Assembly: GCA_019912395.1 (NCBI GenBank)
Contig: JAIOIH010000020.1
Coordinates: forward strand, 1 to 35,783
Origin: Flavobacteriales bacterium
GTDB lineage: Bacteria; Bacteroidota; Bacteroidia; Flavobacteriales_F; PHOS-HE28
Direction: 5' to 3'
Length of the DNA: 35,783 nt
Position 1 is the first letter of the stretch, and the number at the start of each line of letters is the position of its first letter. A program made the position numbers and the translations under genes. A model generated the notes under the pieces. The model was given only the letters and a program-made list of their open reading frames with translations, did no database searches and was not told the DNA's origin. Shown here one piece after another: positions 1-35,783 of the stretch.

Positions 1-195
1 AACAGGGGCTCCGGAACCGTGCCCGTGTCGGTGATAGACGCGACGGGCCGTACGGTGCTGGTTCAACAGCACAGCTTGGCCCTGGGCATCAATACGCTGC
101 GGCTGAACACCGGAAGACTTTCACCGGGGCTGTATCTGGTAAGGGTCGGCAGTGGCGCACTTGGCGTGGCCCATCGGTTCGTGAAGGCGCAATAG
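1..195 (+). CDS. Type IX secretion C-terminal sorting domain, 3' end of a secreted protein (partial)
   Basis: Frame 1 is open from the window edge to a TAG stop. The 64 visible residues form a type A sorting domain of the type IX secretion system: a beta-rich segment with VSVIDATGRTVL, then LSPGLYLVRVGSG and a basic end (HRFVKAQ). Such domains are recognised at the outer membrane by the PorU/PorV machinery, which is encoded later in this window, and are removed on secretion. The segment is clearly similar to the C-terminus of the next gene (VTVIDPSGRTVL, LEQGLYMVRIGNG), which suggests a tandem paralogous pair. The cargo part of the protein lies outside the window, so its function cannot be given. 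Confidence 0.85.
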   Translation, partial: NRGSGTVPVSVIDATGRTVLVQQHSLALGINTLRLNTGRLSPGLYLVRVGSGALGVAHRFVKAQ

Positions 196-217
196 CCCAT
201 TTGGCCTTATTGCTTGC

Positions 218-251
218 GAAAGGGTGTTTGCGTGTTCGCAGGCACCCTTTC
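218..251 (+). terminator. Stem-loop downstream of the partial sorting-domain gene
   Basis: GAAAGGGTGTTTGCG (218-232) pairs with CGCAGGCACCCTTTC (237-251) around a TGTT loop, with only G-U or mismatch positions in the middle. There is no long T-tract after it, so its role as a terminator is inferred from its place 22 bases after a stop codon. A similar hairpin follows the next gene. Confidence 0.6.
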
Positions 252-362
252 CGCATTGAGATCGATCATGGACCCGAAACTATTTTTCAACCCCACCCAA
301 CCCCGACCTCCTTTCCTGCGTGTATGGGAGTACACGCATCCAACGAACAAAACCCTGATCTC

Positions 363-2057
363 ATGAACCAACGAATTCGCTCTCTCCTTCTCGGGTCCGC
401 GCTGCTTCTCGGAAGCTTCGCCTTTGCACAGCCCACACCGCCCTTCGCGGTCACGATCTCCGGCCAGGTCACTCCGTGCAGCCCGGCCAACGGTTATGTG
501 AACATCATCACGGTGCAGGGCACCCAGCCTTCCTTCGATATTGATGTGCCGCTGGATTCGAGCTGCAGCTATTCCGTGACCATGATCATGGACTCCTGGC
601 AGGGCTGGTTCCAAGTAGGCACGCCCTGCGCCGGTGCCATGCAGTACAACACCGGCTCGTACGCCATCAATAATGCACTGGACTCCACCGCCAGCGTGGT
701 GATCGACATCAGTTGCGGCGGCGGGGGCGGAAATTGTCAAGCGGATTTTTCCGTGCAGCAAGCCATGAACGACAGTACTCCGATCCCGTGGCAGATCACT
801 ACCACGAACCAAAGCACGGGCCCGGCCCCGATCATCTACCAATGGTGGTTGCCGGACGGAAGCTCCAGTACGGACCCGGAGCCCACCTTCACCTTCAGCC
901 AACCCGGCTTGTACGACATTTGCCTGACCATATCGGCCGGTACCTGTACGAGCATGCATTGCGACTCACTGGTGGTGGACAGCATGGGGTTCATCAACAA
1001 CAATGCGGTCTGGTACGATTGCCAAGGCACGCTCTGGGGTCCCGCAACACCCGGTACGCCTTGCGATGACGGAAACCCCGCAACCTCCAATGACACGTGG
1101 TCCGCAGCCTGCCAATGTGTGGGCCAAGGGGGGGGGCAGGAGGATTGCCTCGGCATCATCGGCGGCCCGAACCTGCCCGGAACGGCCTGCGTGGATACGG
1201 CGTTCGGAGGGATCTTCACGGGTATTTGGGACACCAACTGCATCTGCCAGACCAACAATCTCGACTGCCTCGGCATTCCCAACGGTCCCAACCAGCCCGG
1301 TACGCCTTGCAGTACCCCGGCCATCGATAATGGCACCTGGAGCGCCGCCTGCATCTGTGTACCCGACTCTACCACCACCGGTTGCCAGGCCAACTTCTGG
1401 GTGATCCAGGCCTACACCGTCGATAGCCTGAATCCGCAGGACAGCACCGGCTATCAGCCCATCCCCAACGAGGTCTGGGTGTGGAACCTCAGCACCGGCG
1501 GCAACGGCAACTACCAGTTCATCTGGGATTTCGGTGACGGCACCTCTTCCACCGAAGCCTTCCCCACGCATGTGTACGGCAGCGACGGCCCTTGGAACCT
1601 CTGCCTCACGATGACATCGGGAAACTGCACGGACACCTACTGCGACAGTGTGAGCGTGGATGCGGATGGGATCCTCAACGAATTGGTGATCGGCGGAGGC
1701 AATGACCACGTCGGAGTCCATGCTTCATCAGGTGAACGTGCGGGCGGATTCACGCTCAACGTGATCCAACAGATCCCCACCGGCATCACGGAGATCCCCG
1801 CGTTCACCGACCTCAAGGTATGGCCGAACCCCGTGAACGATGCATTGAACATCTCCTTCACCAACAGCGTGACCGGAGCGGTGCCCGTGACCGTGATCGA
1901 TCCCAGTGGCCGCACGGTGCTCAGCGAAAGCCCCACCTTCACCACTGGCGGGAACATCCTGCGGATCCCGACGGACAAGCTGGAACAGGGCCTGTACATG
2001 GTGCGCATCGGCAATGGCGCGAAGAGCGTGACGAAGCGCTTCCTGAAGGTGCGATGA
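363..2057 (+). CDS. Secreted PKD-domain protein with Cys-rich repeats and type IX sorting domain
   Basis: The ATG at 363 gives a 564-residue protein with a clean signal peptide (basic start MNQRIR, hydrophobic LLLGSALLLGSFAFA, cleavage near AQP); the upstream in-frame extension lacks these features and is rejected. A PKD-like domain (QWWLPDGSSSTDPEPTFTF, then GLYDICLTIS) is followed by three Cys-rich repeats of the form PGTPC...TWSAACQC. A second PKD domain follows (FIWDFGDGTSSTEAFPTHVY), and then a C-terminal sorting domain (LKVWPNPVNDALNISF to the basic end). PKD domains and such repeats are common in adhesive or cell-surface proteins of Bacteroidota. I infer secretion through the type IX system and surface anchoring. 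The ligand or enzymatic role is unknown. A run of nine G residues at 1128-1136 lies inside the reading frame. Confidence 0.9.
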   Translation: MNQRIRSLLLGSALLLGSFAFAQPTPPFAVTISGQVTPCSPANGYVNIITVQGTQPSFDIDVPLDSSCSYSVTMIMDSWQGWFQVGTPCAGAMQYNTGSYAINNALDSTASVVIDISCGGGGGNCQADFSVQQAMNDSTPIPWQITTTNQSTGPAPIIYQWWLPDGSSSTDPEPTFTFSQPGLYDICLTISAGTCTSMHCDSLVVDSMGFINNNAVWYDCQGTLWGPATPGTPCDDGNPATSNDTWSAACQCVGQGGGQEDCLGIIGGPNLPGTACVDTAFGGIFTGIWDTNCICQTNNLDCLGIPNGPNQPGTPCSTPAIDNGTWSAACICVPDSTTTGCQANFWVIQAYTVDSLNPQDSTGYQPIPNEVWVWNLSTGGNGNYQFIWDFGDGTSSTEAFPTHVYGSDGPWNLCLTMTSGNCTDTYCDSVSVDADGILNELVIGGGNDHVGVHASSGERAGGFTLNVIQQIPTGITEIPAFTDLKVWPNPVNDALNISFTNSVTGAVPVTVIDPSGRTVLSESPTFTTGGNILRIPTDKLEQGLYMVRIGNGAKSVTKRFLKVR

Positions 2058-2076
2058 GCACTTGACGATAGCTTTG

Positions 2077-2108
2077 GGAGGGTGTCCGCGAATGGCGGGC
2101 ACCCTTCC
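2077..2108 (+). terminator. Stem-loop after the PKD-domain gene
   Basis: GGAGGGTGTCCGC pairs with GCGGGCACCCTTCC, with G-U pairs, around a short loop. It lies 20 bases after the stop codon and 12 bases before the sigma factor start. It resembles the hairpin at 218-251 in sequence (GGGTG..GCACCC core). No T-tract follows, so intrinsic termination is not certain. Confidence 0.6.
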
Positions 2109-2119
2109 GGCTAACGCCC

Positions 2120-2686
2120 ATGGTCCCTGAAAACCTCATAACCGAATGCCTCCGCAGGGACCGGCGGGCCGAAGAAGAACTGTATAAAAAGCTGTACCCG
2201 ATGATGATGTCCATCTGTTCCCGCTACGAGCGCAACCGCCAGGATGCTGCAGCGCGGATGAACGAGGGCTTTCTGAAGGTGCTGCGGAACTTGAAGAACA
2301 GGAAAACGGAAGTACCCTTTGAAGCGTGGGTCCGCAGGATCATGATCAATACGGTGATCGACGATTTCCGCAAGGAGCGCGAACGCAAAGCACACGAAAC
2401 AATGGACGTCCCGGCGAATGAGCATGTAGGTTCGGAGGTGAACAATTACCTGCGGCAGATGGAGGCCGAAGCCTTCGCGGAGCTGCTCCAGCGCGTGCCG
2501 GAGATGTCCCGCAAGGTGTTCAACCTGTTCGCCATCGACGGCTTCAGCCATGCGGAGATCGCCGGGATGCTCGGCATCAGCGCGGGCACCTCAAAGTGGC
2601 ACGTTTCGCACGCCAGACAAACGCTGCAAAGCGCCATCGCACAAATGGTCGGGTCCACTGCCGCCATTAAAACCGCACAGGAATGA
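2120..2686 (+). CDS. RNA polymerase sigma factor, ECF (sigma-70 family)
   Basis: This 188-residue protein has the two-domain layout of an extracytoplasmic-function sigma factor. Region 2 spans roughly residues 10-90 (AEEELYKKLYPMMMSICSRY, then FEAWVRRIMINTVIDDFRK, the core-binding and -10-recognition helices). Region 4 spans roughly residues 115-175 and holds a helix-turn-helix (HAEIAGMLGISAGTSKWHVSHAR). It would direct RNA polymerase to a small regulon in response to an envelope signal. Its stop codon overlaps the start of the next gene (ATGA at 2683-2686), so the two are translationally coupled; the neighbour has the features of its anti-sigma factor. The target promoters are unknown. Confidence 0.92.
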   Translation: MVPENLITECLRRDRRAEEELYKKLYPMMMSICSRYERNRQDAAARMNEGFLKVLRNLKNRKTEVPFEAWVRRIMINTVIDDFRKERERKAHETMDVPANEHVGSEVNNYLRQMEAEAFAELLQRVPEMSRKVFNLFAIDGFSHAEIAGMLGISAGTSKWHVSHARQTLQSAIAQMVGSTAAIKTAQE

Positions 2687-4464
2687 ACCTCAACGAAGAG
2701 TTCGACGAGCTGGCACGGCGCAAGCTGGAGGAACGTGCATTCCCCTTCGCGGAAGCGGACTGGCAGGATGCCCGCAAGCGGATCGATGCGGAGCGGGGCG
2801 GCCGCATCGGGGCCAAATGGATCACCGGGGCTGCCGCGTTGCTGCTGATCAGTGGACTGGTGTGGTATGGAACACGCCCAGCAGGGACCGAAAATGCCGT
2901 GGCTGCAATTGAACAAGCTGAACCCTCTTCCGTAGAGCAATCCGCCCCTGATCAGCCGGCACAAAATGAAACGGCTACCCCGAAAGGCGCACCATCGCAA
3001 GGAAGCGCGCCTACATCAGCCGATGACGTGATGGCACCGTCCATCAAGTCCATCCCGGTCCATTCAGTGGACCAAGCACCCGAGAGACCAACGGATGCAA
3101 GCACAACAACCATGATAAATACCCCTCCAAAAAAAGAGGAGCTGCACACAAGCGGAGCTATTCCGCCGACCGCAATTTCCTACAAAGAGGACGTGGCAAA
3201 CAAGGCGCACATTGCCATTCCCAATGAAGAAAGCAAGGAGGCCGCAAGCACCTCAGAGTTCACTGCCAGCAGATCCGCCGCGCTTTCGGCAACAACATCC
3301 ACTGTTGAACCTCGCGGGAACAGGGACCACCATGGATCACTTGAGGGGGAAACGGCGACGACCGCGCACCTGGATCCGAATGCTTCAAATGCGACATCAT
3401 CATCCTCGGCGGATCAAGCGAAAGAGCAGGACCAGCCAACGCTTGCCTTGAGCGAGACCGAAGGAGACAAGCAAGGTGCCGGTAGTGAAACAAGGTCCGA
3501 TGATCTTCAGACCAAGACCGATGGCGGTGCGAATACGGGCGATCCCCGTTTCATGGTACCGTCGGAAGTGCCCTCTCGAACAACGACCAATCAGCCACCA
3601 TCTCCCACCGACACCACGACCAACATCGCTTCGATCCAGCTACCCGGCGACTCCGCGAACACGGCCGCCGCTGCGCCCGCTCCCCCACCCTTGGTACCGG
3701 AGCACGCTCCGTGGGAGATCAGTATGCTGGGTGGCTTGTTCACTTCCACCAGCCAGTACTCCGGTGGGAATAGCGCGGATTGGAGCGGGAATATCAGTAG
3801 CGAAAGAACCTTTGGTGTCGGCGCGGAACTGATGCATATCGGTCGCAACTTCGGCATCGGAACCGGACTGTACTACGGCAACTACGCCGAGCGGATCCGA
3901 ACGGATGCCATTGATGTGACCACATTCACATTGCACAACTACTGGTACCTGATGGCGGTGGACACCACGGTCCTGGTGATCACGGACACCGTCCCCGGTA
4001 CGCCACCGACCTTCACAGGCACTTCCGGGAACACTACGGTACACGTGTTGACACAAGGCACGGACACCACCACCACTTCACAGCACCTGCGCGATGCCCG
4101 CGACCAAGTGAACCGCGTGAGCTATCTGGAGGTACCGATCCTGCTGGACGCACATCTCACGCAAGGCCGTTGGATGTTCGGCCTGCGCGGCGGTCCCACC
4201 ATCGGCCTGCTCACCGGCAGGCGCGGTGCCGTGCCAGCACCGGACAATGAAGGCTACCTGAGCTTCACCGACCTACCCTTCCGTGAACTGACGCTCGGTT
4301 ACACCGCCAGGGCATACGTGCGCTACCGCTTCAATGCAGCGTGGTCCGTGGGGGTGGAGCCTGCGATGCGCGGGCAGTTGCTCAACAGCTTGGGGAACGG
4401 CGACCTGGAACGACGGCCTTCCGCGCTTGGGGTGATGATGAGCTTGAGCTATCGGTTGCGGTAG
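2683..4464 (+). CDS. Probable dual-membrane-spanning anti-sigma factor with C-terminal outer-membrane beta-barrel
   Basis: The 593 residues divide into four parts. Residues 1-45 are a short charged cytoplasmic segment (FDELARRKLEERAF...WQDARKRI) of the kind that binds ECF sigma factors. Residues about 46-63 form one transmembrane helix (WITGAAALLLISGLVWYG). Residues about 65-340 are low-complexity, rich in Ser, Thr, Pro, Ala and Glu, and probably disordered. From about 342 to the end there is an outer-membrane beta-barrel with alternating strands (GFGIGTGLYYG-like segments, GRWMFGLRGGPTIG) and a final strand LGVMMSLSYRLR. One chain could therefore reach from the cytoplasm to the outer membrane. 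This matches what I recall of the Dma-type anti-sigma factors of Bacteroides. The ATGA overlap with the sigma gene supports a regulator pair. The signal sensed is unknown; annotation as a plain porin-family protein would miss the N-terminus. Confidence 0.75.
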   Translation: MNLNEEFDELARRKLEERAFPFAEADWQDARKRIDAERGGRIGAKWITGAAALLLISGLVWYGTRPAGTENAVAAIEQAEPSSVEQSAPDQPAQNETATPKGAPSQGSAPTSADDVMAPSIKSIPVHSVDQAPERPTDASTTTMINTPPKKEELHTSGAIPPTAISYKEDVANKAHIAIPNEESKEAASTSEFTASRSAALSATTSTVEPRGNRDHHGSLEGETATTAHLDPNASNATSSSSADQAKEQDQPTLALSETEGDKQGAGSETRSDDLQTKTDGGANTGDPRFMVPSEVPSRTTTNQPPSPTDTTTNIASIQLPGDSANTAAAAPAPPPLVPEHAPWEISMLGGLFTSTSQYSGGNSADWSGNISSERTFGVGAELMHIGRNFGIGTGLYYGNYAERIRTDAIDVTTFTLHNYWYLMAVDTTVLVITDTVPGTPPTFTGTSGNTTVHVLTQGTDTTTTSQHLRDARDQVNRVSYLEVPILLDAHLTQGRWMFGLRGGPTIGLLTGRRGAVPAPDNEGYLSFTDLPFRELTLGYTARAYVRYRFNAAWSVGVEPAMRGQLLNSLGNGDLERRPSALGVMMSLSYRLR

Positions 4465-4596
4465 AGATGAAATGTGCCTGTTCGTGATCCGGGAGCAGAC
4501 CCGGAATGATGTTGCATTACGCGACCGGATGAAGGCGTGAAATACGCCGAGCCCGTTCCCGTTGTGATGTGCAAACTACATTCGGAACGTCACTCG

Positions 4597-5085
4597 ATGG
4601 TCACCTCCACCACATCCGACCTCCGTTTCATCCGCCGCTGGCTGGTGTTCTTCATGGCAGCATTGATCTTCAGCGGCATCACCGCCGTGCCATTGGAATG
4701 GGGTACTCGGCTGATGGCGGATATCACCGCATCGTGGGGCGAACCTTGGGCCGGCTGGACCTCCACCGTGGCTGCCGCCATTGCGGATGTGGGCCAGCAC
4801 TACCCCATGATCTTCTACGGCACGGACTGGCTGGCCTTCGCGCACATCGTGATCGCATTGGCCTTCATTGGTCCCTATCGCGATCCGGTGAAAAACCGCT
4901 GGGTGGTGGAATGGGGACTTTGGAGTTGCCTCGGCGTGATCCTCCTCGCCTTCCTGTGGGCACCCGTTCGCGGCATCCCGTTCTTCTGGCGCTGCATCGA
5001 TGCTTCCTTCGGCGTGATCGGCGCGATCCCGTTGTGGTTGGTGTTGCGCCGGATCGATCGGATCGCGGGAAAAGCGAGCACGTAG
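4597..5085 (+). CDS. Small multi-pass membrane protein of unknown function
   Basis: The protein has 162 residues from the ATG at 4597. An ATG at 4567 and a GTG at 4537 are possible earlier starts, but they add only a polar N-terminus. Four hydrophobic stretches are visible: near RWLVFFMAALIFSGITAVPL, LAFAHIVIALAFIGPY, WSCLGVILLAFLWAPV and FGVIGAIPLWLVL. I recognise no catalytic motif. It lies between the anti-sigma gene and a DUF1801 gene on the same strand. I cannot assign a function. Confidence 0.75.
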   Translation: MVTSTTSDLRFIRRWLVFFMAALIFSGITAVPLEWGTRLMADITASWGEPWAGWTSTVAAAIADVGQHYPMIFYGTDWLAFAHIVIALAFIGPYRDPVKNRWVVEWGLWSCLGVILLAFLWAPVRGIPFFWRCIDASFGVIGAIPLWLVLRRIDRIAGKAST

Positions 5086-5126
5086 TTGCCAAGCACGAGC
5101 ACGACGGATCCATAGGAATACAAACC

Positions 5127-5516
5127 ATGAGCACCGACCAAGAACCCTTCGAGCAGGCCATAGCCACCTATTCGGAACCGATCAAGGCCTTGGCCCGGCA
5201 GGTCCGTGCGTTCATCCACGACATCCTTCCGGGAGTGGTGGAGGTGGTGTGGGTGCATCAGAAAACCGTTGGCTATGGCACCGGACCCAAGAAGAACACG
5301 GAGCACTTTTCGTGGTTGTTGTTCACCAAGAACCACGTGAACCTCGGCTTCAACTACGGCGCGGAATTGCCCGACCCCGACAAGTTGTTGGAAGGCACCG
5401 GCAAACTATTTCGCCATGTGAAGATCCGGAATGCCGAGCAGTTGAAGGATCCAGCGTTGCGAGCGCTTGTGCGGTTTGCGACTACGTATCGGGTGCCAGC
5501 GTTGAAACGGGGTTGA
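5127..5516 (+). CDS. DUF1801 (YdhG-like) domain protein
   Basis: The ATG at 5127 gives 129 residues. The fold is that of DUF1801/YdhG-like small proteins: an N-terminal helix with ALARQVRAFIHDILPGVVEVVW, a central strand pair ending in LLFTKNHVNLGFNYGAELPDP, and a C-terminal segment with TGKLFRHVKIRNAEQL. These proteins are small, soluble and of unknown or loosely metal- or iron-related function. The reading frame continues upstream to 4569 but overlaps the preceding gene, so the internal ATG is preferred. The stop lies four bases before the end of pheT, which converges from the other strand. Confidence 0.85.
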   Translation: MSTDQEPFEQAIATYSEPIKALARQVRAFIHDILPGVVEVVWVHQKTVGYGTGPKKNTEHFSWLLFTKNHVNLGFNYGAELPDPDKLLEGTGKLFRHVKIRNAEQLKDPALRALVRFATTYRVPALKRG

Positions 5517-5520
5517 TCCG

Positions 5521-7956
5521 CTAGCCTCGCAACTCCGCCCCCACTTCCTTCTCCATCGCACTGCGGATGCGGCCCATGGCCTTGTCCACCATCTCGTCGG
5601 TGAGGGTCCTCTCGTTGTCCTGCAGGATGAAGCTGAGCGCGTAGCTCTTCTTGCCTGCGGGCAGCTTGTCGCCTTCGTACACATCGAAGAGGTCCACGGC
5701 GCGGAGCAGTTTCCGCTCGGCCTGGTAGGCGATCTGTTCCAATTGCGCGTAGGCCACGGAGCGGTCCAGCAAGAGGCTGAGGTCGCGGCGCACGGATGGG
5801 AATTTGGAGACTTCGCGATAGGTGCTGCGGCTTCCGCGCAGCAGTGCCACCAGCGTTTCATCATGGATCTCCGCATACCATGCGGGCTGGCCCACGTCGA
5901 AGGCCTTCAACACGTTCGGGGCCACTTCACCGATCCGTGCGATCACTTTCTTGCCGTGCTTCACCTCCACGGCGGAAGCCAGCAGCGGGTACTCGGAAAC
6001 CGCGTACGCCGTCCCCTTGCCGAGGCCCATGCGCGTGAGGAGCAATTCCAGTTCTTCCTTCACGTCGGCGAGTTCGGTCTTGCGGTCCACGCTGCGCCAG
6101 CTTTCCCTCCAGCGCTTTCCGGTGATCAAGAGCGCGATGCGTTCCTCCTCGATGACCTTGCCGTTGGCCGTAGTGTAGACGCGCCCCTTCTCGAAGAAGC
6201 GCAGGTCGTGTTGCTGGCGGGCGAGGTTGTGCGCGGCGCCTTGCAGCAGGCCGAAGAGCATGGTGGGGCGCATCACGTCCAGTTCGGCGCTCAACGGATT
6301 CTTCAGGCGAACGAGGGCCTCTTCTTCCGCCGCCTTCAACTTCACGGTGTGCGCGCCGTTCACGAGCGAGGGCGTCATCACTTCCCGGAAACCACGTGAG
6401 GCCAGGTGTTGCGCGAGGTTCCTTCGGAAACCTTCCTCCGTTGTTTCCGGTTGTTGCACGGCGGGCATCATCAGGCGCTCCGGGATCGGCACGCGATCGA
6501 AGCCGTGGATGCGCAGCACTTCCTCCACGAGATCGGCTTCGCGCAGCACGTCCACACGATAAGGTGGAATTGCCACGTGCATTTTCTCCGCAGTGCGATC
6601 ACTGATGCGGCAATCCAGCATTTCGAGGATCCGCACCACATCATCCGGAGCGATGGCCACTCCGCACAGACGATCCACCGTGGCGAAATGGAGTTGCACT
6701 TCGGCCCATTTGCGCGGCTGCGCAATGTCGATGATGGCCGAGCTGACCTTCGCTCCGGCCACTTCCTTCAGCAGCAGGGCCGCGCGTTTCAGCGCGTACA
6801 CGGTGATCTCCGGGTCCACGCCGCGCTCGAAACGGAACGAGGCATCGGTGTTCAATCCATGCCGGCGCGCGGTACGGCGGATGGTGACGGCATCGAAGCA
6901 GGCGCTTTCCAGAAAAATGGCCGTGGTTCCTTCGGAAACGCCACTATCGATACCGCCATAAACACCGGCCAGGCAGGCCCCGCCTTCCGCGTCGGCGATC
7001 AGCAGGTCCTCGGTGCTGAGCGTGCGGTCCTTCTCATCCAGGGTGATAATGCGCTCACCTGCCTTCGCCTTCCGCACAACGATCTTCCCATCCTTGAGCT
7101 TATCGGCATCGAAGGCGTGCAAGGGCTGGCCTAGCTCGTGCTGCACGAAGTTGGTGATGTCCACCACATTGTTGATCGGCTTGAGGCCGATGCTTTTCAG
7201 GCGCTCCTGCAACCAAGCAGGAGATGGGCCGACAGTGAGGTTCGTGATGGTCAGTCCGGCATAGCGTGGAGCGGCGTCGGGGGCCAGCACCTCCACGGGA
7301 GTTGTGCGGGCATCGTCATCCTGTTTGAATGCTTCCACGGAAGGCAGCAGCAGCTTGGCCTTGGCACCGGTGCGATGGTTCAGCGCAGCGATGAGGTCCC
7401 GCGCCACGCCCCAATGTCCGAGGGCGTCCGAGCGGTTGGGCGTGAGTCCGATCTCGATCGCGTGATCGCTCTTCAATTGCAGTTGATCAGCAGCGGGTGT
7501 TCCCACTTTCGCGGAAGCATCCAGTACCATGATGCCCGCATGGTCCGTGCCCAGGCCGAGCTCGTCCGCAGCGCAGATCATGCCGTGGCTCTCCACGCCT
7601 CGGATCTTCGCCTTCTTGATGGTGAACGGCTCACCACCCGCAGGATGCAATGTGGTGCCAACGGTCGCGACAAGCACCTTCTGCCCTGCAGCCACGTTCG
7701 GTGCACCGCAGACGATCTGCGAAGGTTCCTCGCCCCCGATATCCACCGAACAGACCTGCAGGCGATCCGCATCGGGATGCTTGCTGCACGTCAATACTTC
7801 ACCCACCACCACACCGGCCAGCATGCCCGGAACGGTCTCGGCCAATTCCACGCTCTCCACCTCCAAGCCGGTACTGGTGAGAAGATCGGCCGCTTCACGA
7901 GGAGAAAGAGCATCGGTGTCGATGAGTGTGCGAAGCCAATTCCAGGAAATGCGCAT
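5521..7956 (-). CDS. pheT: Phenylalanine-tRNA ligase beta subunit
   Basis: At 811 residues the protein is full length for bacterial PheT. It opens with MRISWNWLRTLID and a tRNA-binding OB-fold (VVVGEVLTCSKHPDADRLQVCSVD). The B3/B4 editing domain follows (NRSDALGHWGVARDLIAAL). The B5 domain comes next (DDVVRILEMLDCRI...VAIPPYRVDVLREADLVEEVLRIHGFDRVP), and the C-terminal anticodon-binding fold ends the protein (FPSVRRDLSLLLDRSVAYAQLE). With PheS, which is not in this window, it charges tRNA-Phe in the cytoplasm. A -7 promoter element lies 20 bases upstream of the start. The gene is divergent from the YhhN-family gene. Confidence 0.97.
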   Translation of the reverse strand: MRISWNWLRTLIDTDALSPREAADLLTSTGLEVESVELAETVPGMLAGVVVGEVLTCSKHPDADRLQVCSVDIGGEEPSQIVCGAPNVAAGQKVLVATVGTTLHPAGGEPFTIKKAKIRGVESHGMICAADELGLGTDHAGIMVLDASAKVGTPAADQLQLKSDHAIEIGLTPNRSDALGHWGVARDLIAALNHRTGAKAKLLLPSVEAFKQDDDARTTPVEVLAPDAAPRYAGLTITNLTVGPSPAWLQERLKSIGLKPINNVVDITNFVQHELGQPLHAFDADKLKDGKIVVRKAKAGERIITLDEKDRTLSTEDLLIADAEGGACLAGVYGGIDSGVSEGTTAIFLESACFDAVTIRRTARRHGLNTDASFRFERGVDPEITVYALKRAALLLKEVAGAKVSSAIIDIAQPRKWAEVQLHFATVDRLCGVAIAPDDVVRILEMLDCRISDRTAEKMHVAIPPYRVDVLREADLVEEVLRIHGFDRVPIPERLMMPAVQQPETTEEGFRRNLAQHLASRGFREVMTPSLVNGAHTVKLKAAEEEALVRLKNPLSAELDVMRPTMLFGLLQGAAHNLARQQHDLRFFEKGRVYTTANGKVIEEERIALLITGKRWRESWRSVDRKTELADVKEELELLLTRMGLGKGTAYAVSEYPLLASAVEVKHGKKVIARIGEVAPNVLKAFDVGQPAWYAEIHDETLVALLRGSRSTYREVSKFPSVRRDLSLLLDRSVAYAQLEQIAYQAERKLLRAVDLFDVYEGDKLPAGKKSYALSFILQDNERTLTDEMVDKAMGRIRSAMEKEVGAELRG

Positions 7957-7975
7957 GCAGCTATCGGATAAGCCG

Positions 7976-7983
7976 CGAAAGTA
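7976..7983 (-). promoter_or_regulatory. Bacteroidota-type -7 element upstream of pheT
   Basis: The minus strand reads TACTTTCG, one base away from the TAnnTTTG consensus of the Bacteroidota housekeeping sigma factor. It ends 20 bases before the start codon. The same eight bases occur upstream of cdd and porU. Confidence 0.5.
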
Positions 7984-8028
7984 GCCAAAGGGACCGCGAA
8001 CAGGGATCTATTGGATGCCCTGCCCGCT

Positions 8029-8036
8029 TACCTTCG
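8029..8036 (+). promoter_or_regulatory. -7 element upstream of the YhhN-family gene
   Basis: TACCTTCG fits TAnnTTYG and lies eight bases before the ATG at 8045. It argues for that start rather than the in-frame ATG at 8015, which would be upstream of the promoter. Confidence 0.5.
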
Positions 8037-8044
8037 GCGCTTCA

Positions 8045-8776
8045 ATGGACCCCAAGAAGAACCTGTACCTCAACGGAGGCATCTATGTGCTCGCGCTGAT
8101 CGGTACCTGCATTGCACAGCAGAAGGGTCTCCATATCCTGGAATGGGTGTGCAAGCCGCTGCTGATGATCACCCTCTCCTCGTGGTTCTTCTTCAATAGC
8201 CGCCGCGTGGGCGATCGCTTCACCCTGCTGATCCAGGCGGGGTTGTTCTTCTCCTTGATCGGTGACGTGGCCTTGATGTTCACCTATGTGGACGATTTTA
8301 ATTTCATCGTTGGCCTTGGCGCCTTCTTCATAGCACAGCTCTGCTATGCCTTCGCATTCATCCAGAACATCGCGGACGTGGACGGCATGGATGGCCTACT
8401 GGTCTCGCTGCTCATCTCGTTCGGCATCGGCACTTATGCGTTCTTCTACGCATGGGACCTGATGCCGCACCTGGAGGATGGGCTGGGGATGCCGGTGATC
8501 GCCTATGTGGCGGCCATTGCGTTCATGGGCATGGTTGCGGCCTTCCGCTTCCGGCGCACCTATCCCCGCAGCTTTTGGCTGGTGCTCATCGGATCGCTGC
8601 TCTTCATCGCATCGGACAGCATGCTCGCCTGGGACCGGTTCCGTTTCCCCATGGAGGAGGCTTCCGTTTGGATCATGATCACTTACGCGGTTGCCCAGTT
8701 CCTGATCGCGGGGGGTGCTCTGACGCATGTGCTGGACCCGGACCAGTTGCGGCGTAAGCAGGCGCTGACCACGTAA
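8045..8776 (+). CDS. YhhN-family membrane protein (lysoplasmalogenase-like)
   Basis: The protein has 243 residues with about eight hydrophobic segments (for example NGGIYVLALIGTCIA, LLIQAGLFFSLIGDVALMF, FWLVLIGSLLFIASDSMLAW). The paired motifs GDVALMF and SDSMLAWDRF, each with an acidic residue inside a membrane helix, are the hallmark of the YhhN/TMEM86 family. Some members hydrolyse the vinyl-ether bond of lysoplasmalogen at the membrane. Whether this protein has that substrate is not shown; Flavobacteriales are not known to me for plasmalogens. It is divergent from pheT and convergent with recG. Confidence 0.85.
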   Translation: MDPKKNLYLNGGIYVLALIGTCIAQQKGLHILEWVCKPLLMITLSSWFFFNSRRVGDRFTLLIQAGLFFSLIGDVALMFTYVDDFNFIVGLGAFFIAQLCYAFAFIQNIADVDGMDGLLVSLLISFGIGTYAFFYAWDLMPHLEDGLGMPVIAYVAAIAFMGMVAAFRFRRTYPRSFWLVLIGSLLFIASDSMLAWDRFRFPMEEASVWIMITYAVAQFLIAGGALTHVLDPDQLRRKQALTT

Positions 8777-8783
8777 GGTTTTA

Positions 8784-8921
8784 ACCGCAAAGGACACAAA
8801 GGGCGAAAAGAGACCTTTGGGTCGTGGAGCCGCGGCGTGCCTATGGCAGCAAGGAACGCAACATGCTACTTGGGATTCGAGTGGACATGGATTCCTTCGC
8901 GCCCTTTGCGTCCTTCGTGGT
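8784..8921. repeat. Inverted-repeat element between the YhhN-family gene and recG
   Basis: Two 22-base arms, 8784-8805 and 8900-8921, are inverted copies with three mismatches; the core is AAGGACRCAAAGGGCG. They enclose about 94 bases without a gene. The arms resemble a dispersed repeat family (AAGGACGCAAAGGGCGC-type) that I recall from many environmental genomes. It could be a non-autonomous mobile element, or could end the two convergent transcripts. This fills the 172-base gap between the genes. Confidence 0.6.
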
Positions 8922-8948
8922 ATAAGAAATTCTTGGCGGTAGATCTCC

Positions 8949-11051
8949 TCACCCGATCCTCCCCCAAACCGCCTTTTCCCGCATCTGCTCGCGCAAGGTC
9001 CCCGCGATCGGCGCATTCCCAGGGTCCTTCAGGTCCGGGTCCTCGTCCAACAGCCGCTGTGCTACGCGCCTTGCCTTTTGCAGCAGTTCAGCGTCCTGAA
9101 CCAGATCGGCCAGATGCAACTGCGGGATGCCGCTCTGCTGTGTGCCCATGATGTCACCGGGACCCCGCAAGCGCAGGTCCACTTCACTGATCTCAAAGCC
9201 GTCCTGGGTGCGCACCATGGTGTTGATGCGTGTGCGGCCGTCATGGCCCAGCTTGTCCCCCGTCATCAGGATGCAGTAGCTGTGCTCGGCACCCCGCCCT
9301 ACCCTGCCGCGCAGCTGGTGCAATTGTGAGAGCCCGAACCGTTCCGCGTTCTCCACCACCATCACGCTGGCGTTCGGCACGTCCACGCCCACCTCGATCA
9401 CGGTGGTGGCCACCAGCACGTTCGTTTCGCCCTTCGCGAAGCGTGTCATTTCATACTCCTTCACCTCCGGCGTCATGCGACCATGCACGATGCCCACGGC
9501 ATACTTGGGCAACGGGAACCGGCGAGACAGACTTTCGTAGCCGTCCATTACGTCCTTGAGGTCGCTCTTCTCGCTTTCCTCGATCAGCGGATACACCACG
9601 TACACCTGCCTCCCCTTGTCGATCTCCGATTCCAGAAAACCGAACACGGCGTTGCGCGATCCATCATCGCGGTGTACGGTCTTGATGGGCTTCCGACCCG
9701 GCGGCAGCTCGTCGATCACGCTCACGTCAAGGTCGCCGTAAAGCGTCATCGCCAACGTGCGCGGAATGGGCGTGGCCGTCATTACCAGGACGTGCGGAGG
9801 CGTCCTTGCCTTGGCCTGCATCCGCGCCCGTTGGGCCACGCCGAAGCGGTGCTGTTCATCGATCACCACCAGCCCGAGGTTCCGGAACACCACGCGATCC
9901 TCAAGCAAGGCATGCGTGCCCACGAGGATGTGGACCTCGCCCAGCTTCAGCGCGGTGAGCAGGCTCTTCCGTTCGGCCGCCTTGGTGCTGCCCGTTAGCA
10001 GACGCACCTCCACGGGCAAGCCTTCCAGGAACCGCGACAGGCTTTTGAAATGCTGCTGCGCGAGGATCTCCGTGGGTGCCAGCAGGGCCGCCTGGAAACC
10101 ATTGTCCATCGCGATCAACATGCTGAGCAGCGCCACCAAGGTCTTCCCGCTCCCCACGTCGCCCTGCAGCAGCCGGTTCATCTGATGGCCCGTGCCCATG
10201 TCCTTGCGGATCTCCTTGACCACGCGCTTTTGCGCACCGGTGAGCTCGAAGGGCAAATGGTCCGTGTAGAACGAATTGAAATGCGCGCCGACATGTGCGA
10301 AGACGTTGCCCTTCACATTGTGCTGCATCAGTTGCTTCTGCTTCAGCAATTGCAGTTGGATGTAGAACAGTTCCTCGAATTTCAAGCGGCGAATGGCAAG
10401 GTCCGATCGCTGCTTGTCCTGCGGGAAGTGCGCTTCCATGATGGCTTCCTCCCTGCTGATACCGCCCAGCTGCTCCACCAGGGTCCCGCTGAGCGTTTCG
10501 GGCAGGCCACCCTTCAACTGGGGCAGCATGGCCTGTACGAGCTTGCCGATCCCGCGGCTGTTCAAGCTGCGTGCGGAGGCCTTTTCCGTGGTGCTGTACA
10601 CGGGCTGCAGCGGCGTGGCCGAACCCTGGTCCCAGGTGGCCGCAGCCTCGATCTCAGGATGGGCCAGGTTGAAGCGCTCGCGGAACAAGGTCGGTTTGCC
10701 GTAGACGATGTACTCCGCGCCGTCCTTCAGCAACGGCTGCAACCAGCGCAGGCCCCTGAACCAGACGAGTTCAATGGTGCCCGTGGCATCCACCAATTTC
10801 GCCGTGAGCCGCCGGGCCTGCTTCTCACCGATCATGCGCACCTCCTTCAGCACCCCGCGCAGTTGCACCGGCGTTCCTTCCTCCATCGGGTCGCCGATGG
10901 CATTGAAGCGCGTGCGGTCCACGTACCGGAACGGATAGTGCAGCAGCAGGTCACCGTAGGTGCCGATCCCCAGCTCCTTGCGCAACAGCTCGCCCCGCTG
11001 GGGGCCAACACCCTTGAGGTACTCGATCGGCGTTTCCAACACCTGCTGCAT
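8949..11051 (-). CDS. recG: ATP-dependent DNA helicase RecG
   Basis: The 700 residues match full-length RecG. An N-terminal wedge/OB domain (LLLHYPFRYVDRTRF, VQLRGVLKEVRMIGE) precedes the helicase core. Walker A is GDVGSGKT at residues 297-304, the Walker B box is DEQH at 398-401, and motif III is TATPIPRT. The second helicase domain ends with QLRGRVGRGAEHSYC. The C-terminus holds the FEISEVDLRLRGPGDIMGTQQSG region, typical of RecG. The enzyme remodels stalled replication forks and branch-migrates recombination intermediates. A -7 element sits directly before the start codon, so the transcript may be nearly leaderless. Confidence 0.98.
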   Translation of the reverse strand: MQQVLETPIEYLKGVGPQRGELLRKELGIGTYGDLLLHYPFRYVDRTRFNAIGDPMEEGTPVQLRGVLKEVRMIGEKQARRLTAKLVDATGTIELVWFRGLRWLQPLLKDGAEYIVYGKPTLFRERFNLAHPEIEAAATWDQGSATPLQPVYSTTEKASARSLNSRGIGKLVQAMLPQLKGGLPETLSGTLVEQLGGISREEAIMEAHFPQDKQRSDLAIRRLKFEELFYIQLQLLKQKQLMQHNVKGNVFAHVGAHFNSFYTDHLPFELTGAQKRVVKEIRKDMGTGHQMNRLLQGDVGSGKTLVALLSMLIAMDNGFQAALLAPTEILAQQHFKSLSRFLEGLPVEVRLLTGSTKAAERKSLLTALKLGEVHILVGTHALLEDRVVFRNLGLVVIDEQHRFGVAQRARMQAKARTPPHVLVMTATPIPRTLAMTLYGDLDVSVIDELPPGRKPIKTVHRDDGSRNAVFGFLESEIDKGRQVYVVYPLIEESEKSDLKDVMDGYESLSRRFPLPKYAVGIVHGRMTPEVKEYEMTRFAKGETNVLVATTVIEVGVDVPNASVMVVENAERFGLSQLHQLRGRVGRGAEHSYCILMTGDKLGHDGRTRINTMVRTQDGFEISEVDLRLRGPGDIMGTQQSGIPQLHLADLVQDAELLQKARRVAQRLLDEDPDLKDPGNAPIAGTLREQMREKAVWGRIG

Positions 11052-11055
11052 GGCC

Positions 11056-11063
11056 CGAAAATA
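11056..11063 (-). promoter_or_regulatory. -7 element directly before recG
   Basis: The minus strand reads TATTTTCG, matching TAnnTTYG. It ends only four bases before the recG ATG. If transcription starts the usual few bases downstream, the mRNA would begin at or near the start codon. Confidence 0.45.
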
Positions 11064-11115
11064 GGCCCTTGGGCCGCTACGTTCGTTCTCGGGGACCGAC
11101 TTACTTTACCGCCGA

Positions 11116-12303
11116 ATGAGCACGTACACCACGCTGGTGATCCTCTGCGGACTGGTCATCTTCTCCTATCTCTTCGATCTGTTCGCGAAGAGGACGCGCT
11201 TCCCCTCCGTGGTACTGCTGCTGGGCTTGGGGATCGGACTATCACTGCTGACCCGCTACCTGGGCTTTGAATTGCAGGAGACCAGCCGGTTACTGGCGGT
11301 ACTGGGGAACGTGGGCTTGATCCTGATCGTGCTGGAAGGTGCGTTGGAGATCCACTTCGACAAGGGCAAATTGGGCTTGCTGCGGCGTGCTTTCCTTTCC
11401 GCATTGCTCGTGCTGATGGGCACGGCCGCACTGATCGCCTTGACCCTGAAGGTCCTGAGTGACTCCAGCTGGTACGTGTGCATCCTCAATGCCCTGCCCT
11501 TTGCGGTGATCAGCTCGTCCATCGCCATACCCAGCGTGGCCAACATGCGCAAGGCGGACCGTGAGTTCGTGATCTACGAAAGTTCCTTGTCCGACATCCT
11601 CGGGATCGTCGTGTTCGATTTTGTGCTCTTCAATGACACGGTGACCTCGAAATCCATCCTGGGCCTTGGCGTGGACATGGGTGCCATAGCGTTGATCTCC
11701 GTGGTGTTCTGCCTGGGTCTGCTCTGGCTGATGGGCAAGCTGAAGCATCATATCAAGTTCTTCCTCATCATGTCCGTGCTGGTGATGGTCTATGCGTTGG
11801 CCAAACAGTTCCACCTCAGCTCGCTCATCATCGTGCTGGCCTTCGGATTGTTGCTGAACAATGCGGACCGGTTGCACCACCCCGTTTTCGCACGGGTTTT
11901 CCACTACCCCAAAATGGCGGTGGACCTGGACCAGATGAAGACCCTCACCGCCGAGAGCGCCTTCCTGATCCGCACGTTCTTCTTCCTGCTCTTCGGTTTC
12001 AGCATCAACCTGCGTGAGCTGGGGCAGTTCCCCGTATGGGCCTTGGGTGCGTTCATGATCGCGGCGATCTATTTCGCGCGCATCGGCATCATGGAGATCG
12101 TGGCGCCGAAGGAACGGCCGGATGTGCAACTGATCGCGCCACGTGGCCTCATCAGCATCCTGCTCTTCTTCAGCATCCCCGCCGCACATGCGCACCCGCT
12201 CGTGGGCAATGGCGTGCTGTTCATGGTGATCATTGTTTCCAGCGTGCTGATGTCCTACGGATTGGTGCGTGCCAAAAAGGAAATGCCGGAAGGCAGTGCA
12301 TAG
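11116..12303 (+). CDS. Cation:proton antiporter (CPA1/NhaP-like)
   Basis: The protein has 395 residues and about eleven transmembrane segments. The N-terminal half has FPSVVLLLGLGIGLSLL and VGLILIVLEGALEIHFD, typical of Na+/H+ exchanger domain proteins. The segment YESSLSDILGIVVFDFVLF carries the acidic residue of the ion-binding helix. LIAPRGLISILLFFSIP matches the R-containing helix near the C-terminus. It would exchange Na+ or K+ for H+ across the inner membrane; the ion cannot be told from sequence. The gene is divergent from recG with a 64-base gap and convergent with a methyltransferase gene. Confidence 0.9.
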   Translation: MSTYTTLVILCGLVIFSYLFDLFAKRTRFPSVVLLLGLGIGLSLLTRYLGFELQETSRLLAVLGNVGLILIVLEGALEIHFDKGKLGLLRRAFLSALLVLMGTAALIALTLKVLSDSSWYVCILNALPFAVISSSIAIPSVANMRKADREFVIYESSLSDILGIVVFDFVLFNDTVTSKSILGLGVDMGAIALISVVFCLGLLWLMGKLKHHIKFFLIMSVLVMVYALAKQFHLSSLIIVLAFGLLLNNADRLHHPVFARVFHYPKMAVDLDQMKTLTAESAFLIRTFFFLLFGFSINLRELGQFPVWALGAFMIAAIYFARIGIMEIVAPKERPDVQLIAPRGLISILLFFSIPAAHAHPLVGNGVLFMVIIVSSVLMSYGLVRAKKEMPEGSA

Positions 12304-12415
12304 TGGACAGGCGTGGCCGTGGCAAGGTGCAGTCCGCGGTCGTGGTACCCTGTACTCGGTACCGGTTGTTCGCGACAGCCCCATTCCACAGTGGCAGCAG
12401 GCAGGAAAGCCTCCT

Positions 12416-12862
12416 TCACCACACACCCGGCACCAGACGTGCTACCCCACGCATCAGCTCCGGATACTCCGGATGCTTCGCCGTCAGGCGCCGTTCCTCG
12501 TAGCCGATCTTCACCAGCAGCACGATCAGCGCCAGGCCCAAGGCCATCCATCGCCAGATTGTGGGTGCCCCGAGCGCCACCCCAGCGCCACAGAGCAGCA
12601 CCGAGAGGTACATGGGATGCCGCACGAAGCGATAGATGCCCTTTTTGCTCAGGGTGTTCCCTTCGCGTGGCACAGGCATCGCAGTGAAGTTGTTGACGCC
12701 CAAGGATGTGGCGGCCAGCAGAAAGACCAGAAGGCCGAGCGCGAAGGTCACCCAAGCCCACCATGGAAGCAGCCAACTTCCACCCAGCAGCAGGCCAGCA
12801 ATGGCCGTGAACTGCCCAATGACCAACAGTGTGCCAAAGCCAGCGTTGCGTTCTTCAGACAT
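12416..12862 (-). CDS. Isoprenylcysteine carboxyl methyltransferase-like / PEMT-family membrane methyltransferase
   Basis: The ATG at 12862 gives 148 residues; the longer in-frame extension is rejected because a -7 promoter element lies inside it. Four hydrophobic segments are present. The family signature is clear: GIYRFVRHPMYLS, followed about 45 residues later by YEERRLTAKHPEY. Members methylate small lipophilic or prenylated substrates with S-adenosylmethionine at the membrane. The substrate is unknown. The gene converges on the antiporter gene and has 187 bases of featureless sequence upstream. Confidence 0.85.
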   Translation of the reverse strand: MSEERNAGFGTLLVIGQFTAIAGLLLGGSWLLPWWAWVTFALGLLVFLLAATSLGVNNFTAMPVPREGNTLSKKGIYRFVRHPMYLSVLLCGAGVALGAPTIWRWMALGLALIVLLVKIGYEERRLTAKHPEYPELMRGVARLVPGVW

Positions 12863-12866
12863 GGAA

Positions 12867-12875
12867 CGAAAGGTA
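12867..12875 (-). promoter_or_regulatory. -7 element directly before the membrane methyltransferase
   Basis: The minus strand reads TACCTTTCG, a one-base-longer form of TAnnTTTG, and ends four bases before the ATG at 12862. It sets the start codon choice and suggests a leaderless or very short leader mRNA. Confidence 0.4.
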
Positions 12876-13049
12876 AGGTCGCGGCACTTACCGCAGTTCC
12901 TCGGTTCAGGCCCTTCCAATACATCGGCCGGAAACGAATTTGCGGGCCTGATCGCGACCGGTACGCACGCATGTCCGGTTTACCATGGCCCGTGATGAAT
13001 GGAGATCGCTCGACCGATGCTGCCCATCGACCAAGAACAACACCGTTGA

Positions 13050-13796
13050 TCACACTGTTGGATGAGTGCCAATATGCATCAGCTCCCCACGCCTCAAACC
13101 GTATCGGAAAGTTTCCTCCGAACTGAACCGGTCGGCAAATGCAAGCTCCTCAACTTGAAACCCGGCCTCCTCCAAGCGTTGGGGAAAATCAAGGCCGTAG
13201 ATCCGCACATGGTCAAATTGGCCAAAGTGGCGTAAACGCTCACCGGGATCCGTGATCGACGGGTCCTCGTAGGTTTCAGCCTTGGTTCCCATCGGCACGA
13301 TCAATATCGCTGATCCGCCCGGTGCAAGCACGCGAACTAGTTCGCGCATCGCACGTCTGTCGTCATCCACATGTTCCAGCACGTGGGAACAAATGATCAG
13401 GTCGAAATGCTTGTCGGGGAACTCCATGTTCGTGATGTCCAGCTCCATGGTACCGGACGGATATGTGTATCCGGGTTCATGTTTGTCGCCGATCACATAG
13501 TCCACCCGTGGCATGGCCGTGATCTTTTCACGGATGCACTTTTCGGGGGCGACATGGAGCACCTTCGCTCCCGGATGAGGGAGGCCGCGTTCTTTCATGA
13601 AGAGCCAGATCATGCGCGAGCGTTCCATCGATCCGCAGAACGGACAAAGTACATGGGGGCGGGGGGGAGTTCCCGAAGGCAAAAAGGCAATGGCTCCTTT
13701 GTCGCAAACGGGGCAAAAAACCGTTGCCCCGTGCATTGCACGGTGCCGCAACGTCCTCCGAACGGAGGCGGGTAGCAACTTGGTCAGCAGGGACAT
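13050..13796 (-). CDS. Class I SAM-dependent methyltransferase with N-terminal zinc ribbon
   Basis: The ATG at 13796 gives 248 residues. The N-terminus has two Cys pairs (CPVC and CPFC, about 30 residues apart) that could bind zinc. A Rossmann-type methyltransferase domain follows: KVLHVAPEKCIREKI (motif I region, without the usual GxGxG), then FDLIICSHVLEHVDDDRRAMRELVRVLAPGG, which is the classic Methyltransf_11 core. The SAM-binding loop is unusual. The substrate is unknown; similar proteins occur in glycan and small-molecule pathways. The gene starts 34 bases after the pdhC stop on the same strand and may share its transcript. Confidence 0.85.
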   Translation of the reverse strand: MSLLTKLLPASVRRTLRHRAMHGATVFCPVCDKGAIAFLPSGTPPRPHVLCPFCGSMERSRMIWLFMKERGLPHPGAKVLHVAPEKCIREKITAMPRVDYVIGDKHEPGYTYPSGTMELDITNMEFPDKHFDLIICSHVLEHVDDDRRAMRELVRVLAPGGSAILIVPMGTKAETYEDPSITDPGERLRHFGQFDHVRIYGLDFPQRLEEAGFQVEELAFADRFSSEETFRYGLRRGELMHIGTHPTV

Positions 13797-13830
13797 GTGA
13801 AGGTGATCAGGAATTGCCCGCACGTGAGCA

Positions 13831-15168
13831 TCAGATCGATGCCGCCCCAAGCATCAGCACGGGTGTCTCGATCAAAGCCTTCAAGGTCTGCAGGAAAGCC
13901 GAACCCGTGGCACCATCCACCACCCGGTGGTCACAGCTCAACGTCAGCTTCATCACATGGCCGGGCACTACCGCCCCGTTCTTCACCACGGGCGTGTCCG
14001 CAATGGCGCCCACGGCAAGGATGCATGCATCCGGCGGGTTGATGATGGCGGTGAACTCCTCGATGCCGAACATGCCGAGATTGCTGATGGTGAAGGTGTT
14101 CCCTTCCCAGTCCTCCGGCTGCAATTTTCTGGCCCTGGCCCGCTTGGCGAATTCGCGCACCTCCGCACCGATGGTGCGCAGCGGCTTGGTATCGGCGTAG
14201 CGCACCACGGGGACCAACAGCCCCTCGTCCACGGCGACGGCCACACCAATGTGAATGTGTTCGTTGTAGCGGATCCGATCGCCCAGCCAACTGCTGTTCA
14301 CTTGCGGATGCTGGCGCAAGGCCATGGCGGCTGCCTTGAGCACGAGGTCGTTGTAGCTGATCTTGTCCGGCTCCACGGCCTTGTTGATCGCCTCGCGCGC
14401 ATCGATGGCATTGCTCATATCCACCGCTACGGTAAGGTAGAAGTGGGGCGCACTGTACTTGCTTTCCGCCAATCGCTTGGCGATGGTCTTGCGCATCTGG
14501 CTCAGCGGCACTTCGGTATAGCGCTCTTCCTGCACCGCCATGGGGGCCATGCCGCTGGAGCGGTATCCCTCAATATCGTCCTTCACGATCCGCCCATCGT
14601 CGCCGGTGCCGCGCACATGCTTGATATCGATGCCCCGCTCCTCCGCCATGCGACGGGCCAAGGGACTGGCCTTAACGCGTCCGTTCCCGGAAGCGGCTTG
14701 CGCAGTAGCGGTCCGTGCTGGAGCGAATGCGGGTGCAGGCTCGGGCGGTGCAGAGGCTGAAGTTCCTGTTCCGGATGCTTCCTTGGCGGATGCCTTTTCA
14801 CTGGAACGAGCCCCCACTTCCTCCTTCTTCGGCTCCTCCTTCACCTCCTTCTTCGCACTTTTCTCTTCCTTCTCTCCTTTCCCGTCGGAACTTCCTTCGG
14901 CCTCCTTCAACAGCGCGCTGATGTCCTCGCCCTTCTCACCGATGATCGCCAGCAAGGAGTCCACGGGCGCCGCTTTTCCGGCCGGCACGCCGATGTGCAG
15001 CAACACACCGTCGTAGTAGCTCTCAAACTCCATGGTGGCCTTGTCGGTCTCAATGTCCGCCAGGATCTCGCCGCTCTTCACGGTATCGCCCACCTTCTTG
15101 TGCCAAGCCGCGACCACACCCTCGGTCATGGTGTCGCTCAGGTGCGGCATGTTGATCACTTCTGCCAT
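13831..15168 (-). CDS. pdhC: Pyruvate dehydrogenase E2, dihydrolipoamide acetyltransferase
   Basis: The ATG at 15168 (MAEVINMPHLSDTMTEG) gives 445 residues; a TTG six bases earlier is also possible. An N-terminal lipoyl domain has the lipoylated lysine at position 43 (ETDKATMEFES). A long charged, Ala- and Glu-rich linker leads to the peripheral subunit-binding domain (ASPLARRMAEERGIDIKHVRGTG). The catalytic acyltransferase domain ends with DHRVVDG, in which His414 and Asp418 are the active-site pair. The enzyme passes the acetyl group from lipoamide to CoA. It lies two bases after pdhA, so the two form an operon. Genes for E1-beta and E3 are not in the window. Confidence 0.97.
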   Translation of the reverse strand: MAEVINMPHLSDTMTEGVVAAWHKKVGDTVKSGEILADIETDKATMEFESYYDGVLLHIGVPAGKAAPVDSLLAIIGEKGEDISALLKEAEGSSDGKGEKEEKSAKKEVKEEPKKEEVGARSSEKASAKEASGTGTSASAPPEPAPAFAPARTATAQAASGNGRVKASPLARRMAEERGIDIKHVRGTGDDGRIVKDDIEGYRSSGMAPMAVQEERYTEVPLSQMRKTIAKRLAESKYSAPHFYLTVAVDMSNAIDAREAINKAVEPDKISYNDLVLKAAAMALRQHPQVNSSWLGDRIRYNEHIHIGVAVAVDEGLLVPVVRYADTKPLRTIGAEVREFAKRARARKLQPEDWEGNTFTISNLGMFGIEEFTAIINPPDACILAVGAIADTPVVKNGAVVPGHVMKLTLSCDHRVVDGATGSAFLQTLKALIETPVLMLGAASI

Positions 15169-15170
15169 GT

Positions 15171-16226
15171 TCAATCCTTGATGAAGGGATAATCCTTCTG
15201 CTTGTATACGTCGATGTAAAGCTCATCCAAAGGCGGATAGGGACTCTCCTCGGCGAACTTCACCGCGTCGGCCACTTCCGCTTTCACCTCCTTGTCCATC
15301 TTCTCCAGCTGGGCTTCCGTGGCCCACTTCTCCCGCAGCAATTTCCTACGGGTCGTTTCCAACGGGTCGCGCTGCTTGTAGTCCTCCACCTCCTCCTTGG
15401 TGCGGTAGGTCCCCGGGTCGCTCATGCTGTGGCCGCGGTACCGGTAGGTCTTGATCTCCAGCAGGAACGGACCCTCCCCGGACCGGACGTGGGCCGCCGC
15501 ATCGGTGAAGGCGTTATGGACCTCCTCGCAGTTCATGCCGTTCACCGGGGCCGCAGGCATATTGTAGGACAGGCCCAGCTTGTAGAGCTCGTGTACGTTG
15601 CTGGTGCGTTCCACGCTGGTGCCCATGGCGTAGTCGTTGTTCTCGATCACGAACACCACGGGGAGCTTCCAGTTCATGGCCATGTTGAAGGTCTCGTGCA
15701 GGATGCCTTGCCGCACGGCCCCATCGCCCATGAAGCAATAGGTGACCTGGTCCCCACCCCGGTACTTGTCGGCGAAGGCGATGCCCGCCCCGATGGCGAT
15801 CTGAGCACCTACGATGCCGTGCCCGCCGAAGAGGTTGCGTTCCTTGTCGAAAAAGTGCATGCTACCTCCCTTGCCCTTGCTGCTGCCCGTGATGCGGCCA
15901 TAGAGTTCGGCCATCACCTCCTTGCTCGGGGTGCCCAGCACCAACGGATGGGCATGGTCGCGATAGGCCGTGATCACCCGGTCGTCCTTCTGCATGGCGG
16001 TGACCATGCCCGCCAAAATGGCTTCCTGGCCGATGTAGAGGTGGCAAAAGCCACCGAATTTCTGTTGGGTGTACAGCTGGCCGGCCTTTTCCTCGAAGCG
16101 GCGCATCAGCAATATGTCCTTGTACCAGCGCAGGTATATTTCCTTGCCGAAGACCTGGGGTTCCCGCTCCTTCACCTTCCTCCCCTTGCGGGTGCTGCTT
16201 GTGATCTGATCGCTCATTCCATTCAT
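15171..16226 (-). CDS. pdhA: Pyruvate dehydrogenase E1 component, alpha subunit
   Basis: The protein has 351 residues. The thiamine-diphosphate motif is complete (GDGAVRQGILHETFNMAMNW, ending in VIENN). The regulatory-loop region reads YRYRGHSMSDPGTYRTKEEV, as in E1-alpha subunits. With an E1-beta subunit encoded elsewhere it decarboxylates pyruvate and acetylates the lipoyl group of PdhC. A perfect TAnnTTTG element lies 14 bases upstream of the start, so pdhA-pdhC appears to have its own promoter separate from cdd. Confidence 0.97.
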   Translation of the reverse strand: MNGMSDQITSSTRKGRKVKEREPQVFGKEIYLRWYKDILLMRRFEEKAGQLYTQQKFGGFCHLYIGQEAILAGMVTAMQKDDRVITAYRDHAHPLVLGTPSKEVMAELYGRITGSSKGKGGSMHFFDKERNLFGGHGIVGAQIAIGAGIAFADKYRGGDQVTYCFMGDGAVRQGILHETFNMAMNWKLPVVFVIENNDYAMGTSVERTSNVHELYKLGLSYNMPAAPVNGMNCEEVHNAFTDAAAHVRSGEGPFLLEIKTYRYRGHSMSDPGTYRTKEEVEDYKQRDPLETTRRKLLREKWATEAQLEKMDKEVKAEVADAVKFAEESPYPPLDELYIDVYKQKDYPFIKD

Positions 16227-16239
16227 GAATAATACCGCT

Positions 16240-16247
16240 CAAAGATA
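16240..16247 (-). promoter_or_regulatory. -7 element upstream of pdhA
   Basis: The minus strand reads TATCTTTG, a perfect TAnnTTTG. It lies between the pdhA start and the end of cdd. Confidence 0.55.
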
Positions 16248-16254
16248 GCCCTGC

Positions 16255-16752
16255 TCAACGGGCTTTCTTCTTGGACAGCTGGCTGCTGTCGAAGGAGAGC
16301 GGCAGCAATGTCTCGGCGCTGAAGGTCTCGATCACCGGGCCTTTCACGATGCCCATGAGAAGCCTGATCGGCCCCTCCTGTCGGCGTTCCTGCTCCACCA
16401 GTGCCTGCCTGCAGATCCCGCAGGGAGTTACCGGACGGGTCCCCTTCACCTGCGGCACCACGATGGCGATGCTTTCCACCACCCCTTTCGGCAACACGGC
16501 CATGGCCGCGTGCAAGGCGGTGCGTTCCGCGCAAATGCCCGCCGGAAAGCTGGCATTCTCCTGATTGCTGCCAGGCACCAGTTCTCCGCTCTCCATCCGC
16601 AAGGCGGCTCCCACCTTGAACTTGGAATAGGGTGCGTATGCGTTGCGGGCCGCCTTGGCCGCCAGTTCCAGCAATTCGCGGTCGTCCTCCGGGAGGGCTG
16701 TCCACGAGGCATGTTGCATGTAGTGCAACGCGATCTTTCGGGTTTGTGCCAT
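16255..16752 (-). CDS. cdd: Cytidine deaminase
   Basis: The ATG at 16752 gives 165 residues; a -7 element at 16767-16774 rules out the longer start at 16788. The zinc site is intact: CAE at residues 74-76 (GICAERTALHAA) and PCGIC at 110-114. YAPYSKFKVGAAL is the N-terminal signature. It converts cytidine and deoxycytidine to uridine and deoxyuridine in pyrimidine salvage. A gene of this type next to pdhA, pdhC, porV and porU is, from memory, a recurring arrangement in Flavobacteriales. Confidence 0.96.
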   Translation of the reverse strand: MAQTRKIALHYMQHASWTALPEDDRELLELAAKAARNAYAPYSKFKVGAALRMESGELVPGSNQENASFPAGICAERTALHAAMAVLPKGVVESIAIVVPQVKGTRPVTPCGICRQALVEQERRQEGPIRLLMGIVKGPVIETFSAETLLPLSFDSSQLSKKKAR

Positions 16753-16766
16753 GGTGTAAAGGGTGC

Positions 16767-16774
16767 CGAAAGTA
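16767..16774 (-). promoter_or_regulatory. -7 element upstream of cdd
   Basis: The minus strand reads TACTTTCG, 14 bases before the cdd ATG; the same eight bases precede pheT and porU. Confidence 0.5.
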
Positions 16775-16836
16775 CACCCGCCCTGCATTCCGTTACATAC
16801 GCCGCCTCCATTCCATAGATTGGCCCCGGTTTAGCC

Positions 16837-17589
16837 ATGGACCCATTGGCCCCCATCATCGCCCGATTCGACCCCATCGCCCTCAACGAGATGGATGGTG
16901 TGGCCTTGCAGGCGCGCATGGACACCAAATTTGTTTTCGCGGCGTCGGAGCTGCCCGCGCTGCTGGAAGTGCTCGGCACGGAATACCGGATGCTGGAAGT
17001 AACCGGTGAACGCGGCACCGGCTACCGGACCCTCTATTTCGATACGCCTGATCGCCGGTTCTACTTCGAGCACCACAACGGCTACACCTACCGGAGCAAG
17101 GTGCGCATGCGCGAATACATGAACTCGGGTCTCTGCTTTCTGGAGGTGAAGCGCAGGACGGGCCGGGGCGGAACCGAGAAGAGGCGGATCCCGATCCCCG
17201 CCATCGTGGAGCAGCTCACCCCAGGGCAGGCAGCGTTCGCCGCAAACGTGAGCCAATGCGACACGCCGCTTCAGCCGACGCTTTGGAACGAATTCTTCCG
17301 CTTCACCCTGGTACACCACGAACGTGCGGAACGGCTCACGCTGGATACCCGGCTCAGCTTCCGCGATGCCAATGGTGAAGCCGGACTACCGCATATCTGC
17401 GTGGCCGAGCTCAAGGAGGGGCGCACGGGCCATGGATCCCCGTTCCTGGAGCTGATGCGAAAGCTTCCGGTGCCTCCCACCAGCTTCAGCAAATACTGCG
17501 TAGGCACCGTTCTCCTGAGGCCCGGCATCAAGTACAACCAGTTCAAACCGATCCTGCTGCGCGCTGAACGAGCGTCCACTGCAGTCTGA
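16837..17589 (+). CDS. VTC-domain polyphosphate polymerase-like protein
   Basis: The protein has 250 residues. It shows the tunnel-domain pattern of the VTC/CYTH superfamily: MDTKFVFAASELPALL at the start, then YRTLYFDTPDRRFYFEHHNGYTYRSKVRMREY with the conserved basic residues that bind phosphate, FLEVKRRTGRGGTEKRR, and the final AELKEGR strand with SKYCVG. In yeast Vtc4 this fold makes polyphosphate from ATP. Bacterial homologues paired with DUF4956 membrane proteins are widespread. The next gene, 16 bases downstream, is such a partner. Activity is inferred. Confidence 0.9.
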   Translation: MDPLAPIIARFDPIALNEMDGVALQARMDTKFVFAASELPALLEVLGTEYRMLEVTGERGTGYRTLYFDTPDRRFYFEHHNGYTYRSKVRMREYMNSGLCFLEVKRRTGRGGTEKRRIPIPAIVEQLTPGQAAFAANVSQCDTPLQPTLWNEFFRFTLVHHERAERLTLDTRLSFRDANGEAGLPHICVAELKEGRTGHGSPFLELMRKLPVPPTSFSKYCVGTVLLRPGIKYNQFKPILLRAERASTAV

Positions 17590-17605
17590 AAAAACCAATG
17601 AGGCA

Positions 17606-18253
17606 ATGAAGCTTTTCGGTATGCACCTGTTCAACGATGACCTCTGGGAGCTGATCTTCAAGTTCGGCCTGGATGCCATCGTGGTCTTCATTCTCATCCG
17701 GTTGATCTACTACCCGATCCATCGCAAGAAGGAGAACCTCTTCACCTACTTCGTCTTCAATTTCCTCATTTTCTTCCTGTGCATCCTGATGAACAACGTG
17801 AAGCTGAGCATGGGCTTCGGCTTCGGGTTGTTCGCCATCTTCAGCATCATCCGCTACCGCACCGAGCAGTTGGAGATCAAGGACATGACCTACCTCTTTG
17901 CCGTGATCACCCTGGCGGTGATCAATTCACTTGCAGGCAAGAAGATCAGCTTGGCGGAACTGGTCTTCACCAATGTGATGATCCTGGTGCTGGTGTATCT
18001 CCTGGAGCAGGTGTGGCTTACCCGCCACGAGGCCATGCGCCAATTGATCTACGAGAAGATCGACCTGATCAAGCCGGAGAACAAGCAACAGCTGTATGCG
18101 GACCTGCAGGAGCGCTTGGGCATCCGTGTGAGCCGCGTGGAAGTGGGCCGCATCGACCTGCTACGGGATACGGCACAACTGCGCGTGTTCTATTTCGAGG
18201 ACGAACAGGGGCACCTGGGATTCCGCGAGAGCGTACCGGACGATAACGATTGA
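17606..18253 (+). CDS. DUF4956 membrane protein, partner of the VTC-domain protein
   Basis: The 215 residues begin with a membrane part of four helices (LDAIVVFILIRLIYYPI, FVFNFLIFFLCILMNNV, FGFGLFAIFSIIRYRTEQL, ELVFTNVMILVLVYLLEQVW), followed by a soluble C-terminal domain of about 75 residues (LIYEKIDLIKPENKQQLYADLQERLG). IRYRTEQLEIKDMTYLF is the most conserved motif of DUF4956. The family co-occurs with VTC-domain proteins; a role in moving or anchoring polyphosphate is plausible but unproven. The stop codon directly abuts the ispF stop codon on the other strand, with no bases between. Confidence 0.9.
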   Translation: MKLFGMHLFNDDLWELIFKFGLDAIVVFILIRLIYYPIHRKKENLFTYFVFNFLIFFLCILMNNVKLSMGFGFGLFAIFSIIRYRTEQLEIKDMTYLFAVITLAVINSLAGKKISLAELVFTNVMILVLVYLLEQVWLTRHEAMRQLIYEKIDLIKPENKQQLYADLQERLGIRVSRVEVGRIDLLRDTAQLRVFYFEDEQGHLGFRESVPDDND

Positions 18254-18745
18254 TCAGGGGCCTGCGCTTTCCTCTTTCACGAGCACTACGGCATAGGCCA
18301 CCACGCCTTCTTCGCGGCCAACGAAACCCATCTTCTCGTTGGTGCTGGCCTTCACTGAAACAGCGTCGACCTCCACATCGAGCAATGCAGCGATGGAACT
18401 GCGCATGGCATCCACATGGGGGCGCAGCTTGGGCTGTTCCAGCACCACCGTGCAATCCATGTTGCCCACGGTCCAGCCCTTTTCACGGAGCAGTTCCACC
18501 ACATGGCGCAGGAGCTTCCGGCTATCGGCATCCTTCCACGCGGGGTCGGTATCGGGAAAGTGGAGGCCGATGTCACCCAAGGCAACGGCGCCCAGGAGCG
18601 CGTCGGTGATGGCATGGAGCAGCACATCGGCATCGCTGTGGCCCATGCCGCCCTTATCGTGCGGTACCTCAATACCTCCAAGCAGGAACGGACGGCCCGT
18701 CACCAAGCGATGTGAGTCATAGCCGAAGCCGGTGCGGATCCTCAT
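18254..18745 (-). CDS. ispF: 2-C-methyl-D-erythritol 2,4-cyclodiphosphate synthase
   Basis: The protein has 163 residues, full length for IspF. The metal-binding residues are visible in GFGYDSHRL (Asp10, His12) and SDADVLLHAITDALLGA (His44). The substrate-binding region includes DIGLHFPDTDPAWKDADS and VSVKASTNEKMGFVGREEG. It forms the cyclic diphosphate intermediate of the methylerythritol pathway to isoprenoids. Its start overlaps the porV stop by four bases (ATGA), so it is translationally coupled to a type IX secretion gene, with which it shares no known function. Confidence 0.97.
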   Translation of the reverse strand: MRIRTGFGYDSHRLVTGRPFLLGGIEVPHDKGGMGHSDADVLLHAITDALLGAVALGDIGLHFPDTDPAWKDADSRKLLRHVVELLREKGWTVGNMDCTVVLEQPKLRPHVDAMRSSIAALLDVEVDAVSVKASTNEKMGFVGREEGVVAYAVVLVKEESAGP

Positions 18746-20049
18746 TCGGCCGCGTCCGCCTTCTTCTTGCCCTTGCCGTCGAAATTGAAGCCGAGCGTAA
18801 AGCGCAGTGTATTGGCCAAGGGGCTGCGCGTGGTATTGGCGATCAGGTAGCTGAAGTCCAGGGAGAAGATGCTGTACTTCACGCCGAGGCCCATGGTGAA
18901 GTACTTGCGATCGCCCTTGGTGGCGGCCTCCCAGAAATAACCCGTACGGAAGGCGAACTGCTTGGCATACCAGTATTCCAGGCCACCGCCGTAGTAGAAC
19001 TCGCGGAGTTCCTCCTTCAGCTGGCTGCCGGACTCCACATGCTGCACGCCATCGCCGTCCACGTACACGTTGCCCGGTGCGTCGCTGAAGGAGCCGAAGA
19101 TGCCCGCCGCAACACCCCTGTTGGGGTCCTCACCGCTGAAGATCACATAGTTCCCGTCATCGTCCACCACGTTCACCGGGGCGCCGTTGGCATCCGGTTC
19201 GGTCTTGTACACCGGGGGCGTGGGCACCAGGAGCTTGTTGATGTCGGCGTTGAAGGTGAGTGAGTTGTACTCGTCGATGTCCAGCGTGAGTGCCGGACCG
19301 AAGCGGAGGTTGATCGGCAGGAAGTCCGTGCGCGAGGTCTCGCTGTAGGACATCTTGTTGCCGATGTTGGAAATGTCCAGGCCGAAGGCGAAGGTGGCAT
19401 CGCGGTCGGCGATCCTCATCTCATTGTTCTGGAAGAAGAAGGAAATGTCCGCCGCAACGGCTTGGCCCGCCTTGGTGTTGGCCCCGCTCACATTGAGTCC
19501 GCCCGTAAGGTTGCTGTTGATGTAGCGCAGGGAGATCCCGCCGGCAAAGCGATCGCTGAACTGCTGCGCAAAGGAGACGTCCACCGCGAACTCCGCCGGC
19601 TTGAAATCACGGATGATCCCGCCGTTGATGTCCGTGAAGGTGATGCTGCCGAGGTTGAAATAGCGCAGGGAGCCGCCCAAGGCACTGCGCTTGTTCAACT
19701 TCTTGTAGCCGGCCAGGTAGGCCAAGCTCATGTCCGGCACCAGGTTCCTCAGCCAAGGGGAGACCGATACGCGGAATTCGCCCTCATTCTCGGCGAAGGC
19801 CAGCTTGCTGGGGTTCCAGTGCAACGCATTGGCATCGGGGGGAAGCGCAACGCCGCCATCGCCCATACCACCGGAACGGGAGTCGGGGCCGATCATCAGG
19901 AAGGGCACGGCCGTGGTAATGGTATTGAGGCGCGGACCACACTCCTGCCCACTGATCTCGCTGATGCAGCCCGTGTTCACTTGGGCACTGAGAACGGTGG
20001 CTGCCGCGATGGCGAACAAGGATGCAGCGTGACGGGAGGATGGACTCAT
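18742..20049 (-). CDS. porV: Type IX secretion outer-membrane protein PorV
   Basis: The ATG at 20049 gives 435 residues with a signal peptide (RHAASLFAIAAATVLSAQ). An upstream TTG at 20079 lies within the promoter element and is rejected. NTITTAVPFLMIGPDSRSGGMGDGGVALPPDANALHWNPSKLAF is the PorV/LptO N-terminal region, split here by no gap; the rest is a 14-strand FadL-like barrel ending LRFTLGFNFDGK. PorV shuttles cargo from the translocon to the sortase PorU and holds the type IX sorting domains. It is encoded downstream of porU on the same strand with a 177-base gap and its own -7 element. Confidence 0.95.
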   Translation of the reverse strand: MSPSSRHAASLFAIAAATVLSAQVNTGCISEISGQECGPRLNTITTAVPFLMIGPDSRSGGMGDGGVALPPDANALHWNPSKLAFAENEGEFRVSVSPWLRNLVPDMSLAYLAGYKKLNKRSALGGSLRYFNLGSITFTDINGGIIRDFKPAEFAVDVSFAQQFSDRFAGGISLRYINSNLTGGLNVSGANTKAGQAVAADISFFFQNNEMRIADRDATFAFGLDISNIGNKMSYSETSRTDFLPINLRFGPALTLDIDEYNSLTFNADINKLLVPTPPVYKTEPDANGAPVNVVDDDGNYVIFSGEDPNRGVAAGIFGSFSDAPGNVYVDGDGVQHVESGSQLKEELREFYYGGGLEYWYAKQFAFRTGYFWEAATKGDRKYFTMGLGVKYSIFSLDFSYLIANTTRSPLANTLRFTLGFNFDGKGKKKADAAE

Positions 20050-20076
20050 AGGGAGGGGCGTTCGGCTGAGGGGCGG

Positions 20077-20084
20077 CAAATATA
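20077..20084 (-). promoter_or_regulatory. -7 element upstream of porV
   Basis: The minus strand reads TATATTTG, a perfect TAnnTTTG, 27 bases before the ATG at 20049. It indicates that porV-ispF can be transcribed apart from porU. Confidence 0.55.
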
Positions 20085-20226
20085 CGTGGCTTGAGGGGGG
20101 CTTATTGTCCGGAATGCACCACCGGACCGTCCCCTGCTCATTCCCATTTGGCTCCGCTGGTCGGGTTCGTTCGGGTGCATGATGCGTTCTCCGTGCTGTA
20201 GGGATCTCTCCGCTTCCATCCGGTGG

Positions 20227-23200
20227 CTACCGCAGGATCACGAGCTTCTCGATCTTATCGGCCTTTTCGCCGGTTGGCGTGGTGATGCTGAGGCGGTAGA
20301 CATATACGCCCCGACCGATCTTGTCGCCGTGATCATCCAAACCGTTCCACGGCAAGGGCTCACTGCGGAACCCATTGCAGTCCAGGCTCCGGTTCAGGGT
20401 CTTCACCAAGCGACCGGAGATGGTGAACACCTGCACTTGGCAATCCAGGACGGTACACGGACGATTGTGCTCGAAATAGAATTCCGTGTGCGTGGTGAAG
20501 GGATTGGGATAATTGAGCACGTGCGCCAGAGCGAGCTCCGCCGATGGTGCCACCACGAATTCCGTGCTCTTCAGGCTGCTGTTGTTGTACACGTCCCACG
20601 CCTTGAGGTCCAAGGTGTGGCGCCCCTCCGGCAGGTCGGTGAACCGGTAGCGCACCTCGCCGCTCTTATAGGTGTCCTTGTCCGCCTCGTACCAGTCGTT
20701 CAGCACGATGGCGTTCTGCGTGTTGGCGTCCACCACCGCGCTCAGGTCGTGGCCGATGCTGCTGCCCAGCGTATTGATCCCGCTCTGATCGTACAATTTG
20801 GCATAGAGCAAGGGGGTCTCATTGGTGGTGCCCCCGTTCACGAAGCTCTCGTCGTTCATGTACAGTTCGATGAGCGGGCCCTCGTTGTCCGCCAACGCCG
20901 TGTTGTCCGTACCGCCCACCAAGGGGTCGTTGGTATAGCCGCAGGCGTTCACGGTCAAGCTCTCCGCATAGATGGACACCCGGCCCGAATCCACCCGGTA
21001 GTCGATGTCCTTGGGCACCACGAAGGAGAACTGGAACTGGCCGTTGGTCACCGTGGCCCTGCCGCGGTAGATCACGTTCTTGCGCACCTTGAAGTTGAAG
21101 GGTGTGGCCGAGGACGAGGGATCGTTCACCAAGGTGGCCACGGAGGTCTGCTTGTCATAGACCGTGGGCACCACCGTTCCGTTGAAGTCCGTGAGCACTT
21201 GGCCCGAGGGGCTGTTCACCGTGCCGGAGATCCGCACGGTGGAAAGGGCCTTGATCGTGTCCATCGGATTGCCCAACGTGTCGGTTATGGCCGTGATGAC
21301 CGCCTCGTTGCGCGCCATGGCCAACCGGACGGAGGGATCCCCCAGCAACGAGAAGTTCCGGTGGTTGGGCGTTCCGGAATTGCCTGCGGGGGTGGCGGCC
21401 ACCTTGGCCCGCCGGTAGATATCGCCCAATCGCTGGTCCCGTCCCTCCTCGTCCGTGGGCTTGAACACCACGTCATAGAAGTCGTTCGAGATCATCTGGT
21501 TCTGGCTGCTGTACGCCAGGCGCGTGGTGGTCATCAGGCCCATGCCCCCACCATTGGGGTTCAACAGGACGTTCTCTCCCGCAGAGGTGCGAATGGGGTC
21601 GTCCCATCGACTGAACTCGCAGGTGGCCGTCATGAAGAGGGGAAGGCGGTCCAAATTGGTCCAGCCCAGGATGGTGGCGTTGTCCAGGAAGCGCTCATGG
21701 GCCCAACCCACCTCTCCACCGTGGCCCACATAGTTCACGAGCAAGGTTCCTTTCTGCACCCGGTCCCGCAACTCCTTCTCGGCATCGGGATAGCGCTGAC
21801 CTCCGGGGGTGCTGAACTGCACATAGGCGTCCAAATAGATCTTGTTCACGTTCAGGCAAGGCGATTCCGCCTCCACACGCCTGGCCAATTGGTCGCTGTT
21901 GGACATGTGTACATGGCCCTCGAAGCCGGATCCGCTCTGGTCGTCGGAACAGAAGAGCACCGAGTTGCGCCAATCCGTGGCCCCGCCGTCACCGCCTGCC
22001 TCGCACGAGTTTCCACCAGCGGCCGAGAGCGTCAGCTTGTCATAGTTCAGCAATTTGTTCACCACGCCTTGTGCTTGCGGAAGGCTGCTCACGGGCAAGC
22101 GGCCCACACCCATGTCGATCAGGTCATTCTGTTCATCCCCCTCATCGTCGTCCAGGATCACGAAGTAGTCGTCCGAGGTGTAGGATTTGTTCAACGACCA
22201 CGAATCGTAGCTCTGATAGGTGGGAACCAGGTTCTGGTTACTGGCGCTCAGGGAGAGGTTGTTGAAGGAACCATCACCGAACAACAACAGATAGCGCGGA
22301 AGCAGCATCGGGTCGGTACCTGCCCTGTCATACAACATCTTCATGTACCGCTTGATGGCCGTGCCATCGCGCTGGCCCGAGGAGAACTCGTTGAACACCT
22401 GCTGCGTGGTGACCACCACCACGGACAGGCCTTCCTCCGTGCGCCGCTGGGCCAAGCGCCCCGCCTCGCCAAGAAATTGCGCCGGACATACGATCACCAG
22501 GTCGGTCGGCATGGGGGTGGCATGCAGGTCCTGCGCGGGCACGGGACCGATGGCAACCGGCTGCAACAGTCCGCTGCCCTTGAACGCAACGAACGTGCGC
22601 AGGCTGTCCGTTGCCGCCATGAAGCTCATCTGGCCGCCGTTCAGCGTGGCCTGCACCTCGCGGACGTCCGTGGGGGACGTGACCTCCCAGATGTGCTGCA
22701 CGGCACCGGCCTGGTCCACGATGAAGTTGCCCACGCGGCCCGGGCCCACGGTCCTCAGGTCCCGGAAGACCAATTGGTCGCCCGCCATCCGCAGCTCACG
22801 CCGGGCATTCACCTCCAGGTAGTCCATGTAGCCCAAGGAGGTGACGGGGTCATACTTGTTGTAGGTCACCGATATGGGGAGGCTGGACCCCGAGGAAGGG
22901 ATCCCGATCAAGCTGCTCACATAGGTTCCGTAGGGAGAGGTCTCGCTGGTGCTTACCGAGATCACCGGCATGGTGGTGGTGGTACCGCCTGCCTGGACGG
23001 TGAAGGAACTGGCTCCTCCGATCGACCGGCCCAGTGCGTTCACCTGCAACCATGTGGTATCACCCGCATGCAGGTTGGGCAAGCTGAAATTATAGTTGTA
23101 GCTGGTCACTTGGTCGAAGATCTCACTGAACATGACCCGGCCCGATTTGATGAGGTTCACGCCATCGTTGTCGATCACTTGGCGGTCGTTGAACACCGTG

Positions 23201-24159
23201 ACCTGGTCCGTGGCAGGGCCATTGCTCAACTGCGCGGCTGCGATGCGCTTGGGCGAGTCCGTGCCGATGCCGACGAAATAACTTGCCGAATCGGAATAGA
23301 CGTTCTTTACATGGGTGAAGCGGTTGCCGTCACTGCTCGGTTGCCAGCGCATGGCACCGCTGGCATAAAACAGGATGCGATCGCCGGGGCCGAGGATGCC
23401 ATCGCCACCATCTTCCACCAGAATCGCGTTCTGGAGCAGGTCCGTGGGAAGGTGAGGACTGTTGGTGAAGGGCAGCATGCCCGCATGGTTGCCATAGATG
23501 TTGATGGCGTCCGAACCCAGATTGTCCATGTCCACGCCCAACTGCTGCAGGAATTGATAGCTCAGTTCGTACACCCCGTCCTTCGGCACGGTAAAGCGGT
23601 ACCATTCGCCCTGGGCCAGTTTGGAATGGTCCGGATAGGTCGCTGACCGCCGTGCCCCGCGCGGCGCATGGTCCTCCACGATGCCGAGGCGGTAGCTCAC
23701 CAGCCTCTCCACTTGCCCGGTGGCGGGATCCCGACGATAGGGTTCAATGTCCACCAGCGCGTTGGGCCGTTTGCGGGCGGTGCCGAGCGCGGTGTGGATC
23801 ACCGGCGCAGCGGCGGGCTGCCCCAGTCCGGGCAGCTTGGCCAGCTCATCCGCGCTCAGCACCTCCCACAGCTCATCGCTCAGATGAGCGGTGAACCCGG
23901 TAGTCCCCATGGAAAGTTCCCGTCGCTCGTGGATCAGGGGCAAATTCTGGCGATCCCGGTCATAGATCACCTTATTCCACCAGCCGGGAAGCGTGCTCTC
24001 CGGAGCTTCCACGGCCATCGGAGGGCGGGACAGGACCGATGTGGACGTGGCTGCCGGGGCCTTGAGGGGCGTATTGGGGCGCTGTGCCACCACGGGAAGG
24101 GAACAAAGGAGGAGAAGGCCAAGGCAGGCTCGCATGGGGGGGCTGATGACTGTTTTCAC
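20227..24159 (-). CDS. porU: Type IX secretion sortase PorU (C25 peptidase family)
   Basis: The protein has 1310 residues, within the usual PorU range. A signal peptide (MRACLGLLLLCSLPVVAQ) follows a short basic start; a second ATG lies at 24135. The central gingipain-like domain keeps the catalytic pair: His813 in VNYVGHGGEVGW and Cys847 in MTATCEFSRWDDP. The C-terminus has ALAHVLNYPNPFTTHTEFYF and ends EKADKIEKLVILR, a sorting-domain-like fold retained in PorU. The enzyme sits on the cell surface, removes the C-terminal signal of cargo and attaches cargo to lipopolysaccharide. It likely acts with PorV (next gene) on proteins such as those at 1-2057. Confidence 0.96.
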   Translation of the reverse strand: MKTVISPPMRACLGLLLLCSLPVVAQRPNTPLKAPAATSTSVLSRPPMAVEAPESTLPGWWNKVIYDRDRQNLPLIHERRELSMGTTGFTAHLSDELWEVLSADELAKLPGLGQPAAAPVIHTALGTARKRPNALVDIEPYRRDPATGQVERLVSYRLGIVEDHAPRGARRSATYPDHSKLAQGEWYRFTVPKDGVYELSYQFLQQLGVDMDNLGSDAINIYGNHAGMLPFTNSPHLPTDLLQNAILVEDGGDGILGPGDRILFYASGAMRWQPSSDGNRFTHVKNVYSDSASYFVGIGTDSPKRIAAAQLSNGPATDQVTVFNDRQVIDNDGVNLIKSGRVMFSEIFDQVTSYNYNFSLPNLHAGDTTWLQVNALGRSIGGASSFTVQAGGTTTTMPVISVSTSETSPYGTYVSSLIGIPSSGSSLPISVTYNKYDPVTSLGYMDYLEVNARRELRMAGDQLVFRDLRTVGPGRVGNFIVDQAGAVQHIWEVTSPTDVREVQATLNGGQMSFMAATDSLRTFVAFKGSGLLQPVAIGPVPAQDLHATPMPTDLVIVCPAQFLGEAGRLAQRRTEEGLSVVVVTTQQVFNEFSSGQRDGTAIKRYMKMLYDRAGTDPMLLPRYLLLFGDGSFNNLSLSASNQNLVPTYQSYDSWSLNKSYTSDDYFVILDDDEGDEQNDLIDMGVGRLPVSSLPQAQGVVNKLLNYDKLTLSAAGGNSCEAGGDGGATDWRNSVLFCSDDQSGSGFEGHVHMSNSDQLARRVEAESPCLNVNKIYLDAYVQFSTPGGQRYPDAEKELRDRVQKGTLLVNYVGHGGEVGWAHERFLDNATILGWTNLDRLPLFMTATCEFSRWDDPIRTSAGENVLLNPNGGGMGLMTTTRLAYSSQNQMISNDFYDVVFKPTDEEGRDQRLGDIYRRAKVAATPAGNSGTPNHRNFSLLGDPSVRLAMARNEAVITAITDTLGNPMDTIKALSTVRISGTVNSPSGQVLTDFNGTVVPTVYDKQTSVATLVNDPSSSATPFNFKVRKNVIYRGRATVTNGQFQFSFVVPKDIDYRVDSGRVSIYAESLTVNACGYTNDPLVGGTDNTALADNEGPLIELYMNDESFVNGGTTNETPLLYAKLYDQSGINTLGSSIGHDLSAVVDANTQNAIVLNDWYEADKDTYKSGEVRYRFTDLPEGRHTLDLKAWDVYNNSSLKSTEFVVAPSAELALAHVLNYPNPFTTHTEFYFEHNRPCTVLDCQVQVFTISGRLVKTLNRSLDCNGFRSEPLPWNGLDDHGDKIGRGVYVYRLSITTPTGEKADKIEKLVILR

Positions 24160-24170
24160 AATGATCGGAG

Positions 24171-24178
24171 CGAAAGTA
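24171..24178 (-). promoter_or_regulatory. -7 element upstream of porU
   Basis: The minus strand reads TACTTTCG, 11 bases before the ATG at 24159. It lies in the 152-base divergent region shared with the porP-like gene. Confidence 0.5.
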
Positions 24179-24270
24179 TACCTTCGGCCCGTTCAACTCA
24201 GGACAATCCGTCAACGACCTTCACGCCCCCTTATTGCGGAGACAATAACAACGAACTGCGTTACGCTACG

Positions 24271-24278
24271 TATACTTG
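24271..24278 (+). promoter_or_regulatory. Possible -7 element upstream of the porP-like gene
   Basis: TATACTTG differs from TAnnTTTG at one base and lies 33 bases before the start codon. No clear -33 element was found. Confidence 0.35.
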
Positions 24279-24311
24279 GCGGTCTGAAAAGGCAATGAAC
24301 GATCGTGTAGC

Positions 24312-25289
24312 ATGAGAATATGGACCGGCAGAAGTGTCGCCCTCGGGCTTGCACTGAGTCTTTTAGGGACTCTTTCCGCGCTTGCGCAGGACCCCCAGTT
24401 CACGCAGTTCTACGCGAACCCCCTGTACCTGAACCCCGCGTTCGCGGGGACGGCGCGCTGCCCGCGTGTATCCTTGAACTACCGCAACCAATGGCCCGCC
24501 CTCAGCGGTACCTTCGTTACCACCAGCGCCAGCTACGACCAGGACGTTCGCGGCATCATGGGCGGGCTCGGACTGTTGATCACCAGCGACCAAGCGGGTA
24601 AGGGTACCCTGAACACCACCACCGTCAGCGGCATTTATTCCTATACGCAGGCGGTCAGCCGGAAATTCTCCATCAAGGCCGGTTTCCAGGCCACCTATTT
24701 CCAGAAATCCCTGGATTGGAACAAGCTCACCTTCGGGGACCAGATCGATCCGCGTCGCGGCTTCATCTATGCCACCAACGACGTGCCCCGCGGAGGAAGC
24801 GTGGGCAATGCCGACTTCTCGGCCGGGTTCCTGGGCTACACCGATATCTTCTTCGTGGGGATCGCGGCCAATCACCTCACCGAACCCAACGAGTCCCTGA
24901 TCGTAGGAACGAGCAAGATGCCCATGAAGATCACCGCCCACGGAGGAGCGGCCATCCCCTTGGGCATGCGCGGCAAGTACGGCGAACCCAAGACCAAGCT
25001 CTCACCGAACATACTATACCAGCAGCAAGCAGCGTTCCGACAATTGAACCTCGGCCTGTACGTGGACCATGGCCCCATCATGGCCGGGGTCTGGTACCGG
25101 TCCAAGGATGCGTTCATCGCACTGATCGGCTTCCATACGGACCATCTCAAGTTCGGCTACAGCTACGACGTCACCACCAGCAAGCTCACCACCGCCACCG
25201 CAGGCTCGCACGAGATCAGTCTCACCCTGCAATTCGACTGCAAGAAGAAACGTCGCCGGGTACGCACCGTACCTTGCCCTACGTTCTAA
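24312..25289 (+). CDS. PorP/SprF family type IX secretion membrane protein
   Basis: The protein has 325 residues with a signal peptide (RSVALGLALSLLGTLSALAQ). The family motif follows at once: DPQFTQFYANPLYLNPAFAGTARCPR, with the RLNYRNQWP-like segment SLNYRNQWPALSGTFVT. The rest forms an outer-membrane barrel (GGLGLLITSDQAGKGTLNTTT...) ending LTLQFDCKKKRRR. PorP/SprF proteins are associated with the type IX translocon; members linked to PKD or SprB-like cargo assist its secretion. It heads a plus-strand run with gldJ, 24 bases downstream, so both probably share a transcript. Confidence 0.93.
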   Translation: MRIWTGRSVALGLALSLLGTLSALAQDPQFTQFYANPLYLNPAFAGTARCPRVSLNYRNQWPALSGTFVTTSASYDQDVRGIMGGLGLLITSDQAGKGTLNTTTVSGIYSYTQAVSRKFSIKAGFQATYFQKSLDWNKLTFGDQIDPRRGFIYATNDVPRGGSVGNADFSAGFLGYTDIFFVGIAANHLTEPNESLIVGTSKMPMKITAHGGAAIPLGMRGKYGEPKTKLSPNILYQQQAAFRQLNLGLYVDHGPIMAGVWYRSKDAFIALIGFHTDHLKFGYSYDVTTSKLTTATAGSHEISLTLQFDCKKKRRRVRTVPCPTF

Positions 25290-25313
25290 GAAAGAAGGAA
25301 TCCGCACGAACAC

Positions 25314-27077
25314 ATGAACACCATGAACCTGAAACGGAACCTGGGCCTCCTCGCCTGCTCCGCCATCCTGCTCAGCAGCTGCCGGTTCGAACAGAGCAAT
25401 TCCACGGGCTGGAACTACAACGACTCCAAGAACGGCGGCTTTGAAAAAGCGCCGTTCGAGGATCAGGAGACCGGCCCCGGACTCGTACTGGTGGAAGGTG
25501 GACAGTTCACCATGGGCCGCGTGGTGGACGACCTCACCCATGAGTGGAACAACATCCCCCGCACCGTCACCGTCTCCTCCTTCTATATCGACGAGACCGA
25601 AGTGACCAACCTCCACTGGTGCGAATACCTCTACTGGTTGGACCGCGTGTACGGGGCCGACTATCCCGAGATCTACAAGAAGGCCCTGCCGGACACCCTC
25701 GTGTGGCGCAGTAAGCTCGCCTTCATGGAACCCAAGGTGGAATACTACCTCCGCCATCCCGCCTATCGCGACTACCCCGTGGTGGGCGTGAACTGGCTGC
25801 AAGCGAACGATTATTGCGCCTGGCGCGGCGATCGCGTGAACGAGGCCATCCTCATTCGAGAGGGCCTGTTCGAGCACTACCCCAACCAGATCAACGAGGA
25901 CCACTTCACCACCGACAGCTACTTGGCGGGGCAGTATGAGAGCGGCAAGAAAGTGGACGGCGTGCAGGACTTCAACCCCAACCGCGATACCCGCAACGTG
26001 CGCATGGAGGACGGTATCGTCCTGCCCCGCTACCGGCTCCCCACGGAGGCCGAATGGGAATATGCCGCCTACGGGCTGGTGGGCAATACGGTGGATGAGC
26101 GCATCGTGGAACGCCGCGTCTATCCATGGAACGGCCACTTCGTCCGGTACGACAACCGCAAGAAGGGCGGCACCTTCTTCGGGGACTTCCGCGGCAACTT
26201 CATGCGCGGTCGTGGCGACTACATGGGCGTTGCGGGCAGCCTGAACGACAATGCCGACATTACCGCACCGGTGTTCAGCTACTGGCCCAACGATTATGGC
26301 CTGTACAACATGGCGGGAAACGTGAGCGAATGGACCATGGACGTCTACCGCCCCCTCACCTTCGAGGATGCCGACGGCCTGCAGCCCTTCCGAGGAAACG
26401 TCTTCAAGACCAAGGTGCTCAACAGCGACGGTGCCATCGCCGACAAGTACGACAAGGTGATCTACGACATCGAGGGCATCAAGTACTGGCTCACCCAGTT
26501 CCAGGAAAAAATGCAGGGCCGCGCCTCGGAGGATGAGGCCAAGCTGATCGATGACCTGATGGTGAAGATCGAACAGGCGGTGGAACTCAACAACTCCCGC
26601 AAGTCCGATCCGGCCAACCAGCTCGTACAGGACATGGTGGACATGATCAAGGCCCAGGACCTGGAGATCTGCCCCAAGCTGCTCGCCGGCCTCAGCGAGT
26701 ATCAGCAGAGCCAACCCGGTGATGTGAAGGAGCGCAACGTGACGGTGGAGGAGAACATCGACCGCCGCAATTATCGCCAAAGTGACAACATCGACTTTGT
26801 GGACGGCGACCTGGAAAGCAGCATCTACTACGAGCAGGCCGACAAGGAAGGCAATCCGATGTACGACTGGGGCAAGTCCACGCTGATCAACGATCATGCC
26901 CGCGTGTACAAGGGCGCCAGCTGGGCCGATCGCATCTACTGGGCCAACCCCGGCACACGCCGCTACTTGGACGAACGCCAAAGCACAGCCACCATCGGCT
27001 TCCGCTGCGCCATGACGCGCGTGGGCAGCCCAATGGGCCTCGGCGACGATAAGCGAAGGAAGAGCGTGAAGAAGTGA
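25314..27077 (+). CDS. gldJ: Gliding motility lipoprotein GldJ
   Basis: The protein has 587 residues. The N-terminal lipobox LLSSC has the acylated cysteine at position 23, so it is a lipoprotein. The body is a formylglycine-generating-enzyme-like (SUMF1) fold: FTMGRVVDDLTHEWNNIPRTVTVSSFYIDETEVTN, VVGVNWLQANDYCAWRGDRV, RLPTEAEWEYAA, MAGNVSEWTMD and, at the end, GFRCAMTRVG. A long insertion with charged helices sits between the last two motifs, as in GldJ. GldJ is needed for gliding and for type IX secretion in Flavobacterium. An ATG at 25323 is an alternative start. A strong terminator follows. Confidence 0.95.
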   Translation: MNTMNLKRNLGLLACSAILLSSCRFEQSNSTGWNYNDSKNGGFEKAPFEDQETGPGLVLVEGGQFTMGRVVDDLTHEWNNIPRTVTVSSFYIDETEVTNLHWCEYLYWLDRVYGADYPEIYKKALPDTLVWRSKLAFMEPKVEYYLRHPAYRDYPVVGVNWLQANDYCAWRGDRVNEAILIREGLFEHYPNQINEDHFTTDSYLAGQYESGKKVDGVQDFNPNRDTRNVRMEDGIVLPRYRLPTEAEWEYAAYGLVGNTVDERIVERRVYPWNGHFVRYDNRKKGGTFFGDFRGNFMRGRGDYMGVAGSLNDNADITAPVFSYWPNDYGLYNMAGNVSEWTMDVYRPLTFEDADGLQPFRGNVFKTKVLNSDGAIADKYDKVIYDIEGIKYWLTQFQEKMQGRASEDEAKLIDDLMVKIEQAVELNNSRKSDPANQLVQDMVDMIKAQDLEICPKLLAGLSEYQQSQPGDVKERNVTVEENIDRRNYRQSDNIDFVDGDLESSIYYEQADKEGNPMYDWGKSTLINDHARVYKGASWADRIYWANPGTRRYLDERQSTATIGFRCAMTRVGSPMGLGDDKRRKSVKK

Positions 27078-27097
27078 TCCTCCATTCGATCCCGAAG

Positions 27098-27134
27098 GGC
27101 CCCGCAGCATGAACACTGTCGGGGCCTTTTCTTT
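27098..27134 (+). terminator. Rho-independent terminator after gldJ
   Basis: GGCCCCG (27098-27104) pairs with CGGGGCC (27120-27126) and is followed directly by TTTTCTTT. It ends the porP-gldJ transcript 20 bases after the stop codon. Confidence 0.85.
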
Positions 27135-27211
27135 GTGCCCTGTTGTTGGTTGTCAGGACGGGGCATCCCTGGATCATGGACTTCCGACTCCCGGACTCCC
27201 GACCTCAACCC

Positions 27212-28498
27212 ATGCTCCACTCCCTCTTCATCTCCTCCGTCGGCATCTGCACCGATACCCGCAAGCCCTTGCCCGGAGGGATCTTCTTCGCGCTGAGCGG
27301 TCCGAACTTCAATGCCAATGCCTTTGCCGCCAAGGCCCTGGAACAGGGATGCACCCATGCCGTGGTGGACGATGCCGCTGTCGTAGGGGACGAGCGCTAC
27401 GTGCTGGTACCTGACACTTTGAAAGCACTGCAGGAGCTGGCCCTGGAACACCGCCGCACACTGGACATCCCCGTGATCGCCATCACCGGCACCAACGGGA
27501 AGACCACGACCAAGGAGTTGGTGCACGCGGTGCTCAGCGCCAACCGGAAGACACTGGCCACGGAAGGGAACCTCAACAACCACATCGGTGTGCCCCTCAC
27601 CTTGCTGAAGCTGAAACCGGAGCACCGCATCGCCATCATCGAAATGGGCGCGAGCAAGCGCGGTGACATCGCCGAGCTCTGCGCGATCGCCGAGCCCACG
27701 CACGGACTGATCACCAACATCGGAAAGGCACATCTGGAAGGCTTCGGATCCCTGGAAGGCGTGGTGCGCACCAAGACCGAGCTGTACAACTGGCTGCGCA
27801 CCCACGGCGGCATCGCCTTCGTACACGGCGACGACCCGCTCCTGATGGCCGAAAGCGAGGACCTTGACCGCGTGACCTACGGCATCGGGCCGCATTGCGA
27901 TGTGCGCGGAGCGGCGGAAGAAGGCGAAAGCCACTACATGAACTTCATGTTCGAGGATGTGCAACGCGAAGGCCGCTGGCACGGTGAAACACAGCTCGTG
28001 GGCGAATACAACCTGCCCAACGCCATGGCTGCCGTGGCCATCGGTCGCCACTTCGATGTGGACGACAAGGCCATCATCAACGCCATCGGTGAGTACGTCC
28101 CGGCCAACAGCCGCTCGCAACTGAAGGACACCGGCCGCAATGAGCTGGTGCTGGATGCGTACAACGCCAACCCCACCAGCATGGCAGCGGCCTTGGAGAA
28201 CTTCAAGAACCTGCGCAGCAACCGGAAAAAGCTGGCCATCCTCGGCGACATGCGGGAGCTCGGAGCCACCAGCTTGGCGGAGCACGAGGCCATCGTACAC
28301 CTCATTAAAAAGCTCGGGCTGGATGCGATCCTCGTGGGGTCGGAGTTCCTGAAGGCTGCACCGGAGGTGACCTTAAGGCGTTTTGTGGACGTGGCAGCAG
28401 CCGTGGAGGCACTGAAGGCCGCAAAGCCTACTGGCCTGTTGGTCCTGGTGAAGGGCTCACGTGGCGTGAAGCTGGAAGAGGTGGTGGCGGTGCTGTAG
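27212..28498 (+). CDS. murF: UDP-N-acetylmuramoyl-tripeptide--D-alanyl-D-alanine ligase
   Basis: The ATG at 27212 (MLHSLFISSVGICTDTRK) gives 428 residues and matches the usual Bacteroidota MurF start; earlier TTG and ATG starts add a non-homologous stretch near the terminator. The ATP-binding loop is GTNGKTTTK from residue 93. GNLNNHIGVPLTLL, EMGASKRGDIAEL and the C-terminal domain motif VLDAYNANPTSM, followed by ILGDMREL, are all present. The enzyme adds D-Ala-D-Ala to the UDP-MurNAc-tripeptide in the cytoplasm. It is the last ordinary chromosomal gene before the mobile region. Confidence 0.96.
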   Translation: MLHSLFISSVGICTDTRKPLPGGIFFALSGPNFNANAFAAKALEQGCTHAVVDDAAVVGDERYVLVPDTLKALQELALEHRRTLDIPVIAITGTNGKTTTKELVHAVLSANRKTLATEGNLNNHIGVPLTLLKLKPEHRIAIIEMGASKRGDIAELCAIAEPTHGLITNIGKAHLEGFGSLEGVVRTKTELYNWLRTHGGIAFVHGDDPLLMAESEDLDRVTYGIGPHCDVRGAAEEGESHYMNFMFEDVQREGRWHGETQLVGEYNLPNAMAAVAIGRHFDVDDKAIINAIGEYVPANSRSQLKDTGRNELVLDAYNANPTSMAAALENFKNLRSNRKKLAILGDMRELGATSLAEHEAIVHLIKKLGLDAILVGSEFLKAAPEVTLRRFVDVAAAVEALKAAKPTGLLVLVKGSRGVKLEEVVAVL

Positions 28499-28825
28499 GC
28501 ATTCCGCTGGATACATTTCCTCCCTTCGGAAAAGGAGAGAACTGGAGAGGGCTGGTTCATGCAACCACCCAACTCCTTCCCCATTGCTCCGATCAAGCTG
28601 CGACTGTGTATCTTGATCGCACCATGCCCGACGAAAAGTCCGTCGATCGGAAAACCGTGAACCTGGAAGCGTTTACTCGCGCAGGGTCTCCGCCTCGGGA
28701 CCCTGCGCCTTCCTTCAATACTCGCGCAGATTCCGCCTCGGGACCATGCGCCCCTTCAATACTCGCGCAGATTCCGCCTCGGAACCCTGCGCCTCCCCTT
28801 TCTTTACCGTATTAACCAGCTCGAA
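28499..28825. repeat. Intergenic region with three tandem REP-like units
   Basis: This 327-base stretch has no convincing gene. A hairpin near 28519-28538 (CTCCCTT..AAAAGGAG) may end the murF transcript. From 28674 three units of 45, 41 and about 41 bases follow each other, each beginning TACTCGCGCAG and containing CCGCCTCGG. The first unit holds a perfect stem, GCAGGGTC with GACCCTGC. The short ATG frame at 28624 (MPDEKSVDRKTVNLEAF) runs into the repeats and could be the 5' end of a gene cut by the insertion, but it is too short to identify. Confidence 0.7.
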
Positions 28826-29392
28826 ATGGCCGTACGCACTCGCCAACGCACTGACGGTGCCACCTTCTACTGCACCTTTACCTGTTGGCAGTGGCTACCC
28901 CTCATTGAGCGAACGGCCACACACGACCATATGTACAACTGGATGCATTGGGCCCATGCCAAAGGCTTCCGCATTTTCGGATATGTCATCATGCCCAACC
29001 ACGTCCATCTGGTCATACATGCACCCGAAGGGATGTCCATCAACAGGCTTCTGGCCAACGCGAAGAGATTCCTTGCTTATGAGATCCGCGACAGGCTGAT
29101 CCGGCAAGGTGAACTCGCTCTGCTCGAAATGCTGAAGGCCGCTGTGCGCCCTTGCGATGCGGCTCGCGGCCAAGAATACCGGGTATTCATGCCCTCGTCC
29201 GATATCCGCGAATGCTTTGATGAAGTCATGCTCCTACAGAAGCTGGACTACATCCACACCAACCCGGCAAAGGGGAAGTGGATGCTTGCGGAGAACTATC
29301 TGGACTATCCGCATTCCAGTGCGGGCTTTTATGAGCGGGGTGACCCCACTACGGCACCGGTTGTGCATTACCAAATGGAGTTGCGTACATGA
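28826..29392 (+). CDS. REP-associated tyrosine transposase (RAYT, Y1 family)
   Basis: The protein has 188 residues. The HUH-type signature is MPNHVHL (His59, His61), preceded by FGYVI. The candidate nucleophile is Tyr142 in [16 protein letters not shown], followed by the family motif [13 protein letters not shown]1 transposases of this type cut single-stranded DNA at REP hairpins. REP units stand in direct array upstream (28674-28800) and one inverted copy stands downstream (29411-29445), which together look like a complete REPtron. It has GC content close to the host, unlike the cassettes that follow. It appears to separate the downstream recombinase stub from its missing 5' part. Confidence 0.92.
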
Positions 29393-29410
29393 GCCACGAG
29401 GGAGCACAGG

Positions 29411-29445
29411 CCGCAGGGTCCCGAGGCGGAGACCCTGCGGGAGTA
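29411..29445 (-). repeat. Inverted REP-like unit downstream of the RAYT gene
   Basis: The reverse complement matches the first upstream unit (28674-28708) in 33 of 35 positions, and the central 26 bases are identical. The stem is GCAGGGTC with GACCCTGC. Opposite orientation on the two sides of the RAYT gene is the arrangement expected of a REPtron. Confidence 0.8.
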
Positions 29446-29663
29446 TAAAAGCAGCGCTCTCCAAGTCGGGCATCACCAAACCGGCCACGATGCATACCTT
29501 GCGTCATTCATTCGCCACCCATCTGTTGGAACAAGGCACCGACCTTCGCTACATCCAAGCATTACTGGGGCACGCTTCCAGCAAAACCACTGAGATCTAC
29601 ACACATGTCAGCACGAAGGCCTTGGGCAAGATCCGCAGCCCTTTGGAGGACTTGGACCTGTGA
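29442..29663 (+). pseudogene. Tyrosine recombinase, C-terminal stub (integron-integrase- or Xer-like)
   Basis: About 70 residues remain. They carry the C-terminal catalytic boxes: [15 protein letters not shown] (the HxxR box), [16 protein letters not shown] (the third catalytic His and the Tyr nucleophile) and a tail [12 protein letters not shown]. The N-terminal DNA-binding domain and the first catalytic Arg are missing; the coding sequence starts directly at the edge of the REP unit. The 3' end faces the cassette array that starts about 70 bases downstream. The IntI-specific insert would lie in the lost part, so IntI and Xer-type enzymes cannot be told apart here. The missing part is not seen upstream. 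Confidence 0.85.
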
Positions 29664-29670
29664 CGGCCTA

Positions 29671-29689
29671 TTGGGCTTTACATGCCCAA
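29671..29689 (+). terminator. Short hairpin after the recombinase stub
   Basis: TTGGGC (29671-29676) pairs with GCCCAA (29684-29689) around a seven-base loop, eight bases after the stop. No T-tract follows. Confidence 0.35.
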
Positions 29690-29732
29690 ATGGTGCAATA
29701 GAACCAACTCCAAGCACAAACCAAGTCCAGAA

Positions 29733-29786
29733 ATAAACACTATTATGGGTACAACCGACTAGTTGGCAGCAAGCATAACGGACACC
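29733..29786. repeat. attC-like imperfect palindrome, site 1
   Basis: The left arm AACACTATTATGGGTACAAC is followed within six bases by the right arm GTTGGCAGCAAGCATAACGG and then ACA. The arms are partly complementary (TTATG..AAC against GTT..CATAA). The left arm shares AACACT and GTACAAC with site 3; the right arm shares GTT..GC.A...AACGNACA with site 3. The site ends 18 bases before the first cassette gene. It could instead be the primary (attI-like) site beside the recombinase. Confidence 0.55.
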
Positions 29787-29804
29787 ACAACAAGACATTG
29801 AACT

Positions 29805-31340
29805 ATGAAAATTAAGACGATAAAAATTAAAAATTTCAGGAGTTACAAAGACGAAGTAGAAATCGAATTTGGTGACTTAACGGCATTTGTTGGAAAAAAT
29901 GATATTGGTAAATCAACAGTATTAGAAGCGTTAGACATTTTCTTCAACGACAGCAAAGGAGTTATCAAACTTGACAAAGACGATGTAAATAAACAAGCAC
30001 TCGCAGAAGGAGACACAGAAACGGTTATATCCGTTTGTTTTGAAGAGTTGCCGACCAGTATTGTAATTGACAGCACAAATCAAACTACACTTCAAGACGA
30101 ATACCTTTTAAACTCAAACAATCAACTTGAAATCATTAAAAAGTATTCAAACGGTGGTAAAGAAAAAGTCTTTGTAAAAGCAAACCATCCGACAAGTAAC
30201 AATTGCAAAGACCTTTTACAAAAGAAAAATACTGAACTTCAAAAAATCATAAAAGACCACACTGTTACGTGTAGCAATCAGACAATAAACGCAGTGATGA
30301 GAACTGCTATTTGGCAACATTTTAGTTCAGACCTTCAATTGCAAGAAATTGAAATTGATGTTACAAAAGGTGATACTAAATCAATTTGGGATAAACTTCA
30401 AGCATATCTACCTCTCTACTCTTTATTCCAATCTGACAGAAAAAATAGTGACGGAGACGATGAAGTTCAAGACCCACTAAAAGAAGCAGTTAAACAAATT
30501 CTAAATGATGCTGCACTTAAAGCAAAGTTTGACGAAATAGCAACAGAAGTAAAAACCAAATTGCAGGACGTTGCTTCAAGGACATTAGCAAAAATTCAGG
30601 AGATGAACCCTGAAATTGCGAGTAGCTTAAATCCTGTAATTCCAGCAACAGACAGTTTGAAGTGGACAGACGTTTTCAAAAGTGTTTCAATTGCCGGTGA
30701 CGAAAACATACCAATAAACAAAAGGGGTAGCGGAGTAAAAAGACTTATCCTTTTAAACTTTTTCAGAGCAGAAGCTGAAAGAAGAAAATTAGCTGAAAAC
30801 ATTCCAAGCATCATTTACGCTGTTGAAGAACCTGAAACATCACAACACACCGAACACCAAAAGAAACTTATAAAAGCATTTTTAGACTTATCGAACACAC
30901 CAAACACACAAGTAATAATTACTACTCATAGTGCTGCATTGGTAAAAGAGTTAGAGTTTCAGCATTTACGACTTGTAAAATCAGACAACTCAACCAAAAC
31001 CATTGAAAAGGTATTACCCAACCGACTTCCATACCCATCTTTGAATGAAGTAAATTTTCTTGCGTTTTCAGAGATTACAGAAGAATATCATAACGAGTTA
31101 TATGGTTTTATTGAGTTAGAAGGTGAAATGACAAACTACAGAAATGGAAAACCGACAATGCCATACAACAAACTAAAGAAAGACGGTGTAACAATAATTA
31201 ATGAAAATGTTGTGCTGACTGACTACATAAGACATCAAATTCATCACCCTGAAAACACACACAATACAAGATATACATTTCAACAGCTAAAGGACTCAGT
31301 GGACTTAATGAGAAACTTTATACAAACCTTGACACCGTGA
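29805..31340 (+). CDS. OLD/ABC-type ATPase with C-terminal HEPN-like motif
   Basis: The protein has 511 residues and is AT-rich, unlike the chromosomal genes before it. The RecF/SMC-like N-terminus (IKIKNFRSYKDEVEIEFGDLTAFVG in two parts) has Walker A GKNDIGKST at 30-38. The signature loop is RGSGVKR at 307-313, Walker B is YAVEEPE at 338-344, and the H-loop is THS with His375. The region between is short and lacks a long coiled coil. No TOPRIM motif follows. Instead the C-terminus holds RHQIHH (Arg476 to His481), an R-x4-H motif with a polar residue after Arg, as in HEPN ribonucleases. ATPase plus HEPN is the plan of anticodon nucleases such as PrrC and RloC, so a phage-triggered RNase is possible. 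This is inference from motifs. Confidence 0.75.
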   Translation: MKIKTIKIKNFRSYKDEVEIEFGDLTAFVGKNDIGKSTVLEALDIFFNDSKGVIKLDKDDVNKQALAEGDTETVISVCFEELPTSIVIDSTNQTTLQDEYLLNSNNQLEIIKKYSNGGKEKVFVKANHPTSNNCKDLLQKKNTELQKIIKDHTVTCSNQTINAVMRTAIWQHFSSDLQLQEIEIDVTKGDTKSIWDKLQAYLPLYSLFQSDRKNSDGDDEVQDPLKEAVKQILNDAALKAKFDEIATEVKTKLQDVASRTLAKIQEMNPEIASSLNPVIPATDSLKWTDVFKSVSIAGDENIPINKRGSGVKRLILLNFFRAEAERRKLAENIPSIIYAVEEPETSQHTEHQKKLIKAFLDLSNTPNTQVIITTHSAALVKELEFQHLRLVKSDNSTKTIEKVLPNRLPYPSLNEVNFLAFSEITEEYHNELYGFIELEGEMTNYRNGKPTMPYNKLKKDGVTIINENVVLTDYIRHQIHHPENTHNTRYTFQQLKDSVDLMRNFIQTLTP

Positions 31341-31355
31341 GAATGCCAGCTGCCA
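31339..31355. repeat. attC-like site 2, left arm (interrupted by the intron)
   Basis: GAGAATGCCAGCTGCCA starts in the stop codon of the ATPase gene. Joined to 33231 it continues ACAGGCGTTTGGC. The reverse complement of the right arm begins GAGAATATTGCGTACAACG and goes on to TTTTGGC, so both ends of the palindrome match. The intron sits inside this arm. Confidence 0.6.
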
Positions 31356-31439
31356 ATCGAGTAGGCGGCCCCGCCGCTAAATAGCGACGGGGTGCGCCTC
31401 TCACACCACTGTACGTACGGGCCTCGTATACAGCGGTTC
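31356..31439 (-). ncRNA. Intron domains V and VI
   Basis: Domain V lies at about 31404-31439 (minus strand GAACCGCTGTATACG paired with CGTACAGTGGTG) and overlaps the end of the maturase frame, which stops at the TGA within GTGGTGTGAGAGG. Domain VI is the hairpin at 31356-31401, with a GGCG/CGCC base, a CCCCG/CGGGG middle and a TATTTA loop. Confidence 0.85.
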
Positions 31440-32726
31440 GTTGAGATGTGGAGCGACTTTCCGGTAGTGAGAGAGCATGGCTTCGTAGCCGCGTTTGGCC
31501 AAGCGGGACAGGGTGATCGTGGAGTTCAGGATGGGACTTTGGGCGATGGCCCAGCCACCTTTGCGCGTTCGGCTCCAAGCATAGGCATGCTGCTGGTCAA
31601 CTCCCAAGCGGATCAGGTTCTTCCGTTTCCGTTCGGGCTTCTTCCAGTCCTTCCAGATGCAGTACCGCAAGCGGTTGCGCACCCAACCGTCCACATCGCG
31701 CAGTTTGCCCCACATACTTGCCATACGGAAGTAGTTGAGCCAGCCTCGTTGCACGCGCTTCAGGCGTCTGATGCGCTCGGCAAGCGGTAGCGGAGCGGTC
31801 TTGCGCGTAATGGCCTTCACCTTACGCTTCAACGTTTGCCACCCTTGGGCACCCACCACCAGTTGGTATTGCCCTTTCACACCCTTCTCATACGTAGGGA
31901 CGAACCCGTAGCCCAGCAGCTCGAACTGCACGGGTTTCCGGATGCCGCTCTTCGCACGGTTGATGGGCAGCTTCAACCGGTCCCGAAGGAACAGGTAGAT
32001 GCTATTGCCGATCTTCCGCGCTTGGCTCTTGTACTTCAGATAAATACTGAAGTCGTCCGCGTAGCGCACGTAGCGCAGCCCTTGCCGTTCCAGTTCACGG
32101 TCCAATTCGTGGAGCATGATGTTGGACAGCAGTGGGCTGAGCGGGCTGCCCTGCGGCACGCCTTTGCGTCGCTTCACCAGCTTCCCATCCACTTGGATAG
32201 GCGCACGGAGCCAGCGGCGTATCAGGAGCATCGTCAGGGGGCATTTCACCTTGCGATACAGTAGTTGCAGCAGTACACCATGATCCACTTCATCGAAGAA
32301 GCTTTTCAGATCGATATCAACGATGTGCTGATACCCTTCATTGATGTTTCGCTGCGCGCGCTGCACCGCCTGGTGGGCGCTCCGTCCGGGGCGGAAGCCA
32401 TAGCTGTGGGCCTTGAACTCCACCTCGAACAGGGGCATGACCACTTGGTGTACCGCCTGTTGCAGCAAGCGATCGGTAACCGTGGGGATACCCAGCAGGC
32501 GGGTACCCCCTTTGCTCTTGGGTATCGCTACCCCCAGAATAGCTTGCGGTAGGTAACTCCCCGCGCATACCGCCGTGGCCAGTCCTTCGCCATGCACCCT
32601 GAGGTGATCGGCAAGGGAACGTACGCCAAGCCCGTCCACTCCAGCGGCGCCCTTGTTGGACACCACCTGCTGACAGGCCGCCAGCATATTGCGTTTTGTT
32701 ACGATCCGTTCGACCATTCTGTTCAC
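31401..32726 (-). CDS. ltrA: Group II intron reverse transcriptase/maturase
   Basis: The protein has 441 residues and is intact. The RT blocks are in order: NKGAAGVDG, PTVTDRLLQQAV, SYGFRPGRSAHQAV, VDIDLKSFFDEVDH (catalytic Asp at 137-139), GVPQGSPLSPLLSN and RYADDFSIY (YADD at 222-225). The maturase X domain follows (RIRRLKRVQRGWLNYFRMASMWGKL in two parts). There is no C-terminal endonuclease domain, as expected for class C. The last codons read through domain V (NEPLYTRPVRTVV). It would help the intron splice and copy it into new sites. GC content resembles the chromosome, not the AT-rich cassettes around it. Confidence 0.96.
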   Translation of the reverse strand: MNRMVERIVTKRNMLAACQQVVSNKGAAGVDGLGVRSLADHLRVHGEGLATAVCAGSYLPQAILGVAIPKSKGGTRLLGIPTVTDRLLQQAVHQVVMPLFEVEFKAHSYGFRPGRSAHQAVQRAQRNINEGYQHIVDIDLKSFFDEVDHGVLLQLLYRKVKCPLTMLLIRRWLRAPIQVDGKLVKRRKGVPQGSPLSPLLSNIMLHELDRELERQGLRYVRYADDFSIYLKYKSQARKIGNSIYLFLRDRLKLPINRAKSGIRKPVQFELLGYGFVPTYEKGVKGQYQLVVGAQGWQTLKRKVKAITRKTAPLPLAERIRRLKRVQRGWLNYFRMASMWGKLRDVDGWVRNRLRYCIWKDWKKPERKRKNLIRLGVDQQHAYAWSRTRKGGWAIAQSPILNSTITLSRLAKRGYEAMLSHYRKVAPHLNEPLYTRPVRTVV

Positions 32727-33230
32727 TCCTTCTTTCCTTCCCTGTTCCGCCTATCGTGGGCTTCCCCACCTTGCGGCAGGCGATCCCAACGGCATTTGGA
32801 ACACCTCAACGTTCGGTCCTTCATGGGCTTGTGAGACCTCCGCCTTTATCCTCGCGGTGACGGCTCGTTTCCACCCACTACTACGACCTCTGCTGACCTC
32901 TCCACTAAGCCACACGTGGCCATGGAGATCTCCCCGGGTAAGGGCCATATCCTTCGGTCCATCGCCGCCGCATCTACCGCCCTGGGTTTGTTGCCTGCGG
33001 GCTTTGCTGCGTTGTGCCAGCTTACCCACCCGGGGCGGCCTCCGTATGCGGTTCCTGTTCGTCGGTACGGACCTTTGCAGTCGCGCTTCCTTCAGTGCAG
33101 GGGTCGCCCCCTACCACCTTGCGCCTTGCTGACCGGCTTCGACAACTCGCCGGTAAGGGACTTGCACCCTCTGGATATTCAAAGAACGATGTTACCTTGC
33201 GGTAGACTTCTTGACCCATGCTGGGCACAC
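32727..33230 (-). ncRNA. Intron 5' region, ribozyme domains I to IV
   Basis: This 504-base stretch before the maturase start has no gene of its own. It starts with the conserved 5' end of the intron and contains AGAGGGTGCAAGTCCCTTAC and TTACCCGGGGAGATCTCC, both matching conserved domain I-III segments I know from class C introns. The plus-strand reading frame that crosses it is incidental. Confidence 0.8.
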
Positions 33231-33368
33231 ACAGGCGTTTGGCAAAAGTGGCGGTTCAGTGCTCCGCAGACACATTTGTGGTTAATCAAAGTTTGGTTCT
33301 CCGCATCAATATTTGTGGTGAAAATCGCCACCTTCGCCAAGCGCCAAAACGTTGTACGCAATATTCTC
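33231..33368. repeat. attC-like site 2, central part and right arm
   Basis: With the left arm at 31339-31355 removed from it by the intron, this completes an imperfect palindrome of about 155 bases. AAGTGGCG (33246-33253) pairs with CGCCACCTT (33326-33334); GGCGTTTGGC pairs imperfectly with GCCAAGCGCC; the right arm is GTTGTACGCAATATTCTC, followed by GAACA as at other sites. It ends at the next gene's start codon. Confidence 0.6.
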
Positions 33369-34127
33369 ATGAACACCATCCGACTTTTTACAATATTATT
33401 ACTGTTAAAGGCTCAAACTACTTACAGCCAACCTACAAATTCAGACTCTTTGCTCAACAATTTTAGAAAAGACATCGAAATTGAGCAAAGTGAGAATGCA
33501 GGTGCAGTTGGGTTGGACAATGAAACGAAGATTTCTTATTATTTGTTGATTAGCAGTTGTTCAGTTGAAGACTTATTGAAATATACAAATGATAGCAACC
33601 CTTTTGTACGCTCATATGTATTTGCAGGCTTGCTCCGAAAAGAGATAAGTAAGGATAAGCTCTTACAAGTATTAGACAGACATAAAAATGATACGGCAAA
33701 ATTTACAAGTAAAGGAGTAGACGTAGCCGTAGAATGGACAGTAAAGGAGTTTATGGAAGCAGGTTGGAGACTGAAGCTTTCTAATAAATTGCCTGACATT
33801 GATTATAACAAGGAACTTGAAAGACTAAGAAGCCGACCCGGAATAGAACTGAAAATAAACGGTATCAGCCACGGACTAATTGACAAAAAGGAATTATTGA
33901 ATATTGACAATTTAATTCTCGCCGACAAAGAATTTAGAGTAGTATCGTTCAATTTATTTGTAGCGGAAAAAGAAATGAAAAGTACAAATTGTACCTTAAC
34001 AGTTGAAATGAAGCAAATGATTGAAAGATTGGAGCCTGGAGAGTTTATTGCTTTTGACAATATCAAAGTGGTAGGAAGCGACAATATGGTCAGACGGATT
34101 GCTTCGTTGTCATTAAAGATTAAGTAA
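33369..34127 (+). CDS. Secreted protein with HEAT-like segment and GldM-C-like domain (cassette gene)
   Basis: The ATG at 33369, just after the attC-like right arm, gives 252 residues; a longer in-frame start lies inside the intron and is rejected. A signal peptide is visible (MNTIRLFTILLLLKAQTTYSQ). The segment LLKYTNDSNPFVRSYVFAGLLRK resembles one HEAT repeat. The last 95 residues (from IELKINGISHG through FRVVSFNLFVAEKEM to LEPGEFIAFDNIKVVGSDN) resemble the C-terminal beta-domain of GldM/PorM-like proteins. It would act in the periplasm or be exported; the function is unknown. It is AT-rich like the other cassettes. Confidence 0.75.
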   Translation: MNTIRLFTILLLLKAQTTYSQPTNSDSLLNNFRKDIEIEQSENAGAVGLDNETKISYYLLISSCSVEDLLKYTNDSNPFVRSYVFAGLLRKEISKDKLLQVLDRHKNDTAKFTSKGVDVAVEWTVKEFMEAGWRLKLSNKLPDIDYNKELERLRSRPGIELKINGISHGLIDKKELLNIDNLILADKEFRVVSFNLFVAEKEMKSTNCTLTVEMKQMIERLEPGEFIAFDNIKVVGSDNMVRRIASLSLKIK

Positions 34128-34337
34128 CACTGGCGTACAACATCGGCTTTAAGCACTTCAGCAGCACCGGCATAACCCTACCGCCCATGCACAACCGAAG
34201 CCCGCACACATGGAAGCCAGCCCCGACCCTACCGCCCCACTGCTGCTGAAAGCCGGTGAAGGCCGGACCTACCGTTGCGGGACGCGAAAGGCGGCCTGCG
34301 GCAAGCGCAGGCCCGTTATAGGCTATGTTAAACGACA
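34124..34337. repeat. attC-like imperfect palindrome, site 3 (intact)
   Basis: The left arm TAACACTGGCGTACAACATC starts at the stop codon of the upstream gene. The right arm is GTTATAGGCTATGTTAAACG (34315-34334), followed by ACA; it contains GTTAAAC, which fits the GTTRRRY core of integron sites. The reverse complement of the right arm (TAACATAGCCTATAAC) aligns with the left arm. Inside lie further stems: TTCAGCAG with CTGCTGAA, and GGCCTGCG with CGCAGGCC (34293-34313). The GC-rich centre contrasts with the AT-rich genes on both sides. At about 214 bases it is longer than most attC sites. Confidence 0.65.
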
Positions 34338-34349
34338 GACTACCAACAT

Positions 34350-35108
34350 ATGGAAACAATTAAAATAGACAGTCTAGAAAAGTTAATTGAGTTGGTGACA
34401 ACCGGAGAATTTGGTTGCGGACACGTTGTTTTTCGTGGCGTGACTGACACTAAAAATCATAAACTAATTCCTTCTGTTGGACGAATAGACGAATCAATTT
34501 TATGCGGACTATCAATCGCTGAATACGAACGAGAAACCCTAAATAGGTTTAAGTTGAGAGCAAACTCGGAGATTACCCCGCAACCAAAAGACGATTGGGA
34601 ATGGCTTGCATTAGCACAACACCACGGCTTGCCGACAAGACTTCTTGACTGGACTTCAAGCCCGTTAATAGCTTTGTATTTTGCGACCAAACCTGATATT
34701 CAAAATGACGGTAGCTTAAAAAAGTGCAATAACAATGGCGGAGCAATTTATGCATTTCATACTTGTAGTTATTTGGACACAAGTTGTTTGGTTCCACCGA
34801 CAGACTTCACTGAGTTCGGACTTTTTTACCCGCCACACATTACAAGAAGAATAACTGGACAGTTTGGACTTTTTTCAATTCAAGCCGACCCTACTAAAGA
34901 ACTAAATGAAGAGATTAACGAGAACGAAGGAAACTGGATAAAGAAAATTGAATTTAGCTGCGAGACAGCTCAACAAATTCAAAAACAACTTTACCTATTA
35001 GGTATTAGACACGAAACGGTATTCCCAGACCTTGACGGATTTACATTTGACTTGAAAGTAAAATTTAATGTTACGAGTTGCCATACTGTAAAGAACTTAT
35101 GTTGGTAG
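34350..35108 (+). CDS. FRG-domain protein (cassette gene)
   Basis: The protein has 252 residues. The defining motif is FRG at 28-30 (HVVFRGVTD). The second family motif, WLALAQHHGLPTRLLDWT (84-102 region), is followed by SSPLIALYFA. FRG domains are found in many phage, plasmid and integron-borne proteins; no biochemical role is firmly established in my knowledge. There is no signal peptide or membrane helix, so it is probably cytoplasmic. It is AT-rich and starts 12 bases after the right arm of site 3, as cassette genes do. It is separated from the next gene by only 35 bases. Confidence 0.9.
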   Translation: METIKIDSLEKLIELVTTGEFGCGHVVFRGVTDTKNHKLIPSVGRIDESILCGLSIAEYERETLNRFKLRANSEITPQPKDDWEWLALAQHHGLPTRLLDWTSSPLIALYFATKPDIQNDGSLKKCNNNGGAIYAFHTCSYLDTSCLVPPTDFTEFGLFYPPHITRRITGQFGLFSIQADPTKELNEEINENEGNWIKKIEFSCETAQQIQKQLYLLGIRHETVFPDLDGFTFDLKVKFNVTSCHTVKNLCW

Positions 35109-35114
35109 AGAGAA

Positions 35115-35135
35115 GAAACACAGCTTGACAACGAT
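35115..35135. repeat. Reduced attC-like arm, site 4
   Basis: GAAACACAGCTTGACAACG follows the FRG stop codon. Its first ten bases are identical to those after the next gene's stop (35629-35638). The rest of a palindrome is absent; the next gene starts nine bases later. It could be a site that lost its centre and right arm, fusing two cassettes into one. Confidence 0.4.
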
Positions 35136-35143
35136 TAAAAATT

Positions 35144-35629
35144 ATGGAAATATTTGAATTTGAAATTCCTGCCCACACAACAAGACGAGAATGGGCTGTT
35201 TATGTAATAGTGGCACAACAAAACACCACTGACAACAAAATATTTTATGTTGGAAAGGTTGGCGACAACAGGGACGGATGTAATCCAATAATTTCTAGAA
35301 TTGGGAATCATTTTTCTCATAACAAAATTCATTCTCAATTGCGGAATAAAATATCAGAAACGACTTTGTTTAACTACAAGGTTTTTTACGCAACATTTGG
35401 ACAATATAACATTGAAACTCAAAATACGGACAAAGCAAAAGTGAATGAACTTGAAAGACAACTAAACCGTTATATTCAACAAAATTTACTAACCTTGGAC
35501 AACATACAATTTTTAAATCCATATAAAGCAGTTGGAGTAAGCAAGAAAAAGGAAAATGACAGACAACAGCTACTAACTGAAGACGAACGAAAACAACTTA
35601 AAGAACTTGCGGACAGAGCAACAGCATAG
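35144..35629 (+). CDS. GIY-YIG-like nuclease domain protein (cassette gene)
   Basis: The protein has 161 residues. The N-terminal half has the GIY-YIG pattern: WAVYVIV (Tyr20), an 11-residue gap, then IFYVGKVG (Tyr35, Gly37), a following Arg52 in SRIGNHF and a candidate metal-binding Glu102 or Glu104 in NELERQLN. The C-terminal part is a charged helix (QQLLTEDERKQLKELADRA). GIY-YIG domains cut DNA in homing endonucleases, repair enzymes and restriction systems. Here the first motif is VYV rather than GIY, so activity is uncertain. It lies closely after the FRG gene and may be co-transcribed or form one two-gene cassette with it. Confidence 0.65.
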   Translation: MEIFEFEIPAHTTRREWAVYVIVAQQNTTDNKIFYVGKVGDNRDGCNPIISRIGNHFSHNKIHSQLRNKISETTLFNYKVFYATFGQYNIETQNTDKAKVNELERQLNRYIQQNLLTLDNIQFLNPYKAVGVSKKKENDRQQLLTEDERKQLKELADRATA

Positions 35630-35643
35630 AAACACAGCCTATA
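35629..35643. repeat. attC-like site 5, left arm (interrupted by the second intron)
   Basis: GAAACACAGCCTATA overlaps the stop codon of the GIY-YIG-like gene and runs directly into the intron end. It matches the reverse complement of the right arm of site 3 (AACATAGCCTATAAC). The missing AAC would lie beyond the intron, outside the window. Confidence 0.55.
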
Positions 35644-35783
35644 ATCGAGTAGGCGGCCCCGCCGCTAAATAGCGACGGGGTGCGCCTCTCACACCACTGT
35701 ACGTACGGGCCTCGTATACAGCGGTTCGTTGAGATGTGGAGCGACTTTCCGGTAGTGATCGAGCAAGGCTTCGTAGCCGCGTT
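35644..35783 (-). mobile_element. Second class C group II intron, 3' end only (partial)
   Basis: These 140 bases match 31356-31495 at 137 positions without gaps, in the same orientation. They contain domain VI, domain V and the end of the maturase gene. The three differences all fall in the maturase codons, so this is a close but separate copy. Both copies have T as the first base of the 3' exon. The rest lies outside the window. Confidence 0.92.
35689..35783 (-). CDS. ltrA: Group II intron reverse transcriptase/maturase, C-terminus (partial)
   Basis: The minus strand encodes RGYEALLDHYRKVAPHLN followed by the same tail as the first copy and a TGA stop. Relative to the first maturase there are two amino-acid changes (Met to Leu and Ser to Asp), caused by three base changes. 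Whether the rest is intact cannot be seen. Confidence 0.85.
   Translation of the reverse strand, partial: RGYEALLDHYRKVAPHLNEPLYTRPVRTVV

Follow-up and report, generated by a model that had tools for sequence, protein, structure and literature searches.

The right-hand end of the window, i.e., the whole stretch of 35,783 nucleotides from a Flavobacteriales bacterium that was analysed here, raises the question of what kind of recombination system has assembled unrelated genes between imperfect palindromes in a Bacteroidota genome. A sequence-only reading had proposed an integron-like cassette array with atypical attC sites. The proposed integron-array architecture is supported by linked attC sites and by junctions at the GTT core, and to judge from its sequence this end of the window very probably carries a decayed version of a system with which Bacteroidota capture cassettes in the manner of integrons. 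The system appears integron-like in its working, yet its integrases fail the test by which integron integrases (IntI) are defined.

The array, its introns and the broken integrase

The window holds one attI, three attC sites and three cassettes carrying four genes (Table 1), which have a GC content of 34-39% vs 60% for window bases 1-28600. All four AT-rich plus-strand genes of the sequence-only reading were recovered, as were its imperfect palindromes with GTT/AAC arms. Of these palindromes, the first (29733-29790) is the attI side and not an attC. The second is an attC, though one interrupted by a group II intron that had been missed, and the last is an attC cut by a second copy of that intron as it leaves the contig. 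Between the third and fourth genes there is no palindrome, both genes lying in one cassette. An Rfam scan of the window returned the group II intron only, with no match to an attC family.

Table 1. Features of the cassette array and integrase remnants, in window coordinates.
Feature	Position	Strand	Details
Integrase N-terminal remnant (MPDEKSVDRKTVNLEA)	28624..28671	+	16 residues shared with intact integrases
REP-associated (RAYT-like) Y1 transposase gene	28826..29392	+	occupies expected place of integrase middle
Integrase C-terminal remnant with stop codon	29448..29663	+	TIGR02249 positions 245-315; PF00589 positions 102-170
attI side	29700..29764	+	core GTT 29762-29764; putative crossover between G and TT
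Cassette 1, intron included	29763..33351	+	gene 29805-31340
Cassette 1 gene, AriA-like AAA ATPase	29805-31340	+	PF13175 302 bits; PADLOC AriA E 1.6e-78
attC 1 left arm, before intron	31342..31355	+	
Group II intron splitting attC 1	31356..33230	-	1,875 bases, opposite cassette genes
attC 1, remainder	33231..33364	+	core GTT 33351-33353
Cassette 2	33352..34315	+	gene 33369-34127
Cassette 2 gene	33369-34127	+	C-terminal GldM-like domain, PF12080 28 bits
attC 2, intact	34128..34328	+	core GTT 34315-34317
Cassette 3, as far as intron	34316..35643	+	genes 34350-35108 and 35144-35629
Cassette 3 gene, FRG domain	34350-35108	+	PF08867 95 bits; PADLOC PDC-S15 231 bits
Cassette 3 gene, no family match	35144-35629	+	
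attC 3 left arm	35630..35643	+	
Second intron copy, 3' end, cut by contig end	35644..35783	-	98% identical to first copy; same junction

The stub of a tyrosine recombinase that had been noticed directly upstream of the array was confirmed by its match to part of the TIGR02249 model. The 16 residues of the N-terminal remnant are those that start the intact integrase of locus L046, and the start of the L034 integrase differs from them at two. The RAYT-like gene between the remnants scores 27.7 bits with Pfam Y1_Tnp (cut-off 23) and 61 bits with NF047646, below the cut-off of 80 for that model. Intact integrases are also known from cultured carriers such as Flavobacterium terrisoli (L136). An intact integrase copy is present elsewhere in the genome of the window, on contig C67; since the integrase of the window is dead, its array would be mobile only via this copy.

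Cassette arms and cassette junctions

In these arrays the opening arm of a cassette is complementary to its closing arm over 10 bp, an A·C mismatch and a further 3 bp, with positions 5-7 free (e.g., GTTGTGTGCA). In the window, the arms of cassette 1 pair, after joining of the intron flanks, over 9 bases, an A·C at position 11 and 3 more; pairing is limited to 9 bases in cassette 2; and cassette 3 gives 10 bases, the A·C and 3 provided that AC follows the intron, these two bases lying beyond the contig. The arm pattern differs from the canonical 7-bp R box (GTTRRRY/RYYYAAC): in twelve canonical loci of the phylum complementarity drops after 7 bases, and the same arm rule yields 0 and 3 pairs on the two strands vs 0 and 2 in controls.

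The rule was counted over 80 integrase loci, less one whose match reaches the contig end (L073, excluded from arm and cassette counts) and 28 of the remaining 79 that have fewer than 700 bases downstream, which leaves 51; a set of 66 adds to these 15 from genome searches and the window. Thirteen of the 20 genome-search stretches were counted (L038-L044, L046, L048, L051, L053, L054, and L056), and seven (L037, L045, L047, L049, L050, L052, and L055) were excluded for a short downstream part or because no integrase was read. Under the full rule, 161 pairs were found in 51 of the 66 loci, vs 2 in reversed and 1 in complemented sequence, and the other 15 loci had no pair. A comparison with the reverse complement was dropped as a control because a pair read backward is again a pair. 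Under the full rule, what the 2 pairs on the reverse strand probe is merely which way round the A/C position lies. With a threshold of 9 bases, own arms matched in 38/51 loci, and 200 shuffles gave a mean of 5.7 and a maximum of 11. In a smaller initial test, 9/15 loci matched their own arm over at least 9 bases and cross-locus matches reached 10. In a separate control, each arm was set against the arrays of 15-16 other loci and matched at least 9 bases in between 0 and 6 of them; this control is the weaker one because arm types recur among loci. Downstream of the integrase, 134 non-overlapping cassettes were counted in 40 of the 51 loci (309 kb; the remaining 11 have none), vs 6 pairs upstream, on both strands, in 673 kb. 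The longest open reading frame of these cassettes runs forward in 113 and in reverse in 6, and is shorter than 50 amino acids in 15.

Palindromes of this kind could also be ordinary terminators or REP-like repeats whose arm matches are due to chance, as some stand directly behind genes, and RAYT genes and repeats are present. The arm-pair, shuffle, and downstream/upstream cassette counts speak against this explanation, whose probability is practically negligible, and a chance or terminator origin of the arm matches is ruled out by the 161 pairs vs 2 and 1 in controls.

The additional palindromes adjoining unrelated genes that the sequence-only reading led one to expect exist as 72 linked attC sites, and the breakpoints that it placed at the GTT core are seen between genomes: an identical attI is followed by different cassettes in L034 vs L045 and in L050 vs L051. 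The attI sequence of the window (…GTACAACCGACTAGTT) itself recurs in L034 and L045, again 3' of the integrase, and other cassettes start there at the identical base. In 11 places a common 31-base half of attC breaks off at the G of the core, and the last 31 bases before TT of attC 2 of the window recur at ten other sites in the genus with new sequence behind them. As DNA, cassettes 1 and 3 are absent from 44/44 other genomes of the genus searched; of cassette 2 the attC end alone recurs, in 10/44 of these genomes.

Predicted folding of attC sites and the introns seated in them

Among 71 modelled attC sites, the bottom strand folds more stably in 69, by a mean of 4.5 kcal/mol in the fold calculation, and the A·C position, a mismatch on the top strand, becomes T·G on the bottom strand. 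The long inner hairpins of attC are retained while the middle sequence varies. Canonical attC sites have an extrahelical base in the L helix; none common to the L helices was seen in 53 folds, the folds of in-array sites being noisy.

The intron in attC 1 (RF02001, 120 bits; RNA core 32943-33113) encodes a maturase (31401-32726; TIGR04416, 367 bits) that is 63-69% identical to maturases of Bacteroidota plasmids and at most 44% identical to others among the matches listed by tblastn. All of eight distinct 3' junctions of the intron follow …YA, at one shared position within a left arm of attC type, and the 5' exons end in CTGT. The introns thus lie as group IIC-attC introns do, in the bottom strand, at (T)TGT/T and opposite to the cassettes; likewise, passages of PMC7923331 place such introns opposite to cassettes, in the attC left arm at bottom-strand GT/T. 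They differ from the known ones in that their host sites are attC of Bacteroidota type.

In these loci an attI lies about 35-250 bases past the stop codon of a tyrosine integrase gene, and behind it the cassettes follow one another in the orientation of that gene, with an attC hairpin closing each. By a mechanism consistent with these observations, the integrase would act on attC folded from its bottom strand and cut between G and TT; the cassette would be freed as a circle that brings its two arms together, and would then be inserted at attI or at another attC.

Alternatively, the integrases could be relics or otherwise employed, and the arrays could be rearranged by the introns or through homologous recombination of attC hairpins that resemble each other. 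The broken integrase of the window and the recurrence of near-identical attC halves would agree with this, as would the role of helpers in cassette building proposed for IIC-attC introns in part of PMC7923331. However, intact and diverse integrases stand at the head of arrays across the phylum, recombination between attC hairpins would not hold the arms of one cassette matched over hundreds of bases, and in many arrays arm pairs occur where there is no intron junction, so that shuffling without the integrase seems very improbable.

Integrases without I2 and a possible origin of mobile tet(X)

Integrase-driven capture, the preferred reading, brings the proteins themselves into question. Passages of PMC7790495 describe the I2 helix as the innovation that made a Xer-like recombinase an integron integrase, as absent from all other proteins, and, in work on IntI1, as enabling single-strand recombination. 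About 42 residues around this IntI-specific additional domain are missing from 36/36 rows of the present clade, 19 residues standing where VchIntIA has 62. The structure alignment comprised 40 rows, with L090 and L130 excluded for stop codons. The spacing between two conserved motifs is 58-59 residues in all 36 rows, vs 100 in 13/13 IntI and 60-66 in Xer/XerA. Four members score 196 to 212 bits with TIGR02249, and its cut-off of 265 bits was reached by 0/58 relatives. In structural comparison archaeal XerA (4a8e, Z 24.0) ranks first, ahead of an integron integrase (2a3v, Z 21.9).

The Xer-type spacing and this structural ranking would suit double-stranded, Xer-like recombination, in which attI and attC would be used as duplexes, their half-sites inverted (AAC, a few bases, GTT), and single-strand folding would be unneeded; inverted half-sites can be made out by eye in attI. 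Duplex recombination nevertheless appears rather unlikely, given that the inner hairpins persist despite a varying middle, that the A·C/T·G position and the better fold both favour the bottom strand, and that IIC-type introns are seated in that strand. Under the preferred reading of folded sites, our best guess is that the folded DNA is read without I2, by the core together with an N-terminal XPB/HARP-like domain carried by many clade integrases. In a fold search with this domain the best five rows were XPB (Z 6.4-7.2), SMARCAL1 HARP reaching Z 3.5; HARP matched by sequence in 5/36 members (best E 0.0022), and Foldseek alone gave no match for the domain at E 0.001.

A tree of 30 of the 79 integrase loci, with few other recombinase families, joins IntI with the I2-less clade and separates both from the Xer (4) and XerA (2) rows (support 100/98); support is 100/100 for the IntI group and only 86/87 for the I2-less group. 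The lineage could be a derived branch of IntI that once had I2 and lost it, rather than an older or parallel branch, as the two are neighbours and an unrooted tree cannot separate loss from gain. This seems rather unlikely, as IntI forms one tight group with the I2-less rows on its other side, and the I2-lacking Xer/XerA lie outside.

Like class 1, Vibrio, and other chromosomal integrons, the arrays have an attI beside a tyrosine integrase, its use for insertion being suggested by identical attI followed by different cassettes, and one-direction tandem cassettes of unrelated genes, each with an attC; the putative crossover between G and TT, a bottom strand that is predicted to fold better, and the place in the tree are further likenesses. 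They differ in lacking the I2 region, in the extra N-terminal domain of many members, and in their layout, attI following the 3' end of the integrase gene and the array being oriented like that gene. With XerA and XerC/XerD the integrases share core and catalytic domains and the Xer-type spacing without I2, but they head a cassette array, form a separate branch, and have the extra domain. An Integron-like subgroup of simple tyrosine recombinases has members without the IntI-type additional domain, which the relevant part of the source does not tie to cassette arrays (PMC8138268). A search of published papers, with preprints outside its scope, found no description of such I2-less arrays.

Going by its flanks, the tetracycline resistance gene tet(X) resembles a cassette of this kind: among six records read, the cassette arms are perfect in one, an Empedobacter plasmid, and imperfect or cut in four, and in the sixth (L158, tet(X5)/tet(X6)) no arms were found within 120 bases upstream or 130 downstream of the gene. 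In the xerD/tpnF-tet(X3) module of Acinetobacter, described in part of PMC8635130 as mobilised with ISCR2, TnpF/XerD is an N-truncated member of the clade (54% identity over residues 163-392) and tet(X) is flanked by arms of the Bacteroidota cassette type; the two tet(X3) arms of the module differ from each other at positions 5-7. Passages of PMC7494873 name Flavobacteriaceae as the likely source of tet(X), the transfer route not being demonstrated there. A table in PMC11194056 lists resistance genes of Bacteroidota next to 'XerD'.

It is tentatively suggested, at somewhat less than even confidence, that a second integron branch extends across the Bacteroidota, one that captures cassettes through folded attC sites with integrases that never had I2 and read the site by the XPB/HARP-like domain, that may keep the state before I2, and that packaged mobile tet(X) as a cassette. 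The view of I2 as an innovation becomes directly testable with a sister clade that lacks I2 but has arrays of intact appearance. For Bacteroidetes proper, the part of the IntegronFinder 2.0 paper concerned (PMC9024848) mentions a complete integron in Salinibacter, and a large cassette pool, partly of anti-phage genes, may therefore have been overlooked. Many Bacteroidota seem to gather spare genes in integron-like arrays with an I2-less integrase, and these arrays offer an origin for mobile tet(X).

Array in the window and its junctions

The final 7 kb of the contig carries, on the plus strand, a broken integrase gene, an attI site and three cassettes with four genes, whose GC content is 34–39% compared with 60% for window bases 1–28600 (Table). 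A RAYT-like gene (REP-associated Y1 transposase) with inverted CGCAGGGTC/GACCCTGCG repeats at both sides stands in place of most of the integrase (approximately residues 17–320 of 392). attC 1 is split by a group II intron, attC 2 is intact and attC 3 is cut by a second copy of the intron. The gene of cassette 1 encodes an AriA-like ATPase of the PARIS type, with no AriB gene within the same cassette; among five scanned cassette proteins of this genome, three matched anti-phage models (AriA, PDC-S15, and Orf5/HEC-06).

Coordinates of array features in the window and of related elements in other stretches
Feature	Position	Strand	Remarks
Integrase gene ends	28624–28671 and 29448–29663	+	RAYT-like transposase gene between
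RAYT-like gene	28680–29439 (with flanking repeats)		
attI core GTT	29762–29764	+	
Cassette 1	29763–33351		includes intron
AriA-like gene	29805–31340		in cassette 1
Group II intron in attC 1	31356–33230	−	RF02001 120 bits; maturase 367 bits to TIGR04416
Cassette 2	33352–34315		
Cassette 3	34316–35643		up to second intron
Second intron copy	from 35644 to contig end		cuts attC 3
Further intron 5′ part	L036:9400–9539		end of contig C45
tet(X) genes with cassette arms	L156:157–1364, L155:4008–5215, L150:6865–8074, L149:3804–5013, L157:2994–4175		arms perfect in Empedobacter, imperfect or intron-cut elsewhere

The intron also forms the start or end of three other contigs of the same genome (C67, C22, and C45), so that the arrays are truncated by assembly. 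The sequence before the further 5′ part on C45 cannot readily be recognised as an attC. Eight different 3′ junctions of introns were compared; in every one the intron follows the same dinucleotide (YA) of an attC-type left arm and lies in the bottom strand, in agreement with the description of group IIC-attC introns, whose target is given as TTGT/T (PMC7923331).

An unbroken integrase gene of 392 codons is found on contig C67 (locus L034), followed 97 bases past its stop by an attI of the window's kind (…GTACAACCGACTAGTT) and then by another cassette. In locus L045 of another genome (G022), these first 97 bases are identical and a different cassette follows. Another attI (L050 and L051) is 99% identical up to the core and divergent thereafter, over the short stretch available, and in the reverse case (L070 and L071) two different attI flanks precede one common cassette start. 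Within the genus, ten further sites carry the last 31 bases of attC 2, to the core G, with at most one mismatch; TT comes next in 10 of the 11 cases, after which the sequences diverge. The expectation of the sequence-only reading, that related genomes would differ in cassette presence with breaks at the GTT core, was borne out. Searched as DNA in 45 genomes of the genus, cassettes 1 and 3 occur solely in the genome that contains the window, and of cassette 2 only the attC end recurs, in 10 of the 44 others; since that search query stopped at the core, the breakpoint rests on the comparison of the 11 attC halves. A second, more distant integrase type in the genus (L047, L049, L050, L051, and L056), with TLLYAEVT or LIYAQVT replacing TEIYTHVS, has an attI of its own, joined by cassettes in L056.

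Pairing of cassette arms and folding of attC sites

Were a cassette to leave the array as a circle through G|TT, its start and end arms would meet in one hairpin and would have to be complementary. Such pairing was found for cassette 1 (start GTTGGCAGCAAGCA, end TGCCAGCTGCCA, with AC behind the intron) and for cassette 3 (start GTTATAGGCTATGT), provided that the unseen bases behind its intron are AC; the arms of cassette 2 match over 9 bases only. Cassettes of L034 and L035 conform under the same treatment. The full rule requires GTT plus five exact pairs, an A in the right arm opposite a C in the left arm at position 11, and at least four of five pairs at positions 9, 10, 12, 13, and 14. Applied to 66 loci, it returned 161 pairs in 51 loci (a few of them sharing an arm), compared with 2 in the reversed and 1 in the complemented sequence. 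Without any demand on positions 9 to 11, A/C stood at position 11 in 143 of 162 pairs and complementary bases in 5%. When each of the 64 triplets was tried in a 9-base test, GTT came out highest, with 38 of 51 loci, compared with a mean of 5.7 and a maximum of 11 loci in shuffles. By contrast, twelve canonical IntI loci from the same phylum (217 kb) yielded no pairs on one strand and 3 on the other, against 0 and 2 in their controls, their arm complementarity dropping beyond 7 bases.

Counted without overlap, 134 cassettes lie downstream of the integrase in 40 of the 51 loci (309 kb), whereas the upstream side (673 kb, both strands) has 6 pairs. The first cassette begins within 260 bases of the integrase stop in 27 loci, the median length from start to end arm is 681 bases, and the longest open reading frame is forward in 113 cassettes, reverse in 6 and under 50 amino acids in 15. 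Inner length varies from 43 to 245 bases among the 72 linked attC sites and is mostly 117–121. When sites were modelled in the form that they would take in the circle, folding favoured the bottom strand over the top in 69 of 71, by a mean of 4.5 kcal/mol; the same preference holds for the arms by themselves in 69 and for the inner part in 56, and the A·C of the top strand is replaced by T·G pairing on the bottom one. Among 53 modal sites, about four bases that separate the core from the inner helix mostly stay unpaired on the 5′ side of the folded bottom strand. Five array ends (L039, L042, L043, L044, and L177) carry a short gene-less palindrome, GTTRNNNGCCAT...AAC then GAATGACCAC, behind the last attC, which may be an end mark of the array or a minimal cassette.

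Integrases without I2 and their spread

Aligned to the Vibrio integrase (2a3v), the integrase forms two blocks separated by 19 residues rather than the 62 of IntI. In the tree set, the spacing from KDR to HxLRHS is 58–59 residues in 36 of 36 I2-less integrases, as opposed to 100 in 13 of 13 IntI, 62–66 in four Xer and 60–62 in two XerA; pattern matching on the loci of a wider scan gave 58–59 in 74 of 79 (five not measured). The stretch absent here is the additional domain (I2) that has been described as the hallmark of IntI (PMC9668308; PMC7790495). In an integron-like subgroup of a 2021 survey, the IntI insertion is described as not fully conserved (PMC8138268). The integrase scores below the cut-off of TIGR02249 (212 against 265 bits) and above that of NF040815 (232 against 220), the NCBI model named 'site-specific tyrosine recombinase/integron integrase'; TIGR02249 matches above cut-off occur in 57 of 198 genomes of the phylum and, among the same-class genomes listed, only in G093. 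A 55-row tree places the I2-less proteins with IntI on one side and Xer with XerA on the other (100/98), IntI being a single group (100/100) and the I2-less group less firm (86/87).

Ahead of the core-binding domain, a conserved stretch of approximately 70 residues is present in 16 of 16 aligned integrases and has a confident AlphaFold model. The five best rows in a structural comparison were all XPB N-terminal regions (Z 6.4–7.2), with the SMARCAL1 HARP domain lower (Z 3.5), although Z under 8 may mean little; Pfam gave weak matches to HARP in 5 and to DUF5710 in 10 of 36 members. XPB N-terminal regions and HARP domains are readers of distorted DNA, and the domain may take the place of I2.

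In a scan of one genome per species, at least 581 stretches matched, at least 561 of them encoding relatives. Eighty were kept, 72 in records named Bacteroidota and eight in others or unassigned; named carriers include Flavobacterium, Winogradskyella, Arenibacter, Gillisia, Rufibacter, and Salegentibacter. Seven of the 80 (L083, L085, L105, L110, L124, L134, and L145) lie in records named Armatimonadetes, Rhodobacteraceae, Nitrospirae, Rickettsiales, and WOR-3, which may stem from transfer or from metagenome contigs assigned to the wrong bin. By the full rule, 8 to 11 cassettes were counted in each of three loci (L136, L137, and L144); with the rule relaxed slightly, plasmid members from Chryseobacterium and Rufibacter show 3 and 4 arm pairs.

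tet(X) genes and the standing of the system

In Acinetobacter, the 'TnpF/XerD' gene ahead of tet(X3) belongs to the I2-less clade and is truncated at its N-terminus. On an Empedobacter plasmid, tet(X) starts at GTTATGTGCCATTT and ends at AAACGGCACATAAC, with all 13 pairs formed and the A·C position present; the arms of tet(X) in B. fragilis have one differing pair, and two tet(X3) records differ at arm positions 5–7. In one E. coli tet(X4) record the same left arm is interrupted, at an identical position, by the end of an intron like that of the window; there estT overlaps the tet(X4) start, and neither an attC between the two nor a matching start arm was found. A sixth record, with tet(X5)/tet(X6) (L158), shows no arms within 120 bases before and 130 bases after the gene. 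Flavobacteriaceae have been proposed as the source of tet(X) in an article whose main text does not contain the words 'cassette', 'integron', or 'attC' (PMC7494873).

No description of the system was found in the open-access articles searched, preprints aside, and one may be in print elsewhere. The system is kept apart from IntI integrons because tests for their defining domain and 7-bp box found neither. From its sequences, this cassette system of the Bacteroidota would appear to work like an integron.
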